Assembly (NCBI RefSeq): GCF_016734815.1
Contig: NZ_JAERQF010000001.1
Span: 248,001 to 312,000 of the forward strand
Reading direction: 5' to 3'
Source of the DNA: Hymenobacter rubidus
GTDB lineage: Bacteria; Bacteroidota; Bacteroidia; Cytophagales; Hymenobacteraceae
Length of the DNA stretch: 64,000 nt
Shown: positions 1 through 64,000 of the stretch, piece by piece
Layout of the letters: each line of letters begins with the position of its first letter
Numbering within the stretch: the stretch's first letter is position 1
Program-made: the position numbers and the translations under genes
Notes under the pieces: generated by a model
Seen by the model: the letters and a program-made list of their open reading frames with translations, nothing else
What the model was told of the DNA's origin: nothing
Databases searched by the model: none

Positions 1-126
1 GGCAACATCGAGTGGGTTCAGAAGAATTTTACACTGGTCATCTACGCCATCATTCTGGTGTCGGTGGTGCCGCCGATGTGGTCGTTCCTGAAAGGCAAGC
101 TTGGTTCTCCCAAGGCTGGCCAATAG
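1..126 (+). CDS. DedA/VTT family membrane protein, C-terminal fragment
   Basis: The reading frame is open from base 1 to a TAG at 124-126 and gives 41 residues, so the gene begins outside the window. The fragment has a charged stretch (KNF), one hydrophobic segment of about 17 residues ending in VPP, and a short basic tail. This matches the end of DedA (SNARE-associated, VTT domain) proteins, where a last transmembrane helix with a conserved S-x-x-P is followed by a basic tail. DedA proteins are inner-membrane proteins linked to lipid-carrier recycling and membrane potential. With only 41 residues the family call is tentative; another polytopic membrane protein is possible. Confidence 0.5.
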   Translation, partial: GNIEWVQKNFTLVIYAIILVSVVPPMWSFLKGKLGSPKAGQ

Positions 127-220
127 CAAGCGGTGAGTAGGCCACGCGGATTGCTTACCTTGACCACTGCACACCCTGCACGCTAGTTGCTCATTGCTAA
201 TTGCTCAATTTCCCGCTATT

Positions 221-964
221 ATGCGTCATTTTGGACTTGTTGGCCGGAGCCTTAGCCACTCATTCTCGCAGATGTACTTCACGCAGAAGTTCTACTCGCT
301 CGGCTTGGTCGAGCACGAGTACCAGCTGTTTGAGTTGGCCAGCATTGGCGAGCTTCCTGCTTTACTAGCGGCTCACCCGGCCTTGGTAGGCTTGAACGTG
401 ACGGTGCCCTACAAAGAAAGCGTGGTGCCTTACCTCGACGAACTGGCACCATCGGCCAGCCGGGTGGGCGCTGTGAACGTGATTGAGTGCCGCCCCGAAG
501 GCATTTTGCGGGGCCACAACACCGATGTAGTGGGGTTTCGGGAGTCGCTGCGCACTTTTTTTCCGCGGCGGGAGGGGGCACGGGCACTGGTGTTGGGCGC
601 AGGTGGCGCTGCCAAGGCGGTGGGCGTGGCGCTCCAAGACCTGGATATTCCTTACTGGCAGGTAACGCGCGACTCGCTGGCTGCCGGCCTTACCTACGAC
701 GAGATAACGCCGCAACTATTGGCGGCACACCACCTGATTATTAATGCTACGCCCGTGGGGACTTACCCTCACAACGATGAATGTCCGCGGCTGCCGTATG
801 CCGCGCTTACGGACCACCACTACCTCTACGACTTGGTGTACAATCCGGCCGAAACTTTGTTCATGCGCAAGGGTGAAGAGGCTGGCGCACAGACAAAAAA
901 CGGCTTCGAAATGCTGTGCCTGCAAGCCGAAGCCGCCTGGGATATCTGGCAGAAGCATTTATAG
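221..964 (+). CDS. aroE: Shikimate dehydrogenase
   Basis: A 247-residue protein of the usual AroE length. It catalyses NADPH-dependent reduction of 3-dehydroshikimate to shikimate in the cytosolic aromatic amino acid pathway. Visible motifs: SLSHSFS at residues 10-16 (substrate binding), NVTVPYKE with catalytic Lys65, NTD with catalytic Asp102, and the nucleotide loop GAGGA at 126-130. A frame with an alternative start reaches back to 194, but ATG at 221 gives the standard opening MRHFGLVG and is preferred. It lies 94 bases after the DedA gene on the same strand; a shared transcript is possible. No other aromatic pathway gene is nearby. No obvious -7 box was seen in the 94-base gap. Confidence 0.95.
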   Translation: MRHFGLVGRSLSHSFSQMYFTQKFYSLGLVEHEYQLFELASIGELPALLAAHPALVGLNVTVPYKESVVPYLDELAPSASRVGAVNVIECRPEGILRGHNTDVVGFRESLRTFFPRREGARALVLGAGGAAKAVGVALQDLDIPYWQVTRDSLAAGLTYDEITPQLLAAHHLIINATPVGTYPHNDECPRLPYAALTDHHYLYDLVYNPAETLFMRKGEEAGAQTKNGFEMLCLQAEAAWDIWQKHL

Positions 965-1150
965 AGCGCATAAAGCGGCCGCGGTTATTTCTTGCTGCTT
1001 GCAACCTTTTGCGCGAGGTTGGCCTCCACCCATTAGCCGGCTAGCTCCACGCCCGCTTTGCCACCGGATGATGCGCCCCTCTATGCTGCAAAAAATGACC
1101 TTCTCTACCTTGTTTTCCCTAGCCGACGCGGGTTATCGGCCGTCAGTAGC

Positions 1151-1801
1151 ATGAGCGCCGCCACGTGGTTTGCATTTGGCACCGACGACGTGCTGCCCGA
1201 CCAGCCAGCCGCAGCCCCGCGCCTGACGGCCAGCCGCAGCGTGGCCGTGGGGCCGCCCACCGAGGCCGAACTAATTGACGGGTGCCTGCGCGGCCGCCAG
1301 CTCGCCCAAAAGCTGCTATACGACAAGTACGCCGGCAAGATGATGGCCGTGTGCCTGCGCTACGCTCAAACCACCTTCGAGGCCGAAGACGTGTTGCAGG
1401 AAGGCTTCCTGACGGTGTTTCGCACGTTGGCCAGCTTCCGCCGGGAGTGCCCGCTGGAGTTCTGGATTCGTCGTATCATGATTAATGCGGCCCTGCGCCA
1501 GCACCGCCGCAATGCCTCGCTGGTGGCGGTGAGCGACGGCGAATACCCCGAAACCCTTTCCAGCGAAGAATTTACCCTCAGCAACTATAACTTTCAGGAG
1601 CTTCTGGCCATGGTGCAGGAACTGGCACCCCGCTACCGCATGGTGTTCAACCTGTACGCCATTGAAGGCTACACGCACAAAGAAATCGGCGAACTATTGA
1701 ATATAACCGAGGGCACCAGCAAGTCGCAATATTCCCGGGCCCGCGTCATCCTACAAACTAAACTGGAGCGCCTCAGTGCTCCGACACGCCATGTCAGTTA
1801 A
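1151..1801 (+). CDS. ECF-type RNA polymerase sigma factor
   Basis: A 216-residue sigma-70 family protein with only regions 2 and 4, as in extracytoplasmic function sigma factors. Region 2 spans about residues 45-118, with AEDVLQEGF at 78-86 followed by a WIRRI segment. Region 4 spans about 150-205 and contains the helix-turn-helix YTHKEIGELLNITEGTSKS. The first 45 residues are an acidic and proline-rich extension without recognisable domain. ATG 1151 is chosen; the frame stays open upstream to 1058 but that part looks non-coding. Its last 11 bases overlap the next gene, which carries a single inner-membrane helix and is a likely partner that holds the sigma factor in check. That pairing is inferred from position. 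Confidence 0.9.
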   Translation: MSAATWFAFGTDDVLPDQPAAAPRLTASRSVAVGPPTEAELIDGCLRGRQLAQKLLYDKYAGKMMAVCLRYAQTTFEAEDVLQEGFLTVFRTLASFRRECPLEFWIRRIMINAALRQHRRNASLVAVSDGEYPETLSSEEFTLSNYNFQELLAMVQELAPRYRMVFNLYAIEGYTHKEIGELLNITEGTSKSQYSRARVILQTKLERLSAPTRHVS

Positions 1802-3485
1802 TCCTATCGACGATAATTCTACGCCTAAACCCACCGGCAGCCTGGAGGAATTATTCCGCCATCACTTGGGCGAAGAGGCCGCGGTGCCCCCGCACCCCAT
1901 GCTCTGGGACCAGATTGATAATTCGCTGCTGATTAGACAGAACGAAGTATACCGCAAGCGCCTGGTGGCCACGCGGTGGGTGGCGGCAGCGAGCCTGCTG
2001 CTGGCCACGCTTGCCGGCACAGGCTGGTGGGCCGGGCGCGCGGGGCTGGTGGGGGCCCCCGAAGTGGCCACTGTCAGCCGGCCAGCAACATCCACAGCTA
2101 CCAGTGCAAACGGCACGAAATCGGCAGCCAAACGCGCAGCCTTAGCTACTGCCTCCGTACCTGCTGCAGGCAATGCTAATACTCAACTAACAACTTCGGC
2201 TAATACCCCTGCTGCTGCATTGGCCAGCGTTTCGGCCGGCCCGCGATACCACGTAAACCATCGGGCAGCGGTGCCTGCAGGCTTCGCCCGCAAAGAACTG
2301 GCTAATGCGAGCACCTTGCCGGCTCAGGACCGGACGGTGCCCCAGCGGCATGCGCACGGGGCGGCGGGCTTGCCTGGACATTTGGCACCGGCCGCTCCTG
2401 CTGGTGCGCTGGCTTCGGCCGCAACGGCTACAGCCGCGGCAACTGATGGCAGCGGCAGTGCTGCACCAGCTGATGAACAGGCCGTATTGGCCGCCACGAA
2501 TCCCTCTGGTGCAGCAGTCGCAACGAATGGTGCTTTGCACCAACAGCCCGCAATGAGCGGAATGGCAACACTTGAAGCAACCAATGGAGCAAATGCTGCC
2601 CTAGCCACCGCTGGCGGAACAACGGCCGAGCAGATGTCTTTGCTGGCGACTCGGGTGACCGGCCTGAGCCTGGCCAGCCTCGGTGCCCTCCCCAACGGGC
2701 TGACTCCGCTGCCCACCGACCTGCCTGCTCCGGCCGCGGAAACTCACCGCTGGCGTTATGGTGCCAGCTACACGGCCGGGTTGTTTAATCCCAACATCAA
2801 CTTCTCGCGGGCCGGTATTGAGTCCGCGTATAACTACAGTAATGCGCCGGCTTTCGGCCCCGAATCGCCGGCGCTTACGGAAACGGCCGCGGCTCAGTAC
2901 CGGGAGCACCTGCGGCCGGGCCTGACCCAACGGCTGGCTTTGTTGGCTACCCGGCACCTGCGCGGGCACTGGTCGCTGAGCACGGGCGTTGAGTTGTCGC
3001 AGAGCACCGCCCAGTCGGCGGCTTCCGTGCGCTACCCGTTTGTTGGGGAGCAGTTGGTTGACATTGGTTTGGGCCAGGCCGAAGGCGGGCCGCTCACGCC
3101 TACTGCATTTCGCTACCGCAACGCCAATATTCCGTTGGTGCTGAGCTATTCGAACCCCGTAAAACGCGGCTGGAGCCTGTACGGCCGGCTGGGCGGCGTG
3201 GTAAGCGCCTTGCTGGGGGTGCGCAGCGAAGTAGCCGGCGACCCCGAGGCGACCCGAACCTATTCCGTTTTGTCGGCCGGCACTCCCTACCGCCGGGTAT
3301 TGGGCAGCGTACGGGGTGCGGCGGGCACGCAGTTCCGGCCAGCCACCGGCAATTGGGCGTTCACGCTGGGCCCGGTCGCAGAGCTCGGCCTAATGCCCCT
3401 CAATGCCCATCCGGCGCAGCACTACCTGGCCCAAAGCCGTCCTTATAGCTTCGGCATGGAAGCCGGGGTAGAATTTGGCCGGTAG
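1791..3485 (+). CDS. Membrane-anchored outer-membrane beta-barrel protein, possible anti-sigma partner
   Basis: A 564-residue protein whose ATG lies inside the end of the sigma factor gene (11-base overlap), which suggests translational coupling. Three parts are visible: a charged N-terminus of about 60 residues without signal peptide; one hydrophobic helix at about 62-80 preceded by basic residues (KRLVATR), so the N-terminus should face the cytoplasm; a long Ala/Thr/Ser/Pro-rich stretch (about 90-310); and a C-terminal region from about 318 with alternating aromatic and polar residues, ending in EFGR, as in Bacteroidota beta-barrels of the OMP_b-brl type. The cytoplasmic part could bind the sigma factor, as anti-sigma domains do, but no named anti-sigma motif is visible. 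An upstream frame to 1776 exists; ATG 1791 is preferred. Confidence 0.7.
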   Translation: MSVNPIDDNSTPKPTGSLEELFRHHLGEEAAVPPHPMLWDQIDNSLLIRQNEVYRKRLVATRWVAAASLLLATLAGTGWWAGRAGLVGAPEVATVSRPATSTATSANGTKSAAKRAALATASVPAAGNANTQLTTSANTPAAALASVSAGPRYHVNHRAAVPAGFARKELANASTLPAQDRTVPQRHAHGAAGLPGHLAPAAPAGALASAATATAAATDGSGSAAPADEQAVLAATNPSGAAVATNGALHQQPAMSGMATLEATNGANAALATAGGTTAEQMSLLATRVTGLSLASLGALPNGLTPLPTDLPAPAAETHRWRYGASYTAGLFNPNINFSRAGIESAYNYSNAPAFGPESPALTETAAAQYREHLRPGLTQRLALLATRHLRGHWSLSTGVELSQSTAQSAASVRYPFVGEQLVDIGLGQAEGGPLTPTAFRYRNANIPLVLSYSNPVKRGWSLYGRLGGVVSALLGVRSEVAGDPEATRTYSVLSAGTPYRRVLGSVRGAAGTQFRPATGNWAFTLGPVAELGLMPLNAHPAQHYLAQSRPYSFGMEAGVEFGR

Positions 3486-3636
3486 GCCGGCGCTGGCATT
3501 GAACCTCGTGCTTTGGCAAGCTGCGCCGGGTTTTGTCGGGGGTCTTTCAGCCGTGCTTTTCGCATTTTGGGCGAAACCCAAATTTACCGTTTGGGGTTAA
3601 GGTAGGCTGACCATTTCGGCCTACCTTTCCCATTGC

Positions 3637-5679
3637 ATGGAGTACCAACTGACCTCTGAATTTAAGCCAACCGGCGACCAACCCACCGCCATTGCCAAGC
3701 TCGTGGAGGGCGTGAATAACGGCGAGCATGCCCAAGTGCTGCTGGGCGCCACCGGCACGGGCAAGACATTCACCATGGCCAACGTCATTGCCGAAACCGG
3801 CAAGCCGGCCCTGGTGCTTTGCCACAATAAGACCCTCGCGGCGCAGCTCTACGGCGAATTCAAGGCCTTTTTCCCAAATAATGCGGTCGAGTACTACATC
3901 AGCTACTACGACTATTACCAGCCGGAAGCCTACATCGCCAGCACCGACGTTTTCATCGAGAAGGACCTGGCCATCAACCAGGAAATCGAGAAGCTGCGGC
4001 TGCACACCACGTCCACCCTGCTCAGCGGACGGCGCGACGTTATTGTGATTGCCTCGGTGTCGTGCATATACGGCATCGGCAACCCCGAGGAATTCGCCAA
4101 AAACGTCATTTTCCTGAAGCCGGGCATGCGCTACACGCGCAATAACCTGCTTTATCAATTCGTGCAGATTCTGTACTCGCGCACCGAGGTGGAGTTTACG
4201 CGGGGCTCGTTTCGGGTGAAGGGCGACACGGTGGACGTGTTCCCGGCCTACGCCGACTACGCGGTGCGCATCTACTTTTTTGGCGATGAAATCGAGTCGG
4301 TGCACAAGATTGACCCGGTGAGCGGCAAGAAGCTGAGCGACGAGGCCAACGGCATTGCCCTGTACCCGGCCAACCTGTTCGTGACCGGCAAGGAGACGCT
4401 GAACACAGCCATCAAGGAAATTCAGGACGACATGGTGCACCAGCACGCCTACTTCGAAAAGGAAGGCCGCGATGCCGAGGCCAAGCGCATCATGGAGCGC
4501 ACGGAGTTCGATTTGGAGATGATTCGGGAGCTGGGCTACTGCTCAGGCATCGAGAACTACTCGCGGTATTTTGACCGGCGCACGCCGGGCTCGCGGCCGT
4601 TTTGTTTGCTTGACTATTTTCCCGACGACTACCTGCTGGTGGTGGACGAAAGCCACGCCACCATGCCCCAAATCCGGGCCATGTGGGGCGGCGACCGCAG
4701 CCGCAAAACCGCGCTGATTGAGTATGGCTTCCGCCTGCCTTCGGCGCTCGACAACCGGCCGTTGACCTTCAATGAGTTCGAGAGCATGTTCCGGCAGGCC
4801 GTGTATGTGTCGGCCACTCCCTCGGATTATGAGCTGACCCAAGCCGGCGGGGTGGTGGTGGAGCAGATTATCCGGCCCACGGGCTTGCTCGACCCCGAAA
4901 TCGACATTCGGCCCAGCGTGAACCAGATTGACGACCTGCTGGATGAAGTAGACGAGCGGGTGAAACAGGGCGACCGGGTGCTGGTGACGACCCTTACCAA
5001 ACGCATGGCCGAGGAACTGAGCAAGTACATGGACCGTCTCGGCATCAAGGTAGAATACGTGCACTCCGATGTGAAAACGCTGGACCGCGTGGAGATTCTG
5101 CGCAAGCTGCGGCTGGGCGAAATCGACGTGCTCATCGGCGTGAACCTGCTGCGCGAAGGCCTCGACTTGCCGGAAGTAAGCCTGGTGGCCATTCTGGATG
5201 CCGACAAGGAAGGCTTCCTGCGCGACCAGCGTAGCCTGATTCAGACCATGGGCCGGGCCGCTCGTAACGACAAAGGCAAGGTTATTATGTACGCCGACCG
5301 CATCACGGGCTCCATGCAGCGGGCCATCGACGAGACGAACCGGCGCCGCGCCACGCAGCTGGCCTACAACCAAGAGCACGGCATTACGCCGCGCACGGTG
5401 CGCAAGAGCCACGCCGAAATCATGGGCCAGACGGCGCTATCCGACTACCGCGTTATTGAAACGCAAGGCTATGCGAGCCCCGATGACGGCGGCGCCGCCC
5501 TTGCCCTCGCCGCCGAGCCCGTGGTGGCCATGATGACCAAGCCCGAACTGGAAAAGCTCATCAAAACCACCGAGAAGCAGATGGAGGCCGCCGCCAAAGA
5601 CCTGGACTTCCTCACCGCCGCCAAGCTGCGGGACGAGTTGGCAGCGCTGCGCACCATGCTGAAAGGAAAGCGGGACTAG
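3637..5679 (+). CDS. uvrB: Excinuclease ABC subunit B
   Basis: A 680-residue UvrB, the DNA-loading helicase-like subunit of nucleotide excision repair that receives DNA from UvrA2 and recruits UvrC. Visible: Walker A GATGTGKT at residues 37-44; the damage-probing beta-hairpin region YYDYYQPEAY; the DEAD-type box VVDESH; helicase motifs GVNLLREGLDLPEVS and QTMGRAARN; and a C-terminal UVR motif (about 640-675) that contacts UvrC. A linker rich in Ala, Gly and Asp precedes the UVR motif. ATG 3637 fits the usual MEYQLTSEF-like start. uvrC lies in this window at 29133 but is not linked in an operon. Confidence 0.97.
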   Translation: MEYQLTSEFKPTGDQPTAIAKLVEGVNNGEHAQVLLGATGTGKTFTMANVIAETGKPALVLCHNKTLAAQLYGEFKAFFPNNAVEYYISYYDYYQPEAYIASTDVFIEKDLAINQEIEKLRLHTTSTLLSGRRDVIVIASVSCIYGIGNPEEFAKNVIFLKPGMRYTRNNLLYQFVQILYSRTEVEFTRGSFRVKGDTVDVFPAYADYAVRIYFFGDEIESVHKIDPVSGKKLSDEANGIALYPANLFVTGKETLNTAIKEIQDDMVHQHAYFEKEGRDAEAKRIMERTEFDLEMIRELGYCSGIENYSRYFDRRTPGSRPFCLLDYFPDDYLLVVDESHATMPQIRAMWGGDRSRKTALIEYGFRLPSALDNRPLTFNEFESMFRQAVYVSATPSDYELTQAGGVVVEQIIRPTGLLDPEIDIRPSVNQIDDLLDEVDERVKQGDRVLVTTLTKRMAEELSKYMDRLGIKVEYVHSDVKTLDRVEILRKLRLGEIDVLIGVNLLREGLDLPEVSLVAILDADKEGFLRDQRSLIQTMGRAARNDKGKVIMYADRITGSMQRAIDETNRRRATQLAYNQEHGITPRTVRKSHAEIMGQTALSDYRVIETQGYASPDDGGAALALAAEPVVAMMTKPELEKLIKTTEKQMEAAAKDLDFLTAAKLRDELAALRTMLKGKRD

Positions 5680-5797
5680 CAGCAAGCCGGCCGGAATGCA
5701 TGCAACTAAAAAAGGTGCGAGCGCCGCCTGCCGGGGTTGGGCAGCGTACTGCACTTCTTTATATTCGCTCTGCATTTTCCACTTTTTCTACGTTCCT

Positions 5798-6184
5798 ATG
5801 GTACCTCATTTCACTCGTGCCCTGCTCGTGACTGGTTTGTTAGCGGCAGGCTCTGCCTTTACTTCCGCCAAGGCACAGGCTCCTGGCAACTACACCTATC
5901 AGTTGATTACCACCATCGAGTCGGTAGTGCCCGGCGGACTTGGGCGTTCCAAGGTATCGTTCACCCCGGCCTACAAGGGGATTAAAGACGCGCCCATGGA
6001 AAACCTGTTCAGCCTCACCGGCCTCAATCTGGCCAACCTGCAGAGAAACGAGGATACCATTGTGGCCTTCACCCAGCAAATGGCCGGCGATGGGTACGAA
6101 CTGGTGCAGGCGCTCCCCCTCACCTCTTCTATTCAGGGCAGCGGCATTTTTATGACGCGTTATATTTTCCGAAAAGCCAAGTAG
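5798..6184 (+). CDS. Small exported protein, DUF4177-like
   Basis: A 128-residue protein. The frame is open from 5696, but ATG 5798 gives a clean signal peptide (basic start, hydrophobic core LLVTGLLAAGSAF, cleavage near AKAQ at about 26). The mature part has a segment running from a helix to GYELVQALPL and then a short strand FMTRYIFRK. This order, helix then GxELV then strand, resembles the DUF4177 fold found in small Bacteroidota proteins; the match is by eye and weak. The product should be periplasmic. It follows uvrB by 118 bases and is closed by a strong hairpin with a T run at 6206-6240. Function unknown. Confidence 0.6.
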   Translation: MVPHFTRALLVTGLLAAGSAFTSAKAQAPGNYTYQLITTIESVVPGGLGRSKVSFTPAYKGIKDAPMENLFSLTGLNLANLQRNEDTIVAFTQQMAGDGYELVQALPLTSSIQGSGIFMTRYIFRKAK

Positions 6185-6205
6185 CCCCGTTATTGCTAAC
6201 CGAAC

Positions 6206-6240
6206 AAAAACGCCCATATCTGTACGACATGGGCGTTTTT
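6206..6240. terminator. Bidirectional rho-independent terminator
   Basis: Perfect 11-base arms AAAACGCCCAT and ATGGGCGTTTT around an 11-base loop, followed by T on the plus strand and preceded by A, so it can stop both the exported protein gene (plus) and the amidohydrolase gene (minus), which converge here. Confidence 0.85.
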
Positions 6241-6292
6241 GATGGATTTTCCTCTTTGCGCTTTCAATGGCACACATTGGCCATTTCACAGG

Positions 6293-7633
6293 TTAGGGCT
6301 GCTTATATAGCACCCCGCCCTTCATCACCAGCCGGATTTGACGCACGGCGGCCACGTCCTGGGTAGGGTCGCCGGCCACGGCCACCAAGTCAGCCAGCAA
6401 GCCAGGACCGATGCGCCCACGGTCAGCCAGATGAAAAATCTGGGCGTTGCCGCTGGTGGCCAGGCGCAGTACCTGCAGGGGCGTAAAGCCGTAGTCGTGC
6501 ACCAGCAACTCCATTTCACGCGCGTTATCGCCGTGTGCGAATACGCCCACGTCGCCGCCCAGCGCCAGCGTCACGCCGGCCTTTTGAGCCGCGGCCATGC
6601 TGAGGTGCTTCTGCTGAATTCGGGCGGGCACAGGGTCGGCGCCTTTGTGCCAGCCTTTGTATTGAGCAACGGCATCGGAGGCAGCCACGGTGGGGCACAG
6701 GGCCACGCCGTGTTTTTTCATCAACTGAAAAACCTCCAGCGTGCCGCCATCGCCGTGCTCAATGGTTTCGACGCCGGCCAGAACGGCGCGGCGCATGCCC
6801 TCGGGCGTGCTGGCGTGGGCCACTACCCCGCGCCCGGCTGAGCGGGCCGTTTGCACAATCAAGGTCAGTTCTTCCTGGGAAAAAGTGGGCTGTGCTTCGC
6901 CGTTACTGCCCCACCGGTAGTCGGCATACACTTTTACAACGTCGGCGCCCTTGCCCATTTGCTCACGCACCGCCCGAATTAGGCCATCTACTCCGTCGGC
7001 CTCCTGTGCGCCCTGCGGCACGTCTTCGTCTACCGATAATTTGGGGCCGTAGCTGCCCGTAGCCACCAAGGCGCGTGTAGCAACCAGCAAGCGCGGACCA
7101 GGAACGATGTCTTGGTTGATGGCCTGCTTCAAGCCCACATCCGCATAGCCAGCGCCTTCGGTGCCCAGGTCGCGGGCAGTGGTGAAGCCCGCCAGCAGCG
7201 TGCGTTGGGCGTGCACTGTGGCACGGGCCACCCGCAGCGCCTGCGACTCAAGCAGCACCTGGTCGTTCCAAGGGGCTTCATCATAAGGGTGTAGCAGCAA
7301 GTGCGAGTGCCCTTCTATCAGCCCAGGCAATAGGGTGAGGCCGGGCAGGTCGAGCCGGCGGGTATTGGGCGGCAATACCACTTGGGCGGCGGGGCCCGCA
7401 CTCACGATTTTATCGTTCTCGATTAACACCGCCCAGCCAGCGTGCAGGCTTTGACCATCAAACACGGCAGCAGGTGCAAGCAGCATTGACCCGGTGGGTG
7501 TGGCCGGTTGGGCATGCAGCCCGCTCGTGCCGCTCAGGGCACTCAGCAGCCCCGCCCACCCCCCTAGTAAAAGGCGGCCACTGCGGCGTAGGCCGTGTCC
7601 TGGCTTGCGCAGGGTGTAAATAAATTTTGGCAT
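6293..7633 (-). CDS. Exported amidohydrolase family protein
   Basis: A 446-residue member of the amidohydrolase superfamily, imidazolonepropionase/prolidase-like branch. Metal-site motifs are in order: GHSH (first two His), VVKVYADY (the Lys expected to be carbamylated), VVAHAST (third His), IEHGDG (fourth His) and GGDVGVFAHGDN (catalytic Asp region). ATG 7633 is chosen because it gives an N-terminal signal with an RRSG basic stretch, a hydrophobic core and a cut near HAQ; the frame extends to 7702 without reason. It is therefore probably periplasmic or secreted. Substrate cannot be told from sequence; relatives split dipeptides, cyclic imides or lactones. It converges with the small exported gene and stands alone. 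Confidence 0.88.
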   Translation of the reverse strand: MPKFIYTLRKPGHGLRRSGRLLLGGWAGLLSALSGTSGLHAQPATPTGSMLLAPAAVFDGQSLHAGWAVLIENDKIVSAGPAAQVVLPPNTRRLDLPGLTLLPGLIEGHSHLLLHPYDEAPWNDQVLLESQALRVARATVHAQRTLLAGFTTARDLGTEGAGYADVGLKQAINQDIVPGPRLLVATRALVATGSYGPKLSVDEDVPQGAQEADGVDGLIRAVREQMGKGADVVKVYADYRWGSNGEAQPTFSQEELTLIVQTARSAGRGVVAHASTPEGMRRAVLAGVETIEHGDGGTLEVFQLMKKHGVALCPTVAASDAVAQYKGWHKGADPVPARIQQKHLSMAAAQKAGVTLALGGDVGVFAHGDNAREMELLVHDYGFTPLQVLRLATSGNAQIFHLADRGRIGPGLLADLVAVAGDPTQDVAAVRQIRLVMKGGVLYKQP

Positions 7634-7852
7634 TGGTGTGACGGAGAGGCCGGCAACGGCGGGGCGGGACGAAGCTACATCGCGGCTGACATTTATGCGC
7701 AAGTAGCGGCGTGCTGCACCGGTGCGGGCAGTCCGCTAGCACCGGTGGGTGCTGGCGGCAAAGCACTCCTACTTCGGGAGTCCCGCTTCGGAGGAACACC
7801 GGCTGGGTGGTGGCCTGGGCGAGGTTGTTGGCCCATCACCATGCGCGGCTTT

Positions 7853-10759
7853 TTACTCCACTACCAACGCTTGGCCGGTCTGCCGCCCGCCCGCCCACAC
7901 CTGCAGGTGGTAGAGACCGGGGGACAAGCCTGCGAGGGACATTTCGGCCGCGGCGCCAATGGCGGATGGCCGTATTTGCTGAATGCGCACGGCACGGCCC
8001 AAGGCGTCGAGCAACGTGAGCAGAGCCGCACCGGTGGCTGGCAGGCCCAGTACCAGCACGGTGCCGTGGGCCGGGTTGGGCAGCAGGCACACTTCGCTCG
8101 CTTCTTGCGCGGTGGCAGCGGCCAGGGGCAGCGCCGCAAACGGCAAGGCGTTGGTGACGCCATCGGGGGCGACGGCGGTGACAGTACCGCTGGTGGCCCC
8201 GCCGGGCACCACAATGCCGGTAATCTGGGTACCGGCCGCGTTCACCACAAACCCGGAGGTGACCACGTTGTTGGCCGTGCCGGAAAAGGCGATGGCCGTG
8301 GTACCCGTAAGGTTGGTCCCTGTCAGGCTGAGGACTGCACCGGGGCCGGCCGTGCCGGGCACCAAGCTGGTGAGCGTGGCCAGCAATGGGTCGTGATAGA
8401 TGCCCAGGTGAGACATTATTTTGCTGCCGTCGCCTACCGCGCTGAAGTGCCCTCCTGCCGTCACTTGGCTACCCGGACCCATGGCCAATGCCCGCACTCC
8501 CTGGTTCAGCCCCGTGCCCAAGCCAGTCCAGGCCGTCCCGTTCCACTTCATCAAAAAATTGGTGCTGGCAGGCAAGCCTGTAGGAGAATAAAAATCTCCG
8601 CCTGCGTAGACCGTCGACCCCGACACCGCCAAGGCCCTTACGGCGCTGGTAGTAGGGAGGGTATTGGCAGGGCTTGCCCCCAGGCCGGCCCAGCTACTGC
8701 CGTCCCACTTGGCTACCATATTGACGGCTACTCCCCCGGCCTGCGTAAAGCTGCCCCCAGCGTACAGCACATTGCCATTCACCACCAAGGCATCAACTTC
8801 GCCATTCAGCGCCGTGGCGGCCGGGGCTCCCAAGGCGCTCCAGGCAGTGCCATTCCATTGGGCCAGGCCCCGCACTATGGCCGCCGTGCTCGTATAGAAA
8901 TAAAAGCTTCCGCCGGCATACAGGGTTGGGCCGAGGGTGGCCAGGGCATACACGTCTCCGACTACCCCGTTGCCGTTGGGGTTGGCGGTGCCCATCGGGG
9001 CCCAGGCGGTGCCCGTCCACGCCGCTACGTGGTTGAGCCCCGTTCCCCCACTGGCCGTAAAGGCCCCGCCGGCATAAAGCGTTGTGCCCGACAAGGCCAA
9101 CGCGTACACGCTGTTATTCAGGCCGGCTCCCAGCGGGCTCCACGCGGCCCCGTCCCACCGCGCCACCCGGCTCGCAGCGGCCCCGCCGGCAGCGGTGAAC
9201 TCACCGCCCGCATACAGGGTGGTTCCGGAGATAGCCAGGGCGAGGACGGTTGCATTGACGCCGTTGGCAGCCCCCGTGCCCAAGGCACTCCAGGTTGTCC
9301 CGTCCCACTTTGCTACGTTATTGGCCAGCACCTGTCCCGCCGTGTTAAAGCCTCCACCAACGTACACAGTTGTGCCCGACACGGCCACGGCCAAGACGGC
9401 ACCAGAAATACTGGTTCCGTTACCCGAGCCCATCGTGTTCCACTGCGTGCCACTCCACTCAGCCACGTAGGGGGCACCCACTGCGCCCGCCGCGGTGAAT
9501 TCTCCACCTACGCAGAGGGTGCTCCCCGCCGCGGCCAAGCCCTTGACCACGGCGTTAACGCTGGCCGCCGCACCACTCGCCAAGGCGCTCCAGGTACTGC
9601 CATTCCAGCGGGCCACGTAGGCAGCCGGCAGGCCACCGGCTTGCGAGAAGGCTCCGCCCGCGTACACGTCGTTGCCGGATATCGCCAAGGCATACACTGT
9701 GCTGTTCAGGCCACTTCCCAACGGGGCCCAACCCGTACCGTCCCACCGGGCCAGCCGGTTGGCGCTGCTGCCCCCGGCCGTGGAAAACTGCCCACCCACG
9801 TACAGTTCTGAGCCGCGCACGGCCAGCGCAAACACGGAGCCGTTGGTGCCCACGCCCAAACTGGTCCACGCCGTGCCATCCCACTGGGCTACGTAATTGG
9901 CCGCTGCCGTGCCAGCCCTGGTGAAATACCCGCCCGCAACCAACGTGGTGCCCATCGCGGCCAAGGCTCTAACGGGATAGTTCGTGCCGTTGCCCAGCGG
10001 GCTCCACGTCGTACCATCCCATTGGGCGATGTAGTTGGCCGGTATGCCACCCGCTGTCAAAAAAATTCCGCCAGCATACAAGGTAGTCCCGATGACGGCC
10101 AAGGCATCTACCTCGCCGCCTACGCCCCGGGCCGGGGCCGGCCCCAGGCTCGACCAGCCGGTGCCGTCCCACTTGGCTACGTTGCTAACTGCGATTCCGC
10201 CAGCCGCATTGAAGTAGCCCCCCACGTATAATGTAGTGCCCAGCATCGCCAGGGCATTCACCGGGCCGTTTACCCCGTTCGCGGTGCCTGTTCCCACCGA
10301 ATTCCAAGCGGTACCATCCCACCGTGCCACGGAGTTGGCGTTGACGCTGCCCACCGTCGTGAACTGTCCGCCGATATAGGTATCCGTTCCGACGCGCATC
10401 ACGGTGTTCACAATATGGTTGGCACCGGGGACGTGGAACCCGTCCTGCCAGTTGTTGTCGCCGGCCCCAGCCACCCGCGCAATCCCCGCAGGGCGGAACA
10501 CTGGCTGGCCGTCCGGAGCGGTGTACATAATGAACCGATGCGCGTCAAAAGCCCCATTCACCCCCTTGCGCAACGTACCGTCGGGGTTAAGCGCGTTCGT
10601 TAGTGGGGCTTGCTTCTTGCTGGTTGCAGGTGGCTCACCCGCACCTGCCATGACTGGCCCCACTGTCCACAGGCCCAAACAGAATAGCAGAAACCGGCAA
10701 ACCATTGTGCTCGGAGAAAAGCCGTAGGGCAGGTGAAGGAGCGTTTTAGTCATACACAC
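7853..10759 (-). CDS. Large T9SS cargo protein with propeller-like repeats
   Basis: A 968-residue secreted protein. After a signal peptide (hydrophobic core MVCRFLLFCLGLW) come about 14 repeats of roughly 43-50 residues with the pattern WDGTxWxxLG, then VxALAxxGTTLYxGGxF, then AGG. Such repeats usually build beta-propellers. Near residue 790 there is an IPT/TIG-like Ig domain (TSLVPGTAGPGAVLSLTGTN), and the last 75 residues form a type A T9SS sorting domain (LLPNPAHG, then LSPGLYHLQV). It should cross the outer membrane through T9SS and be attached or released at the surface. GTG or ATG starts two codons apart at 10759 and 10753 are both possible. The repeats are visible at the DNA level too. 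Role unknown; adhesion or polymer binding is inference. Confidence 0.88.
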   Translation of the reverse strand: MCMTKTLLHLPYGFSPSTMVCRFLLFCLGLWTVGPVMAGAGEPPATSKKQAPLTNALNPDGTLRKGVNGAFDAHRFIMYTAPDGQPVFRPAGIARVAGAGDNNWQDGFHVPGANHIVNTVMRVGTDTYIGGQFTTVGSVNANSVARWDGTAWNSVGTGTANGVNGPVNALAMLGTTLYVGGYFNAAGGIAVSNVAKWDGTGWSSLGPAPARGVGGEVDALAVIGTTLYAGGIFLTAGGIPANYIAQWDGTTWSPLGNGTNYPVRALAAMGTTLVAGGYFTRAGTAAANYVAQWDGTAWTSLGVGTNGSVFALAVRGSELYVGGQFSTAGGSSANRLARWDGTGWAPLGSGLNSTVYALAISGNDVYAGGAFSQAGGLPAAYVARWNGSTWSALASGAAASVNAVVKGLAAAGSTLCVGGEFTAAGAVGAPYVAEWSGTQWNTMGSGNGTSISGAVLAVAVSGTTVYVGGGFNTAGQVLANNVAKWDGTTWSALGTGAANGVNATVLALAISGTTLYAGGEFTAAGGAAASRVARWDGAAWSPLGAGLNNSVYALALSGTTLYAGGAFTASGGTGLNHVAAWTGTAWAPMGTANPNGNGVVGDVYALATLGPTLYAGGSFYFYTSTAAIVRGLAQWNGTAWSALGAPAATALNGEVDALVVNGNVLYAGGSFTQAGGVAVNMVAKWDGSSWAGLGASPANTLPTTSAVRALAVSGSTVYAGGDFYSPTGLPASTNFLMKWNGTAWTGLGTGLNQGVRALAMGPGSQVTAGGHFSAVGDGSKIMSHLGIYHDPLLATLTSLVPGTAGPGAVLSLTGTNLTGTTAIAFSGTANNVVTSGFVVNAAGTQITGIVVPGGATSGTVTAVAPDGVTNALPFAALPLAAATAQEASEVCLLPNPAHGTVLVLGLPATGAALLTLLDALGRAVRIQQIRPSAIGAAAEMSLAGLSPGLYHLQVWAGGRQTGQALVVE

Positions 10760-10795
10760 TTAAATAAGGACCGTTGGTGATGTGTGTCTAGGACC

Positions 10796-10828
10796 TAAAT
10801 GTAAGGTTCCATGTTTCAGTATATCAAT
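10796..10828 (-). promoter_or_regulatory. Candidate Bacteroidota promoter for the repeat cargo gene
   Basis: On the minus strand: TTG, 21 bases, then TACATTTA, close to the phylum consensus TTTG-N19-21-TAnnTTTG. It lies 37 bases before the gene start at 10759. Confidence 0.4.
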
Positions 10829-10867
10829 ACCAACGGCCCGGTTATCTTTTGCCACTCATCCGCATCC

Positions 10868-11023
10868 TAGAGCGGTTTCGGTATCAGTGTACAGTCCGAA
10901 GCAGCAGCAATAGTAGCGCGAACTGTGTCGTTCGCTTACCTGCTCCGTTAAAGAAGGTCAACCGGCGTGGCGACGCGAACGACACAGTTCGCGCTACTAT
11001 ACAGCGACCCCGAAACTGCTCTA
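10868..11023. mobile_element. MITE-like element, copy 1 (156 bp, TA-flanked)
   Basis: The terminal inverted repeat GAGCGGTTTCGG is matched at the far end with one mismatch, and both ends are bordered by TA. Inside, 25-base arms (10911-10935 and 10975-10999) pair perfectly around the shared core AGCGCGAACT. There is no coding capacity. A shorter relative with the same ends and core lies at 46175-46264. TA borders suggest mobilisation by an IS630/Tc1-type transposase; none is present in the window. This element plus the promoter and terminator fill the 335-base gap between the cargo gene and atpG. Confidence 0.7.
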
Positions 11024-11033
11024 AGTATACGCA

Positions 11034-11065
11034 AAACGCCCGCTTCCTCTCAGAAACGGGCGTTT
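11034..11065 (-). terminator. Terminator of the ATP synthase operon
   Basis: Arms AAACGCCCG and CGGGCGTTT with a 14-base loop lie 30 bases after the atpG stop. The minus strand reads T after the second arm. Confidence 0.7.
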
Positions 11066-11094
11066 GCTCATTTAATCAATCATTCACTTACTGC

Positions 11095-11979
11095 TTACCC
11101 CGCCGCCAGCGCCTCAGCACCGCCCACGATTTCGAGAATCTCGGTCGTGATGGCTGCTTGGCGCGTCCGGTTGTAGGTCAGCTTGAGAGCCTTGAGCAAC
11201 TCACCGGCGTTGTCGGTGGCTTTGTCCATAGCCGTCATACGGGCGCCGTGCTCCGAGGCGTTGCTTTCCAGCACCGCCTTGTAGAGCTGAATCTTGATGG
11301 ACTGCGGAATCAGCGTCTGCACGATTTCTTCTTTCGAAGGCTCGAACAGGTAATCCACGTTCGACTCCGGCGTAGCCGTGGCCGGTGCTTCTTCCTGCAC
11401 CAGCGGCAGCAGTTGCTGGGTCCGGATAATCTGCGTAGCCACGTTGCGGAACTCGTTGTACACCATCACCACCTCGTCATAAGTGCCGTTGCGGAAACCT
11501 TCCATGGCCACTTCAGCAGCAGCGCGCACCGTCTCAAACGACAGTTTGGCGAAGACGTGGGTGTAGTCGCCCACGGTCTGGCCGCGGCGGCCGTAGTAGT
11601 CGTGCGCCTTCTTGCCAATGGCCATCACCGAGATGTTGGCCGCCGGCAGGCTGCTGTAGCGCGAAGCAATGGCCGCGTTCACGCCCTTGAACACGTTGGT
11701 GTTGAAAGCCCCGGCCAGGCCGCGGTCCGACGTGATGGCAATTACCAGCACCTTGCGCACCTCGCGGGCCACGCCGTAGTCGCTCACGATGTCATCGTCG
11801 GCGTTGCGGGTCAGGTTGGTCAGGATGGCATTCAGGCGCTGGGCGTAGGGCCGCATTCGCACGATGTTGTCCTGTGCCCGACGCAGCTTGGCCGCCGCCA
11901 CCATTTTCATGGCTTTGGTAATCTGCTGCGTGCTGCTCACCGACTGAATGCGGTTGCGGACTTCTTTTAAGCTTGCCAT
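11095..11979 (-). CDS. atpG: F1Fo ATP synthase gamma subunit
   Basis: A 294-residue gamma subunit, the rotating central stalk of F1. The conserved N-terminal helix MASLKEVRNRIQSVSSTQQI, the segment ITSDRGLAGAFN in the Rossmann-like part, and the C-terminal helix with MTAMDKATDNAGEL and NRTRQAAITTEI are all present. It is the last gene of the operon, 135 bases after atpA; that gap holds a long inverted repeat (11994-12100). The genes atpD and atpC, which normally follow atpG in Proteobacteria, are absent, as expected in Bacteroidota where they lie elsewhere. Confidence 0.97.
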   Translation of the reverse strand: MASLKEVRNRIQSVSSTQQITKAMKMVAAAKLRRAQDNIVRMRPYAQRLNAILTNLTRNADDDIVSDYGVAREVRKVLVIAITSDRGLAGAFNTNVFKGVNAAIASRYSSLPAANISVMAIGKKAHDYYGRRGQTVGDYTHVFAKLSFETVRAAAEVAMEGFRNGTYDEVVMVYNEFRNVATQIIRTQQLLPLVQEEAPATATPESNVDYLFEPSKEEIVQTLIPQSIKIQLYKAVLESNASEHGARMTAMDKATDNAGELLKALKLTYNRTRQAAITTEILEIVGGAEALAAG

Positions 11980-11993
11980 TGATAGGTATTAAT

Positions 11994-12100
11994 AGAACGT
12001 CATGCTGAGCGAAGCGGAGCGCAGTCGAAGCATCTCTACTGCTTTAGTAATTAATTACTCTCGCGGTAGAGATGCTTCGACAAGCTCAGCATGACGTTCT
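11994..12100. repeat. Dispersed inverted repeat, family A (atpA-atpG spacer)
   Basis: Arms begin AGAACGTCATGCTGAGC and contain the inner block GAAGCATCTCTAC, pairing over most of 107 bases. Other family A copies in this window lie at 46126-46310, 53531-53640, 58693-58727 (minimal) and 59530-59630 (changed ends). Confidence 0.9.
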
Positions 12101-12114
12101 TCTATAATGCTTGA

Positions 12115-13698
12115 TTACTTCACAGCGTAGTTCGCCGAAACGTCCTTGGCTACCTCGCGGATGGCCTTGGTGCCAGCGTCCTCCAGCTTGCCGGCTTTCA
12201 GGGCCTTCAGCACGTCGGGGTAGCGCGAGTTCATCACTTGGCCGAACTCCTTCTCGAACTCGCGCACGCGGTTCACGGGCACGGTGTCAAGCAGGCCGTT
12301 GGTGGCAGCGTAGATAATGGCCACCTGGTCCTCCACCTTCACGGGCGAGTACTGGGGCTGCTTCAGGATTTCGAGGTTGCGACGGCCGCGCTCGATGGTG
12401 AGCTTGGTCGAGGCATCGAGGTCGGAGCCGAACTTGGCGAAGGCTTCCAGCTCGCGGAACTGGGCCTGGTCGAGCTTCAGCGTGCCGGCCACTTTCTTCA
12501 TCGACTTAATCTGGGCGTTACCACCCACGCGCGACACCGAGATACCCACGTTGATGGCCGGGCGCACGCCCGAGTTGAACAGGTTGGTCTCGAGGAAAAT
12601 CTGGCCGTCCGTAATCGAAATCACGTTGGTCGGGATGTAAGCCGATACGTCACCGGCCTGCGTCTCAATCAGGGGCAAAGCCGTCAGCGAGCCGCCACCT
12701 TTCACCAGGTGCTTGATGCTTTCGGGCAGGTCGTTCATGTCGCGGGCGATTTCGTCCGAGGCGTTGATTTTAGCAGCCCGCTCCAACAAGCGGCTGTGCA
12801 GGTAGAACACGTCGCCGGGGTAAGCCTCGCGGCCCGGAGGACGACGGAGCAGCAGCGACACCTCGCGGTAAGCCACGGCCTGCTTCGACAAGTCATCGTA
12901 CACCACGAGGGCCGGACGACCCGTATCGCGGAAGTACTCGCCGATGGCAGCACCGGTGAAGGGGGCGTAGAACTGCAGCGGAGCGGGGTCCGAGGCCGAA
13001 GCCGACACCACCACCGTGTAGTCCATGGCACCGCCCTTGGTGAGGGCGTTTACTACCTGAGCCACGGTCGAGGCTTTCTGGCCCACGGCTACGTAGATGC
13101 AGAATACCGGCTTGCCGGCTTCGAAAAACTCGCGCTGGTTGATGATGGTATCGATGGCCACGGCCGACTTACCGGTCTGGCGGTCACCGATAATCAGCTC
13201 GCGCTGGCCCCGGCCAATCGGAATCATCGCGTCAATCGACTTGATGCCGGTCTGCATGGGTTCCGTCACGGGCTGACGGAAGATTACGCCGGGGGCTTTG
13301 CGCTCCAGCGGCATGTCGTACAGCTCACCGGCGATGGGGCCGCGGCCGTCGATGGGCTGGCCAAGCGTGTTCACCACGCGGCCCACGATGCCCTCGCCCA
13401 CTTTGATGGAGGCGATTTTGTTGGTGCGCTTCACCGTGGCGCCTTCCCGGATTTCCGAGTAGTCGCCGAGCATTACGGCACCCACGTTGTCTTCTTCCAG
13501 GTTGAGCACGAGGCCCTGCAGGCCGTTCTCAAATTCAATCAGCTCGCCGGCCTGGGCTTTGCTCAGACCGTAGATGCGGGCCACGCCGTCGCCCACTTGC
13601 AACACGGTGCCGACTTCTTCGAGCTCGGCTTCGGACTTGAAATTGGACAGTTGCTGCCGCAGGATTGCGGAGACTTCATCCGGACGTACTTCTGCCAT
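12115..13698 (-). CDS. atpA: F1Fo ATP synthase alpha subunit
   Basis: A 527-residue alpha subunit of F1, full length. The P-loop [13 protein letters not shown], the segment PIGRGQREL before it, and the arginine-finger region [10 protein letters not shown] are present. The N-terminus [17 protein letters not shown] is the usual delta-binding helix. It forms the alpha3beta3 head with AtpD, which is not encoded here. It follows atpH by 84 bases; that spacer folds into an imperfect hairpin (13714-13782). Confidence 0.98.
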
Positions 13699-13713
13699 TT
13701 TTGGAGGGAATAA

Positions 13714-13782
13714 GGTATAGGGGACAAGGGATATGGGGCGGGGACGGTGGGAGCGTGCCCCCTATCCCTACTTCGCTATACC
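13714..13782. repeat. Imperfect hairpin in the atpH-atpA spacer
   Basis: GGTATAG pairs with CTATACC, and AAGGGATATGGGG pairs with CCCCCTATCCCT with one indel. No T run follows, so it is unlikely to be a simple terminator. Confidence 0.6.
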
Positions 13783-14343
13783 CTACAGTTTTTGTTGGTA
13801 AGAATTTTCTTGCAGCGACGTGCGCAGTTTGCGAAGGCTGGTGCGCACGGAATCGTCGATTTGCTTGTCGCCCACCCGCAGCACGAAGCCGCCGATGAGT
13901 TCGGGGTCCACTTTCTCGGTAAGCTGCACGTCGGTGAGGCCGGTTTGCTGGGTCACCAGCTTGCGGAGTTCGAGGCGGGCAACGGCCGTGAGCGGCGCGG
14001 CCGACGTCACCTCGGCCGACTGGATGCCCTGCATGGCGTTGTACTGCGCCAGAAACTCGGGTCCGATGCCTTCAATGGCCGACTCGCGGTTTTTCTCGGT
14101 GAGGATGGTGAAGAAGCGCAGCGTCATGTCCGACACCTTGCCTTCGAAGATGGCCTTCAGGATGGCCAGCTTCTTGTCGTGCTTCACAATCGGGTTGCGC
14201 AGCAGCAGGCGCAGCTCGCGGCTTTCGGCCATGGTCTTGCTCAGCAGGTCCATGTCCTGCTTCACGGCATCCAGGGTACCCATCTCTTGGCCTAAGTCGA
14301 GGAGCGACTTGGCGTAGCGGGCCGCTACTCGTTGGTCAGCCAT
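13783..14343 (-). CDS. atpH: F1Fo ATP synthase delta subunit
   Basis: A 186-residue delta (OSCP-like) subunit that ties the peripheral stalk to the top of F1. Features: the opening MADQRVAARYAKSLLDLGQE, the helix-rich N-domain, and the C-terminal signature ELRKLVTQQTGLTDVQLTEKVDPELIG region ending in LRVGDKQIDDSVRTSL. Position between atpF and atpA is the standard order. A spacer of 90 bases toward atpF carries an imperfect inverted repeat. Confidence 0.95.
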   Translation of the reverse strand: MADQRVAARYAKSLLDLGQEMGTLDAVKQDMDLLSKTMAESRELRLLLRNPIVKHDKKLAILKAIFEGKVSDMTLRFFTILTEKNRESAIEGIGPEFLAQYNAMQGIQSAEVTSAAPLTAVARLELRKLVTQQTGLTDVQLTEKVDPELIGGFVLRVGDKQIDDSVRTSLRKLRTSLQENSYQQKL

Positions 14344-14350
14344 AGTAGTT

Positions 14351-14433
14351 TGGTTGTCAGTTGTTGGTTGTTAGTTGTCAGGCCGGTATCAGCCATTAGC
14401 ACGAACTAACAACTGACAACGAACAACAAGCAA
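14351..14433. repeat. Imperfect inverted repeat in the atpF-atpH spacer
   Basis: Two stretches rich in GTTGTCAGTTG on one side and CAACTGACAAC on the other face each other across about 25 bases. The left arm also contains an internal near-repeat (GTTGTCAGTTG, TTGTTAGTTG). It differs in sequence from all other repeats in the window. Confidence 0.6.
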
Positions 14434-14934
14434 CTAGTTAAGCTTTACGTCTTTCAGGTAGGAATCGACCAGCTGCGTTTGGGCGGCGGGGTCGGTCAAC
14501 TCGCGGCGCAGGATGCGCTCGGCGATGTCGAGCGACAGCTTGGCGGCGGTGTTTTTCACTTCGGCCAGGGCCGCGTTTTTCTCCTGCTGGATGGCTTCGC
14601 GGGCTTGCTGGATGATGATGTTGGCTTCGGCGGTGGCGCGGGCCTTTTCGGTTTCGCGGAACTGGTTGGCCATTTGGGTGGCTTCCTGCATCATGCGGTC
14701 GCGCTCGAGGCGGGCGTCGGTCAGCAACTTCTCGTTGCCGGCCTTCAGCTGCTGCATCTCAATCTTGGCCTGGTCGGCCATGCGCAGGGCGCCTTCGATG
14801 CTGTCTTCACGCTCTTTGAGGGCGAGCAGAATCGGCTTCCAGGCAAATTTCGCCAGCAGGAACAGAACCAGCAGGAAGATAACCAGTTGCCAGAAAATCA
14901 GGCCGAGTTCAGGGGATAAAAAAGCTGGCAGCAT
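14434..14934 (-). CDS. atpF: F1Fo ATP synthase b subunit
   Basis: A 166-residue b subunit of the peripheral stalk: one N-terminal transmembrane helix at about 8-30 (IFWQLVIFLLVLFLLAKFAW), then KPILLALKEREDSI and a long charged coiled coil to the end. The homodimer holds the F1 head against rotation. It is followed by atpH and preceded by atpE, the normal order. Confidence 0.96.
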   Translation of the reverse strand: MLPAFLSPELGLIFWQLVIFLLVLFLLAKFAWKPILLALKEREDSIEGALRMADQAKIEMQQLKAGNEKLLTDARLERDRMMQEATQMANQFRETEKARATAEANIIIQQAREAIQQEKNAALAEVKNTAAKLSLDIAERILRRELTDPAAQTQLVDSYLKDVKLN

Positions 14935-15069
14935 TGCTTATAGTTTTTTAGAAAATGTCAACTAATCGAATAACAGATTAGGAGCAGGTAAGCCCGCCGC
15001 GCCAACTGCGTATTGCAGCAGCGGGCGGCGGGCTTCCAACTACTTCCGGGCCCGAAGCCCGGCCCTTCA

Positions 15070-15345
15070 CTAAACGAGTTTCGTCCAGATAAGCACGCAG
15101 ACTACGACTGCGAACAGGCCCAGACCTTCAATCAGAGCGGCGGCGATAATCATAGCCGTCTGGATTTTGCCCGAAGCTTCCGGCTGACGGCCGATAGCAT
15201 CCATGGCGCTGCCGCCGATGCGGCCAATGCCCAGGCCAACGCCCAGAGCTACCAGACCAGCACCGATACCGGCACCCATTACAGCCAGACCAGGACCGTA
15301 GTTAGCCGCCATAGCGACAGCTTGCAACAACAAAGAGAGCAACAT
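15070..15345 (-). CDS. atpE: F1Fo ATP synthase c subunit
   Basis: A 91-residue rotor-ring subunit with two transmembrane hairpin helices: helix 1 carries a glycine ladder (GAGIGAGLVALGVGLGIG, about 24-41), the polar loop contains RQP (53-55), and helix 2 carries the ion-binding Glu73 in ALIEGLGLF. The residue after Glu is Gly rather than the Ser/Thr usual in sodium-binding rings, so proton coupling is likely. The first 12 residues are an extra hydrophobic start. It is separated from atpB by 125 bases holding a 14-G tract. Confidence 0.97.
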   Translation of the reverse strand: MLLSLLLQAVAMAANYGPGLAVMGAGIGAGLVALGVGLGIGRIGGSAMDAIGRQPEASGKIQTAMIIAAALIEGLGLFAVVVCVLIWTKLV

Positions 15346-15391
15346 AAAAATTGGAAAAAGGGGAAAAGAAAAAGTTCGTCAGTCCCGCAGC

Positions 15392-15405
15392 GGGGGGGGG
15401 GGGGG
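15392..15405. repeat. Homopolymeric run of 14 G between atpB and atpE
   Basis: An uninterrupted G14 (C14 in the mRNA sense) about 47 bases upstream of the atpE start. Such tracts are prone to replication slippage. Its exact length in a raw assembly may also be uncertain. Confidence 0.85.
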
Positions 15406-15470
15406 ATTGCCACGGTCTGGCCGAAACAGCCAGTTGGTCGGATGGCAGGCATCCGGCCGATTAAGTCAGA

Positions 15471-16535
15471 TTAGTGGGAAACGTGGGTTGAGGCCGAGCC
15501 GTCGTCGTAGCCCATTTGTAGGTCGGCATCGTGGTGGTCTTCCACTGCGCCGCCGATGTACATGGAAGTGAGCAGCGTGAAAATGAAGGCCTGGAGCACG
15601 GCCACCAGCAATTCGAGCACGTTGATGAACAGGCCGAAAGCCAGCGTCACCGGCGCTACGGCCCACGATTTGAAGATGAACACCAGGCTGATAAAGCTCA
15701 GCACCACGATGTGGCCCGCTGTGATGTTGGCGAACAGACGAATCATGAGCGAGAAGGGCTTGGTAAAAATGCCGATTACTTCTACGATAATCATGATGGG
15801 CAGCAGGGGCTTGGGCACGCCGGGCGTGGCGAAAATGTGGGCCCAGTAGTACTTGTTGCTCGACGCCAGCGTGATGATGAGCGTGAGCACGGCCAGCACC
15901 ATGGTCACGGCGATGTTGCCGCTCAGGTTGGCCGCGCCGGGCGTGAGGCCGAGCAGGTTGTTGAACCAGATGAAGAAGAACACCGTGAGCAGGTACGGCA
16001 TGTAACGCTCGTACTTGGGACCAATGTTTTTCTTGGCTACTTCGTCGCGGATGAAAACGATGATGGGCTCGAAGAACGACTGGATGCCTTTCGGGGCGCG
16101 GCCGTGGTTCTTCTTGTAGCCGCTGGCTACAGCGGTGAACACCACGAGCATTAAAATGGCGCTGCCGATGAGGCCGGCCACGTTTTTGGTGATGGAGAAG
16201 TCGTAGAGCTTGCTGCCGTCGGTGCTCACGAGGTGCTCGTGGTCGAGCTTCAGCCCATCGTATTCTTTGGCGGGGCCTTCCGATTCGCCGTTGGAGATGT
16301 GCTTCGAGGAAAACACCGAAACACCCTTGCCGGGACGGTAGGCGATGATGGGCAGGTAGGTGGTGAAGTTGCCGTTGTCGGTGGCCAGCCAATGCCACTC
16401 GTGCGAATCGCCGATGTGGTGCAAAATCATTTCGCCGGGATTGAAGCCTTCGGCCTTTGCGCCCTCGCCGGCGGGCTCGTTAGCGAAAACGGAGAGGGAA
16501 ACGAAACAAAGAAGAATCGAGAGTAAACGCTTCAT
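15471..16535 (-). CDS. atpB: F1Fo ATP synthase a subunit
   Basis: A 354-residue a subunit, longer than the approximately 270 of Escherichia coli because of an N-terminal extension of about 110 residues that starts with a signal-peptide-like segment (LLSILLCFVSLSVFA). Such an extension is common in Bacteroidota. The membrane part begins near 115; the essential Arg266 lies in MIRLFANITAGH and later helices carry the half-channel residues. The C-terminus is His/Asp-rich (EDHHDADLQ, then STHVSH). It forms the ion path with the c ring. Confidence 0.96.
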   Translation of the reverse strand: MKRLLSILLCFVSLSVFANEPAGEGAKAEGFNPGEMILHHIGDSHEWHWLATDNGNFTTYLPIIAYRPGKGVSVFSSKHISNGESEGPAKEYDGLKLDHEHLVSTDGSKLYDFSITKNVAGLIGSAILMLVVFTAVASGYKKNHGRAPKGIQSFFEPIIVFIRDEVAKKNIGPKYERYMPYLLTVFFFIWFNNLLGLTPGAANLSGNIAVTMVLAVLTLIITLASSNKYYWAHIFATPGVPKPLLPIMIIVEVIGIFTKPFSLMIRLFANITAGHIVVLSFISLVFIFKSWAVAPVTLAFGLFINVLELLVAVLQAFIFTLLTSMYIGGAVEDHHDADLQMGYDDGSASTHVSH

Positions 16536-16574
16536 CCAAAGTTAATTAGTGACTAATTTCAGGCTAACGCATTA

Positions 16575-16979
16575 TCATTGCGTGACTTGCTTTCCTGAAA
16601 TCGGCCGCAAGTTACTCAAAGTAGCCCAGATTTCAAACCCGGCCCACGAAAAGTACAGGAGGAAGAAGGACCCGAGGAAGGTCCAGATGCCCCGCGGCTC
16701 GCGCGCAATTCCGCCCGCCAGCAGCCACGTCACGAGGCCCAGCGAGGTGAGTAAGCGGACCGTCATGCCTATCAAGTAGCCCATGGCCAAGCTGTGCGGG
16801 TCGCGGGCCACAAGGCGCGCAGTGAGGCTGTAGGCGAAGTAGGTGAGCGCCGCCATGACGGCAAAGAGTAGCCCGGTGCGCGGGTGCACCACGGCCGGCC
16901 CGTAGAGGCGGTGCAGAACGTAGAGGGGCAGGCCCAGCGCAGCGGTGAAGAGCAGAAATTGGCGCAGAAACTTGGGCAT
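16575..16979 (-). CDS. AtpI-like small membrane protein of the ATP synthase operon
   Basis: A 134-residue protein with four hydrophobic segments (about 6-24, 36-54, 66-88 and 98-118). It sits between atpZ and atpB, where Bacteroidota usually encode an unnamed AtpI-like protein thought to help c-ring assembly. No sequence motif secures this; the call rests on position, size and topology. It starts with MPKFLRQFLLF and ends just 39 bases before atpB. Confidence 0.6.
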   Translation of the reverse strand: MPKFLRQFLLFTAALGLPLYVLHRLYGPAVVHPRTGLLFAVMAALTYFAYSLTARLVARDPHSLAMGYLIGMTVRLLTSLGLVTWLLAGGIAREPRGIWTFLGSFFLLYFSWAGFEIWATLSNLRPISGKQVTQ

Positions 16980-17004
16980 GGGTGGAATATGGACAATGTA
17001 GAAA

Positions 17005-17156
17005 CGTCATGCCGAGCGCAGCCGAGGCATCTCGCTCGAACGCGACGTCTGACGCAGGCACCTCACCCCCGGCCCCGGTTCGCTTGAAGCGCGAAGCCCG
17101 TGGAGAGGGGGGCTTTACGAAGCACGCGAGATGCCTCGGCTGCGCTCGGCATGACG
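17005..17156. repeat. Composite inverted repeat, family B, in the atpZ-atpI spacer
   Basis: Outer arms CGTCATGCCGAGCGCAGCCG with inner GAGGCATCTCGC pair near-perfectly at both ends. The middle contains a second motif (CACCTCACCCCCGGCCCC and GAGAGGGGGGC) resembling half of the family E repeat found beside the TolC gene at 61090-61264, so two repeat types appear joined. The other family B copy is at 55087-55183. Confidence 0.85.
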
Positions 17157-17168
17157 GTAACATTAAAT

Positions 17169-17402
17169 CTACAACGACTCCTTAGTCAAACTGCGGATGA
17201 CCTGAAACACGGCCACGAAGACGCCGAGCAGCAACAACACAATCGTTAGCCAGGGCTGGGTGTGGAAACGGCCATCGAGCCAATAGCCCAGCCAGGCGCT
17301 GCCGCCGATGATGGCCAGCATCTGGAAGGCCAGGCCGGAGTATTTCATCACGGCTTGGAGGCGGCTGTTGCCGGTGGGCTGGGGGTCGGGGGGAGTGGGC
17401 AT
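17169..17402 (-). CDS. atpZ: AtpZ/AtpI family protein
   Basis: A 77-residue protein with a proline-rich start and two transmembrane helices (about 20-42 and 50-70), with LAFQMLAIIGGSAWLGYWLD in the first; the conserved GxxxGxxxD is typical of the AtpZ/AtpI family. In other bacteria this family helps assemble the c ring or forms a magnesium/calcium channel with AtpI. It is the first gene of the operon, with a -7 box TAACTTTG about 27 bases before its ATG. Confidence 0.85.
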   Translation of the reverse strand: MPTPPDPQPTGNSRLQAVMKYSGLAFQMLAIIGGSAWLGYWLDGRFHTQPWLTIVLLLLGVFVAVFQVIRSLTKESL

Positions 17403-17428
17403 GGGGTGAGAATGGAAAGACGGCTGCC

Positions 17429-17436
17429 CAAAGTTA
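17429..17436 (-). promoter_or_regulatory. -7 box of the ATP synthase operon
   Basis: TAACTTTG on the minus strand is a perfect TAnnTTTG match, 26 bases before the atpZ ATG. A TTG lies 25 bases further upstream, which is longer than the usual 19-21. Confidence 0.45.
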
Positions 17437-17570
17437 CGGCACGGGCCAGCCTGTGTTTGCCCAAGGAAAACGTAATTTTACCCGTTCGGCTTCGTTAACG
17501 TGCCGAGTTATCGAACATTTCCGGGAGCTTTGCGCGTTTCGCCAGCCCGGACCCGTCCTCTCCTATTGCT

Positions 17571-20500
17571 TTGATTTTGACACATTCTTCGCTGACATAC
17601 CGCTGGGCGGCGCTGCTGGTCTTCCTGATTGGGGTGGGCGTGGCGGGCTGCGCGTCGGATAAAAACCTGGTGGCCCACGCATTCAACAACGTGGCGGCCC
17701 GCGACAATGCCTATTTCCTGGCCCGCCAGAAATTGCAGCTCACCGAAGACAAGCTGTATGCAGCGCGAGCAAACGACTACAACCAGACCCTCCCGCTGTT
17801 CCCGACCTTGGACAGTGCCAGCGTGAAGGCCAATAGGGCCGACTTGAATGATATCATTAAGAAAGCCTCGATGCCGATTCAGAACCGGCCGGGTTCGGAC
17901 TGGACCGATGACGCCTACATCTTGGTGGGCTGGTCGCGCTTTTACCAGATGCAGTTCGATGACGCGGCGCTGACGTTTAAGTATGTGAACTCGACTAGTA
18001 AGGATGCCAACGCTAAGCACGAAGCCTTGATTGGCTTGATGCGGACGTTTGTGGCCAAGCAGGAGTACGAAAACGCCAAGGCGGTATCGGACCTGCTGGA
18101 TAAGGAATCGGGCTTGCCAGCCGATGCGCGCCAGCTGTTTCTGACTCGGGCCGATTACTACATCCGCACGGAGGAACCGGCTAAAGCCATTCCACAGTTG
18201 GAAAAGGCCATTCCGCTGATTGAATTCAAGAACGAACGGTCGCGGACGCGCTACATTCTGGCGCAGCTGTACCAGGATGCGGGCGAGAACAAGAAGGCCT
18301 ACGAGCAGCTCGACCAGATTCTGGCCCGCAACCCGCCGTATGAGCTGGACTTTCAGGCCAAGCTGATGCTGGCACAGGTGTCGGACCTGAGCGCGACGGA
18401 CCGGGCCCGGCTGGATAAGAACTTCGCGGGCCTATTGAAAGACCCCAAGAACAAGGACTACCGCGACAAGATTTACTACGAGATGGCGCGGCTGAACTAC
18501 CGCGAGCAGAAATACCCCGAGGCCCTGACGCTGCTGCGGCAGTCCATTAAAGCCACCACCACCAACCGGACGCAGAAAAGCTACACCTATTTGCTGGCGG
18601 GCCGTATCTATTACGAGAACCTGCAGAAGTACCGGCTGGCCGCCGCCTACTACGATAGCACGGTGCAGAGCTTGGCGCCGGATGCCAAGACCTACCTCGC
18701 CATCAAGGAGCGCAGCAACATTCTGCGCGATTTTGCCAAGCAGTACACCATTATCGAAACGCAGGACAGCTTGCAAGCGCTGGCCAAGCTCAGCCCCGAT
18801 GCCCTGAGCCAACAACTCAGCGCCTACGCCGATGCTGAGCTGGCGGCCAAAAAGAAGGCCGAAGCCCAGCAGGCCGCGCAGCAAAAAGCCAAAGCCGACG
18901 CGGCCGAGTTCAACTCCCGTACCACCAGCAGTGCCTCCACGACGCTACCCGGTGGTACTACACCCGACCCGTTGGCCTTCGACCCCACGGCTACGGCCAG
19001 TGGCGGCCAGTGGTATTTCGACAACCCGGCTACCCTGGGCACGGCCCGCGCCGACTTCCTGCGCAAGTGGCAGGACCGCCAACTCCAGGACAACTGGCGG
19101 ACGACCCGCCAGTCGAGCAGCTCGCCCAATGCAGCCGCAAACGGGGGCTCTCCGCTTTCCCTCACCGGTAATGGCGACACCCGCGTGAATGGCAGCCAGC
19201 CCGATTCAGCCGCCAAGGCTGCCGCGGCTAGTCCCGATGCTGCCAAAGGCGCTTTGGTCGCGCAGTACCGCAAAGCCATACCGCTCACGCCGGAGCAGCT
19301 GGCCGCCTCCGACAAGCAGGTAGAAGCCGCCCTGTACGAGTTGGGCGGCATTTACAAGGAGCAGCTGAAGGAGCGGGAAAAGGGCTTCGAAACATACGAG
19401 AAGCAAGTGGGCCGCTATGTGCGCGGCGAGCACGCGCCCGACGCCTACTACCTGCTGTATCTGTACTACAAGGACAAGCCCGATGCCACCAAAATGGCCC
19501 AATACGCGGCGGCCCTGCAGCGGGAGTTTCCAACCTCAATTTATGCCAAGCTGATTGCCGACCCGCTGTACCGCGAACACGAGCTGGCGCTGCACAACGC
19601 CGTGGCCAGCCGGGTCGATTCGGCTTTCACCTACTACAAAAACCAGGAGTTCCGCAAAGCGACGGCCGTGCTGGCCCGCACCGAGCAACAGTACCCCAAA
19701 AGCGACCTCAACGACCGGGTAGCTTACCTGAAAACGCTGCTGGTTATCCGCACCCAGCCGCCGCTCACGGCCCGCTCCTCGGTGGAAAAGTTCTACAAAG
19801 ACTACCCTGATAGCCCCCTGGTACCCATAGCCCAGGCGCTGGCCGAAACGTACAAAAAGCAGAGTGTGGGCCAGATAACCGGGGCCCTGGCTTCGACCGA
19901 AAAGCCGGTTGTGTCGGTGTTTAGGCCGGGCGAGGTAGACAACCGCATGCGCATCGTGTATGGCGAAAACGACAGCCCGGCGAAACCGTTGGTGCCCGTG
20001 GCACCGGCGCCCGCCCCGCAGGCCACATCCGTGGAAGCCCCCAAAGCCGGGAAAATTCAGAAGGATGAGGCCGCCGATAGGATAGCCGCCCCGGCTGGTT
20101 CGGCCGGCCCGGCTCCCCTAAGCAAGCCCACTTCAGCGGCACCAGCCCTCGCCCCTCCTGCGCCCGCAACCACCCCCCCCGGCGCGCCTGCCCCCACTCC
20201 CACGGCGGCCACCCCGCCCGCGCCCGCCGGTAGCCCGGCGCCGGCCACCGGGGCCAGTACGGTGTCGTCGGCTCCGGCCACAGCGTATGTCACGCAGATG
20301 AGCGGGGCCCACGCCGTGGTGCTGGTGTTTCCGAAGGGCTCGCCGGCGGCCACGGATTTGGCGCCGCAGCTGGGCACCTATAACAGCCGCTTCTTCAAAG
20401 CCAATAACCTGCAAGTGGAAACCCCGGCCTTGGGGGCCGACCAGGACCTATTTGTGGTGCGGGCGTTGCCGGGCGCCAAGGTGGCCCAGAGCTACGCCAC

Positions 20501-20648
20501 CAAGCTGCGCGGGCCGCAGTCGCCGCTGGCGCGCCTGCGCGGGGCCGGCTATCAAACCCTGGTCATCAGCCTCGAAAACCTGGCCTTGCTGCAAGCCAGC
20601 GGGGATTTGGCGGGATACCAGACGTTTTATCAGCGGGTGTATAAGTAG
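17571..20648 (+). CDS. porW: PorW/SprE-type TPR lipoprotein of the type IX secretion system
   Basis: A 1025-residue lipoprotein. The start is TTG 17571, since no ATG precedes the signal peptide, and the lipobox GVGVAGC puts the lipidated Cys at 27. The body has many TPR-like helix pairs (about 60-390 and 530-730) interrupted by a Gln/Ala-rich segment, then a Pro/Ala-rich linker (about 850-905) and a compact C-terminal domain. N-terminal blocks such as NNVAARDNAYFLA and DDAYILVGWSRFYQMQFDDA match the PorW/SprE family, which links the T9SS motor-ring complex to the outer-membrane translocon. The core genes are 11 kb away at 31-37 kb. Confidence 0.88.
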   Translation: MILTHSSLTYRWAALLVFLIGVGVAGCASDKNLVAHAFNNVAARDNAYFLARQKLQLTEDKLYAARANDYNQTLPLFPTLDSASVKANRADLNDIIKKASMPIQNRPGSDWTDDAYILVGWSRFYQMQFDDAALTFKYVNSTSKDANAKHEALIGLMRTFVAKQEYENAKAVSDLLDKESGLPADARQLFLTRADYYIRTEEPAKAIPQLEKAIPLIEFKNERSRTRYILAQLYQDAGENKKAYEQLDQILARNPPYELDFQAKLMLAQVSDLSATDRARLDKNFAGLLKDPKNKDYRDKIYYEMARLNYREQKYPEALTLLRQSIKATTTNRTQKSYTYLLAGRIYYENLQKYRLAAAYYDSTVQSLAPDAKTYLAIKERSNILRDFAKQYTIIETQDSLQALAKLSPDALSQQLSAYADAELAAKKKAEAQQAAQQKAKADAAEFNSRTTSSASTTLPGGTTPDPLAFDPTATASGGQWYFDNPATLGTARADFLRKWQDRQLQDNWRTTRQSSSSPNAAANGGSPLSLTGNGDTRVNGSQPDSAAKAAAASPDAAKGALVAQYRKAIPLTPEQLAASDKQVEAALYELGGIYKEQLKEREKGFETYEKQVGRYVRGEHAPDAYYLLYLYYKDKPDATKMAQYAAALQREFPTSIYAKLIADPLYREHELALHNAVASRVDSAFTYYKNQEFRKATAVLARTEQQYPKSDLNDRVAYLKTLLVIRTQPPLTARSSVEKFYKDYPDSPLVPIAQALAETYKKQSVGQITGALASTEKPVVSVFRPGEVDNRMRIVYGENDSPAKPLVPVAPAPAPQATSVEAPKAGKIQKDEAADRIAAPAGSAGPAPLSKPTSAAPALAPPAPATTPPGAPAPTPTAATPPAPAGSPAPATGASTVSSAPATAYVTQMSGAHAVVLVFPKGSPAATDLAPQLGTYNSRFFKANNLQVETPALGADQDLFVVRALPGAKVAQSYATKLRGPQSPLARLRGAGYQTLVISLENLALLQASGDLAGYQTFYQRVYK

Positions 20649-20849
20649 GCTTTGAGGCAGCGCCGCGACCTCCCCCCAACCATAAAAGCCCACGTGCTAC
20701 GATGCACGGCGGCTCTTTAATGTGTAACAGCCGACGTCCGACAAATGCTTGCATCTACTTCCCTGTGCGCTTCCGGCATAGCCACGAAAACGGATGGCCC
20801 CAGCCGCTGCCGACCGAAACCACCCGTGGGACGCCCTGCCGATGCGGGC

Positions 20850-23800
20850 CTACTTTTCGATGCGCAGCTGCTCGCGGCTCAGCACCTCCTTGCCGCGCAG
20901 GATGTGCACGAAGTAGAGCCCGGCCGGCAAGTTATCGGTGGCCAGGCGCACCGTGGCCGCGCCGGTGCTGGTTTGCTCGGCGCGGGGCTGGCCGTAGCTG
21001 TTGAACAGGCGCACGGTGACGGGCTGGGCGGCATCGGCATTTTCTATATGCACGTCGACTGACTCGGTGGCAGGATTGGGGTAGAGGGTGGTCATGGCCG
21101 GAGCCGGGCGGTTACCACATGGGCCAACTACGTAGCGGCTGGCGCTGGTCGAGCCGCAGCTATTAGTAGCTGTAATATTAATGCTACCCGTACCACCCGC
21201 CGCCGTGCTGCGCACGGTATACGTGCCGTCAGGCTGGACCCCGCCAATCAGTCTCAAGGAGCCAGTTACGCTGATAGCGTATGAGGCCAACGGGTCATAG
21301 TTGTCTATTTGGCATTCCACGGGTACGGACCCACAATCGTTCCCCCAATTCGGTCCTTGAGTAGCGGGGCTGGAGGGGGCTCCGACTCTAATACTTCTGC
21401 TAATGGTGCGGGGGCAGTCGCCGCCAATTTGCAGCGTAATAGTGCCGTCGCTAGTACTTACATTACTGGTGGTGAAGGCTAAGCCCGTACCAGTGGGATT
21501 AGTGAAGATGTTAGTGGGCGTTGCCGACCAAGTGTAGGTGTAGCCAGAGCCGCGGTCAGAAGTGGTGTAGGTGGTAGAGCCACACACAGTGGGTGGGCCA
21601 GCAAATGTGAGGTCAGCAGGGGTAAGGCACTCGCTGGTGCAGCCTATGCTGTTTGTATTGCTATTCACCGGCCGTTGCATTTCGTTGAAAATCCACTCGC
21701 CATTGCGAGCTGTGAAGCGCAGGTGTGGCTGATTAAATAGCGAACCTGCTCCATTCACATTTTCCTGAGCAATATAGCGCAACACCTTAGGCTGGCTATT
21801 GCCTCCGGGCGGGCTTGGGCTGTCTGATACACTGTTGTTATACTTGGCATATGCCGACCCTGTGGAAGCAACCGGCACGTCGAGTGCGCTGTATGTGGGC
21901 ACAAAGCACAGGTCGCCGTTGTAGAGACTGGTTTGGGAGTAAAAGCGCAGCACGAATGGCAGGTAGGTATTGCTTTGGTCCACGCATGGCAAGTTGTCGG
22001 CCGGGTTGGTGTTGCCCCCTGGCAGGGTTTCATATGGCAGCGTGTTAGGGGGCGAGTCGGCTGTTTCATTGAGGAAGTTGACGCTAATGGTCGGCAGGCA
22101 TATTCTACCGAATGGACCCAGGCCGATGCACAAATTGTACTGCATATACACCCGCAGCCGGCTCGTCAGCGCTGTTTGCCCATACGCCGGCAGTCCATAG
22201 GCTGCCCCTTCTGCTTTGACATTGAAGTCTCTCAGTGGATTGAGTGGACTGAGTGGCAGAAAGGGCCGCAGGAAATAATCGTTCTGAATACCGCTGATTT
22301 GAATTCCGGTCGGCGTGTTTTGGGGCCGGCCGCACTGCGAGCCGTCGCTCGTCGCTATAATTTCGTACGTAGCGCCCGGCACGTTGTCTATCATCGAGCG
22401 GTAGGGGCTGTTGGCCCCCTCCAAAAACGTATTGGCTTGCACACCACCCGTGCGCGGCGTAGTCGCGTTTAGGATGGAAAGCTGCTGCGAAGCGGGCTCA
22501 TCGAGGATGGTCACGGCCGCATCGGCTTCGTTGCTGAACTCGCGCAGCTTCCAGCCGAAAATGGCCGGAATGTCGAGTGCCCGCGTCAGTTGCTGGGTGC
22601 CCACCGGACTGTAGGCCCCGCGCTGGGGGCTGTCGTGCAGCACCAGCAGGCGCGTGTCGGGGTCGTTGCGGTTGCGGCCCGTGACGGGGTCCGGGTCGGC
22701 GGGCAGCTTGGTCATTTCGGCCAGGCCGTAACGGCTAATCAGCCCGCCCATGCTCTGGCCCATCACCACGTTGCGCTCCGCGCCCGGCGCACCGACCTTT
22801 TGCTCGTTTACCCACCTGACTACCTCTTCAAATATTAGCGCGTTGCGCCGGATGTCGTCAGTATTCTTCGCGAAGTCGATGTAGACGAGGTCGTATTGGC
22901 CCAAGTCATGGAGGGCGTCGTTGAAATTATAAGGACTGGGCTGCTGGGCAATCTTATCCAAAAAGGTTTCAATCGTATTGTTTCGATTGTCGCAAGGCAG
23001 CAGTTTTGGGGCTAAACGTTCCAGAATAGAAGCCAGGTTATACTGCTCCACGATGATAAATGGCTTCGTCAGGCGGGTGTGCCCCTGGCCGTAGCGAACC
23101 GACACAGTGGCCCCGTCGTGCGCGGCCGTGGGCGTAATCGGGTGGGTCATATCGTTGCTGGTTCCGTAGCGCGCCACGGACGTCTGGAGCACCTCCAGGT
23201 CGAAGTGGCTTTCCAGACTGAAGCTGCTGGGTTGGGCGGCTGCTGCGGTAGTCCCGGCGCGGGTGCTGGTGGAATTGAGCGGGCGCGGCACCTGGTATAC
23301 CAGCTTCACCCGCACATGCTTGTGGCCGGGAGTGCCGTAGGTAGTGGCCACGGGTTGGTTCCAATAGGCCCGCACATAGCCCCGGCCGTCGTCGAAGTCA
23401 AGGTAAAGCGCCGCCACCGTTGTGCCGGGGTTGTTGGTCAGGTACAGGTTGCGCGGAAACACAAACGACACACTGCCCGTGTACGATACCGGGTAGTAGG
23501 GCGCGGCGGCAAAAAGCGTGGCTGCCTCGTAGGGACTTTGGCTGCGGCCGGGCACGTCGTACACTTGGTCGTTCTGCACTTGCAGCAGGTTGTTATCCAA
23601 AGCGTCGGGTCGGATGCGGTGGTAGTTCATGTACTGCACTGCAATGGGATTGGGGGCGCCCGAGGCGCCCTGCCGCCAGGCCCCAAAGCGGCGGTTGAGT
23701 TCGGGCAGCGAAGGCAGCGTGTCGGTCCCCGTCACACGAGCCGAATAGATGGTGGCCCGCAGAAAGCAAAAAGCCGACAGGTCGAGGCTGTTGGAATCGG

Positions 23801-24008
23801 CCAATACGCCGTTGTAGGCACGCAGGCCGAGCAGGCGCTCGCCGTACTCATCGAGGTAGCCGCTGGGCACCTGCGTCTTGTCGAGCGGGGCGAAAATCTG
23901 GTCCAGCTGCTGGCGGGCCGCGTCCGGGGGAGCGGTCTGGGCCCAAACGCGGCTAAGGCCGGCAATGGAGAGTAGCACTGCGAGAAAAAAGCGTAGAAAA
24001 TGTTTCAT
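20850..24008 (-). CDS. T9SS-exported serine hydrolase (alpha/beta hydrolase fold)
   Basis: A 1052-residue protein. ATG 24008 gives a signal peptide (FLRFFLAVLLSIAG, cut near VWAQ). The region 300-560 looks like an alpha/beta hydrolase: DLVYIDFAKNTDD before the nucleophile elbow GQSMGGLISRYG (Ser419), as in lipases and PGAP1-like esterases. Downstream are Cys-containing Ig-like segments (about 830-960, with CGSTTYTTSDRGSGYTYTW and TNSCGSTSASRY) and a type A T9SS sorting domain (LYPNPATESVDV, then LPAGLYFVHI). It should act at or beyond the cell surface. It is the last gene of a five-gene operon, 20 bases after lipoprotein A. Substrate unknown; the acid and His of the triad were not assigned. 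Confidence 0.8.
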   Translation of the reverse strand: MKHFLRFFLAVLLSIAGLSRVWAQTAPPDAARQQLDQIFAPLDKTQVPSGYLDEYGERLLGLRAYNGVLADSNSLDLSAFCFLRATIYSARVTGTDTLPSLPELNRRFGAWRQGASGAPNPIAVQYMNYHRIRPDALDNNLLQVQNDQVYDVPGRSQSPYEAATLFAAAPYYPVSYTGSVSFVFPRNLYLTNNPGTTVAALYLDFDDGRGYVRAYWNQPVATTYGTPGHKHVRVKLVYQVPRPLNSTSTRAGTTAAAAQPSSFSLESHFDLEVLQTSVARYGTSNDMTHPITPTAAHDGATVSVRYGQGHTRLTKPFIIVEQYNLASILERLAPKLLPCDNRNNTIETFLDKIAQQPSPYNFNDALHDLGQYDLVYIDFAKNTDDIRRNALIFEEVVRWVNEQKVGAPGAERNVVMGQSMGGLISRYGLAEMTKLPADPDPVTGRNRNDPDTRLLVLHDSPQRGAYSPVGTQQLTRALDIPAIFGWKLREFSNEADAAVTILDEPASQQLSILNATTPRTGGVQANTFLEGANSPYRSMIDNVPGATYEIIATSDGSQCGRPQNTPTGIQISGIQNDYFLRPFLPLSPLNPLRDFNVKAEGAAYGLPAYGQTALTSRLRVYMQYNLCIGLGPFGRICLPTISVNFLNETADSPPNTLPYETLPGGNTNPADNLPCVDQSNTYLPFVLRFYSQTSLYNGDLCFVPTYSALDVPVASTGSAYAKYNNSVSDSPSPPGGNSQPKVLRYIAQENVNGAGSLFNQPHLRFTARNGEWIFNEMQRPVNSNTNSIGCTSECLTPADLTFAGPPTVCGSTTYTTSDRGSGYTYTWSATPTNIFTNPTGTGLAFTTSNVSTSDGTITLQIGGDCPRTISRSIRVGAPSSPATQGPNWGNDCGSVPVECQIDNYDPLASYAISVTGSLRLIGGVQPDGTYTVRSTAAGGTGSINITATNSCGSTSASRYVVGPCGNRPAPAMTTLYPNPATESVDVHIENADAAQPVTVRLFNSYGQPRAEQTSTGAATVRLATDNLPAGLYFVHILRGKEVLSREQLRIEK

Positions 24009-24017
24009 GGAGTTGGC

Positions 24018-24109
24018 TAAGGAAAGGGTTAGAGTTTTTTGTCGAAGCGGCCTTGCGTGAACTTGAGCGTGTCGCAACCGGGCTTGGCCAGCGTGAACTC
24101 AAACGTGCC
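24018..24109. repeat. Array repeat, 3' block of lipoprotein A
   Basis: From GGGTTAGAG to GCCCGCGAT this block is essentially identical to 24562-24653 and differs by one base from 25116-25207. It encodes the C-terminal 27 or so residues plus the gene junction. Confidence 0.85.
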
Positions 24110-24556
24110 CGCGATAATGCCTGCCTTTAGGTCCAATTGGGTTATTATAAGTTCACCTGCTCGGTAATGAGGGTCCCCGGCAAAAAACGAGCAGGGGTTG
24201 CCGTACCCAATGGAATATGTAGCCTCTTGGTGTTTAGGAAAGGTCAAGGCATATTTACCAACTTTTCTCAGACTATCTGAAAATATGGCAACTGTCTCAA
24301 TAACGGAGCTGGTTTTACTCGGTTTTGTTAAACTAATGTTGATTGTTCCATATCGATAACCGGGGTCGTAGTACACACTAAAATGGTCCTTACCGAAAGG
24401 AACCCACGCCTGACCATTGAGCAGGCAACCGACGGTGTTGGCCCCGGTCTGGGTAGCGGGCGGCAGTTGGTCCACAGGGTCCGGGTCTTTCTTTTTGCAT
24501 TGGCTCAGGCCCAGCAGGGCGGCCAGCAGCAGGGTAGCAAGGGGTAGGTTGTGCAT
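24029..24556 (-). CDS. Small lipoprotein, array member A
   Basis: A 175-residue lipoprotein starting at ATG 24556; the frame extends upstream only because the repeated DNA is open. Lipobox GLSQC places Cys19, followed by KKKDPDP, a Lys-then-acid run like the surface-export signal of Bacteroidota lipoproteins. Then come the conserved DQLPPATQTGANTVGCLLNG and a Trp-containing motif (AWVPFG), resembling DUF6252-type proteins, a divergent centre, and the conserved tail GTFEFTLAKPGCDTL with KFTQGRFDKKL. Its two ends are nearly identical to neighbour B while the middle differs and is AT-rich. Function unknown. Confidence 0.75.
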   Translation of the reverse strand: MHNLPLATLLLAALLGLSQCKKKDPDPVDQLPPATQTGANTVGCLLNGQAWVPFGKDHFSVYYDPGYRYGTINISLTKPSKTSSVIETVAIFSDSLRKVGKYALTFPKHQEATYSIGYGNPCSFFAGDPHYRAGELIITQLDLKAGIIAGTFEFTLAKPGCDTLKFTQGRFDKKL

Positions 24557-24653
24557 GATGAAGAGGGTTAGAGTTTTTTGTCGAAGCGGCCTTGCGTGAA
24601 CTTGAGCGTGTCGCAACCGGGCTTGGCCAGCGTGAACTCAAACGTGCCCGCGA
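24422..24653. repeat. Array direct repeat 1 (start of A, junction, end of B)
   Basis: About 230 bases that reappear at 24976-25207 with only a few differences, offset by 554 bases. The block spans the 5' part of one lipoprotein gene, the 11-base junction and the 3' part of the next, and so brackets each variable centre. Confidence 0.85.
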
Positions 24654-25110
24654 TGATGCGGGCTTGCATGTCCAGCCGGGTAATCGTCAACGTGCCCCGG
24701 CAGTACGTACCGACTTCTCGGCTTTCATACACGCATCTTCTCGTCGGGTCATTGAATAACACTCTCGTGCGGTTTAAGTCCGTTAATAAGTACACCCCCG
24801 TTTGCGGAAGTGGATTGACGTATATGGAAAGAGTCTGAGGACTTGGCAACGTGTTATTACCTAAATCTTTTTCCACGCTCAGGTTGAACAGTCCACCGGT
24901 ATAACCCGTGTCGTAGTCGATGAAGAAATTTTTGGACGTGCCATTCCCCACCGGCGCCCACAGCTGCCCGTTAAGCAGGCAGCCGACGGTGTTGGCCCCG
25001 GTCTGGGTAGCGGGCGGCAGTTGGTCCACAGGGTCCGGGTCTTTCTTCGTGCACTGGCTCAGGCCCAGCAGGGCGGCCAGCAGTAGGGTGGTAAGGGGTA
25101 GGTTGTGCAT
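24568..25110 (-). CDS. Small lipoprotein, array member B
   Basis: A 180-residue paralogue of A. ATG 25110 gives MHNLPLTTLLLAALLGLSQC with Cys20 lipidated, then TKKDPDP. The same DQLPPATQ and NTVGCLLNG block and the same C-terminal block (FTLAKPGCDTLKF, GRFDKKL) enclose a centre unlike that of A, with a Cys pair region (RRCVYES, TYCRG). It lies 11 bases after C and 11 bases before A. Direct DNA repeats of about 230 bases link its ends to those of the neighbours. Confidence 0.75.
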   Translation of the reverse strand: MHNLPLTTLLLAALLGLSQCTKKDPDPVDQLPPATQTGANTVGCLLNGQLWAPVGNGTSKNFFIDYDTGYTGGLFNLSVEKDLGNNTLPSPQTLSIYVNPLPQTGVYLLTDLNRTRVLFNDPTRRCVYESREVGTYCRGTLTITRLDMQARIIAGTFEFTLAKPGCDTLKFTQGRFDKKL

Positions 25111-25207
25111 GATGAAGAGGGTTAGAGTTTTTTGTCGAAGCGGCCTTGCGTGAACTTGAGCGTGTCGCAGCCGGGCTTGGCCAGCGTGAACTCAAACGTG
25201 CCCGCGA
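24976..25207. repeat. Array direct repeat 2 (start of B, junction, end of C)
   Basis: Partner of the block at 24422-24653. Unequal crossing-over between the two would delete or duplicate exactly one gene unit and keep all frames intact. Confidence 0.85.
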
Positions 25208-25673
25208 TGATGTGTGCTTTTGTATCCAAGAGGGTAATAATTAACTGCCCTCTGCAATACACGCCAGAATCTCTGCTATTGTAATAACAGCCTGTTTGCG
25301 GATTATTAAAGGTGACATTTGTGACAGAAGAATTACTTAAATCATATGTCCCAGCACTTTGAAAAGGATTAAGAAACAGCACTATGTACTGGTCTCCGTT
25401 TGAGCCACCATTATATTTATAAGCGCGTAGGTCAAATACTCCGTTGCTAAGAGTCGGGTCATAATTAACTTGAAAGCTTTGGGACGTGCCGTTGCCCACG
25501 GGTGCCCAGGGCTGGCCGTTGAGCAAGCAGCCGACGGTGTTGGCTCCGGTCTGGGTGGCGGGCGGGAGCTGGTCGATGGGCGCCGGGTCGTCTTTCTTGC
25601 ACTTGCTACACTGCGTGAGCAGCAGCAGCCCCAGATACACGGGAAGCTTGCGGAACGGGAAGGCAGAAGGCAT
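25122..25673 (-). CDS. Small lipoprotein, array member C
   Basis: A 183-residue paralogue starting at ATG 25673. Its signal peptide (FRKLPVYLGLLLLTQC) differs from A and B, with the lipidated Cys followed by SKCKKDDP. It shares the QLPPATQTGANTVGCLLNG block and a C-terminal 90-base DNA block almost identical to A and B. The centre (YNGGSNGDQYIVLFLNPFQS) contains a GCYYNSRDSGVYCRG segment resembling the Cys segment of B. The DNA of the centre is visibly AT-richer than the ends. Confidence 0.75.
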   Translation of the reverse strand: MPSAFPFRKLPVYLGLLLLTQCSKCKKDDPAPIDQLPPATQTGANTVGCLLNGQPWAPVGNGTSQSFQVNYDPTLSNGVFDLRAYKYNGGSNGDQYIVLFLNPFQSAGTYDLSNSSVTNVTFNNPQTGCYYNSRDSGVYCRGQLIITLLDTKAHIIAGTFEFTLAKPGCDTLKFTQGRFDKKL

Positions 25674-25680
25674 GGAAAGG

Positions 25681-26217
25681 CTACAGTTTTCGGTCGAAGC
25701 GGCCGTTGGTCACACGGATGCTGTCGCAGCCGGGTTTGTAGAGCGTGAACCAGAACGTGCCTGACACGATGCCGGCCCGCCGGTCTAGCCGCGTGATAGT
25801 AAATCCACCTTTGCCGTAGGTTCCAACATCTACTGTATAATACTGACAGCCGTTGGCTCTGTTAACAAAGCCTGCCTGATGGCGTCCTCCTTTTTTGAGG
25901 AAGTAACTACCGGTTGTTTGGATACTATCGGACCCGAAGCCTATCGTTTGTTGGTCTGCTCCGTTTCCGGACAACCGATAGGCGGCCACATTGAGTGTGC
26001 CAAAGTGGTAGACCGGGTCGTATGACACAGAATAATTAGAAAATCCGTCATTTCCTCGCGGTGTCCAGGCCTGCCCGTTGACAAGGCAGCCAAACGTATT
26101 CTCCCCGCTCTGGGTGGCGGGCGGAAGCTGGTCGGCCGGGTCGGCGCCGTTATTCTTGCACTGGCTCAGGTCCAGCAGGGCGGCCAGCAACAGCGCATGG
26201 AGTACGAGTTTGTTCAT
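25681..26217 (-). CDS. Small lipoprotein, array member D (first in operon)
   Basis: A 178-residue member starting at ATG 26217; the frame continues to 26391 without support. MNKLVLHALLLAALLDLSQC gives lipidated Cys20, then KNNGADP. It keeps the plan of A-C (QLPPATQSGENTFGCLVNG, AWTPRG, a GCQYYTVDVGTYGKGG segment, FWFTLYKPGCDSIRV, GRFDRKL) but is the most divergent in DNA sequence, so it may reflect the ancestral copy that escaped homogenisation. Only 7 bases separate it from C. Related to DUF6252-like Bacteroidota lipoproteins by eye. Confidence 0.75.
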   Translation of the reverse strand: MNKLVLHALLLAALLDLSQCKNNGADPADQLPPATQSGENTFGCLVNGQAWTPRGNDGFSNYSVSYDPVYHFGTLNVAAYRLSGNGADQQTIGFGSDSIQTTGSYFLKKGGRHQAGFVNRANGCQYYTVDVGTYGKGGFTITRLDRRAGIVSGTFWFTLYKPGCDSIRVTNGRFDRKL

Positions 26218-26473
26218 GGCCGGGAAGGGGAGCAAAAGTTGCCTTGATACGCTGGCAGCTGGCGTTGCCCTAAATGTCGGCGCTATCCGCTCCCATCTCA
26301 ACACGAAAGTTGGGCAAATCCGACTTTTGAAATCGAAGCCCAAGCGCCCGGCAGCCAGCAGAAAGCCACCGCCGGGCCGCGCAATGCCCAATCAGCGGGC
26401 GGCAGCAAAGGACATTAGGCCATTAGGCACCGGCTATTTGCGTACGCAGCCGGCCCGCCAACGCTGCCCGCGT

Positions 26474-26481
26474 TATTTTTG
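26474..26481 (+). promoter_or_regulatory. -7 box of the penicillin-binding protein gene
   Basis: TATTTTTG matches TAnnTTTG, 26 bases before the ATG at 26508. No -33 TTG at the usual distance was seen. Confidence 0.35.
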
Positions 26482-26507
26482 CTACCGTATTCCCGTCTTT
26501 GCTTCCT

Positions 26508-28850
26508 ATGCCGACTTCCCCTCCTACTCGCCGTCCCCAGCCGAAGCCGCTCAAACCAGCACGGCCGGGGCGGTTCACGGCGTTTGTGCGCACCATGTGG
26601 GTGCTGTTTGGCGCTGGCGTGCTGGGCCTGGGGCTGTTTGTGCTGGCCGTGAGCGGCAATTTCCTGAACCTGTTCGGGCGCATGCCCAACCTCAAGACCC
26701 TGGAAAACCCGCGCTCCGAGCTGGCCTCCGAAATCTACTCGGCCGACGGCGTGCTGCTGGGCAAGTACTTCCGCGAAAACCGCACGCCCGTCGAGTACAA
26801 GGACCTGCCCCAAAACCTGATTGATGCCCTCATTGCCACCGAGGACGTGCGCTTCGAGCAGCACTCCGGCATCGATGCCAAGAGCGTGCTGCGGGCCGTG
26901 ACGGGCGTGCTTACCTTCTCGCACAACGGCGGCGGCTCCACCCTCACCCAGCAGGTGGCCAAGGTGCTGTTCCGCACCCGCCAGGACCTGAACGACGGCA
27001 CCCTGAACGGGACCGGCAAGCTGGGCCTGCTCATTACCAAAGCCAAGGAGTGGATTTTGGCCGTGCGCCTGGAGCGCAACTACACCAAGCGCGAAATCAT
27101 GCGCATGTACCTGAACACGGTGGAATACGGCTCCAACTCGTTCGGCATCAACACGGCGGCCAAGACGTTCTTCAACAAGTCGCCCAAAGACCTGACCACG
27201 CCCGAGGCCGCCACGCTGGTGGGCATTGTGAACGCGCCGGGCCGCTTCAGCCCCGTGGTGCACCCACAGCGCTCCAAGCTGCGCCGTAACTGGGTGCTGC
27301 GCCAGATGGCCAAGTCCCACTACATCACCGACGCCGAGCTGGCTCAGGACACCGCCAAGGCCATTGTGCTGCACTACTCCGTGGAGAGCCCCACCAAAGG
27401 TCTGGCGCCCTATTTCCGGGCCGAAGTGGTGAAATCCCTGCTGGCCTGGGCCAAAGAAACCGACCACGACCTCTACGCCGACGGCCTGAAAATCTATACC
27501 ACCATCGACTCCCGCATGCAGGCTTATGCCGAAAAATCGGTCGCCGAGCACCTGGCCTTGCAGCAGAAGTGGTTTACGGCCCACTGGAAGGGTCAGCTGC
27601 CCTGGCGCGACGAAACCGGCAAGGTCATCCCCGATTTCCTTAACATTGCCATGCGCCGCACCCAGCGCTACAAGTCGCTCATGAGCCAGTACGACGGCAA
27701 CCGCGACTCGGTTAACTACTACCTGCACAAGAAGTACAAGATGCCGGTGTTTACCTGGCAGGGCGAGAAGGAGATGCTCATGTCGCCGCTCGATTCGCTG
27801 GCCTACTACAAGCGCTACCTGCAAGCGGGCTTCATGGCCATGAACCCCCTCAATGGCCAGATTAAGGCCTGGGTGGGCGGCGCCAACTACAAGTTCTTCA
27901 AGTTCGACCACGTGCGCCAGGGCAAGCGCCAGCCGGGCTCCACCTTCAAGCCCATCGTGTACACCGCCGCTATTGCCGAAGGCGGCTTCTCGCCCTGCTA
28001 CACCCGCCCCGATGTGGCCACCACTTTCCCCGCCGTGGCCGGCCGCGCCCCCTACACGCCCCAAAACTTCGAGGGCGGGTTTTCGGGCCGCACCTTCACA
28101 CTGCGCCAAGCCCTGGCCCGTTCCATGAACTCCATCACCGCCTGGCTGGTGATGAAGCTCACGCCGGAGCGGGTGGTGTACTACGCCAAGCTGCTGGGCA
28201 TCACCTCGCCCATCGACGCGGTGCCGTCCGTCGGCTTTGGCTCCTCCGATTGCAGCATTTTTGAGCTATGCGGCGCCTACTCTACGTTTGTGAACAAGGG
28301 CGTCTGGACCTCCCCCATCATGGTCACCCGCATCGAAGACAAAAACCGCAACGTGCTCCGCGAATTCGTACCCCGCACCAAAGAAGTATTGAACGAGGAA
28401 ACGGCCTACATCATGACCAACATGCTCCAGGCCAGCACCACCGAGCAAGGTGGCACCAGCACCATCCTGCACACCGGCTTCAAGTTTCCCTATGAAATCG
28501 GGGCCAAAACCGGCACCACCTCCAACTACTCCGACGCCTGGTTCATGGGCATCACCCCCGACCTGGTGTGCGGCATGTGGATAGGCGGCGAGGACCGCAG
28601 CATTCACTTCCGCACCGGCGCCTACGGCCAGGGTGCCCGCCTGGCCCTGCCGCTATACGGCCTCTTTATGCAGAAAGTGTACAAGGACAAGAGCTTGGGC
28701 ATCAATACCGGCCCCTTCCCCAAGCCCACCGCCCCGCTCAGCATCGAAATCGACTGCTCAAAATACTACGGCGGCCAGCGCGACACCATTCCCTACGACC
28801 AGAAACTCGACCGCCGCGACCCCGCCGACCTCAACGACGAAGACATCTAG
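26508..28850 (+). CDS. mrcA: Class A penicillin-binding protein (PBP1A type)
   Basis: A 780-residue bifunctional peptidoglycan synthase anchored by one N-terminal helix (about 27-50) after a basic Pro-rich tail. The glycosyltransferase domain has catalytic Glu112 in ATEDVRFEQHSGID and the GGSTLTQQ motif. The transpeptidase domain has the Ser478 box GSTFK, the SMN box near 541, and KTG at 667-669. ATG 26508 is chosen over an upstream TTG. It acts on lipid II in the periplasm. A repeat and a terminator separate it from uvrC. Confidence 0.96.
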   Translation: MPTSPPTRRPQPKPLKPARPGRFTAFVRTMWVLFGAGVLGLGLFVLAVSGNFLNLFGRMPNLKTLENPRSELASEIYSADGVLLGKYFRENRTPVEYKDLPQNLIDALIATEDVRFEQHSGIDAKSVLRAVTGVLTFSHNGGGSTLTQQVAKVLFRTRQDLNDGTLNGTGKLGLLITKAKEWILAVRLERNYTKREIMRMYLNTVEYGSNSFGINTAAKTFFNKSPKDLTTPEAATLVGIVNAPGRFSPVVHPQRSKLRRNWVLRQMAKSHYITDAELAQDTAKAIVLHYSVESPTKGLAPYFRAEVVKSLLAWAKETDHDLYADGLKIYTTIDSRMQAYAEKSVAEHLALQQKWFTAHWKGQLPWRDETGKVIPDFLNIAMRRTQRYKSLMSQYDGNRDSVNYYLHKKYKMPVFTWQGEKEMLMSPLDSLAYYKRYLQAGFMAMNPLNGQIKAWVGGANYKFFKFDHVRQGKRQPGSTFKPIVYTAAIAEGGFSPCYTRPDVATTFPAVAGRAPYTPQNFEGGFSGRTFTLRQALARSMNSITAWLVMKLTPERVVYYAKLLGITSPIDAVPSVGFGSSDCSIFELCGAYSTFVNKGVWTSPIMVTRIEDKNRNVLREFVPRTKEVLNEETAYIMTNMLQASTTEQGGTSTILHTGFKFPYEIGAKTGTTSNYSDAWFMGITPDLVCGMWIGGEDRSIHFRTGAYGQGARLALPLYGLFMQKVYKDKSLGINTGPFPKPTAPLSIEIDCSKYYGGQRDTIPYDQKLDRRDPADLNDEDI

Positions 28851-28876
28851 CCGCTGATTCAGAAAGCCAACCATCC

Positions 28877-28979
28877 TGTCATCCTGAGCGCAGCGAAGGA
28901 CCTTATCACCGATGAACAGTTGGCAGTAATTCCTTTTAGCACAAACGTGAGAAGGTCCTTCGCTGCGCTCAGGATGACA
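28877..28979. repeat. Dispersed inverted repeat, family C
   Basis: Arms TGTCATCCTGAGCGCAGCGA with GGACCTT inside, matched at the far end over about 30 bases, 26 bases after the penicillin-binding protein gene. Other copies: 50616-50697 and 57292-57394. Confidence 0.9.
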
Positions 28980-29022
28980 AACACGCAAAGAATTTGACTC
29001 CCTAACAGCTTCATTATTTAAG

Positions 29023-29054
29023 AATGACCAGCGACTTTTGCTGGTCATTTTTTG
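29023..29054 (+). terminator. Rho-independent terminator
   Basis: AATGACCAGC and GCTGGTCATT with a 7-base loop, followed by a T run, after the penicillin-binding protein gene and before uvrC. Confidence 0.85.
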
Positions 29055-29132
29055 TTAGCCACAACGCCCCTTCCTTTCAACTAGCCGTTGGCCGCCGCGT
29101 ATTTGCGGCTAACCAGCGACAATCTGCGACTT

Positions 29133-30968
29133 ATGGCAGCCAACCCCGAACTGCAAGCCCAAATCTCGGCCCTGCCGCACAAGCCCGGCGTGTACAAGTA
29201 CTTCGACGACGAAGGCATCATCTACGTGGGCAAGGCCATCGACTTGCGCAAGCGCGTCAGCAGCTACTTCACCAAAAACGACCACAACAAGAAAACCCAG
29301 CAGCTCGTCCGCAACATCAAGCGCCTGGAGTTTACCATAGTCGACAGCGAATCCGACGCCTTCCTGCTGGAGAATAACCTCATCAAGCAGCACCAGCCCA
29401 AGTACAACATCCTACTGAAGGACGGCAAAACCTATCCCTACCTCTGCCTCACCAACGAGCGTTTCCCTCGCCTCATTCCCACCCGCAATAAGATTAACGA
29501 CGGCTCGCGCTACTACGGCCCCTACGCCAATGGCACAGCCCTAAACGTGCTGCTGGAGCTTATCCGAGCCCTCTACCCCCTCCGCACCTGCAACTACAAC
29601 CTCAGCCCGGCTAATGTCGAAGCCGGCAAATTCAAGCCGTGCCTGGAATTGCAAATCGGCAATTGCAACGCCCCCTGCATTGCCCGCGAAGATGAGCCCA
29701 CCTACAACGGCTATATCCAGCAAATTCGCCAAATCCTCAACGGCGACCTGCGCATTCCCAAGCAGTATTTCAAGGAGCGCATGACGGCCGCCGCCCAGGA
29801 AATGCAATACGAGCTGGCCCACCAGTTCAAGGTCAAGCTCGACAAGCTGGAAGACTTTCAGGCCAAGTCCACCATTGTCAACGCCTCCCTCACTAACATC
29901 GATGTCTTCGCCATCGCCAGCAACGAGAAGTCTGGTTTCATCACCTACCTGAAGGTAATGAATGGCTCCATTATTCTCACCCAATCCCTCGAAGTCACCA
30001 AGAAGCTGGACGAAGAAGACGCCGAAATACTGGCTCCGCTCATCATGCAGATGCGCCAGGAGTTTGAAAGCGAATCCAAGGAAATTCTCACCAACGTTGC
30101 TCTGGAGCTACCATTACCTGGCGTCAACCTAGCCGTCCCTCAAATCGGCGACAAGCGCAAACTCCTCGAGCTGGCCATCAAAAACGTGCTCTATGCCCGC
30201 AAGGAGAAGGAAAGCATGAACGAGCGCAGTAAGGACCTCAACGAGGTGCGCATCATGGAAACCATCAAAAAGGACCTCCGCCTCACCGAGCTTCCCAAGC
30301 ACATCGAGTGCTTCGACAACTCCAACTTCCAGGGCGATAACCCGGTGGCCGCCATGGTCTGCTTCCGCAACGCCAAGCCCAGCAAGAAGGATTACCGCCA
30401 CTACCACATCAAAACCGTTATCGGCCCCAACGACTTCGACAGCATGTACGAAGTCGTCACCCGCCGTTACCGCCGCTTAGTCGATGAAGGTGCCAGCCTC
30501 CCCCAGCTCGTCATCGTCGACGGTGGCAAAGGCCAACTCAGTATGGCCGTCAAAGCCTTAAAAGACCTCAACCTCTGGGGCCAGATTCCCGTCATCGGCA
30601 TCGCCAAGCGCCTTGAAGAAATCTACGTTCCCAACGACCCCCTCCCCCTCTACATCGACAAAAAGAGCGAATCCTTACGCCTTTTCCAACGCATGCGCGA
30701 CGAAGTCCACCGGTTCGGCATCACCTTCCACCGCTCCCGCCGCGACGCCGCTACCCTCAAAACCGAACTCACCGACGTCAAAGGCCTCGGCCCCGTCACC
30801 GCCGATAAGCTTCTCAACAAGTTCAAGTCCGTCAAGAAAATCCGGGAGCTCAGCGAAGCTGAGCTAATTGCAGAAGTTGGCAAGGCCAAAGCCAAAGTCC
30901 TTCAGAACTACTTCGCCGAAAACGATGCGCCCTCCCACCCCATGCCGGCCCGTCAACTTCCCAACTAG
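29133..30968 (+). CDS. uvrC: Excinuclease ABC subunit C
   Basis: A 611-residue UvrC that makes both incisions in nucleotide excision repair. Domains in order: GIY-YIG nuclease (about 12-95, with PGVYKYFDDEGIIYVGKA), a Cys-containing region (LRTCNYN, CLELQIGNCNAPC), UVR motif (about 205-240), RNase H-like nuclease (ECFDNSNFQG, VDGGKGQL) and C-terminal helix-hairpin-helix (LKTELTDVKGLGPVTADKLL). ATG 29133 gives the expected start; an upstream TTG frame to 29088 is not needed. Partner UvrB is at 3637. It converges with gldN over a shared terminator. Confidence 0.97.
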   Translation: MAANPELQAQISALPHKPGVYKYFDDEGIIYVGKAIDLRKRVSSYFTKNDHNKKTQQLVRNIKRLEFTIVDSESDAFLLENNLIKQHQPKYNILLKDGKTYPYLCLTNERFPRLIPTRNKINDGSRYYGPYANGTALNVLLELIRALYPLRTCNYNLSPANVEAGKFKPCLELQIGNCNAPCIAREDEPTYNGYIQQIRQILNGDLRIPKQYFKERMTAAAQEMQYELAHQFKVKLDKLEDFQAKSTIVNASLTNIDVFAIASNEKSGFITYLKVMNGSIILTQSLEVTKKLDEEDAEILAPLIMQMRQEFESESKEILTNVALELPLPGVNLAVPQIGDKRKLLELAIKNVLYARKEKESMNERSKDLNEVRIMETIKKDLRLTELPKHIECFDNSNFQGDNPVAAMVCFRNAKPSKKDYRHYHIKTVIGPNDFDSMYEVVTRRYRRLVDEGASLPQLVIVDGGKGQLSMAVKALKDLNLWGQIPVIGIAKRLEEIYVPNDPLPLYIDKKSESLRLFQRMRDEVHRFGITFHRSRRDAATLKTELTDVKGLGPVTADKLLNKFKSVKKIRELSEAELIAEVGKAKAKVLQNYFAENDAPSHPMPARQLPN

Positions 30969-30985
30969 CCAATGCTGATAAATAA

Positions 30986-31017
30986 GAAAGGCCCTTGCAT
31001 TGCTGCAAGGGCCTTTC
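30986..31017. terminator. Bidirectional terminator between uvrC and gldN
   Basis: GAAAGGCCCTTGC and GCAAGGGCCTTTC with a 6-base loop and short A/T flanks; serves the two converging transcripts. Confidence 0.85.
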
Positions 31018-31036
31018 TTGTGTCACATTACTGATG

Positions 31037-32017
31037 CTAGAAGCTCCACAGGTTGTATTCGTACTCTACCAAATCAGCGGCAGTTTGCTGCGCAGCTAAG
31101 ATGCCCTGACGGCCATCACCATAGATATCATCTAGGCGAGAGTCGCTGGCATTCGATACTTTGGTGATGTAGGAGTTGAATAGCCACAACTCAAATGCAT
31201 CAGCCAGGTTCTTGTGCTGCGCATCATTCTCTGCATTAAACCAGATGGCATTTTGCGGATTGTTGCGGAACACCTTCACCAAATCACTGTACTTAAACGT
31301 ACCAATTTGTTTTTCAATGCCTGATGTATTCGAAGACAACGTCGACGGCACAAAGAAGGAAATGGATTTAATGTCGTGGTACATTCTCGACCGCTTTTTG
31401 TCGAAAATCATATCCTCCTTTAGCTCCATCGCATACAGGTCTTTGTAGCGATACAAGTTCAACGGTGCAGGCGGCGGGGGCGGCGGGGCAACAGTTACGG
31501 TTTCGTAAATAATTTGGCCCCTTCTGTTTTTCAACGGTTTGCCATTTGCTCCCAGTTTGGGTTTGCGAACAGTGTTAGCGGCTGCAGCTCTGCCACCTCC
31601 AGCTGCAGGCCTAGCCCCCCAATCATCACCACCGCCAGCGTTATTCTCGCTAAAGCCTGCTGCTTTTTCCTCGTCGCTCAGCTTCTCGGTCTCGTCAGCA
31701 ATCGACATGTTGCCAGTAACCTCAGCGGGAGTGAAAGTAGAAGTCAGCGAATCATTCTTATAAGCTTGCAATTCTCCCCGCTTTACGGCTTCAAAAATTA
31801 CTCGGCTGATTTCTTTGCCTTCTGAGAACATCGGCTTGTTCTGCTTCTCGCGCAAGTCTACCTGACGCCAGATGCTCTTGCGAAACATTTGGTCAGACGG
31901 CGGAATAGGACGATGCGAGCCAGTGCTACTCGCCGTTGTTGCCTGCTCTTGAGCTGAAGCCGTCAGCCCTAGGGTCAAGCCCGCCGCAAGCGCGGCTAAG
32001 GTGTGCATAGATTTCAT
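31037..32017 (-). CDS. gldN: T9SS/gliding motility protein GldN (PorN)
   Basis: A 326-residue periplasmic protein with signal peptide (LAALAAGLTLGLTASAQ). Family blocks: SIWRQVDLREKQNKPMF near residue 50, then EGKEISRVIFEAVKRGELQAY, then YRYKDLYAMELKEDMIFDK and the FNAENDAQHKNL region. A Gly/Ala-rich and Pro-rich linker (about 120-185) is inserted. GldN forms the periplasmic ring with lipoprotein GldK at the outer membrane. It is the last gene of porP-gldKLMN, 57 bases after gldM. Confidence 0.93.
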   Translation of the reverse strand: MKSMHTLAALAAGLTLGLTASAQEQATTASSTGSHRPIPPSDQMFRKSIWRQVDLREKQNKPMFSEGKEISRVIFEAVKRGELQAYKNDSLTSTFTPAEVTGNMSIADETEKLSDEEKAAGFSENNAGGGDDWGARPAAGGGRAAAANTVRKPKLGANGKPLKNRRGQIIYETVTVAPPPPPPAPLNLYRYKDLYAMELKEDMIFDKKRSRMYHDIKSISFFVPSTLSSNTSGIEKQIGTFKYSDLVKVFRNNPQNAIWFNAENDAQHKNLADAFELWLFNSYITKVSNASDSRLDDIYGDGRQGILAAQQTAADLVEYEYNLWSF

Positions 32018-32074
32018 AATGGCAAAAGCAGATTTAATGTATGATAGTTCGCTAACGTAACATCTGTAATATTA

Positions 32075-33685
32075 TTACAGCAGCGGAATATTAAACTGTT
32101 TGGATACGTTGACCGGCTCTACATCGCCTTTGAAATTTTGGCGTTGCACTTCTTTGACTTCAATGTATAGACGGTCACCTTCGCGGTAAGCATTCACGAC
32201 GTCGCTCAGGTCAGCCGTTGGGCCGCTAATTGGTTTGGTAGGAATGGCGGGGCGACGGCCACGCACCAGCGTTACCTCATAACGCGACACCCGGAATTTG
32301 GCATCATCAGGGAGGAAGGTAGCAAAACCAGCATCTGGAACAGCGCGCAGATTTAGCGAACGCACAGCAGTACCAGGAGTGCCTTGCTTTTCGTTGGCTT
32401 GTCTACCGCCCACCCAGCATTCAATGGTGGGCTTGGGGATAGGCCGCACCTGAAAGGTCTGTGAGCCGATAGCATTACCGCCGCTGCTCACATTCAACGT
32501 TACTTCTTTAGAGTTCGGAACCAAGGTCACTTCACCCAACTTACCGCCTTGGATAACCGAAGCACCCGAAGCCGAGAAGCCCGGCTTGTACTGAGCGCCA
32601 AGAGCCGGCACGTTTACCGTGAGCTTGTTGCCACACTTGAAATACAAGGCTTGCACCGAAGCCGACTGAATTTGCATTACCGGCTTCGTAACAGTGTAAG
32701 GCACCGTTACTTTGAACGTGGTATCGCGACCACTGTTGTTGATGCGAATGGTGCCAGTCCAGGATGCTTTTGCATTGCCAGATGCATCAAAGTTACCCGG
32801 ACGAGCAGTAAATTCTACTTTGCCATGGCCATCAGGACCAACAGAAAGTGGGCTCCCGTTTAGTGACATCTTCTGCTGAAGACCAGTAGCCGAAGCTGTT
32901 AGAAACAGCTCTGCTTTGTATTTAGTGCCAGCTGCTACCGTATTCGACTCAGCGCTCGCAAAAGCACCGATTTTGTCGAAGGAGATGACTTCAGCACCTA
33001 CTTTCTTAGCTTGGGCCGAAAGAGCATCGGCTTCCAGTTTCAGAACGGCCGTTTCTTTTTGCGACAGCACTGCCAGTGCAGCTACCAGCGGCGTATTCTC
33101 GAAGTTCAGTTCAGCGAAATCCTTGTTGCGCTGCTCTACGGTTGTATGCTCCTTGGACTTGAAAATACGCTCATCTTCTTTGCCGTCGAGTGCCAGCGGA
33201 GTCGCATCCGGCACATAGGTTTTAATGAAGGTCGAGTAGTTGTTCAGTTCCGCCTTTAGGGGATAAGCCAGACCATTTTTCTTACCACCGAGCATTATCG
33301 GCATCACCTTGTTATTAGCATCCGGGTCTTTGAAATCTTGGAAGCCTTGGGTGACTGTAGTGTTGCCTGTGCCTGCAATAAGCTTGCTCCGAACGTCCTG
33401 CAAATAGGCAATCATGGCCTTTGTTTTCGCACGAATCTCTTCGCTTTGCTTCAACACGGTCACATCCTTTGCCAGGTTGTGGTTTTTTTCTACAGCCGCC
33501 TGAATGCCTTTTACACTATTTTCAGCAGCAAGATTTGTTTTACCATTGACATCAATCAAGCTGTCGTCGATGAATTTGAACTTCAGCAGAATCGCTGAGT
33601 TCACTTGAAGCGCCAGAAGAGCCGTTAGCACGAGGTACATCATGCCAATCATCTTCTGCCGCGGGGTTTCTTTTCCGCCTGCCAT
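32075..33685 (-). CDS. gldM: T9SS motor protein GldM (PorM)
   Basis: A 536-residue inner-membrane protein with a single N-terminal helix (about 12-32) and a long periplasmic part of four domains reaching the GldKN ring. The start MAGGKETPRQKMIGMMYLV keeps Arg9, the residue that pairs with the GldL glutamate in the proton-driven motor. The segment ALLALQVNSAILLKF follows. It is 56 bases downstream of gldL. Confidence 0.95.
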   Translation of the reverse strand: MAGGKETPRQKMIGMMYLVLTALLALQVNSAILLKFKFIDDSLIDVNGKTNLAAENSVKGIQAAVEKNHNLAKDVTVLKQSEEIRAKTKAMIAYLQDVRSKLIAGTGNTTVTQGFQDFKDPDANNKVMPIMLGGKKNGLAYPLKAELNNYSTFIKTYVPDATPLALDGKEDERIFKSKEHTTVEQRNKDFAELNFENTPLVAALAVLSQKETAVLKLEADALSAQAKKVGAEVISFDKIGAFASAESNTVAAGTKYKAELFLTASATGLQQKMSLNGSPLSVGPDGHGKVEFTARPGNFDASGNAKASWTGTIRINNSGRDTTFKVTVPYTVTKPVMQIQSASVQALYFKCGNKLTVNVPALGAQYKPGFSASGASVIQGGKLGEVTLVPNSKEVTLNVSSGGNAIGSQTFQVRPIPKPTIECWVGGRQANEKQGTPGTAVRSLNLRAVPDAGFATFLPDDAKFRVSRYEVTLVRGRRPAIPTKPISGPTADLSDVVNAYREGDRLYIEVKEVQRQNFKGDVEPVNVSKQFNIPLL

Positions 33686-33741
33686 TATCTGTTTCCTCTA
33701 AAATTGGATGAAGAACTAACTGAGTGCACTAAGCCTGCCAA

Positions 33742-34551
33742 TTAGGCTTGAGCGGGAGCGCGCATGGCGTTCAGCATGTTGCCGTACACCCGATTCAAGG
33801 AGGTCAGGTTGCTGGTCAGGTCAGATACTTGCTTCTGGAAGCTCTCCGTGTCTTTGCCAGCCTGGGTCATGTTCTCCATGGCCTTGCTCAGCGTACCGTA
33901 GAACTGGTTCATGGACTTGAGGTGCGTGTTGGCATCTTGGAGTTCCATTTCGTACACGGCATTTAGTGCGCCCAGGTTCTTGGTCACGTTCTGTACCTGC
34001 ATGTGGTATTCTTTAGCATCCGAGGTTGCATTCGACATGGCCGAAATAGCTTCCACCGTGTTGCCGTAAGCAACGTTGATTTTGTCGAGCGAATCGGCAG
34101 CCGAACGCACTTTTTTGGTGTATTCATCAGTCACGTTAGCGGCTTCACCCAACTGCGACATCTGCGAAGTAGTGGTGCTGAGACGGTTCAGGCCTTGGCC
34201 GAGGCTGGTGAGAGCTTCCGGCGTTACGTTGGCATTCTTCAGCATATCGTCCAGCTTCATCGTCAAGCCTTTTGCATTGTTGGCTTCAACAGCTTTGGTA
34301 CCACCCGTCGAAGGGTCATAGCCGTCGTTCAGTTCCGGGTACACCAAACCCCAATCGGGCTCATGAGCAGCAGGCTGGAACGCGCTCAGGAAGAAGATAA
34401 CTGCTTCCGTCCCAAGACCCACAATCAGCATTTGGTCAGCACCTGACCAGTGTTCAATCTTAAACAATGCACCAATGATTACAACGGCTGCGCCGATGCC
34501 ATAAATTTTGGGCATCAGCGTATCATATAGAAAACTTCCTTTAGCTGCCAT
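33742..34551 (-). CDS. gldL: T9SS motor protein GldL (PorL)
   Basis: A 269-residue protein with two N-terminal transmembrane helices (about 15-33 and 42-58) and a cytoplasmic coiled-coil tail. Glu49 in LGTEAVIFFLSAFQP is the membrane glutamate known in this family to be needed for use of the proton gradient. GxGAAVVIIGALFKIEHW is the other conserved block. GldL5-GldM2 form the rotary motor that powers T9SS. Confidence 0.96.
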   Translation of the reverse strand: MAAKGSFLYDTLMPKIYGIGAAVVIIGALFKIEHWSGADQMLIVGLGTEAVIFFLSAFQPAAHEPDWGLVYPELNDGYDPSTGGTKAVEANNAKGLTMKLDDMLKNANVTPEALTSLGQGLNRLSTTTSQMSQLGEAANVTDEYTKKVRSAADSLDKINVAYGNTVEAISAMSNATSDAKEYHMQVQNVTKNLGALNAVYEMELQDANTHLKSMNQFYGTLSKAMENMTQAGKDTESFQKQVSDLTSNLTSLNRVYGNMLNAMRAPAQA

Positions 34552-34612
34552 GATATTTTATCTGTTGAAAGGGGTTGAAAGAAGGTGTTGAGAGAGGGTG
34601 TTTGAAGGAAAA

Positions 34613-35632
34613 TTAATTAAGAGAGCTGTTCGTGCCCATGCCGATTTGAATCATTGAGCAGCGGAAACCGATATAAGAGCGAGCCGAGTCCTGGTATTCG
34701 AAATTGCGGGTACCGGTTTCGAGGAAGTAGGCAATGTCCTTCCAGGAACCGCCACGTACCACTTTGCGGGGCTCGTTGTCGTCAGGGTTGGTGGGGTTCA
34801 GGTCCCACACCACCGGCACGGAAGCCTCCATATAAGCGTCATCGCACCATTCCGACACGTTGCCGGCCATATCGTACAGGCCAAAATCGTTGGGGAAGAA
34901 GGAGCCAACTTCGGAAGTATAAGCGAAACCGTCTGATGCATAGTCGCCACGGCCGGGCTTAAAGTTAGCCAGCATGCAGCCTTTGCTATTGCGGAGGTAA
35001 GGACCACCCCAAGGGTACGTAGCCAGGTCGCGGCCACCGCGGGCGGCGTATTCCCATTCAGCCTCCGAAGGCAAGCGGAAGTTGGGGTCGGCAGCGGCAC
35101 CGGTTTCTTCGCGGGCAGCGTTGCGGAACTTGGTGCGCCAGTTGCAGAAGTATTTGGCAGCAAACCAGTCAACCCCTACTACCGGATAATCATCGAACGC
35201 CGGGTGAGTGTAGTAATATTCCAACAGCGGGTCACCCATGTGATAGGTGAAGTCGCGCACCCAAACCGTGGTATCGGGGTAAAGTTCCGTCATCACGTAC
35301 TCTTCGCCCAGCACATCCAGCGAGTCTTGCTTGATAGCATCCACAAACTGGCGGTATTCGTTGTTGGTAATCTCGGTTTCGTCCATGTAGAAGCCGGCAA
35401 TAGTTACCTGCTTGTTCATGTTGACCATGGACGCGGAAATGTCCTGGTCAGTCTGGCCCATATGAAAGGTGCCACCGGGGCACGGCACCATACCAAAAGG
35501 TACTTCCTGCGGATTGAAGAAGGGACGGTCATCAGCGCCAACCAAGTCCCCCGTGGGGCCTTTGCCCATTCCGCACCCGCCTAATAATGCCCCGGAAATA
35601 GCGAAAAGTGATAATGCTAGAAGCTTGTTCAT
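34613..35632 (-). CDS. gldK: T9SS lipoprotein GldK (PorK)
   Basis: A 339-residue lipoprotein. ATG 35632 gives MNKLLALSLFAISGALLGGC with Cys20 lipidated; the frame runs on to 35722 but crosses the promoter. The body is a formylglycine-generating-enzyme/sulfatase-modifying fold (PGGTFHMGQTDQD, EITNNEYRQF, FRLPSEAEWEYAARGG, DMAGNVSEWCDDAY, VVRGGSW), used structurally here. It builds the outer-membrane-associated ring with GldN. A consensus promoter lies 60-90 bases upstream. Confidence 0.95.
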   Translation of the reverse strand: MNKLLALSLFAISGALLGGCGMGKGPTGDLVGADDRPFFNPQEVPFGMVPCPGGTFHMGQTDQDISASMVNMNKQVTIAGFYMDETEITNNEYRQFVDAIKQDSLDVLGEEYVMTELYPDTTVWVRDFTYHMGDPLLEYYYTHPAFDDYPVVGVDWFAAKYFCNWRTKFRNAAREETGAAADPNFRLPSEAEWEYAARGGRDLATYPWGGPYLRNSKGCMLANFKPGRGDYASDGFAYTSEVGSFFPNDFGLYDMAGNVSEWCDDAYMEASVPVVWDLNPTNPDDNEPRKVVRGGSWKDIAYFLETGTRNFEYQDSARSYIGFRCSMIQIGMGTNSSLN

Positions 35633-35691
35633 GAGAGTTAAAAATTCTGATTTAATTGCCAATACCGCTAAAGTACATTTGGATGGTCTGG

Positions 35692-35722
35692 CAAATCTAC
35701 ACTTTTTTAGGACGCTGTGCAA
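35692..35722 (-). promoter_or_regulatory. Promoter of gldKLMN
   Basis: On the minus strand: TTG, exactly 20 bases, then TAGATTTG, a full match to the Bacteroidota -33/-7 consensus. Expected transcript start is near 35685, giving a leader of about 53 bases before gldK. Confidence 0.65.
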
Positions 35723-35881
35723 TACCCTACTATTTCAGCACAAGCCTAAATACGGGGCAAACAAGCTGAATAGGGCAAAAAACTCGGTTAATCCGCTTTT
35801 TTGCCAATACGACTGACTAAAATTTATCCTAATAGAATAGGACAATGCCAGTCTCGAGGGCGGGATAGTTAAATAGGAAAA

Positions 35882-36898
35882 TTAGAAGCTGTAGCGCGGC
35901 GTCCGAATAGCCGGACGGAAGTTAGTTACTTTGGGCATGCGGTAAGAGAGCATGATTTCGTGCGAGCTGAAGGCCCGGGCATCCTGGTTAAAGGCAATGA
36001 AATCAAATGCGTAACTTAAACGCACGGCATTGTCCTTTGCAAAGCTTAAGCCAACTAAGCCTGATATAGATTCTTCGTTACGGTAATTTGCGCCAATCCA
36101 GTACTTGTCATCGATAGTAGCGCGAACACCGCCTTCAAATGAGTAGTTCTTGCTGTTATCAAATTTACTTGAACTGGAAAAGTTGCCCGGTAATACAGAT
36201 TTCACTAAAACCATTGGTGTGACGACAACGGACGAAGAGGCGTCAATATTGTATCCAGCGGTAAAGTACGCATGGTTTTCGGCAATGTAATTTGTCGGGT
36301 TGCCGTCTTTCTTGCCGGTGTTGGGGTTCACAGTGCCAGAGCTCTGGAACGTGTATTCCGAGCGTAGCAAGTTGTTTATACTGATGCCTGCGTAGAATTT
36401 GGGTGCTTCGTACCAGATGCCCGCGCCCGCGTCAAACTTGCTGTCCGAAGCGCCGCTTGGCACGTTTACGTCATACTCATCAATGGCAATGTAGGTGCCT
36501 TTGCTCAGGTAAGTATAAATACCTTGGATACCAAAGCCCAGCTTACCTGAGCCCAATTTAACGTGCTGGGAATACGAAAGCGCGGTATTCGTCATTTTCG
36601 ACTGCCCCACTTGGTCGTAGTACACAACCAAGCCCACGCCGCCATTGAGGGCGAGAACGGGCATGGAAACAGTAATCATTCCCGTGCGGGGCGAACCGTT
36701 GGCGTCGCCGAATGTACCGTAGTTAAAATACTGGTAACGACCAACAAGGTTTACTTCTCCCTGCCCTTTGATGCCGGCATATGCCGGATTCAGCGACATT
36801 CCATTAAGACCGTAATGGGTAAACTGGGGCTGCTGCTGAGCAAGCGCCGAGCCAGCCGCGGCCGTGAGCAGCAGGGTCGCAAGTAACGTTCCTTTCAT
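35882..36898 (-). CDS. porP: T9SS outer-membrane protein, PorP/SprF family
   Basis: A 338-residue beta-barrel protein with a signal peptide (LLATLLLTAAAGSALAQ). The opening of the mature part, QPQFTHYGLNGMSLNPAYAG, is the hallmark of PorP/SprF; later strands and a final aromatic residue fit the family. It precedes gldK as in the porPKLMN operon of Porphyromonas, so it is likely the true PorP rather than one of the many SprF-like paralogues. A 249-base gap to gldK carries a separate promoter. Confidence 0.92.
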   Translation of the reverse strand: MKGTLLATLLLTAAAGSALAQQQPQFTHYGLNGMSLNPAYAGIKGQGEVNLVGRYQYFNYGTFGDANGSPRTGMITVSMPVLALNGGVGLVVYYDQVGQSKMTNTALSYSQHVKLGSGKLGFGIQGIYTYLSKGTYIAIDEYDVNVPSGASDSKFDAGAGIWYEAPKFYAGISINNLLRSEYTFQSSGTVNPNTGKKDGNPTNYIAENHAYFTAGYNIDASSSVVVTPMVLVKSVLPGNFSSSSKFDNSKNYSFEGGVRATIDDKYWIGANYRNEESISGLVGLSFAKDNAVRLSYAFDFIAFNQDARAFSSHEIMLSYRMPKVTNFRPAIRTPRYSF

Positions 36899-36969
36899 AG
36901 AGGCGTGGTGGTGATTGGTGGTGAAAGAAGAGGAGGGTGGGGGATAGTCGCTACTAGATGAATAGCTTC

Positions 36970-36977
36970 CAAATGTA
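36970..36977 (-). promoter_or_regulatory. -7 box of porP
   Basis: TACATTTG, a perfect match, 71 bases before the porP ATG. A TTG lies 16 bases further upstream, shorter than the usual spacing. Confidence 0.4.
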
Positions 36978-37011
36978 AGGCAAAAACTTTCTCCAAAAAA
37001 TTCGGACAAAA

Positions 37012-37040
37012 AAAACCGGCGCAGGTACTGCGCCGGTTTT
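37012..37040. terminator. Terminator between hemD and porP
   Basis: Perfect 12-base arms AAAACCGGCGCA and TGCGCCGGTTTT with a 5-base loop. On the minus strand it ends hemD transcription before porP. Confidence 0.85.
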
Positions 37041-37068
37041 AGGGCCTAAAACGAACCAGACATAGGGT

Positions 37069-37887
37069 TTAGCGATTTTTGGGGGTGCTTTTTTCTGTGT
37101 CCGGCTGAGAATGTCGGCGGATATAGGCCTCGATGGCCCCCGTCATTGAGGGGGCATTGGGATGCGGGGCTTCGATGTCGAGGATGAGGCCTGCATCGGT
37201 CACGGCTTTGGCCGTGGTTGGCCCAAAAGCCGCAATGCGCGTGCCATCCTGCACGAAATCAGGGAAGTTGATAAACAGCGAACTGATACCTGAAGGACTG
37301 AAGAAGGCAATGCAATCGTACTTGACCTCGGCCAAATCGGAAAGGTCGCTGGCTACGGTGCGGTAGATAACAGCTTCGGAAAACTTGAGGTTGTTGGCCT
37401 GCATAAATACGGGCAGGTCATCCTTGCGAATATCGGAGCAGGGATACAAAAATTTCTCCCCTTTGTGCTTTTTGATGACATCGAACAGGTCAGCTGCCGT
37501 GCGCTCGCCGACGAAGAGCTTGCGCTTGCGAAGAACGATGTACTTCTGAAGGTAATTAGCGGTTTGCTCGGAGATACAGAAGTATTTCATCTCCGCCGGC
37601 ATTTCCAGCTTGGCTTCCTGGCAAATACGAAAGAAATGGTCAACGGCGTTGCGACTGGTAAAAATAACCGCCGTATACTCCAATATATTGATTTTCTCGC
37701 GCCGGAAGTCCTTGTAGGATACCGGCTGCACTTCGATAAACTCCCTAAAATCCACTTTGATGCCGTATTTTTCGGCGATGGAGAAGTAGGGGGAAATATC
37801 GTTGGCGGGTTTGGGTTGGGTAACCAGGATGCTACTGATGCGCTTGGCATGCCGGCCTGTGCCCGGCTTATCTGCACTCTCGGCCAT
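37069..37887 (-). CDS. hemD: Uroporphyrinogen-III synthase
   Basis: A 272-residue cytosolic enzyme that closes and inverts ring D of hydroxymethylbilane to give uroporphyrinogen III. HemD proteins vary strongly, but the bilobal plan is visible: ILVTQPKP, the mid-lobe VIFTSRNAVDHFF, then FLYPCSDIRKDDLP and CIAFFSPSGISSLF, and the late AAFGPTTAKAV. ATG 37887 is used; upstream frame to 37962 is unsupported. It follows the DUF4271 gene by 75 bases, an arrangement common in Bacteroidota. Confidence 0.88.
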   Translation of the reverse strand: MAESADKPGTGRHAKRISSILVTQPKPANDISPYFSIAEKYGIKVDFREFIEVQPVSYKDFRREKINILEYTAVIFTSRNAVDHFFRICQEAKLEMPAEMKYFCISEQTANYLQKYIVLRKRKLFVGERTAADLFDVIKKHKGEKFLYPCSDIRKDDLPVFMQANNLKFSEAVIYRTVASDLSDLAEVKYDCIAFFSPSGISSLFINFPDFVQDGTRIAAFGPTTAKAVTDAGLILDIEAPHPNAPSMTGAIEAYIRRHSQPDTEKSTPKNR

Positions 37888-37962
37888 ACAGGAAGGAAAG
37901 GGTAATGCTAGGACAATAAGAGGAGGCGAATGAACTAAAGCGGACAGGATGGCAAGCGCCAA

Positions 37963-39144
37963 TCAGTACGTAAAGACAATAAGTTTAAGTAAAACCAGTA
38001 GAGGCAGTACTTCAGTGGCGCAAAGGTAGGCAAATAAATGCAGATTTAGCAGCGATGCTTCCTTGTGCAAGGTATTGGCTACCCGTAGGACCGTGCCAAC
38101 CAAAACGATTGCGACGGCTGCACTGGCGGCCCACGCCACCGTACGCGGGAAGCCAGCGTTGAGGCTCAGGTAGAGCAGCAGTACCAAAGGCAAAACCAAA
38201 CCGGCCAGCAAGGTGGTGCGCAGAAACTCGCGATACTGAATATCAACCAGCGGCTGAAGGCCGAAAATGTAGCCCAGTATGGCAACGTAAAGGTACTTGC
38301 CAAAGACGAAGGTGGTGATGATGGCCGTATAGAGCAGAACGCGGGCTACGATGGCGGTTTCGGCAACGTTGACGAAGCGGCGCAACAAGGGCAGGTTCTG
38401 CAAGTCGGTGTGGATGGCGGTGAGCAGCAAGGCGAACGAGAGCGCAAAGAGCAGCACAAGCAGCAGGTTGAGCAGCGACAAAGCGGGTTTAGCCAAAAAA
38501 GCTTGTTGGTCGCCGCCGTTGCCAAACAACTCTTCCAGCTGAAAAATGCGGGCTAAGCCGGGCTGATAGGTGGTGCGAACCGCGCCATAGGACAAGCCCA
38601 GCACGAGCAAGAAACCCAAATACACGTTTTGCCCCTGCGGCCCCGGCAACCGTGGCTGCGCCTGCGCTACCCGAGCAGCGGCCGGACCAGCGGCCGCACT
38701 GCTGGGACTGGTGCCTGAGAAGGATGCCAATGCCGGAGTGCCATCGGGCTGCCAAACTGCCAGCAAGTGACGGCCCATGGGCAGATGTGCGGGCAACAAC
38801 CGAGCAAGGTTGAGGGAATAGGTGGCAGCGGTATGAGCTGTGAAAATCAGTTGATTGTCGATAAACAAGCTCAGCCCCGGCTGTGCCGCAAAAGATAACG
38901 GGAAGGACTGGTTACGGCTTAGCCGCACCCACTGGTAGTAAGCGTGGGCCGGCTGGTGGTAGCCGGGCACATAGAACAGCAGGCGGTTGCGGGCCGCATC
39001 GTGAATAAGCCAATCATTGGACAGGGCCGTGGGCGAAGCTGGCGGCAGCTGGCGATACTCGCTGGCGCTGGCAGGCCGCTGGCAAAGGCCTAGGAGCACC
39101 AGCAGGCCCCAAGCGAACCACCATACACTACGCCCCGATGCCAT
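37963..39144 (-). CDS. DUF4271 integral membrane protein
   Basis: A 393-residue protein with an N-terminal signal or anchor (about 8-25), an extracytoplasmic part of about 150 residues with an Ala/Pro/Gln-rich linker, and about six transmembrane helices from residue 165 on. The C-terminal membrane region fits the DUF4271 family, which is confined to Bacteroidota and usually sits beside hemD. It ends 75 bases before the hemD start, so the two are likely cotranscribed. Function unknown. Confidence 0.8.
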   Translation of the reverse strand: MASGRSVWWFAWGLLVLLGLCQRPASASEYRQLPPASPTALSNDWLIHDAARNRLLFYVPGYHQPAHAYYQWVRLSRNQSFPLSFAAQPGLSLFIDNQLIFTAHTAATYSLNLARLLPAHLPMGRHLLAVWQPDGTPALASFSGTSPSSAAAGPAAARVAQAQPRLPGPQGQNVYLGFLLVLGLSYGAVRTTYQPGLARIFQLEELFGNGGDQQAFLAKPALSLLNLLLVLLFALSFALLLTAIHTDLQNLPLLRRFVNVAETAIVARVLLYTAIITTFVFGKYLYVAILGYIFGLQPLVDIQYREFLRTTLLAGLVLPLVLLLYLSLNAGFPRTVAWAASAAVAIVLVGTVLRVANTLHKEASLLNLHLFAYLCATEVLPLLVLLKLIVFTY

Positions 39145-39149
39145 GGCCT

Positions 39150-40232
39150 TTAGCTATTGCTTTCGGCCGCCATTAACTGACGACGCGATATGCGGCTTTG
39201 GTAAACCCCGAAAAAGATGCTCAACAGCGCCGAGAAGACTGCCAGAGCGGCAATAAGAATGGTATTGCCTAGGTAAGCGAAGCGGATAACAAAGAGAATG
39301 ACCAGCACATTGAGCAAGCCCAAAAGCAGCACCGTGCTGATTTGCTGGAAGCCCATGGCGAGGATGCGGTGGTGGATGTGGTTTTTGTCGGGTGAAAAGG
39401 GCGAGCGACCGGCCAGCATGCGCAAGGAGAACACGCGGATGGTATCGAAAAGCGGCACGAACAAAATGCCTACGGCCACGGAGGGCGACGACGATGCAAA
39501 CGGCTGCCCCACCCGCAGGCCCATTTCGATGAACTGAATGGCCAGCACCGACACGATGAAGCCGCACACCAGCGAGCCGGTGTCGCCCATGAAGATGGGC
39601 GCCCGGTGGAAGTTATAGCGCAGAAAGCCCAGCAGCCCGCCAATGAGGCACACCGCTACGTAGGCATAGTTGCCGAAGCTGGTTCCGCCATACTCATAAA
39701 AGTAATAGCCGAATGTGCCGCTGATAATCAGCACAACGGTACCCGCCAACCCGTCGAGGCCATCGATGAGGTTGATGGCATTGGTGATGCCCACAATGAC
39801 GCCAAGGGTGAATGCATAGCTGATGCCAATGGGCAACGTGTCGACGCCTAAAATGCCCTGAAAGCTGGTGATGCGGACATCGGCCATTATCATCACAATC
39901 CCCGTGGCCAGCAACTGCCCCACAAACTTCTTTGACACCGACATGCCAACCAGGTCGTCTTTCAGCCCTACAAAAAACAGGATGATGCAGCCAGCAAGCA
40001 GTTCCTTTACACCGTTTTGCAAAGGGGCGAAGATGGTGAGAGCCGACATGAAGCCCGCGAACACGGCCACCCCGCCCAGTCGCGGCGTGAGCGACATGTG
40101 CACGGTGCGCCCATTGGGCATATCGAGCATGTTTTTGAGGTGGGCAATGTAGATAATGGACGGCACAGCAAACAGCGATACCAGCATCGCCCACATCCAG
40201 GACAAGCCCAAGGGAATATCGAGATGGTTCAT
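39150..40232 (-). CDS. Polyprenyl-phosphate sugar-1-phosphate transferase (MraY/WecA family)
   Basis: A 360-residue membrane enzyme with about ten helices. It moves a sugar-1-phosphate, probably GlcNAc-1-P, from UDP-sugar to undecaprenyl phosphate to begin a surface polysaccharide. Signature residues: NGRTVHMSLTPRLGG near the start, GLKDDLVGM (Mg-binding DD), NAINLIDGLDGLAG, and MGDTGSLVCGF. The late HIHHR box (DKNHIHHRIL) is typical of WecA rather than MraY. It is followed by the DUF4271 gene after 5 bases, suggesting one transcript. Confidence 0.92.
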   Translation of the reverse strand: MNHLDIPLGLSWMWAMLVSLFAVPSIIYIAHLKNMLDMPNGRTVHMSLTPRLGGVAVFAGFMSALTIFAPLQNGVKELLAGCIILFFVGLKDDLVGMSVSKKFVGQLLATGIVMIMADVRITSFQGILGVDTLPIGISYAFTLGVIVGITNAINLIDGLDGLAGTVVLIISGTFGYYFYEYGGTSFGNYAYVAVCLIGGLLGFLRYNFHRAPIFMGDTGSLVCGFIVSVLAIQFIEMGLRVGQPFASSSPSVAVGILFVPLFDTIRVFSLRMLAGRSPFSPDKNHIHHRILAMGFQQISTVLLLGLLNVLVILFVIRFAYLGNTILIAALAVFSALLSIFFGVYQSRISRRQLMAAESNS

Positions 40233-40292
40233 AGATAATAGGTCGAGAGTGAAATAACGAAGGCCGAAGCAGCCAGCGGTAGAAACGGGAGA

Positions 40293-40706
40293 CTAGCTAT
40301 GCAAAACCCCCACTTGGTTAAGCAAGTCAATGTGCGTGAAATTATCGGGAACGATAGAATCGGGAACGAAGATGAATTTTTTGTCGAAAACTTGCTTGCC
40401 GTGGTAGTAGCTCACCCAGTACTGGTTATTGAGGTGAAATAGGCCGGAATCGATGGGTTCGACGGGCACGGCGGTACGCGGTGGAATTTCTTCAAAAACG
40501 TAGCGGAGCGTGGAAGTGCGCACTTTCTCGCCGTCGAGCTGTTGGCCATAGCCGTTGGCATTTATGATGACGTTTTGCAGCGGGAAAGCGTTGTCGTTGA
40601 GCAGGTACACCTGCCAGATGGGCTGGCCTTCGGGGGTAAGGCCCTCATCGGGGACGATGGCGACCGAAACGCCTTCTACCGGGTCGAACGGAATGTCTTG
40701 CTTCAT
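40293..40706 (-). CDS. Conserved hypothetical protein, 137 residues
   Basis: A soluble, acidic protein without signal peptide or membrane segment. Visible are a beta-rich middle (IWQVYLLNDN, VIINANGYG, TLRYVFEEIPP) and an aromatic strand WVSYYHGKQVFDKKFIFVP. It lies 7 bases after lipB on the same strand and 60 bases before the sugar transferase, so it is probably cotranscribed with lipB. I do not recognise the family with certainty. ATG 40706 follows the lipB stop closely. Confidence 0.75.
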   Translation of the reverse strand: MKQDIPFDPVEGVSVAIVPDEGLTPEGQPIWQVYLLNDNAFPLQNVIINANGYGQQLDGEKVRTSTLRYVFEEIPPRTAVPVEPIDSGLFHLNNQYWVSYYHGKQVFDKKFIFVPDSIVPDNFTHIDLLNQVGVLHS

Positions 40707-40713
40707 TTCGGCT

Positions 40714-41538
40714 TTAAACAGATGGAATTGAACTTGGCGTAGAAGCGGGTGCAGGGGTAGCGCCCAGTAGAGCCAGCAGGTGCGGCAGCAGGCGCTCCTG
40801 CACTTCTGCGACCGTGATGGTAGCGGTGCTGCCCAACTCCTGTGCCAGCGAGGTAACGGCTTTATCGGGGATGCCGCAGGGCACGATGTGGCCGAAATAC
40901 GAGAGGTCCGGGTTCACGTTCAGGGCCATGCCGTGCAGGGTGACCCAGCGGCTGCACTTCACGCCGAAGGCGCAGATTTTGCGGGGATTGGGCGCGCCCG
41001 CCTCCCAGTCGAGCCATACGCCGGTGAGGCCGGCAATGCGGCCGGCATTCAAACCGTACTCGGCCAGGGTGCGGATAACGACTTCTTCCAGGGTGCGCAA
41101 GTACCAGTGGATATCGGGCCGGAAGTTATCGAGGTCGAGGATGGGGTAGCCCACCAACTGGCCGGGGCCGTGGTAGGTAATGTCGCCGCCCCGGTTGATG
41201 CGGTGGAAGCTGGCCTCGTGCGCGGCCAGCGCGGCTTCGTCGAGCAGCAGGTGCTCGGGCTTGCCGCTTTTGCCCAGCGTGTAGGTATGCGGGTGCTCGC
41301 ACAGGAGCAGGTGGTTGGGCGTGGGCTGGGGCGGGGCGCCGGTGGTTTCGGCCTGGCGGTTGCCGGTTTTGATGGCAATGGTGGCCGCCATGAGTTCTTC
41401 CTGGAGTTGCCAGGTGGGCACGTACTCGACCATGCCAAGGCGATGTACCTGCACGGTGCGGTTGGGCGAAGGGCTGGCGGCGTCGGTCGGGATGGCGTCG
41501 AGCAGTTGCGCGGGAAACTGTTCTACGGAGGAAGCCAT
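40714..41538 (-). CDS. lipB: Octanoyl-[acyl-carrier-protein]:protein octanoyltransferase
   Basis: A 274-residue LipB that moves octanoate from ACP to lipoyl domains. Motifs: RGGD at 117-120 with [12 protein letters not shown], Lys194 in [13 protein letters not shown], and the acyl-thioester Cys221 in [12 protein letters not shown]. An ATG at 41562 exists, but a perfect -7 box lies only one base before it, so the transcript should begin after that codon; ATG 41538 is therefore chosen. An inserted stretch (about 60-75) separates the first strands. The downstream gene is a conserved hypothetical. Confidence 0.93.
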
Positions 41539-41563
41539 TGGGTTGGGGTTGTGAAAAAGCATG

Positions 41564-41571
41564 CAAAGGTA
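41564..41571 (-). promoter_or_regulatory. -7 box that decides the lipB start
   Basis: TACCTTTG on the minus strand. A start site 5-7 bases downstream falls near 41557, inside the codons after ATG 41562, which supports ATG 41538. No TTG at the usual -33 distance. Confidence 0.4.
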
Positions 41572-41660
41572 CTAAGCGCGGTAGGCTTTGGTAACGTTCG
41601 AGGCTGCTATGCTTCGCTGGCTAGTAGCTTGCAACTGCCCTCCCCTCTTATTTCTGTTGC

Positions 41661-42020
41661 ATGGCCCACGCACCTCACCAATTAGGCCAGGCCGGCGAAG
41701 CTGCCGCCGCCGACCATTTCCTCAGCCTCGGCTACGAGGTGCTGGCCCGTGGCTATCGTCACGGCCGGGCCGAGGTAGACCTGGTGCTGCGCCTTCGGGC
41801 GGAACTGCTGGTGTTTGTGGAAGTGAAGACCCGGTCTTCTGGGCAGTTTGGCACGCCTGAAACGTTTGTCTCGGCGCGCAAGAAGGAGCTTTTTCGGCTC
41901 GCGGCCACGCACTTGCAGGAAGAGTTGGATTGGCGGGGCGACATTCGCTTCGACATTGTGGCACTGACGCTGCTTAACCAAGGGTTCCGGCTGGAGCACT
42001 TTGAGGATGCATTTTATTGA
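41661..42020 (+). CDS. YraN family endonuclease-like protein (UPF0102)
   Basis: A 119-residue protein of the restriction-endonuclease-like fold. Active-site pattern: Glu38 and Asp40 in GRAEVDLVL, then Glu54 and Lys56 in FVEVKTRSS, followed by GTPETFVSARKKELF. The family is widespread and probably acts in DNA repair or recombination, but no exact role is established. It diverges from lipB; a box TATTTCTG (one mismatch) lies 5 bases before the ATG, so the leader may be very short. Confidence 0.9.
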   Translation: MAHAPHQLGQAGEAAAADHFLSLGYEVLARGYRHGRAEVDLVLRLRAELLVFVEVKTRSSGQFGTPETFVSARKKELFRLAATHLQEELDWRGDIRFDIVALTLLNQGFRLEHFEDAFY

Positions 42021-42122
42021 GGCGCCGTTTGCGTGGGTGGCCGGAGTATTTTAAAATTACGTTTTGGGCACCGGACTAAAGGCCGAGATGAAATTTCGGG
42101 ATACTCCGGCTATGACCCGCGG

Positions 42123-43178
42123 CTACTTGCGCTTCGGCGCTACTTTAACCGGGGCTTTGGGCACGGTGCGGGCCGGCACGGCAGTGCGCCGCGCGCCGGG
42201 CCGGTCCTCAGCTTCGGGCTGGCCGCGCTTGTCGATGTTCTTTTCCTTGTCGTAGATGAGCGTGGCGTTGCGGTTGTATTCCCGAATGAGCTCTGGTTCC
42301 GTCACTTCGGGGTCGTAGCCGGATTCGCCGTACTGGTACTCGTAGCGCCGACGGCCGCGGAAGCCCCAGTACTTAGTCCAGATGCCAACGCGCTTGCCGT
42401 TTTCAAACTGGCCGCGCCACTCGGGCTGGCCATCGACAAGGAATTTAGCGTAATCGCCTTCCAGCTTGCCGTTTACGTAGGGCACCACTTCGTTGATTTT
42501 GCTGCGGTCTTCGCCGTAGTAGCTCACATTGGCGTCGCGTGGGAAACCCATTTCGTAGTGGGTTTTGCTCAGCAGCACCCCGTTTTTATCGAACCGCTCC
42601 CACCGCAGGTGGCGGGTGCCCAGGGCGTAGTAGCCGGTTTCGAGCACCTTATTGTTTTGCAGCTTTTTGTAGGGGCCGTGCATAATTTTGAGCGTGGCCG
42701 AATTTTCTTCTACTGTTGCCAGCTTCAGGATTTTATGCTTCTTGGTGTCGAAGTAATAATGCGCCGGGGCAAAATCAGATAGCGTTTTGGGGTATTTCAG
42801 GTAGTAAAACACCTCAATAATCTGGTTGCGGCCTTTGGGCCCGCTCTTCGCGAAGGCCCGCTTCATCTTCTCGCCCAGAAAGACGTTCTTTTTCTTCTTT
42901 TTCGATTTCCGCTGGGTGTCCTTTTCCGCGTCTTTGGCGGCTTTCTGCTGCTCTTTGGTGAGCACGGCCTTGCTAGCCGTGCTGAGCGAGGGCTTGCCCT
43001 TGAGCGAATCCGCCGTGTGGATAAGGGTATCGGGCACTACCACGGCCACGGCGGGCTGCTCGGGGGTGCTGTTGAAGGAAACGGTTTTGCGCGTGCAGGC
43101 CCACGGCAACAGCGTGAACAACGCTAGAACAACGGTGAGAAAACGCAGCGGCCGGGGCCACAAACGGTACATAAGCAT
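42123..43178 (-). CDS. Lipoprotein with MORN/YwqK-like repeats
   Basis: About 351 residues. ATG 43178 (or 43172) gives a signal with hydrophobic core FLTVVLALFTLLPWAC, the Cys being the likely lipid site. A Lys-rich stretch follows (about residues 75-95, including KKKKKN), then repeats such as VNGKLEGDYAKF, GQPEWRGQFENGKRVGIWTKY, of the type found in MORN and YwqK proteins that make flat beta-sheets. The tail is basic and Pro/Ala-rich. Probably anchored to the outer membrane facing the periplasm. It stands alone between yraN (converging) and the cyanophycinase homologue. Confidence 0.75.
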   Translation of the reverse strand: MLMYRLWPRPLRFLTVVLALFTLLPWACTRKTVSFNSTPEQPAVAVVVPDTLIHTADSLKGKPSLSTASKAVLTKEQQKAAKDAEKDTQRKSKKKKKNVFLGEKMKRAFAKSGPKGRNQIIEVFYYLKYPKTLSDFAPAHYYFDTKKHKILKLATVEENSATLKIMHGPYKKLQNNKVLETGYYALGTRHLRWERFDKNGVLLSKTHYEMGFPRDANVSYYGEDRSKINEVVPYVNGKLEGDYAKFLVDGQPEWRGQFENGKRVGIWTKYWGFRGRRRYEYQYGESGYDPEVTEPELIREYNRNATLIYDKEKNIDKRGQPEAEDRPGARRTAVPARTVPKAPVKVAPKRK

Positions 43179-43235
43179 GAATAGCACGGACTTATTTTCG
43201 CGGCATCAACGCAAAGGTAGCCGAGTTTGGTGCCC

Positions 43236-44057
43236 TTACTTCGCTTTTACCGTACGCTGGGCCAAATCCAGCTGCTGGCCGGCCGTGAGCACGTGCAGCC
43301 GTAGGCCATGCCCGCTGATGACCTCGTCGTCGGGCAGGCCGGGCAGGTTGTTGTGCGTGGCGTGGGCCGCATCTATCACCACAACGGCTTCTTCACCGAA
43401 CACCTCGACCGGTTGGCCGGGCCGAATGAGCAGGCCGGTTTCCTCGCTCAAGCCGATGCCGAGCAACTGGGGCTGGGCCAGCACGGCGTGCAGCAGGCGC
43501 GGGTAGCGGGCCCGCTCGGCAAAATGCTGGTCGAGCAGCACACCAGGCAGCAATCCCAGGCCGGGCTTCACCTCAATCTGGCCGCCCAGCAAGCTGCGCC
43601 AGCCGTGGCCGTTCACCAGCATAAATTCGGCCATGGCAGCGGCGCCGGCGCTGGTACCGGCCACGACGAAGCCCGGCTCGGTTTGGTACTTGTGCTGAAG
43701 CAGGGCCAGGAATTCGGTGCCCAGCAAGAAGTCGGTGAGGCGCTCCTGGTCGCCGCCGCTCATGAAGACCAGCGCGGCACGGCGCAGACGCGTGAGCGTA
43801 GCTGGGTCGTCGGCCGGGTTGGTTTCATCAACTTGCAAGTGCCGGACATGGGGGCAGCCCAGCAGATGCCAGGAGTGGGCGTAGGCCGCGGCCGTGCGGG
43901 CGGGCTGGCGGCGGGTGGCCGTGGTGAGCACCTCGATGTGCGCGTCGCGGCTGGGCAGCAGGCCCGCCAGCAAAGTCAGCAGGGGGTCGTCGTCGCCGCC
44001 GCCGAGCACCACGAGGGTGCCGCGAGGCGGAGCGGCAGAAGCAGGAACATCGGGCAT
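43236..44057 (-). CDS. Cyanophycinase-like serine peptidase (family S51)
   Basis: A 273-residue protein. Motifs: LVVLGGGDDDP near the start, FMSGGDQERL (99-108), and the nucleophile Ser136 in VVAGTSAGAAAM, followed by GLLPGVLLDQHFAERARYPRL. These are the marks of cyanophycinase, which splits the beta-Asp-Arg polymer cyanophycin, and of related S51 peptidases. No signal peptide, so intracellular. ATG 44057 is chosen; the frame is open to 44237 but would collide with mgtE. No cyanophycin synthetase is in the window, so the substrate may be a different isoaspartyl peptide. Confidence 0.85.
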   Translation of the reverse strand: MPDVPASAAPPRGTLVVLGGGDDDPLLTLLAGLLPSRDAHIEVLTTATRRQPARTAAAYAHSWHLLGCPHVRHLQVDETNPADDPATLTRLRRAALVFMSGGDQERLTDFLLGTEFLALLQHKYQTEPGFVVAGTSAGAAAMAEFMLVNGHGWRSLLGGQIEVKPGLGLLPGVLLDQHFAERARYPRLLHAVLAQPQLLGIGLSEETGLLIRPGQPVEVFGEEAVVVIDAAHATHNNLPGLPDDEVISGHGLRLHVLTAGQQLDLAQRTVKAK

Positions 44058-44138
44058 GAGCGCGGGGTTGAGGTGGCAATATGGGGCAGCGGGGCCGAAT
44101 AGTGCGCGCACAGGTCCGGCATTCCGCTTGCTTCGCCC

Positions 44139-44146
44139 TACTTTTG
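44139..44146 (+). promoter_or_regulatory. -7 box of mgtE
   Basis: TACTTTTG, perfect match, 62 bases before ATG 44209. No -33 TTG at the usual distance. Confidence 0.4.
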
Positions 44147-44208
44147 TCGGGCTTATTCTTTTCATCAACCCCGCTTGCCTAGCGAAGCATCTCCCCGCCC
44201 CTCTTTTC

Positions 44209-45588
<1,380 letters not shown>

Positions 45589-45689
45589 GGTAAGTTGGTG
45601 AGGTGTGAACTGGTGAGTTTGATGTTTCACTGGCGCATTTCGCGCAGTCAAAACCTTAAACTCATCTGTTTAAACCTTACTATATCACC

Positions 45690-46094
45690 TTATTCCAGCT
45701 TGCGGCGGCTGGCCTTCTTTTCGCCCTGAATCTTTTTGCCTTCCAGGCGCTTGCGCACGGCGTTTTTGCTAGGTTTGGTGGCTTTGCGGGGTTTGGGCCG
45801 GCGCAGGCTTTTGAGCAGCAGCGCGTGGAAGCGACCTAGCACGATTTCCTTGTTGCGCAACTGGCTGCGGTCATCCTGGGCCGATAGCAGGAGCCAGCCT
45901 TCGGCCGTGAGCTGGCCTGCCAGCTTCTCCAGAATCAATTGCTTCTGCTCGTCAGTAAGAATTTCCGAGTTCAGCAAATGCCAGCGCAGTTCCACCCGCG
46001 ACTCTACTTTGTTCACATTCTGCCCGCCGGGTCCGCTGGCCCGGCTGGTCTGGAAGGTGATTTCGGGTAGAAAAGCGGCGGCGGGAGGAAGCAC
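45690..46094 (-). CDS. arfB: Ribosome rescue factor ArfB (peptidyl-tRNA hydrolase)
   Basis: A protein of about 134 residues with the GGQ loop (TSRASGPGGQNVNKVESRVE) that hydrolyses peptidyl-tRNA on stalled ribosomes, and the basic C-terminal tail (RRPKPRKATKPSKNAVRKR, KASRRKLE) that enters the empty mRNA channel. The only in-frame ATG is at 46154, inside a dispersed repeat, and would add 20 residues foreign to the family. GTG 46094 gives a start about 18 residues before the GGQ block, as in relatives, and is preferred. The gene length matches ArfB, not RF1/RF2. Confidence 0.88.
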   Translation of the reverse strand: MLPPAAAFLPEITFQTSRASGPGGQNVNKVESRVELRWHLLNSEILTDEQKQLILEKLAGQLTAEGWLLLSAQDDRSQLRNKEIVLGRFHALLLKSLRRPKPRKATKPSKNAVRKRLEGKKIQGEKKASRRKLE

Positions 46095-46125
46095 AGGAAT
46101 GGGGCAAGAATAGTGAACGCACAAA

Positions 46126-46310
46126 AGAACGTCATGCTGAGCTGGTCGAAGCATCTCTACCGCAACAGTAAACCTACAGCGGTTTCGGAGTCGGTATATA
46201 GGCGCTGGAAGTAGCGCGAACTACACAGTTCGCGCTACGGTACACCGACTCCGAAACCGCTCTAATTACTTGCGCGGTAGAGATGCTTCGACCAGCTCAG
46301 CAGGACGTGC
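46126..46310. repeat. Dispersed inverted repeat, family A, interrupted by a MITE-like element
   Basis: Outer arms (AGAACGTCATGCTGAGC with GAAGCATCTCTAC, and their partners near 46276-46310) are those of family A. The loop is interrupted by the element at 46175-46264. The right end has one change (CAGGACGT instead of CATGACGT). Confidence 0.85.
46175..46264. mobile_element. MITE-like element, copy 2 (about 90 bp), nested in a family A repeat
   Basis: Ends (TA)CAGCGGTTTCGGAGTCGGT and its partner ending CCGAAACCGCTC(TA) match copy 1 at 10868-11023. The core AGCGCGAACT and AGTTCGCGCT forms the inner hairpin. It is shorter than copy 1. Deleting it with one TA restores a loop similar to other family A copies. 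Confidence 0.7.
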
Positions 46311-46321
46311 TGGGCCCCCTT

Positions 46322-47269
46322 TTATTTCGTCAGCAGCATGGCGCCGTAGGAATAACCGCCGCCGAAAACGGTGATTATCACCTTATCGCCCCCTTTCAGG
46401 GTATCCCACACTTCGGCCAGGCCGATGGCAGCCCCGGCGCAGCCCGTATTGCCGAGACGCTCGATGTTGCTCACGGCGCGGGCCGGGTCGATGCCCAGTG
46501 CCTTGGTCACGTTTTTCGAGATGCGTAGGTTGGCCTGGTGCGGAATGAGGTAGGTGAGGTCGGGGGTGGCAATGTGGTGCCGGTCAAGCAGCGTTTGGGT
46601 AACGCGGGCCATGTAGGTGCACGCCTGCTGAAACACGTCGCGGCCAAAAGGCATCACAATGCCTCTTTCGACGGGCTTGAGCGTCACCGCTTCGTCGGCT
46701 TTGCTCACCGGGGCCGCGCCGCCCGTAATGACTTCGGCAATGTACAGGTCATCAGGGCTGAGGCGCTCCTTGCTGATGAGCAGGGCCGCTGCGCCATCGC
46801 CCCACAGGTGGCCGGCCATGGTGTCTTCTTCGTTGTTATAAGCCGTGTTGTGCTCACTTACCACCACCACGGCGCGCGTGGCCTTGCCCATGGCGAAGTA
46901 GCCTTCTACAATCTCAACAGCATTCAGCAGCGATGAACAGGCCGAAGAGATGCTCACCGTAGGGATTTCGTTGATATCCAAGTCGCGCTGCACGGCGTGG
47001 GCAGCGGTAAAAATGGTGTCGTGGGGCGTGTAGGTGCCGGCCACAATAAGGTCGACACTATCGGGAGCAAAGGCTGGCGCAGCGGCCAGCACAGCCCGAG
47101 TCGCGGCAATGGCCATGGTGTTGGCATTTTCGCCGGGAGCAGCTTTGCGCCGCTCCTCAATGCCGGTTCGCTCGATTATCCACTCACTAGCCAGGCCATT
47201 GAGGCGGGTGAAGTGAGCATTGGTGACGACGGCCTCCGGGAGGTAGGCCGCCACATGATGAAGGTACAC
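46322..47269 (-). CDS. fabH: 3-oxoacyl-ACP synthase III family protein (FabH-like)
   Basis: A 315-residue thiolase-fold condensing enzyme. Catalytic residues are visible: Cys111 in SISSACSSLL, His244 in LIPHQANLRI, and Asn274 in RLGNTGCAGAA. The start ERTGIEERRKA is typical. FabH starts fatty acid synthesis by joining acetyl-CoA (or branched acyl-CoA) to malonyl-ACP. No other fab gene is adjacent, and the loop after Asn274 (GCAGA) differs from the usual SAAS, so a paralogue with another acyl substrate is possible. A perfect -7 box TACCTTTG lies 45 bases upstream. Confidence 0.88.
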   Translation of the reverse strand: MYLHHVAAYLPEAVVTNAHFTRLNGLASEWIIERTGIEERRKAAPGENANTMAIAATRAVLAAAPAFAPDSVDLIVAGTYTPHDTIFTAAHAVQRDLDINEIPTVSISSACSSLLNAVEIVEGYFAMGKATRAVVVVSEHNTAYNNEEDTMAGHLWGDGAAALLISKERLSPDDLYIAEVITGGAAPVSKADEAVTLKPVERGIVMPFGRDVFQQACTYMARVTQTLLDRHHIATPDLTYLIPHQANLRISKNVTKALGIDPARAVSNIERLGNTGCAGAAIGLAEVWDTLKGGDKVIITVFGGGYSYGAMLLTK

Positions 47270-47313
47270 AGACAGGTGATGCGTGGAAAACTTGGGCTCG
47301 CCTTGCGGCCCGG

Positions 47314-47321
47314 CAAAGGTA
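47314..47321 (-). promoter_or_regulatory. -7 box of the FabH-like gene
   Basis: TACCTTTG on the minus strand, 44 bases before the ATG at 47269. No matching -33 TTG. Confidence 0.35.
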
Positions 47322-47440
47322 CGGCAGCCAGCCCGCGGCGGTCGGGCTGGGCTACCGATATGCCCGAATTTTATACACTGAGCCTTTTTGCGACCACAAC
47401 CGCCTGGCTTTTTGCTGCGCTTTCCTGGTCAAGCAAATTT

Positions 47441-48877
47441 TTAAAATTCGATGTGCAACCGCACGGCCACCACATGCACGGGGCCGCTCCGGTCGCGGTT
47501 ATACGCAGGGTTGATAACCAACTGGTAATCGGGGCTGATGGAGGCGTGGTAGGTGGGCAGCGCGAAGCTGTAGTACAGTTCGCCAATTTGCTCCAGGCCG
47601 TAGTTCAGGGCGCCATCGCCCACGATGAAGCCGTAGCCACCGGCTGCCAAATAGGCGCGGTGCTCGGGGCTGAGGCCATTCACAACCACGGCCGCACCGA
47701 GGCGGTCGTCGGGCCGGTGCCACCGGGCGCCGGTGCTGGCAATGCCCAGGCTGGCGCTGTGGTCGATTTCGGTGAAGGCCCAGGTTTCGTTCTTGCCATC
47801 GTTGTAGCTCACGCGGGCAAATGCGCCGATTTCCTTCGTGATTTCCTGCTCGGCATTCAGACTGAAGCCGACTTTGGTGTGGCCGTCGTGGCGCACGGCT
47901 GTCACATCGGGCTGGTCGCCGGTGGCCTGGGCCAGGGCAATGGCGGTGCGGTAGGTGGCCATGGCGGCCACGTTGCGGAAGCCCAGCGCCCGAATAGTAC
48001 CCTGGCGGCCACTGAGGTGGTACACTTTGGTCAGCTCCACGGTTTCGGCGTGGGCCGTCCCGTAGTGGAAATCCAGGACCGGGCCGTTGGCCAGCGTGGG
48101 CATCAGCGTGGAAGCGAAGCGGGCCGTGAAGCCGGGTGTGACGTACTCAAAAACCCCGCCCACGGTGTATCCGCGGGTGTTGGCAGCGTAGTCCCAGGCC
48201 CCGGCGCTCATCAGGCTCCAGTTCAGGAACTGGGTGCGCGGGTCGTGCGAGTAGCTGTTCTGGTCGAAGAAATCGGCGGTGCTGAACTTGCCCAGCGTGA
48301 CGGCGAAATAGCGCTGTGGGCTGGTGCCGGCCAGTTGGTTGAGGTCATCAAGGTCGACATCGGTTGCCGTGCCCAGGGCAAAAACCTGCCGCAGGTAGAG
48401 GCGGGCAAGGTACAAATTAGGCGAAGGGTCGCCGATGCGGAACGTCTCGCCGTTGGTAAAGCCTGCCACGCCGCGTGCGCCGCTCAGGCCGCTGCCGCCG
48501 GCCACTTCGGGGTTGAAATAAACGGATGCATTCTTCCATAGCCGCCGTCCAATGAAGAGCGTGCTCGTGAAGGACAGCTTCGCCGATTCGCGGTCGGCCA
48601 GACTGTAGTCACCCGAATACGGCGTGGTCAAATCATTGTGCCACTGGTCGATGAGGGTTTGCTGAAAGTGCAGGCTCCAGTTGCGGGCCTTCTCGGCGGG
48701 CAGGTGCACAGGCTCCTGGGCCGAAGCTGCATTGGGTGGTACAGCAGGCGTGGTAGCGCCGGGTGGCGTGACCTGGGCACTGGCCTGGCCGGCCAGCAGC
48801 ATTCCAACCGTGAGGCCGGCAAGGGTAAGACGTTGTTTCAGAAGAAGGGAAATAAAGCTATTACAGCAGTTGAACAT
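47441..48877 (-). CDS. Carbohydrate-selective porin, OprB type
   Basis: A 478-residue outer-membrane protein. ATG 48877 is followed by a signal (LTLAGLTVGMLLAGQASAQ). The mature part has the OprB pattern: NWSLHFQQTLIDQWH near the start, GxSGARGVAGFTNGETFRIGDPSPNLYLARLYLRQ, LGKFSTADFFDQNSYSHDPRTQFLNW, and GLSPEHRAYLAAGGYGFIVGDG, ending in a barrel strand RLHIEF with terminal Phe. The family forms a sugar-permeable barrel. It is single, between the FabH-like gene and a diverging hydrolase. Confidence 0.85.
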   Translation of the reverse strand: MFNCCNSFISLLLKQRLTLAGLTVGMLLAGQASAQVTPPGATTPAVPPNAASAQEPVHLPAEKARNWSLHFQQTLIDQWHNDLTTPYSGDYSLADRESAKLSFTSTLFIGRRLWKNASVYFNPEVAGGSGLSGARGVAGFTNGETFRIGDPSPNLYLARLYLRQVFALGTATDVDLDDLNQLAGTSPQRYFAVTLGKFSTADFFDQNSYSHDPRTQFLNWSLMSAGAWDYAANTRGYTVGGVFEYVTPGFTARFASTLMPTLANGPVLDFHYGTAHAETVELTKVYHLSGRQGTIRALGFRNVAAMATYRTAIALAQATGDQPDVTAVRHDGHTKVGFSLNAEQEITKEIGAFARVSYNDGKNETWAFTEIDHSASLGIASTGARWHRPDDRLGAAVVVNGLSPEHRAYLAAGGYGFIVGDGALNYGLEQIGELYYSFALPTYHASISPDYQLVINPAYNRDRSGPVHVVAVRLHIEF

Positions 48878-48969
48878 CAGGGCAAAGATGCAAACCTCCG
48901 GCTTGCCGAGTGTCGCTTGCATGAAATACCCGGTTATTTGCAATACGGCAATGCACCGGGCCGCAACCG

Positions 48970-48977
48970 TACTTTTG
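48970..48977 (+). promoter_or_regulatory. -7 box directly before an ATG (possible leaderless transcript)
   Basis: TACTTTTG ends only 4 bases before ATG 48982, so transcription would begin at or next to the start codon. Confidence 0.4.
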
Positions 48978-48981
48978 CGTC

Positions 48982-49761
48982 ATGCTTCTTCATTACCTCG
49001 ACCAGGGCCAGGGCCGGCCCCTGGTTATCCTCCACGGCCTGTTTGGCACCCTCGACAACTGGCAGAGCCTGGCCCGCCGCTGGGCCACCGAAGCCGGCCT
49101 GCGCGTCATCAGCGTCGATTTGCGCAACCACGGCCGCTCCTTTCATAGCCCGCAACACACCTACGCCCTCATGGCGCAGGACGTGCTGGAGCTATTCGAC
49201 CACCTGCAGCTGGGCCCCGACACCACCCTCATGGGCCACAGCATGGGCGGCAAAGTGGCCATGCGCCTCGCCCTCGACCACCCCGTACGGCTGGCCAAGC
49301 TCATCGTGGTCGATATCGCCCCGCGCTTCTCCGATATGGAGCATCAAGACGACATTGTGGCCGGCCTGCAAGCCGTCGATTTCACCACCTGCACCAACCG
49401 CCAGGAAGCCGATGCCGCCCTGGCCAGGTACGTGCCCAACGTGGGCACCCGGCAGTTCCTGCTGAAAAACCTCTACCGCAAAGAAGACAATACTTTCGCC
49501 TGGCGCATCAACCTGGAAGTGCTTGCCGCGCAGTTGGCCGCCATTGGTGAGGAAACGGCCAGCGCCACACCCTTTATGAAGCCAGCCCTGTTCATCCGGG
49601 GCGGCAAGTCTGACTACATCACTCCCGAAGACAAGCTGACCGGAATCCCGATGCTGTTTCCGCACTCGCAGGTAGCTACCGTGGTCGATGCCGGCCACTG
49701 GGTGCATGCCGAGAAGCCAGAAGAGATTTTTGAGATGGTGAAGGCCTTTACGCTGAGCTGA
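48982..49761 (+). CDS. Alpha/beta fold hydrolase (YbfF-like esterase)
   Basis: A 259-residue cytosolic hydrolase. Oxyanion-hole HG at 18-19 (VILHGLFGTLDNW), DLRNHGRS at 46-53, nucleophile Ser87 in LMGHSMGGK, and the late His in VVDAGHWVHAEKPEE. These blocks match YbfF and related acyl esterases. Exact substrate unknown. The gene runs opposite to the porin gene and is followed after 9 bases by a long inverted repeat, then the RsmI-like gene. Confidence 0.9.
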   Translation: MLLHYLDQGQGRPLVILHGLFGTLDNWQSLARRWATEAGLRVISVDLRNHGRSFHSPQHTYALMAQDVLELFDHLQLGPDTTLMGHSMGGKVAMRLALDHPVRLAKLIVVDIAPRFSDMEHQDDIVAGLQAVDFTTCTNRQEADAALARYVPNVGTRQFLLKNLYRKEDNTFAWRINLEVLAAQLAAIGEETASATPFMKPALFIRGGKSDYITPEDKLTGIPMLFPHSQVATVVDAGHWVHAEKPEEIFEMVKAFTLS

Positions 49762-49770
49762 TTTGCCGTG

Positions 49771-49896
49771 TAGCTTGGACTCTGCGAGTCCGAGCAGCGA
49801 GCGGAGCGAGCCGCTGGCACTTGGTTGATACTAAACATGGGTCCTGACGCGTGATGCTCGCTCCGCTCGCTGCTCGGACTCGCAGAGTCCAAGCTA
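49771..49896. repeat. Inverted repeat, family D, ending at a start codon
   Basis: Arms TAGCTTGGACTCTGCGAGTC plus CGAGCAGCGAGCGGAGCGAGC pair almost perfectly with the far end around a loop of about 45 bases. The inner part GCGAGCGGAGCGAGC is itself partly symmetrical. It ends 1 base before the TTG start at 49898. Confidence 0.9.
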
Positions 49897-49897
49897 C

Positions 49898-50605
49898 TTG
49901 AAAACCCTCTTCCTCATTCCCACGCCGCTGGCCGATGATACGGCTCCGCAGGTGCTGCCGCCGCAAGTAGTTGAGGCCGTGGCGTCCCTCCCCTACTTTT
50001 TGGTAGAAAATGCCCGCACGGCCCGCCGCTTCGTAAAAAGCGTGGCCCCACACCGCGTGATTGAGGATATCCGCTTCGTCGTCATCGACAAAGACAGCAC
50101 CGATGCGGAAGTGAAAGCAGCTCTCGGGCCGCTGCTTAAAGAGGGAATTGATGGCGGCATTCTCAGCGAAGCCGGCTGCCCCGGCATTGCCGACCCCGGC
50201 GCGGCGCTGGCGCGGGAGGCGCACCGGCAGGGGCTGCGCGTAGTGCCACTGGTGGGGCCGTCGTCGCTGCTGCTGGCGCTCATGGCCTCGGGGCTGAATG
50301 GGCAGCAATTCGCTTTCCACGGGTATTTGCCCATCGAGAAGGTGCCGCGCGTGGCGGCTATCAAGGCCCTGGAGAAGGAGGCGCAGCAGCGGCAGCAGTC
50401 GCAGCTGTTCATTGAGACGCCGTACCGGAATGGGGCGCTGTTTGCTGATTTGCTGGCGCACCTGCAGCCCGGCACACGGCTGTGCGTGGCCGCCGATGTG
50501 ACGGGCGCAGGCGAGTTTATCAAGACGCTGACCGTTTCGGATTGGAAGCGGCTGCCGGCCCCGGAGCTGCACAAGATTCCGACGGTATTTATAATCGGGA
50601 TGTAA
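49898..50605 (+). CDS. RsmI-like SAM-dependent methyltransferase (tetrapyrrole methylase fold)
   Basis: A 235-residue protein. The opening KTLFLIPTPLADD, then LVENARTARRFVKS, GILSEAGCPGIADPGAALAREAH and VPLVGPSSLLLALMASGLNGQ match RsmI, which methylates the 2'-hydroxyl of C1402 of 16S rRNA, and its Bacteroidota relatives. The protein lacks the classical GNLxDIT segment after IPTP, so it may be the second RsmI-like paralogue of this phylum. The start is TTG 49898; no ATG is available, and the repeat ends immediately before it. Confidence 0.82.
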   Translation: MKTLFLIPTPLADDTAPQVLPPQVVEAVASLPYFLVENARTARRFVKSVAPHRVIEDIRFVVIDKDSTDAEVKAALGPLLKEGIDGGILSEAGCPGIADPGAALAREAHRQGLRVVPLVGPSSLLLALMASGLNGQQFAFHGYLPIEKVPRVAAIKALEKEAQQRQQSQLFIETPYRNGALFADLLAHLQPGTRLCVAADVTGAGEFIKTLTVSDWKRLPAPELHKIPTVFIIGM

Positions 50606-50615
50606 CGAAGTCATC

Positions 50616-50697
50616 TGTCATCCTGAGCGCAGCGAAGGACCTTATCACGCTAGAATTTTCTGACGTGCCCAGGTCCTTCGCTGCGCTCAGGATGACA
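50616..50697. repeat. Dispersed inverted repeat, family C
   Basis: TGTCATCCTGAGCGCAGCGA with GGACC inside, paired with the far end, in the gap between the converging RsmI-like gene and amt. Confidence 0.9.
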
Positions 50698-50704
50698 GAC
50701 GGAA

Positions 50705-52072
50705 TTACGAAGCCCGCACCACGAACTTTGGTTCAGCCACCGGCAGGTGCTCGTGGGGCGAGGGCAGCACGGTTTCGCCGTGCTGGCTCAGGTCGAGGCC
50801 GTCGGCTTCGTGCATGGCATTTACCCGAATAGGAATGAGCAGGTTGGTGAACTTATAGATGAGGTACGAGCCGCCGAAGGTGAACACCGAAATGAAGGCC
50901 AGCGCCCCGAGGTGATGCAGCAGCAGCGTCCAGGAACCGGTGGTAGCCAGGCCGCCCTCCTTGGCAAAAACCGCCGTGAGAATCATGCCCACAATGCCAC
51001 CCACACCGTGGCAGGGGAAAACGTCGAGGGTATCGTCGAGGGTGGTTTTGTTCTTCAAATCGACCGCGCCGGCGCTGATGGCGGCCGAAACCACGCCGAT
51101 GAAAAGGGCCGGGCCGTAGCTCACGTAGCCTGCCGCCGGGGTGATGGCCACTAGGCCCACCACCGCGCCAATGGCTGCGCCGGCTGCCGTGGGGCGCTGC
51201 CCACGCACGGCTTCAATCATCATCCAGGTGAGCATGGCGGCAGCCGAAGCCATGTGCGTAGTGAAGAAGGCCTGCACCGCCGTGGCATTGGCGGCCAGGG
51301 CCGAGCCGGCGTTGAAGCCAAACCAGCCAAACCACAGCAGGCCCGTGCCGATGAGGATGAACGGCACATTGGGCGGCACGTGGGTGTGGCCTTCGAGGTG
51401 AGTGTGGCGACGGCCCAGGGCTAGCGCGCCGGCCAGCGCCGCAAAGCCGGCCGAGATGTGCACCACCGTGCCGCCCGCAAAATCGAGCACACCCCATTTG
51501 AATAGGAAGCCGTCGGGGTGCCAGGTCCAGTGGGCCAGCGGGCAGTAGATGAGCAGGCTAAACAGGCACATAAACAGCAGGTAGCCCCAGAACCGAATCC
51601 GCTCAGCGAAAGCGCCGCTGATGAGGGCCGGCGTGATGATGGCAAACTTCAGCTGGAAGGCCGCGAAAAGCACCAGCGGCAGGTTGGTAGCCAAGCGGGC
51701 ATGGGGCGCGGTGCCCACGTTGTTGAACATGAAAAACGTCATCGGATTACCGATGACGCCGCCGATGCTATCGCCAAACGCCAGCGAAAAGCCTACCACG
51801 TACCACAGTATCGAAATCACGCCCAGCGCGATAAAACTCTGTAGCATAGTCGATATCACATTCCGCTTGCTTACCATGCCGCCGTAGAAAAACGCCAAGC
51901 CCGGCGTCATCAGCAGCACGAGGCCGGAGGCGGAGAGCATCCAGGCCAGGTCGGCGGGGTTGAAGGCGTCGGGCTTGGCCTCGGGGTGGTTTTGGGACAG
52001 GAAGGCGGCGAGGCCGGCTAATAATAGGATGAGGCCTAGGCAGGCCGTGGCTAAATATTGTTTACGAGTCAT
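50705..52072 (-). CDS. amt: Ammonium transporter
   Basis: A 455-residue Amt protein with an N-terminal signal-like helix and eleven transmembrane helices. Conserved: MTPGLAFFYGGMV, the pore His in GGTVVHISAGFAALAG and the second in FPCHGVGGIVGMI, and the HLEGHTHVPPNVPFILIGTGLLWFGWFGFN block. The tail is hydrophilic. No PII (glnK) gene sits next to it, unlike the usual pairing. It lies directly downstream of the histidine kinase gene on the same strand; the 112-base gap is AT-rich and holds no clear -7 box. Confidence 0.95.
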   Translation of the reverse strand: MTRKQYLATACLGLILLLAGLAAFLSQNHPEAKPDAFNPADLAWMLSASGLVLLMTPGLAFFYGGMVSKRNVISTMLQSFIALGVISILWYVVGFSLAFGDSIGGVIGNPMTFFMFNNVGTAPHARLATNLPLVLFAAFQLKFAIITPALISGAFAERIRFWGYLLFMCLFSLLIYCPLAHWTWHPDGFLFKWGVLDFAGGTVVHISAGFAALAGALALGRRHTHLEGHTHVPPNVPFILIGTGLLWFGWFGFNAGSALAANATAVQAFFTTHMASAAAMLTWMMIEAVRGQRPTAAGAAIGAVVGLVAITPAAGYVSYGPALFIGVVSAAISAGAVDLKNKTTLDDTLDVFPCHGVGGIVGMILTAVFAKEGGLATTGSWTLLLHHLGALAFISVFTFGGSYLIYKFTNLLIPIRVNAMHEADGLDLSQHGETVLPSPHEHLPVAEPKFVVRAS

Positions 52073-52184
52073 AGCGGTAGTAAAATTAAGGCTACTATGC
52101 TAAGTTAGTCAACAATTTTCTCAAGCACCTATTAAAAACAAAGGGTGTTTCCCGAAATAATAACCCAAACCTTCAAAAACCACC

Positions 52185-53504
52185 TCATTTTACAAATACC
52201 CCATCATCAAAAGTAACTTCAAAAGCTGTCAGGCCTGCTGGGTTGGTAGCTAATTGGAACCGGAAGCCGTGGGCCAGCAGCACATCGCGCACCAGCGTGA
52301 GACCGATGCCCTGCCCGTCGCGCTTGGTGCTGAAAAAAGGCGTGAATAAGCGTTGGCTGACTTCGGGCGTGAGGGCGGCCCCGTCATTTTCGATAATGAG
52401 AGTGGGCGGCTGCGCGGTGGTGCGCACCCAGATGTTACCGTCGCGCCCAATGGCTTCGAGGGCATTTTTAGCCACGTTTAGTAAAGTTTGCTCCAGCTGT
52501 TGCGCATCTAGGGGAAGCAGAAGGGATGATTGAGAAAATTCCAAGTGCCATTTTATACCACGCTCTTCGCTCTGGGGCTGCAGCAAGCGGCAGATGCCGC
52601 GTAGCAGGGCGTGGAGGTCGGTGGGCTGGGGCGCGGGGGGCGGCAGGCGTACGAGGTGGGCGAAGTTGGCAATGAAGTTGGCCAACTGAGTGTTGCGAGC
52701 AATACTCACTTCCAGCGCCTGGGTAAAGTCGGGCTGGTCGTCGGGTGCCAGCTGGGGAGCGTAATGCCCGAAGCTGTGCAGAATAGAGTTGATGGCGCCG
52801 ATGGAATTGTTGATTTCGTGCGACATCATCCGAATCAACTGGCCGTAGGCCTGCTTCTCCTGCTGCATCAGTTCCTGGGTCAATTCTTCGAGCAGGATGA
52901 AGCGGCGGCTAAAGCCCCGGTCCAGAAAGTGTGTGGCGTGGGCGCGGTAGGTGGCCAGGCCGGAGAGGCGCAGCGCCTGCGGCTGGCCTTCGACCAGGCT
53001 GGCCAGGGCCGGCCCCCAGGCGCCGGGCAGCTCGGCCGGCAGCTGGCCCAGGAAACTGTCGGCCGGCTGGGCCAGGATGCGTTCGGCGGCGGCGTTGGCG
53101 CTTTCGATGCGGCCGTCGAAATCGAGGATGAGGATGCCGGCGGGCGAGGCCTGGATGAGGCGTTCGAGCAGGAAGCTTTTCTCGTGCTGGCTCACGCGCT
53201 CTTGGCGCAGGGCATCAATCATGTCGTTATAGACGGTGATGAGCTGGTCCATTTCGCGCTGACCGACGGGCACGAATTTCATGCTGAAATCCTTGGCCTG
53301 AATGGCCGCCGTGCCCGCTGCAATGAGCTCAAACGGCCGTACAAAGCCCCGATACAGCCGCACAGCGAGCGTAACGCTGGCTATCAGCAGTACCTCGCTG
53401 CCGAAGAACAGCGGCAGGTTGGTAGTGCGCAACTGCCACGCCAGCCCAATGAGCACGGCGTGAATGAGGGCAACGAACAGGAGGTATTGCAGGCGAAGGG
53501 ACAT
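52185..53504 (-). CDS. Sensor histidine kinase (NtrY-like)
   Basis: A 439-residue membrane kinase. ATG 53504 gives two transmembrane helices (about 7-24 and 33-50) with almost no loop between them, then a HAMP-like segment (52-105), a PAS domain (about 112-205, SPAGILILDFDGRIESANAAA), and the kinase core: phosphoacceptor His229 in MMSHEINNS, N box NVAKNALEAIG, G1 NDG, G2 GQGIGLTLV. With no periplasmic domain it likely senses a membrane or cytosolic signal. It follows the NtrC-type regulator gene and is probably its partner. Confidence 0.9.
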   Translation of the reverse strand: MSLRLQYLLFVALIHAVLIGLAWQLRTTNLPLFFGSEVLLIASVTLAVRLYRGFVRPFELIAAGTAAIQAKDFSMKFVPVGQREMDQLITVYNDMIDALRQERVSQHEKSFLLERLIQASPAGILILDFDGRIESANAAAERILAQPADSFLGQLPAELPGAWGPALASLVEGQPQALRLSGLATYRAHATHFLDRGFSRRFILLEELTQELMQQEKQAYGQLIRMMSHEINNSIGAINSILHSFGHYAPQLAPDDQPDFTQALEVSIARNTQLANFIANFAHLVRLPPPAPQPTDLHALLRGICRLLQPQSEERGIKWHLEFSQSSLLLPLDAQQLEQTLLNVAKNALEAIGRDGNIWVRTTAQPPTLIIENDGAALTPEVSQRLFTPFFSTKRDGQGIGLTLVRDVLLAHGFRFQLATNPAGLTAFEVTFDDGVFVK

Positions 53505-53530
53505 AGGGTGGAGAAGTCGACAATGATAAA

Positions 53531-53640
53531 AGAACGTCATGCTGAGCGAAGTCGAAGCATCTCTACCGTGGCAGTGAATCCCTATTGATTGGATTAGTTG
53601 CGCGGTAGAGATCCTTCGACTTCGCTCAGCATGACGTTCT
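53531..53640. repeat. Dispersed inverted repeat, family A (regulator-kinase spacer)
   Basis: Arms AGAACGTCATGCTGAGCGAA with GTCGAAGCATCTCTACC, matched at the far end with one mismatch (ATCC for ATGC). Confidence 0.9.
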
Positions 53641-53659
53641 GTTTCACTCATTATAGCCC

Positions 53660-55048
53660 CTACTCGTCGTAGGGAATCCCGTGCTTCTCAAACCTTCTAT
53701 ACAACGCGCCCCGGCTCAGGCCCAGGGCCTTGGCCACGCGGCTAACGTTGCCCTCATAATGCACCAGCGACTGCCGAATCATTTGAGCTTCCAGCTCGTC
53801 CAGCGTCATGGTGCCGGGGGTGGGCAGCTCGCCGGGCTGGGGCTGGTGGGCGGGCAAGCGCTGGGCGTTGGCTTGGAAATCTTCGGGCCCCAATTCCTCC
53901 TTGCCGCTGACGAGGACGGCGCGCTCCACCAGGTTTTTCAGCTCGCGGATGTTGCCGGGCAGGGCTTGCTCGCGGAGCCAGTGCAGGGCGCGGGTGCTCA
54001 CTTTGAGGGCCGGGCGCTGGTAGGTGGCGCGGAGCTTATCGACGAAGTGCTGGGTTAGGAGCGGAATGTCGGCTGCGCGCTCGCGGAGGGCGGGCAGGCG
54101 CACCGAAATCAGGTTGATGCGGTAGAACAGGTCTTCGCGGAAACGGCCTTGCTGCACCATCTCGGCCAGGTTGCGGTTGGTGGCGGCGATGACGCGGATA
54201 TCCAAGCGGCGCGGCTTGCTGTCGCCCAGTACCTCGTAGGTGCGGTCTTGCAGCACGCGCAGAAGCTTCACTTGTGAAGCCAGTTCCAACTCACCGATTT
54301 CATCCAGAAAAATGGTACCGCCGTTGGCCAGTTCGAAGCGGCCCACGCGGTCGGTTTTGGCATCGGTGAAGGCGCCGCGCCGGTGGCCGAACATTTCGCT
54401 TTCAAATAAGCTGCTGGAAATGCCGCCCAGGTTCACCTTCACAAACGCCTGATTTTTGCGCTGGCTGTTGCGGTGAATGGCTTCGGCAATGAGTTCCTTG
54501 CCGGTACCGCTTTCACCTTCGATGAGTACGGCCGCATCAGTAGCGGCCACTTGGCCCACCTGGCGCAATACGTGCAGCAACTGGGCATCTTGCCCGATGA
54601 TGTCGCGGAAGGCAAACTGCTGGTCGAGCTGGCGGCGCTGGCGGGCGGGCGCTTCCGTCAGGTCGGTATCGGTGGTGTTTTCCTGCACGGCCAGCACCGT
54701 GCGGATGGTTTGGAGCAGGGCGTCGTTGTGCCAGGGCTTGGTGATAAACTCGGCCGCTCCCGCCTTCATGCCTTCCACCGCCAGGCTAATGCTGCCCCAG
54801 CCGGTGATGAGGATGACGGGCACCTGCGGGGCCAGTGCCTTCATCTGGCGGAGCAGGGCCAGGCCATCGGCCCCGGTGGTATCGAGCGAGTAGTTCATGT
54901 CCATCAGCATGAGCCGGGGCAGCGTGTCGCGCACCACGGCCAGCGCCTCGGCCGGGCCGGCCACGGCTTGCGCGGGGTAGCCGGCCTGCTTCAGCAGCAG
55001 CCTGAGCGACGTGCGGATGGCGAGGTCGTCGTCGATGATGAGTACCAT
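53660..55048 (-). CDS. Sigma-54-dependent response regulator (NtrC family)
   Basis: A 462-residue regulator. Receiver domain with phospho-Asp50 (MLMDMNYS) and Lys104 (FITKPW); AAA+ domain with Walker A GESGTGKE at 178-185 and the sigma-54-contacting loop GAFTDA at 225-230 (the usual form is GAFTGA), then IFLDEIGEL; C-terminal Fis-type helix-turn-helix (about 425-455, NVSRVAKALGLSRGALYRRF). It activates RpoN-dependent promoters when phosphorylated, presumably by the kinase encoded just downstream. A likely target is the candidate -24/-12 site at 62555-62570, at the head of this gene row. Confidence 0.95.
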   Translation of the reverse strand: MVLIIDDDLAIRTSLRLLLKQAGYPAQAVAGPAEALAVVRDTLPRLMLMDMNYSLDTTGADGLALLRQMKALAPQVPVILITGWGSISLAVEGMKAGAAEFITKPWHNDALLQTIRTVLAVQENTTDTDLTEAPARQRRQLDQQFAFRDIIGQDAQLLHVLRQVGQVAATDAAVLIEGESGTGKELIAEAIHRNSQRKNQAFVKVNLGGISSSLFESEMFGHRRGAFTDAKTDRVGRFELANGGTIFLDEIGELELASQVKLLRVLQDRTYEVLGDSKPRRLDIRVIAATNRNLAEMVQQGRFREDLFYRINLISVRLPALRERAADIPLLTQHFVDKLRATYQRPALKVSTRALHWLREQALPGNIRELKNLVERAVLVSGKEELGPEDFQANAQRLPAHQPQPGELPTPGTMTLDELEAQMIRQSLVHYEGNVSRVAKALGLSRGALYRRFEKHGIPYDE

Positions 55049-55086
55049 GATTGCAGAAAGGAAGGAGGTGTTTTGCAGAAGTAAGG

Positions 55087-55183
55087 CCGTCATGCCGAGC
55101 GCAGCCGAGGCATCTCGCGTGGGGTAGTGCCTAGCCGTTGCAACGATTCGAGCGAGATGCCTCGGCTGCGCTCGGCATGACGG
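55087..55183. repeat. Dispersed inverted repeat, family B
   Basis: Arms CCGTCATGCCGAGCGCAGCC with GAGGCATCTCGC, paired perfectly with the far end; between the DUF2807 and regulator genes. Confidence 0.9.
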
Positions 55184-55203
55184 CTTGGAATAGTGAGCGT
55201 CTA

Positions 55204-55911
55204 TTACCGGCCCTTCACTGTGCCGCCGCTGCTGGTATGCTTCGTGAGTTGCGGCGAGCCAGCGTAGCGCACATCACCGCCGCTGGAGGCGTTGGCATTG
55301 AGCTTGTCCTCCACGGCCACGGCAATAGTGCCGCCGCTCGACGCATTAGCGTCGCAGGTAGCAGCCTGCACGTCCTGGCCCTTAAAGACGCCGCCGCTGG
55401 AGGCGTGCACGCTCAGGCTTTGCACCTTACCGCCGAGGGTGGCCACGCCGCCGCTGCTCACGCTGGCATCCACGCTTTTACCTGTGAAGTCAGGAGCGGA
55501 AATGACGCCGCCCGACGAGGCTTCCAGCTTGCAGTCGCCCACTGAGTAGGCATTTTTCACGTCGACCCGGGCTCCGCTGCTGGCTTCTATGCCCGTGAGC
55601 GGGGCGGCCACAATGGTCACGCGCAGGTTGCGCGGGCGGTTGTCTTTGCTCCAGGCCTCGTTCAGCTTGTGGTCGAAGCTCACTTTGAGCACACCCTCGC
55701 TCACTTCGGTTTTGATGCGGGACAGGAACTCAGCCGTTTCGGCGCTGGCCTCCACGCGCTGGGCGGTGCCTGAGGTGAGGGTTACGAGGATGCCATCGGA
55801 GGCTTTCAGGGTACGGAAGGTGGCTACGGAGCGCACTTCCGGGGCGGTTTGGGCGAGCGCGGGCACCAGGGCCAGCAACCAAAGCAGGGCGAGAACGGTG
55901 AGGTTTTTCAT
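55204..55911 (-). CDS. Exported DUF2807 (GIN domain) protein
   Basis: A 235-residue protein with signal peptide from ATG 55911 (LTVLALLWLLALVPALAQ). The mature part is a repetitive beta-helix-like domain with many SSGG turns (EASSGG, SVSSGG, HASSGG, NASSGG, HTSSGG), the mark of the DUF2807/GIN family. Relatives are surface or periplasmic proteins, often next to two-component or exporter genes, of unknown function. Here it sits between an ABC permease and the NtrC-type regulator on the same strand, so it may be part of the sensing or effect of this system. Confidence 0.88.
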   Translation of the reverse strand: MKNLTVLALLWLLALVPALAQTAPEVRSVATFRTLKASDGILVTLTSGTAQRVEASAETAEFLSRIKTEVSEGVLKVSFDHKLNEAWSKDNRPRNLRVTIVAAPLTGIEASSGARVDVKNAYSVGDCKLEASSGGVISAPDFTGKSVDASVSSGGVATLGGKVQSLSVHASSGGVFKGQDVQAATCDANASSGGTIAVAVEDKLNANASSGGDVRYAGSPQLTKHTSSGGTVKGR

Positions 55912-56058
55912 GCGAAAAAAGAGCGAAAAGGTGAGTGATGAGATGGTTTCTGACCTGGCAGATGCACGCTGGCGAAGCCGGGTTGCCCGGCTACCAGCCG
56001 CCGGGTTCATTCGTTACAGCCCTTGGGCAAAATACCGCGCAGCACCTGCTTTGGCCCA

Positions 56059-57258
56059 CTACTCCTCCCGCAGCGCCACGGCGGGCTGAATGGCCGCCGC
56101 CAGCCGGCTAGGCTGCCACGCGCACAACGCCGTAATGAAGTACACCGCCCCAGTGGCCGCCGCAATGGCCAGCAAATACGGCTGCACTGGCAGGTCGAAG
56201 GCATTGAGCAGTGGGAATTGCGCCGCCAGCAGCCCGCCCAGCACCACGCCAAAGGTGGTGACCACCATCATTTCGCCCAGGAATTGCCAGCCGATGCCCG
56301 CGCCCGTGGCGCCCATGGCCCGGCGCAGCCCAATCTCGGCCCGGCGCTGGCTGATGTTGTACCACAGCACCCCAAACAGGCCCAGCGCCACATTAATAAT
56401 CAGAAACAGGCCCATGATGCACAGGCCCACCACGGGCACCAGCGTGTAGCGGCGGCGGTGCAGGCGCTCATCGTCCATCACGCGCACTTGGCTGGTCCAC
56501 TGGCGCGTCACGCCGGCCACGGTGCGGGCTATTTTCTCCTGCAGCTCGCCGCCCGAGCCGGGAGCCACGCGCACCAGCACGTTGGCCGTTTCCCAGTGGG
56601 TGGTGTCGTAGGGCAGCAGGCGCAGCCACGCCGTGGGAATGGCCGCCGAAAAGTCGCTTTCCATGCGCACGGGCTCGGCCACGCCCACCACCTGGAATTG
56701 GTCCTCGGGCTTGACGTCTTTGCCGGGGTTTTCCCAGGTGAAGATTTTGCCCAGGGCTGGGCCGTTGCCAAACAGACTTTCGCGCAGGTCCTGGCTGATG
56801 ACCACGGGGCGGTGGTTGCTGCCATCGTCGGCGGGCGCAAACCACCGGCCCTCGCGCAGGTGCAGCTGCAGGGCTTCGTTGTAATGGTCGTCGGCGTCGT
56901 AATAGTTGGTTACCGGCGACTTCTTGCCCTGGTATTCATACACCGAGTTGTTGACGTTGAAGATGAAGGGGAGGTTGCCGCTGGTGAGGGCCACCGTGCG
57001 CACGCCGGGCAGGGCCTTCACTTGGCGCAGCACGTCGTCGAGCTCGGCGCGGGGCATTTTCAGGTTCTGGCCGGCGCGCACTTCCAGCCGCCATACCTGC
57101 TCGTAGTTGAAGCCGTGCGGGGCCAGGTAGTTCTTGGCCGAGGTGATGAGCACCGCGGCCACCCCAAACAGCACCACGAAGGAGAAAAAGATTTCGGAAA
57201 TCAGCAGCAGGTTGGCCCGCTTGCGGTTCCAGATGAGGGTGAAGAGATGGCGGAACAT
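56059..57258 (-). CDS. ABC transporter permease, MacB/FtsX type (second)
   Basis: A 399-residue permease: one N-terminal helix (about 19-40, LLISEIFFSFVVLFGVAAVL), a large periplasmic domain (about 45-270), then three helices (about 280-300, 325-355, 365-385) of the FtsX fold ending in WQPSRLAAAIQPAVALREE. The periplasmic domain is the MacB_PCD type. It lacks an ATPase, which is supplied by the gene at 58745. With the other permease it likely forms a heterodimer. ATG 57258 avoids an upstream frame running into the repeat. Confidence 0.9.
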   Translation of the reverse strand: MFRHLFTLIWNRKRANLLLISEIFFSFVVLFGVAAVLITSAKNYLAPHGFNYEQVWRLEVRAGQNLKMPRAELDDVLRQVKALPGVRTVALTSGNLPFIFNVNNSVYEYQGKKSPVTNYYDADDHYNEALQLHLREGRWFAPADDGSNHRPVVISQDLRESLFGNGPALGKIFTWENPGKDVKPEDQFQVVGVAEPVRMESDFSAAIPTAWLRLLPYDTTHWETANVLVRVAPGSGGELQEKIARTVAGVTRQWTSQVRVMDDERLHRRRYTLVPVVGLCIMGLFLIINVALGLFGVLWYNISQRRAEIGLRRAMGATGAGIGWQFLGEMMVVTTFGVVLGGLLAAQFPLLNAFDLPVQPYLLAIAAATGAVYFITALCAWQPSRLAAAIQPAVALREE

Positions 57259-57291
57259 GGGTTTTGAAGGAGATTTGGAAGGAAATTCGTC

Positions 57292-57394
57292 TGTCATCCT
57301 GAGCGCAGCGAAGGACCTTATCACGCTGGAACATTTGGTACTAGCATCAAGAAGCGCAGGCGTGATAAGGTCCTTCGCTGCGCTCAGGATGACA
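57292..57394. repeat. Dispersed inverted repeat, family C (between the two permease genes)
   Basis: TGTCATCCTGAGCGCAGCGA with GGACCTTATCACG at both ends in inverted order; the longest-armed family C copy in the window. Confidence 0.9.
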
Positions 57395-57412
57395 GCCGTA
57401 GCACTGGCACGC

Positions 57413-58675
57413 CTACTTCTGCTCGCCGCTGCCGCGCAGGGCGGCCACGGGGTTCAGGCGCGACATTTTCCAGGCCGGGTACACGCCGCTCATCAGCCCG
57501 AAAATCAGGGTGAGCAGCATCCCCCAGCCAAACACTGACCAGCTCAGAGCGAAGTGCGCGTAGGCCACGGGGTGGGCCTCATTCACCAGGGCCAGCGCCC
57601 CGGCGGCCAGCGCCAGCCCCAGCAGCCCGCCCACCAGGGCCAGCACCACGTTCTCGACCAGAAACTGGCTCACCAGATTGCGGCCCGTCGCCCCAAAGGC
57701 CTTGCGCACCCCAATCTCGCCCGAGCGCTCCAGAATGCGTGTCACGTTCAGGTTCACCAGGTTCAGGGCCGGCAGCAGCATAAACAGCAGCGCCAGCCCG
57801 CCCATTATCAGGTAGAAAGAGTCGAGGTTGTCGTCGTCCATGGTCTGGTCCTGGTGGTTGAGTATGCCCCGCGTAATGCCCGCCAGAATGGGGTCGGCGT
57901 AGGAGAACACAGCCTTCACTTCCTTCGGATTCGGAATTTCCACCCGCTTCATCATCTGGCGGTACTCCTCGCGCATGGCCGGCATCGCCGCCGCCGAGGG
58001 CGCCAGCAGCACCGGCAGAAACACGCCGTTGAGGCGGTTGTCCTTGAAATACTCGCTGCTCAGGGTGTAGGGCAGCCACACGTCGGCATAAGCATAAAAG
58101 TTCGCGGCCGACACGTTGCGCACCACGCCCGCCACGCGGTAGCGTTTCAGGTCAATTTCAATGGTGCGGCCCACCACGGCGGTGCTGCCGAAGTAGTCGC
58201 GGGCGGTGGCCTCGTTAATGACGCACACCTGCTGGGCCTGCTGCACCTCGGCTTTGGTGAACGGCCGCCCGCCCAGGAAATCATAGTCCATGATTTGCCA
58301 GAAGTTGCCGTCGGTATACGCTACGTCCAGCGGCAGCAGCTTGCTCTTGGTGAAGGCCGTGGCGTTGGAAGCGCCCGTGCTGATGCCCACCAGCTCCGGG
58401 GTTTTCAGCTTCCGCACGTAGTCGTCCACGAAGTGAATGCTGGCCGGCATGGTCATCCAGCCGTGGTCGTCCACCCGCTGTTGCCGGATGGCGTTCACGA
58501 ACAGCATCCGGTCTACGCGCTTGACCGGCGTGCCCGGCCCCACCATGTGGTCGAACATCGCTGCTACCACCAGCAAAATCATCAGCGTAAAGCTCACGCC
58601 AAACAGGCTGATGAAGGTGAAAAACTTGCGGCGCATGAGCACCTTCCAGGCAATTTTGAGATAAGAACGGAGCAT
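57413..58675 (-). CDS. ABC transporter permease, MacB/FtsX type (first)
   Basis: A 420-residue permease with an N-terminal helix (about 18-40, FTFISLFGVSFTLMILLVVA), a MacB-type periplasmic domain and three C-terminal helices; the coupling segment NVTRILERSGEIGVRKAFGAT before the second helix is typical and contacts the ATPase. It ends in YPAWKMSRLNPVAALRG, a standard FtsX-family close. It is 69 bases after the ATPase gene. In the MacB family the motion of the periplasmic domain drives substrate through TolC without crossing the inner membrane. Confidence 0.92.
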   Translation of the reverse strand: MLRSYLKIAWKVLMRRKFFTFISLFGVSFTLMILLVVAAMFDHMVGPGTPVKRVDRMLFVNAIRQQRVDDHGWMTMPASIHFVDDYVRKLKTPELVGISTGASNATAFTKSKLLPLDVAYTDGNFWQIMDYDFLGGRPFTKAEVQQAQQVCVINEATARDYFGSTAVVGRTIEIDLKRYRVAGVVRNVSAANFYAYADVWLPYTLSSEYFKDNRLNGVFLPVLLAPSAAAMPAMREEYRQMMKRVEIPNPKEVKAVFSYADPILAGITRGILNHQDQTMDDDNLDSFYLIMGGLALLFMLLPALNLVNLNVTRILERSGEIGVRKAFGATGRNLVSQFLVENVVLALVGGLLGLALAAGALALVNEAHPVAYAHFALSWSVFGWGMLLTLIFGLMSGVYPAWKMSRLNPVAALRGSGEQK

Positions 58676-58692
58676 GGTTTTGGCAATTATTA

Positions 58693-58727
58693 GAACGTCA
58701 TGCTTCGCTGCGCGCTGCATGACGTTC
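58693..58727. repeat. Minimal inverted repeat, family A ends
   Basis: GAACGTCATGC and GCATGACGTTC (11-base perfect arms) with a 13-base loop, between ATPase and permease genes. Confidence 0.75.
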
Positions 58728-58744
58728 AGCGATTCAAAGTTCTA

Positions 58745-59482
58745 TCAGCTAACCTGGCTGCCATCAAAAAAGCGGATGACGCGCTGCGTTTTCAGGGCCT
58801 GCTGCTCGTCGTGCGTCACCATCACCACGGTCACGCCGTCGCGGCGGTTCAGGGTCATCAGCAGCTCCATAATCTCTTCCCCCATCACCGAGTCGAGGTT
58901 GCCCGTTGGTTCGTCGGCCAGAATAATTTCCGGCCCGCCGGCCAGCGCCCGCGCAATGGCCACCCGCTGCCGCTGCCCGCCCGAGAGCTGGCCCGGGAAG
59001 TGCGCCGTGCGGGCGCTCAAGCCTACTTTATCGAGGGCGGTGAGGGCGCGCTGGCGGCGCTCCTTGCTGCTCATCCCTTTGCGATAGAGCAACGGCACCT
59101 CCACGTTGTCCACCACCGAGAGGTCGTTTATCAAGTGGTAGCTCTGGAAAACGAAACCGATTTTCAGGTTGCGCAGGTTAGCCAGCTCCTTGTCGGAGAA
59201 GGACGTCACGGCGCGGCCATCCAATTCAATCACGCCGCTGGTAGGCTCGTCGAGTAGGCCCATCAAACTGAGCAAGGTCGATTTGCCGCAGCCGCTCGGC
59301 CCCATAATGGACACGAACTCGCCCCGGTTGATGGCCAAGTTCACTTGGTTCAGCGCCACCGTTTCAATGGTTTTGGTCTGGTACACCTTTTCGATGTTGG
59401 TGAGCCGGAGGACGGGCGTGGCGCCGTTCAGTGCCGCCGGCTGCGTACGGGTTTCGGGGGAGTTGGCGAGCAGATTTTCCAT
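58745..59482 (-). CDS. ABC transporter ATPase (MacB/LolD type)
   Basis: A 245-residue ATPase with Walker A GPSGCGKST at 61-69, Q-loop Gln113, signature LSGGQRQR at 166-173, Walker B IILAD then Glu191 (EPTGNLDSVMG) and the His switch region VVMVTHDEQQA. The EPTGNLD form and SYHLINDLSVVDNVE place it with the LolD/MacB branch. It drives the two permeases encoded directly downstream. An N-terminal extension of about 22 residues is present. Confidence 0.95.
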   Translation of the reverse strand: MENLLANSPETRTQPAALNGATPVLRLTNIEKVYQTKTIETVALNQVNLAINRGEFVSIMGPSGCGKSTLLSLMGLLDEPTSGVIELDGRAVTSFSDKELANLRNLKIGFVFQSYHLINDLSVVDNVEVPLLYRKGMSSKERRQRALTALDKVGLSARTAHFPGQLSGGQRQRVAIARALAGGPEIILADEPTGNLDSVMGEEIMELLMTLNRRDGVTVVMVTHDEQQALKTQRVIRFFDGSQVS

Positions 59483-59529
59483 GAGAAAAAAGGGGAGAAA
59501 AGCGCGTGAGGTTGGTTTGTCAGGAAAAA

Positions 59530-59630
59530 AGACCGGTCTGCTGAGCGCAGTAGAAGCATCCCTACCCCAACACTAATCCAATCGCTGCAATGAAGCGGTA
59601 GAGATGCTTCGGCTGCGCTCAGACCGGTCT
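59530..59630. repeat. Variant family A inverted repeat with exchanged ends
   Basis: Inner arms (GCTGAGCGCAG, GAAGCATC and partners) are family A, but the outer AACGTCAT has been replaced on both sides by AGACCGGTCT, which is itself a palindrome. Five bases separate it from the TolC stop. Confidence 0.8.
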
Positions 59631-59635
59631 GTTAT

Positions 59636-61096
59636 TTAGCGAGAGGCAACGATTGGCGTCTGTTTTTCAAAGTCATACAGCGTCAGCGCCCGCAGGCGGT
59701 AAAAAGCCACCCAACAGGCCCGCAACGCGAAAACGTAACCGCGTTTGGCCCCGTCCTTAGCCACCGAAGCCAGGGTCAAATCGGTGAGGCTGATGCGGCC
59801 CAGCAGGTAGGTAGCGCGGGCAATATCATAGCGCAGCTGGGCCAATGAGTCGGCACGACCGGCGAGGGCCAGCTTGGTGCGCAGCGCCGCCACCTGGCCG
59901 GCCTGCGCCAGCACAATTTGCTCGAAGCTGCGCTCTTCCTGCGCCACGTTGTGCTGGGTCTGGTCGCGGTTCAGCTCGGCGGTTTTGATGATGGACTGGC
60001 GGCGGCCCCAGTCCACCAGCGGCAGGCTGAAGGCCAGCCGCACTTGCTGCTGGTTTTGCAGGTTCAGATAAGTATTACCCAGATTTTCAGCCTGATTCAC
60101 GTAACCTAAATTCGCCGTGAGGGCCGCCTGAAAGCCGGTGGTACCATGTGCTTGCGCCACAGTCCGCTCCGCCTCCAGCAGCCGGCGACGGAAAGCCAGC
60201 GTGGCGCTACGGTTTTGGCGGGCCTGCTCTAGGGCCTGCGCGGGCAGCACGGCCGGCTGCGGGGCCGGCGCGGGCACGGCCAGCGCCGGCGCTTCGGTGC
60301 CGGGCAAGCCGGTGTAGGCCTGTAGGTCTACACCGGCGTTCTGGGCGTCGAGTTGGGCCTGGGCCTGAGCCTGGCGGGCATCCAGCACGTTCAGTTCCAG
60401 CTGCAGTAAGTCGCTCTGTGAGAGGCGGCCCAACTTGAAACGTTCCTGCCCGATGCGCAGCAGCTCGGCCGTGGCCTGGGCATTCTGGCGGGCCACGTCG
60501 GCATTCACCTGCTGCAGCAGCACATCGAAATACAGCTCCGTGACGCGCTGGGCAATGGTTTCGCGCTCCTCCACAAATTGCCGCTGGCTTTCCTGGTAGC
60601 GCAGTGGCTCGATGCGGCGGGCCCACAGCAGGCCATTGAACTGGCCCAACGGCTGGGTTATCCCAATCGTAAAGGGCTGATTGTTATACCGTCGCTGCCC
60701 GCCATTGAAATCATCGAAGCGCTGCACCACCGAGCCGATGTACACTTGCCCGCCGGTCAGGCCCAGGTTCTGGCTCAAAGTCAACCCTAAATCGGAGTTA
60801 TTGATGCGTACCGACTCGAAGCTGGTAGTGCCGTCGGGCTGCACCACGGGCGTAATCACGCGGTTGAAATTGGGCACCGTGCCCGCCAGACCCAGCTGCG
60901 GCCGGTAGTTGGCCTGGTAGCCGCGCCAGGCCCAGTAGCTGGTTTCGCGGGTGGTCACGGCCTGCTGGCCGGTAGCTGAATGATTGACGGCCTGCGCAAT
61001 GACCTCATCCAGCGTGAGGGCAGGCGTTTGGGCGGCGGCGGATTGCCATAGCAACAGCAGCAGTGCGGATAGCAGCCAACGGCGCGCCCGGCTCAC
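59636..61096 (-). CDS. TolC family outer-membrane efflux protein
   Basis: A 486-residue outer-membrane channel. GTG 61096 is chosen since it opens a signal peptide (RARRWLLSALLLLLWQ, cut near AAAQ); the only upstream ATG (61186) lies beyond a repeat that would be translated. Two OEP repeats follow, each beginning with long helices (LTLDEVIAQAVNHSA; RRLLEAERTVAQ) and strand pairs (GLTLSQNLGLTGGQVYIGSV; VRLAFSLPLVDWGRRQ). It should form the exit duct for the MacAB-like pump. It lies 174 bases after the adaptor gene. Confidence 0.9.
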   Translation of the reverse strand: MSRARRWLLSALLLLLWQSAAAQTPALTLDEVIAQAVNHSATGQQAVTTRETSYWAWRGYQANYRPQLGLAGTVPNFNRVITPVVQPDGTTSFESVRINNSDLGLTLSQNLGLTGGQVYIGSVVQRFDDFNGGQRRYNNQPFTIGITQPLGQFNGLLWARRIEPLRYQESQRQFVEERETIAQRVTELYFDVLLQQVNADVARQNAQATAELLRIGQERFKLGRLSQSDLLQLELNVLDARQAQAQAQLDAQNAGVDLQAYTGLPGTEAPALAVPAPAPQPAVLPAQALEQARQNRSATLAFRRRLLEAERTVAQAHGTTGFQAALTANLGYVNQAENLGNTYLNLQNQQQVRLAFSLPLVDWGRRQSIIKTAELNRDQTQHNVAQEERSFEQIVLAQAGQVAALRTKLALAGRADSLAQLRYDIARATYLLGRISLTDLTLASVAKDGAKRGYVFALRACWVAFYRLRALTLYDFEKQTPIVASR

Positions 61097-61264
61097 CTCC
61101 CCCCCCGCCCCCCTCTCCTGCGGAGAGGGGGAGCCTGACGTCTGCACGTCTTCAGCTTTTTTGCAGTAGAAAGGTGAGAAAAGCATGTTATTGAAAATAA
61201 ATAGTATCCTTTTAGTTAGGCTCCCCCTCTTCGCAGGAGAGAAGGCCGGGGGGTGAGGTGAGCC
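61090..61264. repeat. Inverted repeat, family E, overlapping the TolC gene start
   Basis: Left arm 61090-61135 and right arm 61219-61264 are inverted copies (GGCTCACCTCCCCCCCCGC and TCCTGCGGAGAGGGGGAGCC on the left) with a few differences. The GTG start codon and first two codons of the TolC gene lie inside the left arm. Confidence 0.85.
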
Positions 61265-61270
61265 GCAAGG

Positions 61271-62518
61271 TCAGTCTCGCAGCGTCAGCTCCGGCGTGTC
61301 CAGATGGTCCTTCATGTCCGACACTACAATCTCCTCCCCTGCCCGCAGGCCGCTCACTATCTGCACGTAATCGAAGTTGCTGTCGCCGAAGCGAACCGTG
61401 CGGCGCACGGCCCGGCCATCGGCCAACACAAACACCGGCTGCTCCCTGCCGCCCGCGTAGTACGGGCCGTTTTTTACGCGCAGCACGCCGTGGTGGGCGC
61501 GGGTAATCACGAACACATCGGCCCGTAGATTGGGGCGCAGCACTGGATGATGGGGGTTGTTAAGCTGGGCGTAAAATGTCACCACGCCCTTTTCCACAGC
61601 CGGGCTGATGCTGGCCACAGTGCCGCGCAGGTCGGTATCGTTGATGCGTACCACCACCGAATCGCCGGGGTGCAACTGGTCGGCGTAGGAGTCCGAAATG
61701 GTAGCCCGCACCCGGAAGCTGCTCAGGTCAGCCACCCGCGCCAAGGCGTCGCCGGCCTGCACGGTGGTGCCGAGGTTGTCATTCACCCAGGTTAGCACGC
61801 CCGGCTGCTGGCTGCTGATATTGGCCTGCCGCAGCTTGGTGGCCAACTCCGAAATGCTGCGCTGCTGCATCGAAACGGTGTAGCCTAGCTCGCGCACATC
61901 GGCGGCGTTTGCGCTTTGCTGGGTCTGAATCTGGCGGGCCAAGCGGCTGGCTTCCAGCTGGGCCACAGTCAGGTTCAGCTCGGCCTGGCGCACGTTTTCG
62001 GCGGTGCCACCGCCTATTTTCAGAAGCTGCTGCTCGTCGCGCAGGGTCGATTGCAGGCTGCGCACTTTCACGGCCTGCACCTGGGCTTGGGCGCGCAGGT
62101 CATTCAGGCTGCGCTCCAGGTTGAGCTGGAGCTGGGAGTTCTTATTCCGGTTGCGCAGCTGCTCGTCGCCGAGCTTGGCCAAGGCCGAGTTGGTCAGGTC
62201 CTTATCCAGCTCCAGAATGGTTTCGCCAGCCGCTACCCGCGCGCCCACCACCACTGGCACCCGCCGGATGGTGCTCTGAATCGGGCTGGTAATCACCGCT
62301 TCACGCCCCGGAATGATGGTACCGGCGGCAGTTATCGACGCTTCCACATCGCCGATTTCCACTGTAGCCGTCAGCAAATCGCCACGTCGCAGGCTGGGTT
62401 TCAGCACCGTGCGGAAGGCCAGTACTACGCCCAGTCCCAGCACTACCGCGCCGGCTACCAGCAGCCAGCGGCGGCGCTTGCGTTGGGTTTGAATAGAATC
62501 GGCAATGGCTCTGTCCAT
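61271..62518 (-). CDS. Periplasmic adaptor protein (MacA/HlyD family)
   Basis: A 415-residue membrane-fusion protein: basic N-terminus (QTQRKRRRW), one transmembrane helix (about 19-37), half lipoyl domain (VEASITAAGTIIPGREAV), long coiled coil (about 105-230), second half lipoyl region (LTWVNDNLGTTVQAGDALARV) and beta-barrel (VVRINDTDLRGTVASISPAV), ending with a membrane-proximal domain. It joins the ABC permeases to TolC. First gene of the row, with a candidate sigma-54 promoter 37-52 bases before its ATG. Confidence 0.93.
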   Translation of the reverse strand: MDRAIADSIQTQRKRRRWLLVAGAVVLGLGVVLAFRTVLKPSLRRGDLLTATVEIGDVEASITAAGTIIPGREAVITSPIQSTIRRVPVVVGARVAAGETILELDKDLTNSALAKLGDEQLRNRNKNSQLQLNLERSLNDLRAQAQVQAVKVRSLQSTLRDEQQLLKIGGGTAENVRQAELNLTVAQLEASRLARQIQTQQSANAADVRELGYTVSMQQRSISELATKLRQANISSQQPGVLTWVNDNLGTTVQAGDALARVADLSSFRVRATISDSYADQLHPGDSVVVRINDTDLRGTVASISPAVEKGVVTFYAQLNNPHHPVLRPNLRADVFVITRAHHGVLRVKNGPYYAGGREQPVFVLADGRAVRRTVRFGDSNFDYVQIVSGLRAGEEIVVSDMKDHLDTPELTLRD

Positions 62519-62554
62519 TTTCGTGCAGAAATCAGGAAGGTTTCCATACCTTAG

Positions 62555-62570
62555 CCCAAGCCCCGTGCCA
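62555..62570 (-). promoter_or_regulatory. Candidate sigma-54 promoter of the exporter operon
   Basis: Minus strand reads TGGCACGGGGCTTGGG. The -24 element TGGCACG and the spacing are exact; the -12 element is TTGGG where TTGC(A/T) is expected, one mismatch at a usually conserved C. Predicted start near 62544, leader about 26 bases. Confidence 0.45.
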
Positions 62571-62636
62571 TTCCGACAAATACCTTTATGTCAGTTAATT
62601 ATAAAGCATAAAGGATTTATAGAAAGGGAATTATGC

Positions 62637-62650
62637 GTCCATTTTTGGAC
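62637..62650. promoter_or_regulatory. Possible activator-binding dyad upstream of the sigma-54 site
   Basis: GTCCATTTTTGGAC, a 14-base dyad about 70-80 bases upstream of the -24 element, the usual distance for an NtrC-type enhancer site. Short arms, single copy, so speculative. Confidence 0.2.
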
Positions 62651-62723
62651 ACTGTGCTTCAAACCGGACAACTCTTAGTTCTGGCCCACTCATTGAAGCT
62701 GTTCAGGAAGTGTCTCGCTTGCT

Positions 62724-62817
62724 GGTCCGCCGGCGTAGGCGTCCGACCGGTCGTCGGTCAACGGCCGTTGGCGCCTTGTTCAGGCGGCCACCGGTCGGAC
62801 GCCTACGCCGGCGGACC
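62724..62817. repeat. Inverted repeat, family F, with perfect 28-base arms
   Basis: 62724-62751 and 62790-62817 are exact inverted copies beginning GGTCCGCCGGCGTAGGCGTC, around a 38-base loop. It occupies most of the 432-base gap between the adaptor gene and the NTF2-like gene. No other copy is in the window. Confidence 0.9.
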
Positions 62818-62891
62818 GAGCGGAACCGATTTCCTAAACCGCTTCATTGCAAATCGAGGAGAGCCAATTTTTGGCCACTAGCGAATAAACA

Positions 62892-62923
62892 TTGCTTAAC
62901 ACAATAAAATATCCTTATATTCC
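62892..62923 (+). promoter_or_regulatory. Candidate promoter of the NTF2-like gene
   Basis: TTG, 21 bases, then TATATTCC (partial match to TAnnTTTG), 28 bases before ATG 62951, in locally AT-rich DNA. Confidence 0.3.
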
Positions 62924-62950
62924 CGAATAAATCCACAAAACCCATTCGTT

Positions 62951-63349
62951 ATGCAAGCCACTGCCACCGAAGCCACTGCCGAAATCCGGCGAGTCAACGA
63001 CCAATTTGAAGCCAGTTTTGCGCGCGGAGATGCCGCCGCCCTGGCCAGCCTGTACACGCCGGGCGGAGTGCTGCTTCCCACGGACATGGCGGCCATCCAA
63101 GGGGCAGCCGGCATTCAGGCGTTTTGGCAAGGGGCCATGGAAATGGGCATCAAGCAGGTAAAGCTGCAAACCCAGGACGTGGAACAACTGGCCGACACGG
63201 CCATTGAGCTGGGCCATTACACCCTTTACGGCCCCGATTCGCAGACCGTTGACCACGGCAAATACTTGGTCGTGTGGAAGGAGCAGCACGGCCAATGGCG
63301 CCTGCATCAGGACATTTGGAACAGCAGCGTAGCCGCCCCCGCCGCCTAG
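62951..63349 (+). CDS. NTF2-like protein, SnoaL/DUF4440 family
   Basis: A 132-residue protein with the cone-shaped fold pattern: N-terminal helix IRRVNDQFEASFARGDAAA, then LYTPGGVLLPTD, a helix (IQAFWQGAME) and strands ending in GKYLVVWKEQHGQWRLHQDIWN. Members bind small hydrophobic ligands or act as isomerases or chaperones; a specific role cannot be given. No signal peptide. It runs away from the exporter operon and converges with feoB. Confidence 0.85.
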   Translation: MQATATEATAEIRRVNDQFEASFARGDAAALASLYTPGGVLLPTDMAAIQGAAGIQAFWQGAMEMGIKQVKLQTQDVEQLADTAIELGHYTLYGPDSQTVDHGKYLVVWKEQHGQWRLHQDIWNSSVAAPAA

Positions 63350-63410
63350 GCAGCGCAACAGCCGAGCCGCCCGGCGATAAAAACTTGTATTCGTCGCCGG
63401 GCGGCTCGTG

Positions 63411-64000
63411 CTATGCCAGCACCTGGTACACCACAAAGGCCGCCGCATACGCCAGCCCCGTCATGTAAAGCAACTGCGCCAGCGGCCAGCGCCAGCTTTT
63501 GGTTTCGCGGTAAGTCACGGCCAGCGTGCTCATGCACTGCATGGCAAACACATAGAATACCAGCAGCGAAAAGGCCCGCGCTGGCGTGAAAAACGGCTGC
63601 CCGGCCGCGTCTCGCTCAGCACTTAGCTTCTGTTGCAGCGTGCCCATATCGGCGTCCTGCCCCACGCTGTAGATGGTGCTGATAGTGCCCACAAAAACCT
63701 CCCGCGCGGCAAAAGAAGTGAGCAGCGCAATGCCGATTTTCCAGTCGTAGCCCAGCGGCCGGATGGCCGGCTCGATGAGGTGGCCAAACTTGCCGGCATA
63801 CGACGTTTCTAGGCGGACCGAAGCCACGCGGCGGTTCACCTCGGGTGCGTCCCACTGCTGTGCAGTCGCCTGCTGCCGCACCTGCGCTTCGGCCGTTGCC
63901 TGCTGCTGGCCTGGGCCGTAGCTGGCCAGCACCCACAGCAGCACCGAAATAGCCACAATCACCTGGCCCGCCTGCAGCACAAAAGCCCTGACTTTCTGGT
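63411..64000 (-). CDS. feoB: Ferrous iron transporter FeoB, C-terminal part
   Basis: The frame stays open to the window edge, so the N-terminal G domain lies beyond it; about 195 residues are present. Visible: RAFVLQAGQVIVAISVLLWVL (a helix after the Gate domain), PAIRPLGYDWKIGIALLTS, FAAREVFVGTISTIYSVG, and last helices with FYVFAMQCMSTLAVTYRETKS and WPLAQLLYMTGLAYAAAF. These are the conserved C-terminal membrane segments of FeoB, the Fe2+ uptake protein. No FeoA can be seen on this side. Confidence 0.93.
   Translation of the reverse strand, partial: QKVRAFVLQAGQVIVAISVLLWVLASYGPGQQQATAEAQVRQQATAQQWDAPEVNRRVASVRLETSYAGKFGHLIEPAIRPLGYDWKIGIALLTSFAAREVFVGTISTIYSVGQDADMGTLQQKLSAERDAAGQPFFTPARAFSLLVFYVFAMQCMSTLAVTYRETKSWRWPLAQLLYMTGLAYAAAFVVYQVLA

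What the first reader, a model, noticed from the sequence alone, without database searches (positions are those of the whole stretch)
24018..26217. Lipoprotein cassette array: near-identical gene ends, divergent AT-rich centres
Four paralogues in tandem. A, B and C share almost identical 3' DNA (about 90 bases, one mismatch) and A and B share identical 5' parts, so about 230-base direct repeats at 24422 and 24976 bracket each centre. The centres differ strongly and look much richer in A+T than the ends. Such a layout allows frame-preserving recombination to lose, gain or swap centres, as in surface antigen diversification. The Lys/Asp run after the lipid Cys suggests surface display.
Basis: partly seen in the sequence, partly recalled or inferred. 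Interest (0 to 1): 0.75.

Follow-up and report, generated by a model that had tools for sequence, protein, structure and literature searches.

The report
Lipoprotein cassette array beside secreted lipase
A Hymenobacter genome carries four tandem surface-lipoprotein genes with near-identical ends and very different middles, upstream of a secreted lipase-like protein; the same pair recurs across Bacteroidota and looks like a weapon with a shuffled set of protective partners, though no function has been tested.

Summary
Four DUF6252/NF052634 lipoprotein genes (A-D, minus strand) carry conserved ends, near-identical in A, B and C at 3', around saturated, A+T-richer centres. Lipoprotein and LIP genes recur as a unit across Bacteroidota, lipoprotein upstream. 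Some arrays hold remnants of lost LIP genes, part of them from another LIP lineage than the resident one. In 29 of 29 relatives examined at this spot the flanking genes are 86-245 nt apart, so array plus LIP look like a ~5.8-kb insertion. Other genomes show the predicted recombination: centres often resemble genes elsewhere while ends resemble neighbours, syntenic arrays differ in copy number, and one array is a mosaic. A+T-rich centres are family-wide, not array-specific. Best reading (confidence 0.5): effector-immunity arrays like those of the Vibrio T6SS, but T9SS-linked and with centres swapped through shared ends. Main rival: a required LIP partner, because mutants of the namesake gene Riean_0653 lost most hemolysis and the gene alone restored it. 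Surface-antigen variation is less likely.

The parts
24029..24556 (-). Lipoprotein gene A (175 aa), nearest to LIP
   Evidence: PF19765 29.6 bits (cut-off 27.2); NF052634 157.7 bits (cut-off 57)
24568..25110 (-). Lipoprotein gene B (180 aa)
   Evidence: PF19765 23.2 bits, below cut-off; NF052634 157.6 bits; AlphaFold2 model mean pLDDT 90.5, beta-rich
25122..25673 (-). Lipoprotein gene C (183 aa)
   Evidence: PF19765 35.9 bits; NF052634 169.8 bits
25681..26217 (-). Lipoprotein gene D (178 aa), first of the run; centre 73% identical (aa) to an orphan gene of G071 and 65% to the LIP-adjacent gene of G090
   Evidence: PF19765 29.0 bits; NF052634 167.8 bits; nearest centres
24420..24658 (.). Direct repeat copy 1: 3' end of B, 11-nt spacer, 5' part of A
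   Evidence: 239 nt, 8 mismatches against copy 2
24974..25212 (.). Direct repeat copy 2: 3' end of C, 11-nt spacer, 5' part of B
20850..24008 (-). LIP: 1,052-aa secreted alpha/beta-hydrolase-like protein with GQSMG motif and T9SS type A C-terminal domain; starts 20 nt after A
   Evidence: TIGR04183 36.1 bits (cut-off 23); PF18962 36.6 bits; PGAP1-like in 14 of 16 family members, the window's own not among them at E 0.01; motif read in the ORF
20649..26498 (.). Inferred inserted segment between the TPR-like gene (17571-20648, +) and the PBP gene (from 26499, +)
   Evidence: In 29 of 29 other Hymenobacter loci examined these genes lie 86-245 nt apart with no LIP or family gene found between; 5,860 nt here

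Best explanation
A-D are surface or outer-membrane lipoproteins that pair with LIP, a lipase-like enzyme exported by the type IX secretion system; most likely they are immunity proteins that protect the producer and kin from LIP and from LIP variants of competitors. Shown by sequence: recurrent lipoprotein-LIP units, LIP remnants inside arrays, lipoprotein genes intact beside broken LIP genes, and recombination through conserved ends that duplicates, deletes and swaps centres. Inferred: that LIP is an active lipase, that it acts on other bacteria, that the centre sets which LIP is recognised, and that orphan copies are kept as protection. In this genome the unit appears inserted between two conserved genes and has one intact LIP and four lipoprotein variants, probably on one transcript (spacers of 7, 11, 11 and 20 nt).
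For: Linkage: in a LIP-first search of 120 Hymenobacter genomes 18 have LIP at E 1e-30; of 19 main LIP loci 14 have a family gene within 1 kb upstream on the same strand. Of 246 Flavobacteriales genomes 18 have the family (E 1e-15) and 22 LIP-like genes (E 1e-30); 10 have both against 1.6 expected, Fisher p = 1e-7, and in 8 of the 10 they are adjacent. Over the fetched loci 54 of 59 LIP 5' ends (remnants included) have a same-strand family gene ending within 1 kb upstream, none has one only downstream, 5 have none (many loci were chosen for holding the family gene). Remnants: 18 LIP pieces in 13 loci lie upstream of a further family gene. In L203 the remnant is 64-80% identical to LIPs of L219, L214 and L229 but 36-41% to the resident LIP; one remnant of L197 (91%) and that of L217 (88%) match the resident LIP. 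Retention: 11 of 19 Hymenobacter LIP genes are broken, and the nearest upstream family gene is intact in 8 of the 9 of these that have one (my reading). Constraint: pooled pN/pS 0.16 in centres of the seven closest of 12 pairs computed. Centre distances follow LIP distances (r 0.85, 30 pairs; ends 0.51 and 0.71). Parallels in print: outer-membrane lipoprotein immunity to alpha/beta-hydrolase effectors (PMC9860674, passages); immunity arrays with a partial effector gene (PMC5361080, passages and section 13).
Against: Riean_0653, namesake of NF052634, is needed for hemolysis: transposon mutants lost most of it, the gene alone restored it almost completely, and the recombinant protein was not hemolytic (PMC7881567, passages). 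That fits a required partner better than immunity, whose loss should harm the cell; its neighbour gene was not identified here. The centre-LIP correlation is confounded by phylogeny: in 7 of 11 arrays, the window included, a farther copy correlates better than the adjacent one. Three intact LIP loci (L095, L101, L113) and a truncated one (L108) have no full-length family gene directly upstream; G042 has a distant LIP and no family member found. Codon identity is higher in the ends than in the centre also between different Hymenobacter loci (0.56 and 0.54 against 0.39; within arrays 0.78 and 0.75 against 0.52), so part of that signal is codon bias. Toxicity, lipase activity and binding are untested, and no control rate of gene breakage was measured.
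Confidence: 0.5

Rival explanations
1. Required partner: the lipoproteins fold, export, anchor or activate LIP on the cell surface (as lipase foldases do for other lipases, recalled), and different centres fit different LIP variants.
For: Riean_0653 needed for hemolysis and complemented by the gene alone (passages). Recurrent upstream linkage on one strand. Centre distances follow LIP distances. A 2.04-Mb single-contig genome has three family genes directly before a LIP gene with an open frame of 1,014 aa.
Against: A partner should be lost with its client, but 107 of 120 Hymenobacter genomes have the broad family (E 1e-3) against 18 with LIP (E 1e-30); 73 of 124 fetched loci with the family have no LIP within 1.5 kb (not a random sample); and intact copies stand beside broken LIP genes.
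Confidence: 0.27
2. Surface-antigen or ligand-binding diversification: small barrel lipoproteins vary their exposed part to escape phage, predators or host defences, and LIP is an incidental neighbour.
For: Barrel-like model; best VIA-align match mycobacterial LpqH, Z 8.4, 3.0 A, 105 aligned, with OprF barrel, YceI, NHBA, TbpB and fHbp domains lower. K/D-rich start after the Cys. Centre swapping.
Against: Recurrent LIP linkage and LIP remnants in arrays are unexplained. The four copies are complete genes, not silent cassettes. A Z of about 8 can mean only a common arrangement (note).
Confidence: 0.13
3. Ordinary tandem duplication: ends are conserved for folding and export and homogenised by gene conversion, and centres drift without specific purpose.
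For: End motifs are conserved at protein level across the phylum. Codon identity exceeds the centre in the N block in 45 of 49 neighbouring pairs but in the C block only in 27 of 49, and ends exceed centres between unlinked loci too. Some arrays clearly arose by duplication. Between diverged copies centres change fast (for example dN 0.24, dS 0.50).
Against: Close centres are under purifying selection. 57 of 94 array members have a centre nearer to a gene elsewhere than to any array neighbour. Nearly identical genes in genomes with diverged flanks point to transfer.
Confidence: 0.1

Closest known systems
T6SS immunity-gene arrays of Vibrio cholerae (PMC5361080; passages and section 13 read)
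   Same: One current effector with several intact immunity-type genes, a partial old effector gene inside an array, displaced alleles resembling those of other strains.
   Different: There the authors argue against duplication; here both duplication and displacement are seen, and single genes look like mosaics switched near conserved ends. The enzyme carries a T9SS sorting domain; the lipoprotein gene is upstream of the enzyme gene and the remnants are mostly its 5' parts. Immunity is unproven here.
Tle/Tli phospholipase effector and lipoprotein immunity pairs (PMC9860674, passages read; TplE and PGAP1 only as search terms and listing)
   Same: Alpha/beta-hydrolase enzyme paired with a small outer-membrane lipoprotein of beta structure.
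   Different: LIP has a T9SS sorting domain. T6SS genes were not searched for in this genome, and no sequence relation to Tle or Tli was tested.
TANFOR polymorphic toxins of Bacteroidetes (PMC7073777, outline and section 9 read)
   Same: Bacteroidota; proposed T9SS link; toxin with adjacent immunity gene.
   Different: Those have an N-terminal TANFOR domain; none was reported for LIP.
NCBIfam NF052634 (Riean_0653 family) and Pfam PF19765 (DUF6252)
   Same: A-D belong to NF052634 by curated cut-off.
   Different: The models name no function. No paper held the term DUF6252; the one holding Riean_0653 did not mention a neighbour in the passages seen.

Membership tests
NF052634 Riean_0653 family / PF19765 DUF6252 | Score above the curated cut-off | tested here: met
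   NF052634: 4 of 4 at 157.6-169.8 bits against 57. PF19765: 3 of 4 above 27.2; B at 23.2 is below.
T9SS type A cargo (LIP) | C-terminal sorting domain TIGR04183 / PF18962 | tested here: met
   36.1 bits against 23; 36.6 against 27. gldN, gldM, gldL, a gldK-like gene and porP/sprF lie at 31040-37009.
PGAP1/LCAT-like alpha/beta hydrolases (LIP) | Domain match with nucleophile motif | tested here: inconclusive
   The window's LIP has no PGAP1 match at E 0.01 and only Esterase at 0.13, but 14 of 16 family members match PGAP1. Ser419 in GQSMG is invariant in the 16 aligned. The model is poor, pLDDT 57.
Effector-immunity array | Several immunity-type genes beside one effector gene, with effector remnants in related arrays | tested here: met
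   Arrays and remnants. The window's own array has no remnant detected.
Effector-immunity array | Effector is toxic and the partner neutralises it | not testable with these tools
   Needs bench work.
T6SS Tle/Tli pair | Effector delivered by a T6SS | tested here: inconclusive
   LIP carries a T9SS sorting domain, which speaks against it; T6SS genes were not searched for.
TANFOR polymorphic toxins | N-terminal TANFOR domain | tested here: inconclusive
   Not reported; whether these libraries hold a TANFOR model was not checked.
Antigenic-variation cassette system with silent copies | One expressed locus plus silent partial cassettes | tested here: not met
   All four array copies are full-length genes with ATG, signal peptide and lipobox-like Cys; expression was not tested.
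Bacteroidota surface lipoprotein | Lipoprotein export signal of type C-x-K-(D/E)2 near the Cys | tested here: inconclusive
   Loose pattern found in 33 of 148; in the window only C matches it; A and B have CKKKDPD and CTKKDPD.

The most novel reading that the evidence does not exclude
A phylum-wide T9SS effector-immunity system in which lipase toxins are paired with surface lipoprotein immunity genes, and new immunity specificities are made by swapping gene centres through conserved ends, giving mosaic immunity arrays.
Probability: 0.4. Interest if true: 0.78.

Novelty: new variant of a known kind. Interest (0 to 1): 0.64.

Why it matters
Whether the type IX secretion system serves in fights between bacteria was left as an open question in PMC7073777 (section 9 read). 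This unit offers a concrete, testable enzyme-protector candidate found in many Bacteroidota, gives an uncharacterised family (no paper in the library held the term DUF6252) a likely role, and shows a natural way to make new protein specificities by exchanging gene centres between conserved ends.

Tried and rejected
Foldseek of the lipoprotein model gave no PDB match at E 0.001 or better. VIA-align matches of about Z 8 show only a small barrel-like arrangement. The LIP model was too poor to place its fold; its listed Foldseek matches are mostly to immunoglobulin/fibronectin-like domains with TM-scores of at most 0.32 and were disregarded. PDB sequence searches gave nothing useful for the lipoproteins. 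For LIP they gave only sorting-domain or other accessory-domain stretches; one of these chains is named 'Lipase' but matches outside the hydrolase part of the profile.

Foreign origin of the A+T-rich centres was considered and not kept: single-copy Hymenobacter members show the same (39 of 40). Distance correlation was tried as proof of specificity and is not proof: in 7 of 11 arrays a farther copy does better than the adjacent one. C-block codon identity does not exceed the centre over all arrays (27 of 49), and C blocks are nearest to their own locus in only 44 of 94, so recent homogenisation of 3' ends is not general; it is clear in the window. Promoter and terminator patterns gave nothing conclusive. 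Papers were searched; no listed title describes this unit, but most listed papers were seen as listings only, and searches listed part of their hits.

Genes far from full length were left out of pair and array counts. One search's 30 pairs include LIP frames that lack a 5' part (at least 780 model positions was the rule). may list only part of their matches; one search says so.
Full report
Check of the observation. The window holds four intact tandem genes on the minus strand, A 24029-24556, B 24568-25110, C 25122-25673, D 25681-26217, separated by 11, 11 and 7 nt. The 3' ends of A, B and C match for 87-92 nt with one mismatch; the junction repeat is 239 nt with 8 mismatches (24420-24658 against 24974-25212). 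Centres are saturated at synonymous and replacement sites. GC is 0.42-0.50 in centres and 0.56-0.68 in ends. D shares only the protein-level pattern.

Identity. All four pass NCBIfam NF052634 (Riean_0653 family; 158-170 bits, cut-off 57); three of four pass Pfam DUF6252. In an alignment of 82 members the signal peptide is followed by a Cys, often a K/D-rich stretch, a conserved block around DQLPPATQTGANTFGC, a variable centre and a conserved C-terminal block around GTF.F and GRFD. An AlphaFold2 model of B has mean pLDDT 90.5 and is a small barrel-like beta protein. The genus is Hymenobacter: contigs of same-genus genomes match named Hymenobacter records by length (for example 72,875 bp H. glacialis and 4,709,305 bp H. 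siberiensis).

The missing neighbour. Twenty nt after A, on the same strand, starts a 1,052-aa protein (20850-24008) with a T9SS type A sorting domain, a GQSMG motif, and PGAP1-like matches in 14 of 16 relatives; I call it LIP. The window's own LIP has no PGAP1 match at E 0.01. T9SS core genes lie about 5 kb from the array.

The pair is a unit. A LIP-first search of 120 Hymenobacter genomes found LIP in 18 at E 1e-30; 14 of 19 main LIP loci have a family gene within 1 kb upstream on the same strand, on differing contigs and places. Exceptions: G006, G005, G042, one of two loci of G104, and G097, whose contig ends at the LIP start. In 246 Flavobacteriales genomes 18 have the family (E 1e-15), 22 have LIP-like genes (E 1e-30, some of them longer frames of about 1,600 aa), 10 have both, 8 of these adjacent (Fisher p 1e-7). 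Named genomes with the pair include Flavobacterium, Winogradskyella, Psychroflexus, Aquimarina and Ferruginibacter records.

The unit looks like an insertion here. Loci were fetched for the 30 best PBP matches of 120 genomes; in all 29 other than the window's own, the TPR-like gene and the PBP gene are 86-245 nt apart with no LIP or family gene found between; in the window they are 5,860 nt apart. No other LIP was found in this genome at E 1e-30; three further family genes above the NF052634 cut-off lie elsewhere in it without LIP nearby.

How arrays form. Of 119 loci with a full-length family gene 35 hold two to six (loci not randomly chosen). Eighteen pieces of LIP, mostly its 5' end, lie upstream of a further family gene in 13 loci. 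Some are duplicates of the resident LIP (one remnant in L197 91%, L217 88%); in L203 the remnant is 64-80% identical to LIPs of L219, L214 and L229 but 36-41% to the resident LIP; L102, L098 and L104 point the same way, on shorter pieces. So both duplication and displacement by another lineage's cassette are likely. Against a simple whole-cassette transfer in L203, the family gene just before that remnant has a centre 88% identical to that of L237, whose LIP is only 38-42% identical to the remnant.

Recombination through the ends. Between neighbouring copies (49 pairs, duplicates dropped) mean amino-acid identity is 0.86 in the N block, 0.43 in the centre and 0.71 in the C block; codon identity at identical residues is higher in the N block than in the centre in 45 of 49, but higher in the C block in only 27 of 49. 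The same excess of the ends exists between unlinked Hymenobacter loci, at a lower level (pooled 0.56 and 0.54 against 0.39; within Hymenobacter arrays 0.78 and 0.75 against 0.52), so codon bias explains part of it. Of 94 array members from 35 loci, 29 have ends nearest to their own array and a centre nearest to a gene elsewhere, 7 the reverse, 58 neither (p 3e-4, members not independent). Between L207 and L220 (two Bizionia species, flanks 88-90% identical) one array has five genes and the other three. Between L203 and L209 the flanks are 78-82% identical, yet L209 carries two genes that match the third and the sixth full-length genes of L203: identity to the third jumps to 100% close to the gene start, and identity to the sixth rises to 100% within the gene; L209 keeps only about the first 35 codons of LIP. 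L209 ends at a contig end of a metagenome assembly, so an assembly fault cannot be excluded. In G083 a LIP-adjacent gene on a 141,380-bp replicon has a centre 97% identical to one in a chromosomal array; the replicon matches plasmid NZ_CP053909.1 of Hymenobacter sp. BRD128 by length.

Selection. In the seven closest of 12 pairs computed, pooled pN/pS is 0.07 (N block), 0.16 (centre) and 0.03 (C block), so existing centres are under constraint; between more diverged copies the centres differ at many replacement sites. Eleven of 19 Hymenobacter LIP genes are broken by stops, frame changes or deletions, while the nearest upstream family gene is intact in 8 of the 9 of these that have one (my reading). 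Some breaks may be sequencing errors, and no control rate was measured.

Function. The pattern of one enzyme, many intact lipoprotein variants, remnants of other enzymes and many orphans is that of effector-immunity arrays, described for the T6SS of Vibrio cholerae (PMC5361080, passages and section 13); lipoprotein immunity to alpha/beta-hydrolase effectors is described for Tle1/Tli1 and Tle3/Tli3 (PMC9860674, passages). The strongest contrary fact is that Riean_0653 is needed for hemolysis and complements alone (PMC7881567, passages), which fits a required LIP partner. Distances between centres follow LIP distances (r 0.85, 30 pairs), but in 7 of 11 arrays a copy farther from LIP does better than the adjacent one, so this does not settle specificity. 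I give immunity 0.5, partner 0.27, surface diversification 0.13, undirected duplication 0.1.

Novelty. Each element has a known parallel; the combination of a T9SS lipase-like protein, a lipoprotein array and centre swapping inside single genes was not found in the papers searched (mostly search listings). It is a new variant of a known kind, of interest because it makes the question of T9SS in bacterial competition testable.

Noticed in passing
window 31040-37009, minus strand: T9SS core cluster: GldN, GldM, GldL, a GldK-like FGE-sulfatase domain protein and PorP/SprF, about 5 kb from the array that sits beside a T9SS cargo gene.
   Followed up: partly
L114 6775-7272, L115 6428-6877, L116 6087-6653: Three further family genes in the same genome on other contigs, without LIP nearby.
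   Followed up: partly
L111 9059-9565 and L112 8499-9005: A replicon of the length of plasmid NZ_CP053909.1 (Hymenobacter sp. BRD128) carries a family gene plus LIP; its centre is 97% identical to one copy in a chromosomal array of the same genome.
   Followed up: partly
L320, L322, L323, L327 (whole loci): Longer LIP-like open frames (1,629-1,690 aa) in four genomes of one Flavobacteriales family where the lipoprotein family was not found at E 1e-15; possibly a sister enzyme family with another partner.
   Followed up: no
L250-L252 (genome G282): A genome with 15 family matches, several paired in double-length open frames, suggesting fused two-domain members.
   Followed up: no
window 24029-26217 and Hymenobacter relatives: Centres have much lower GC3 than ends even in single-copy genes; cause unexplained.
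   Followed up: partly
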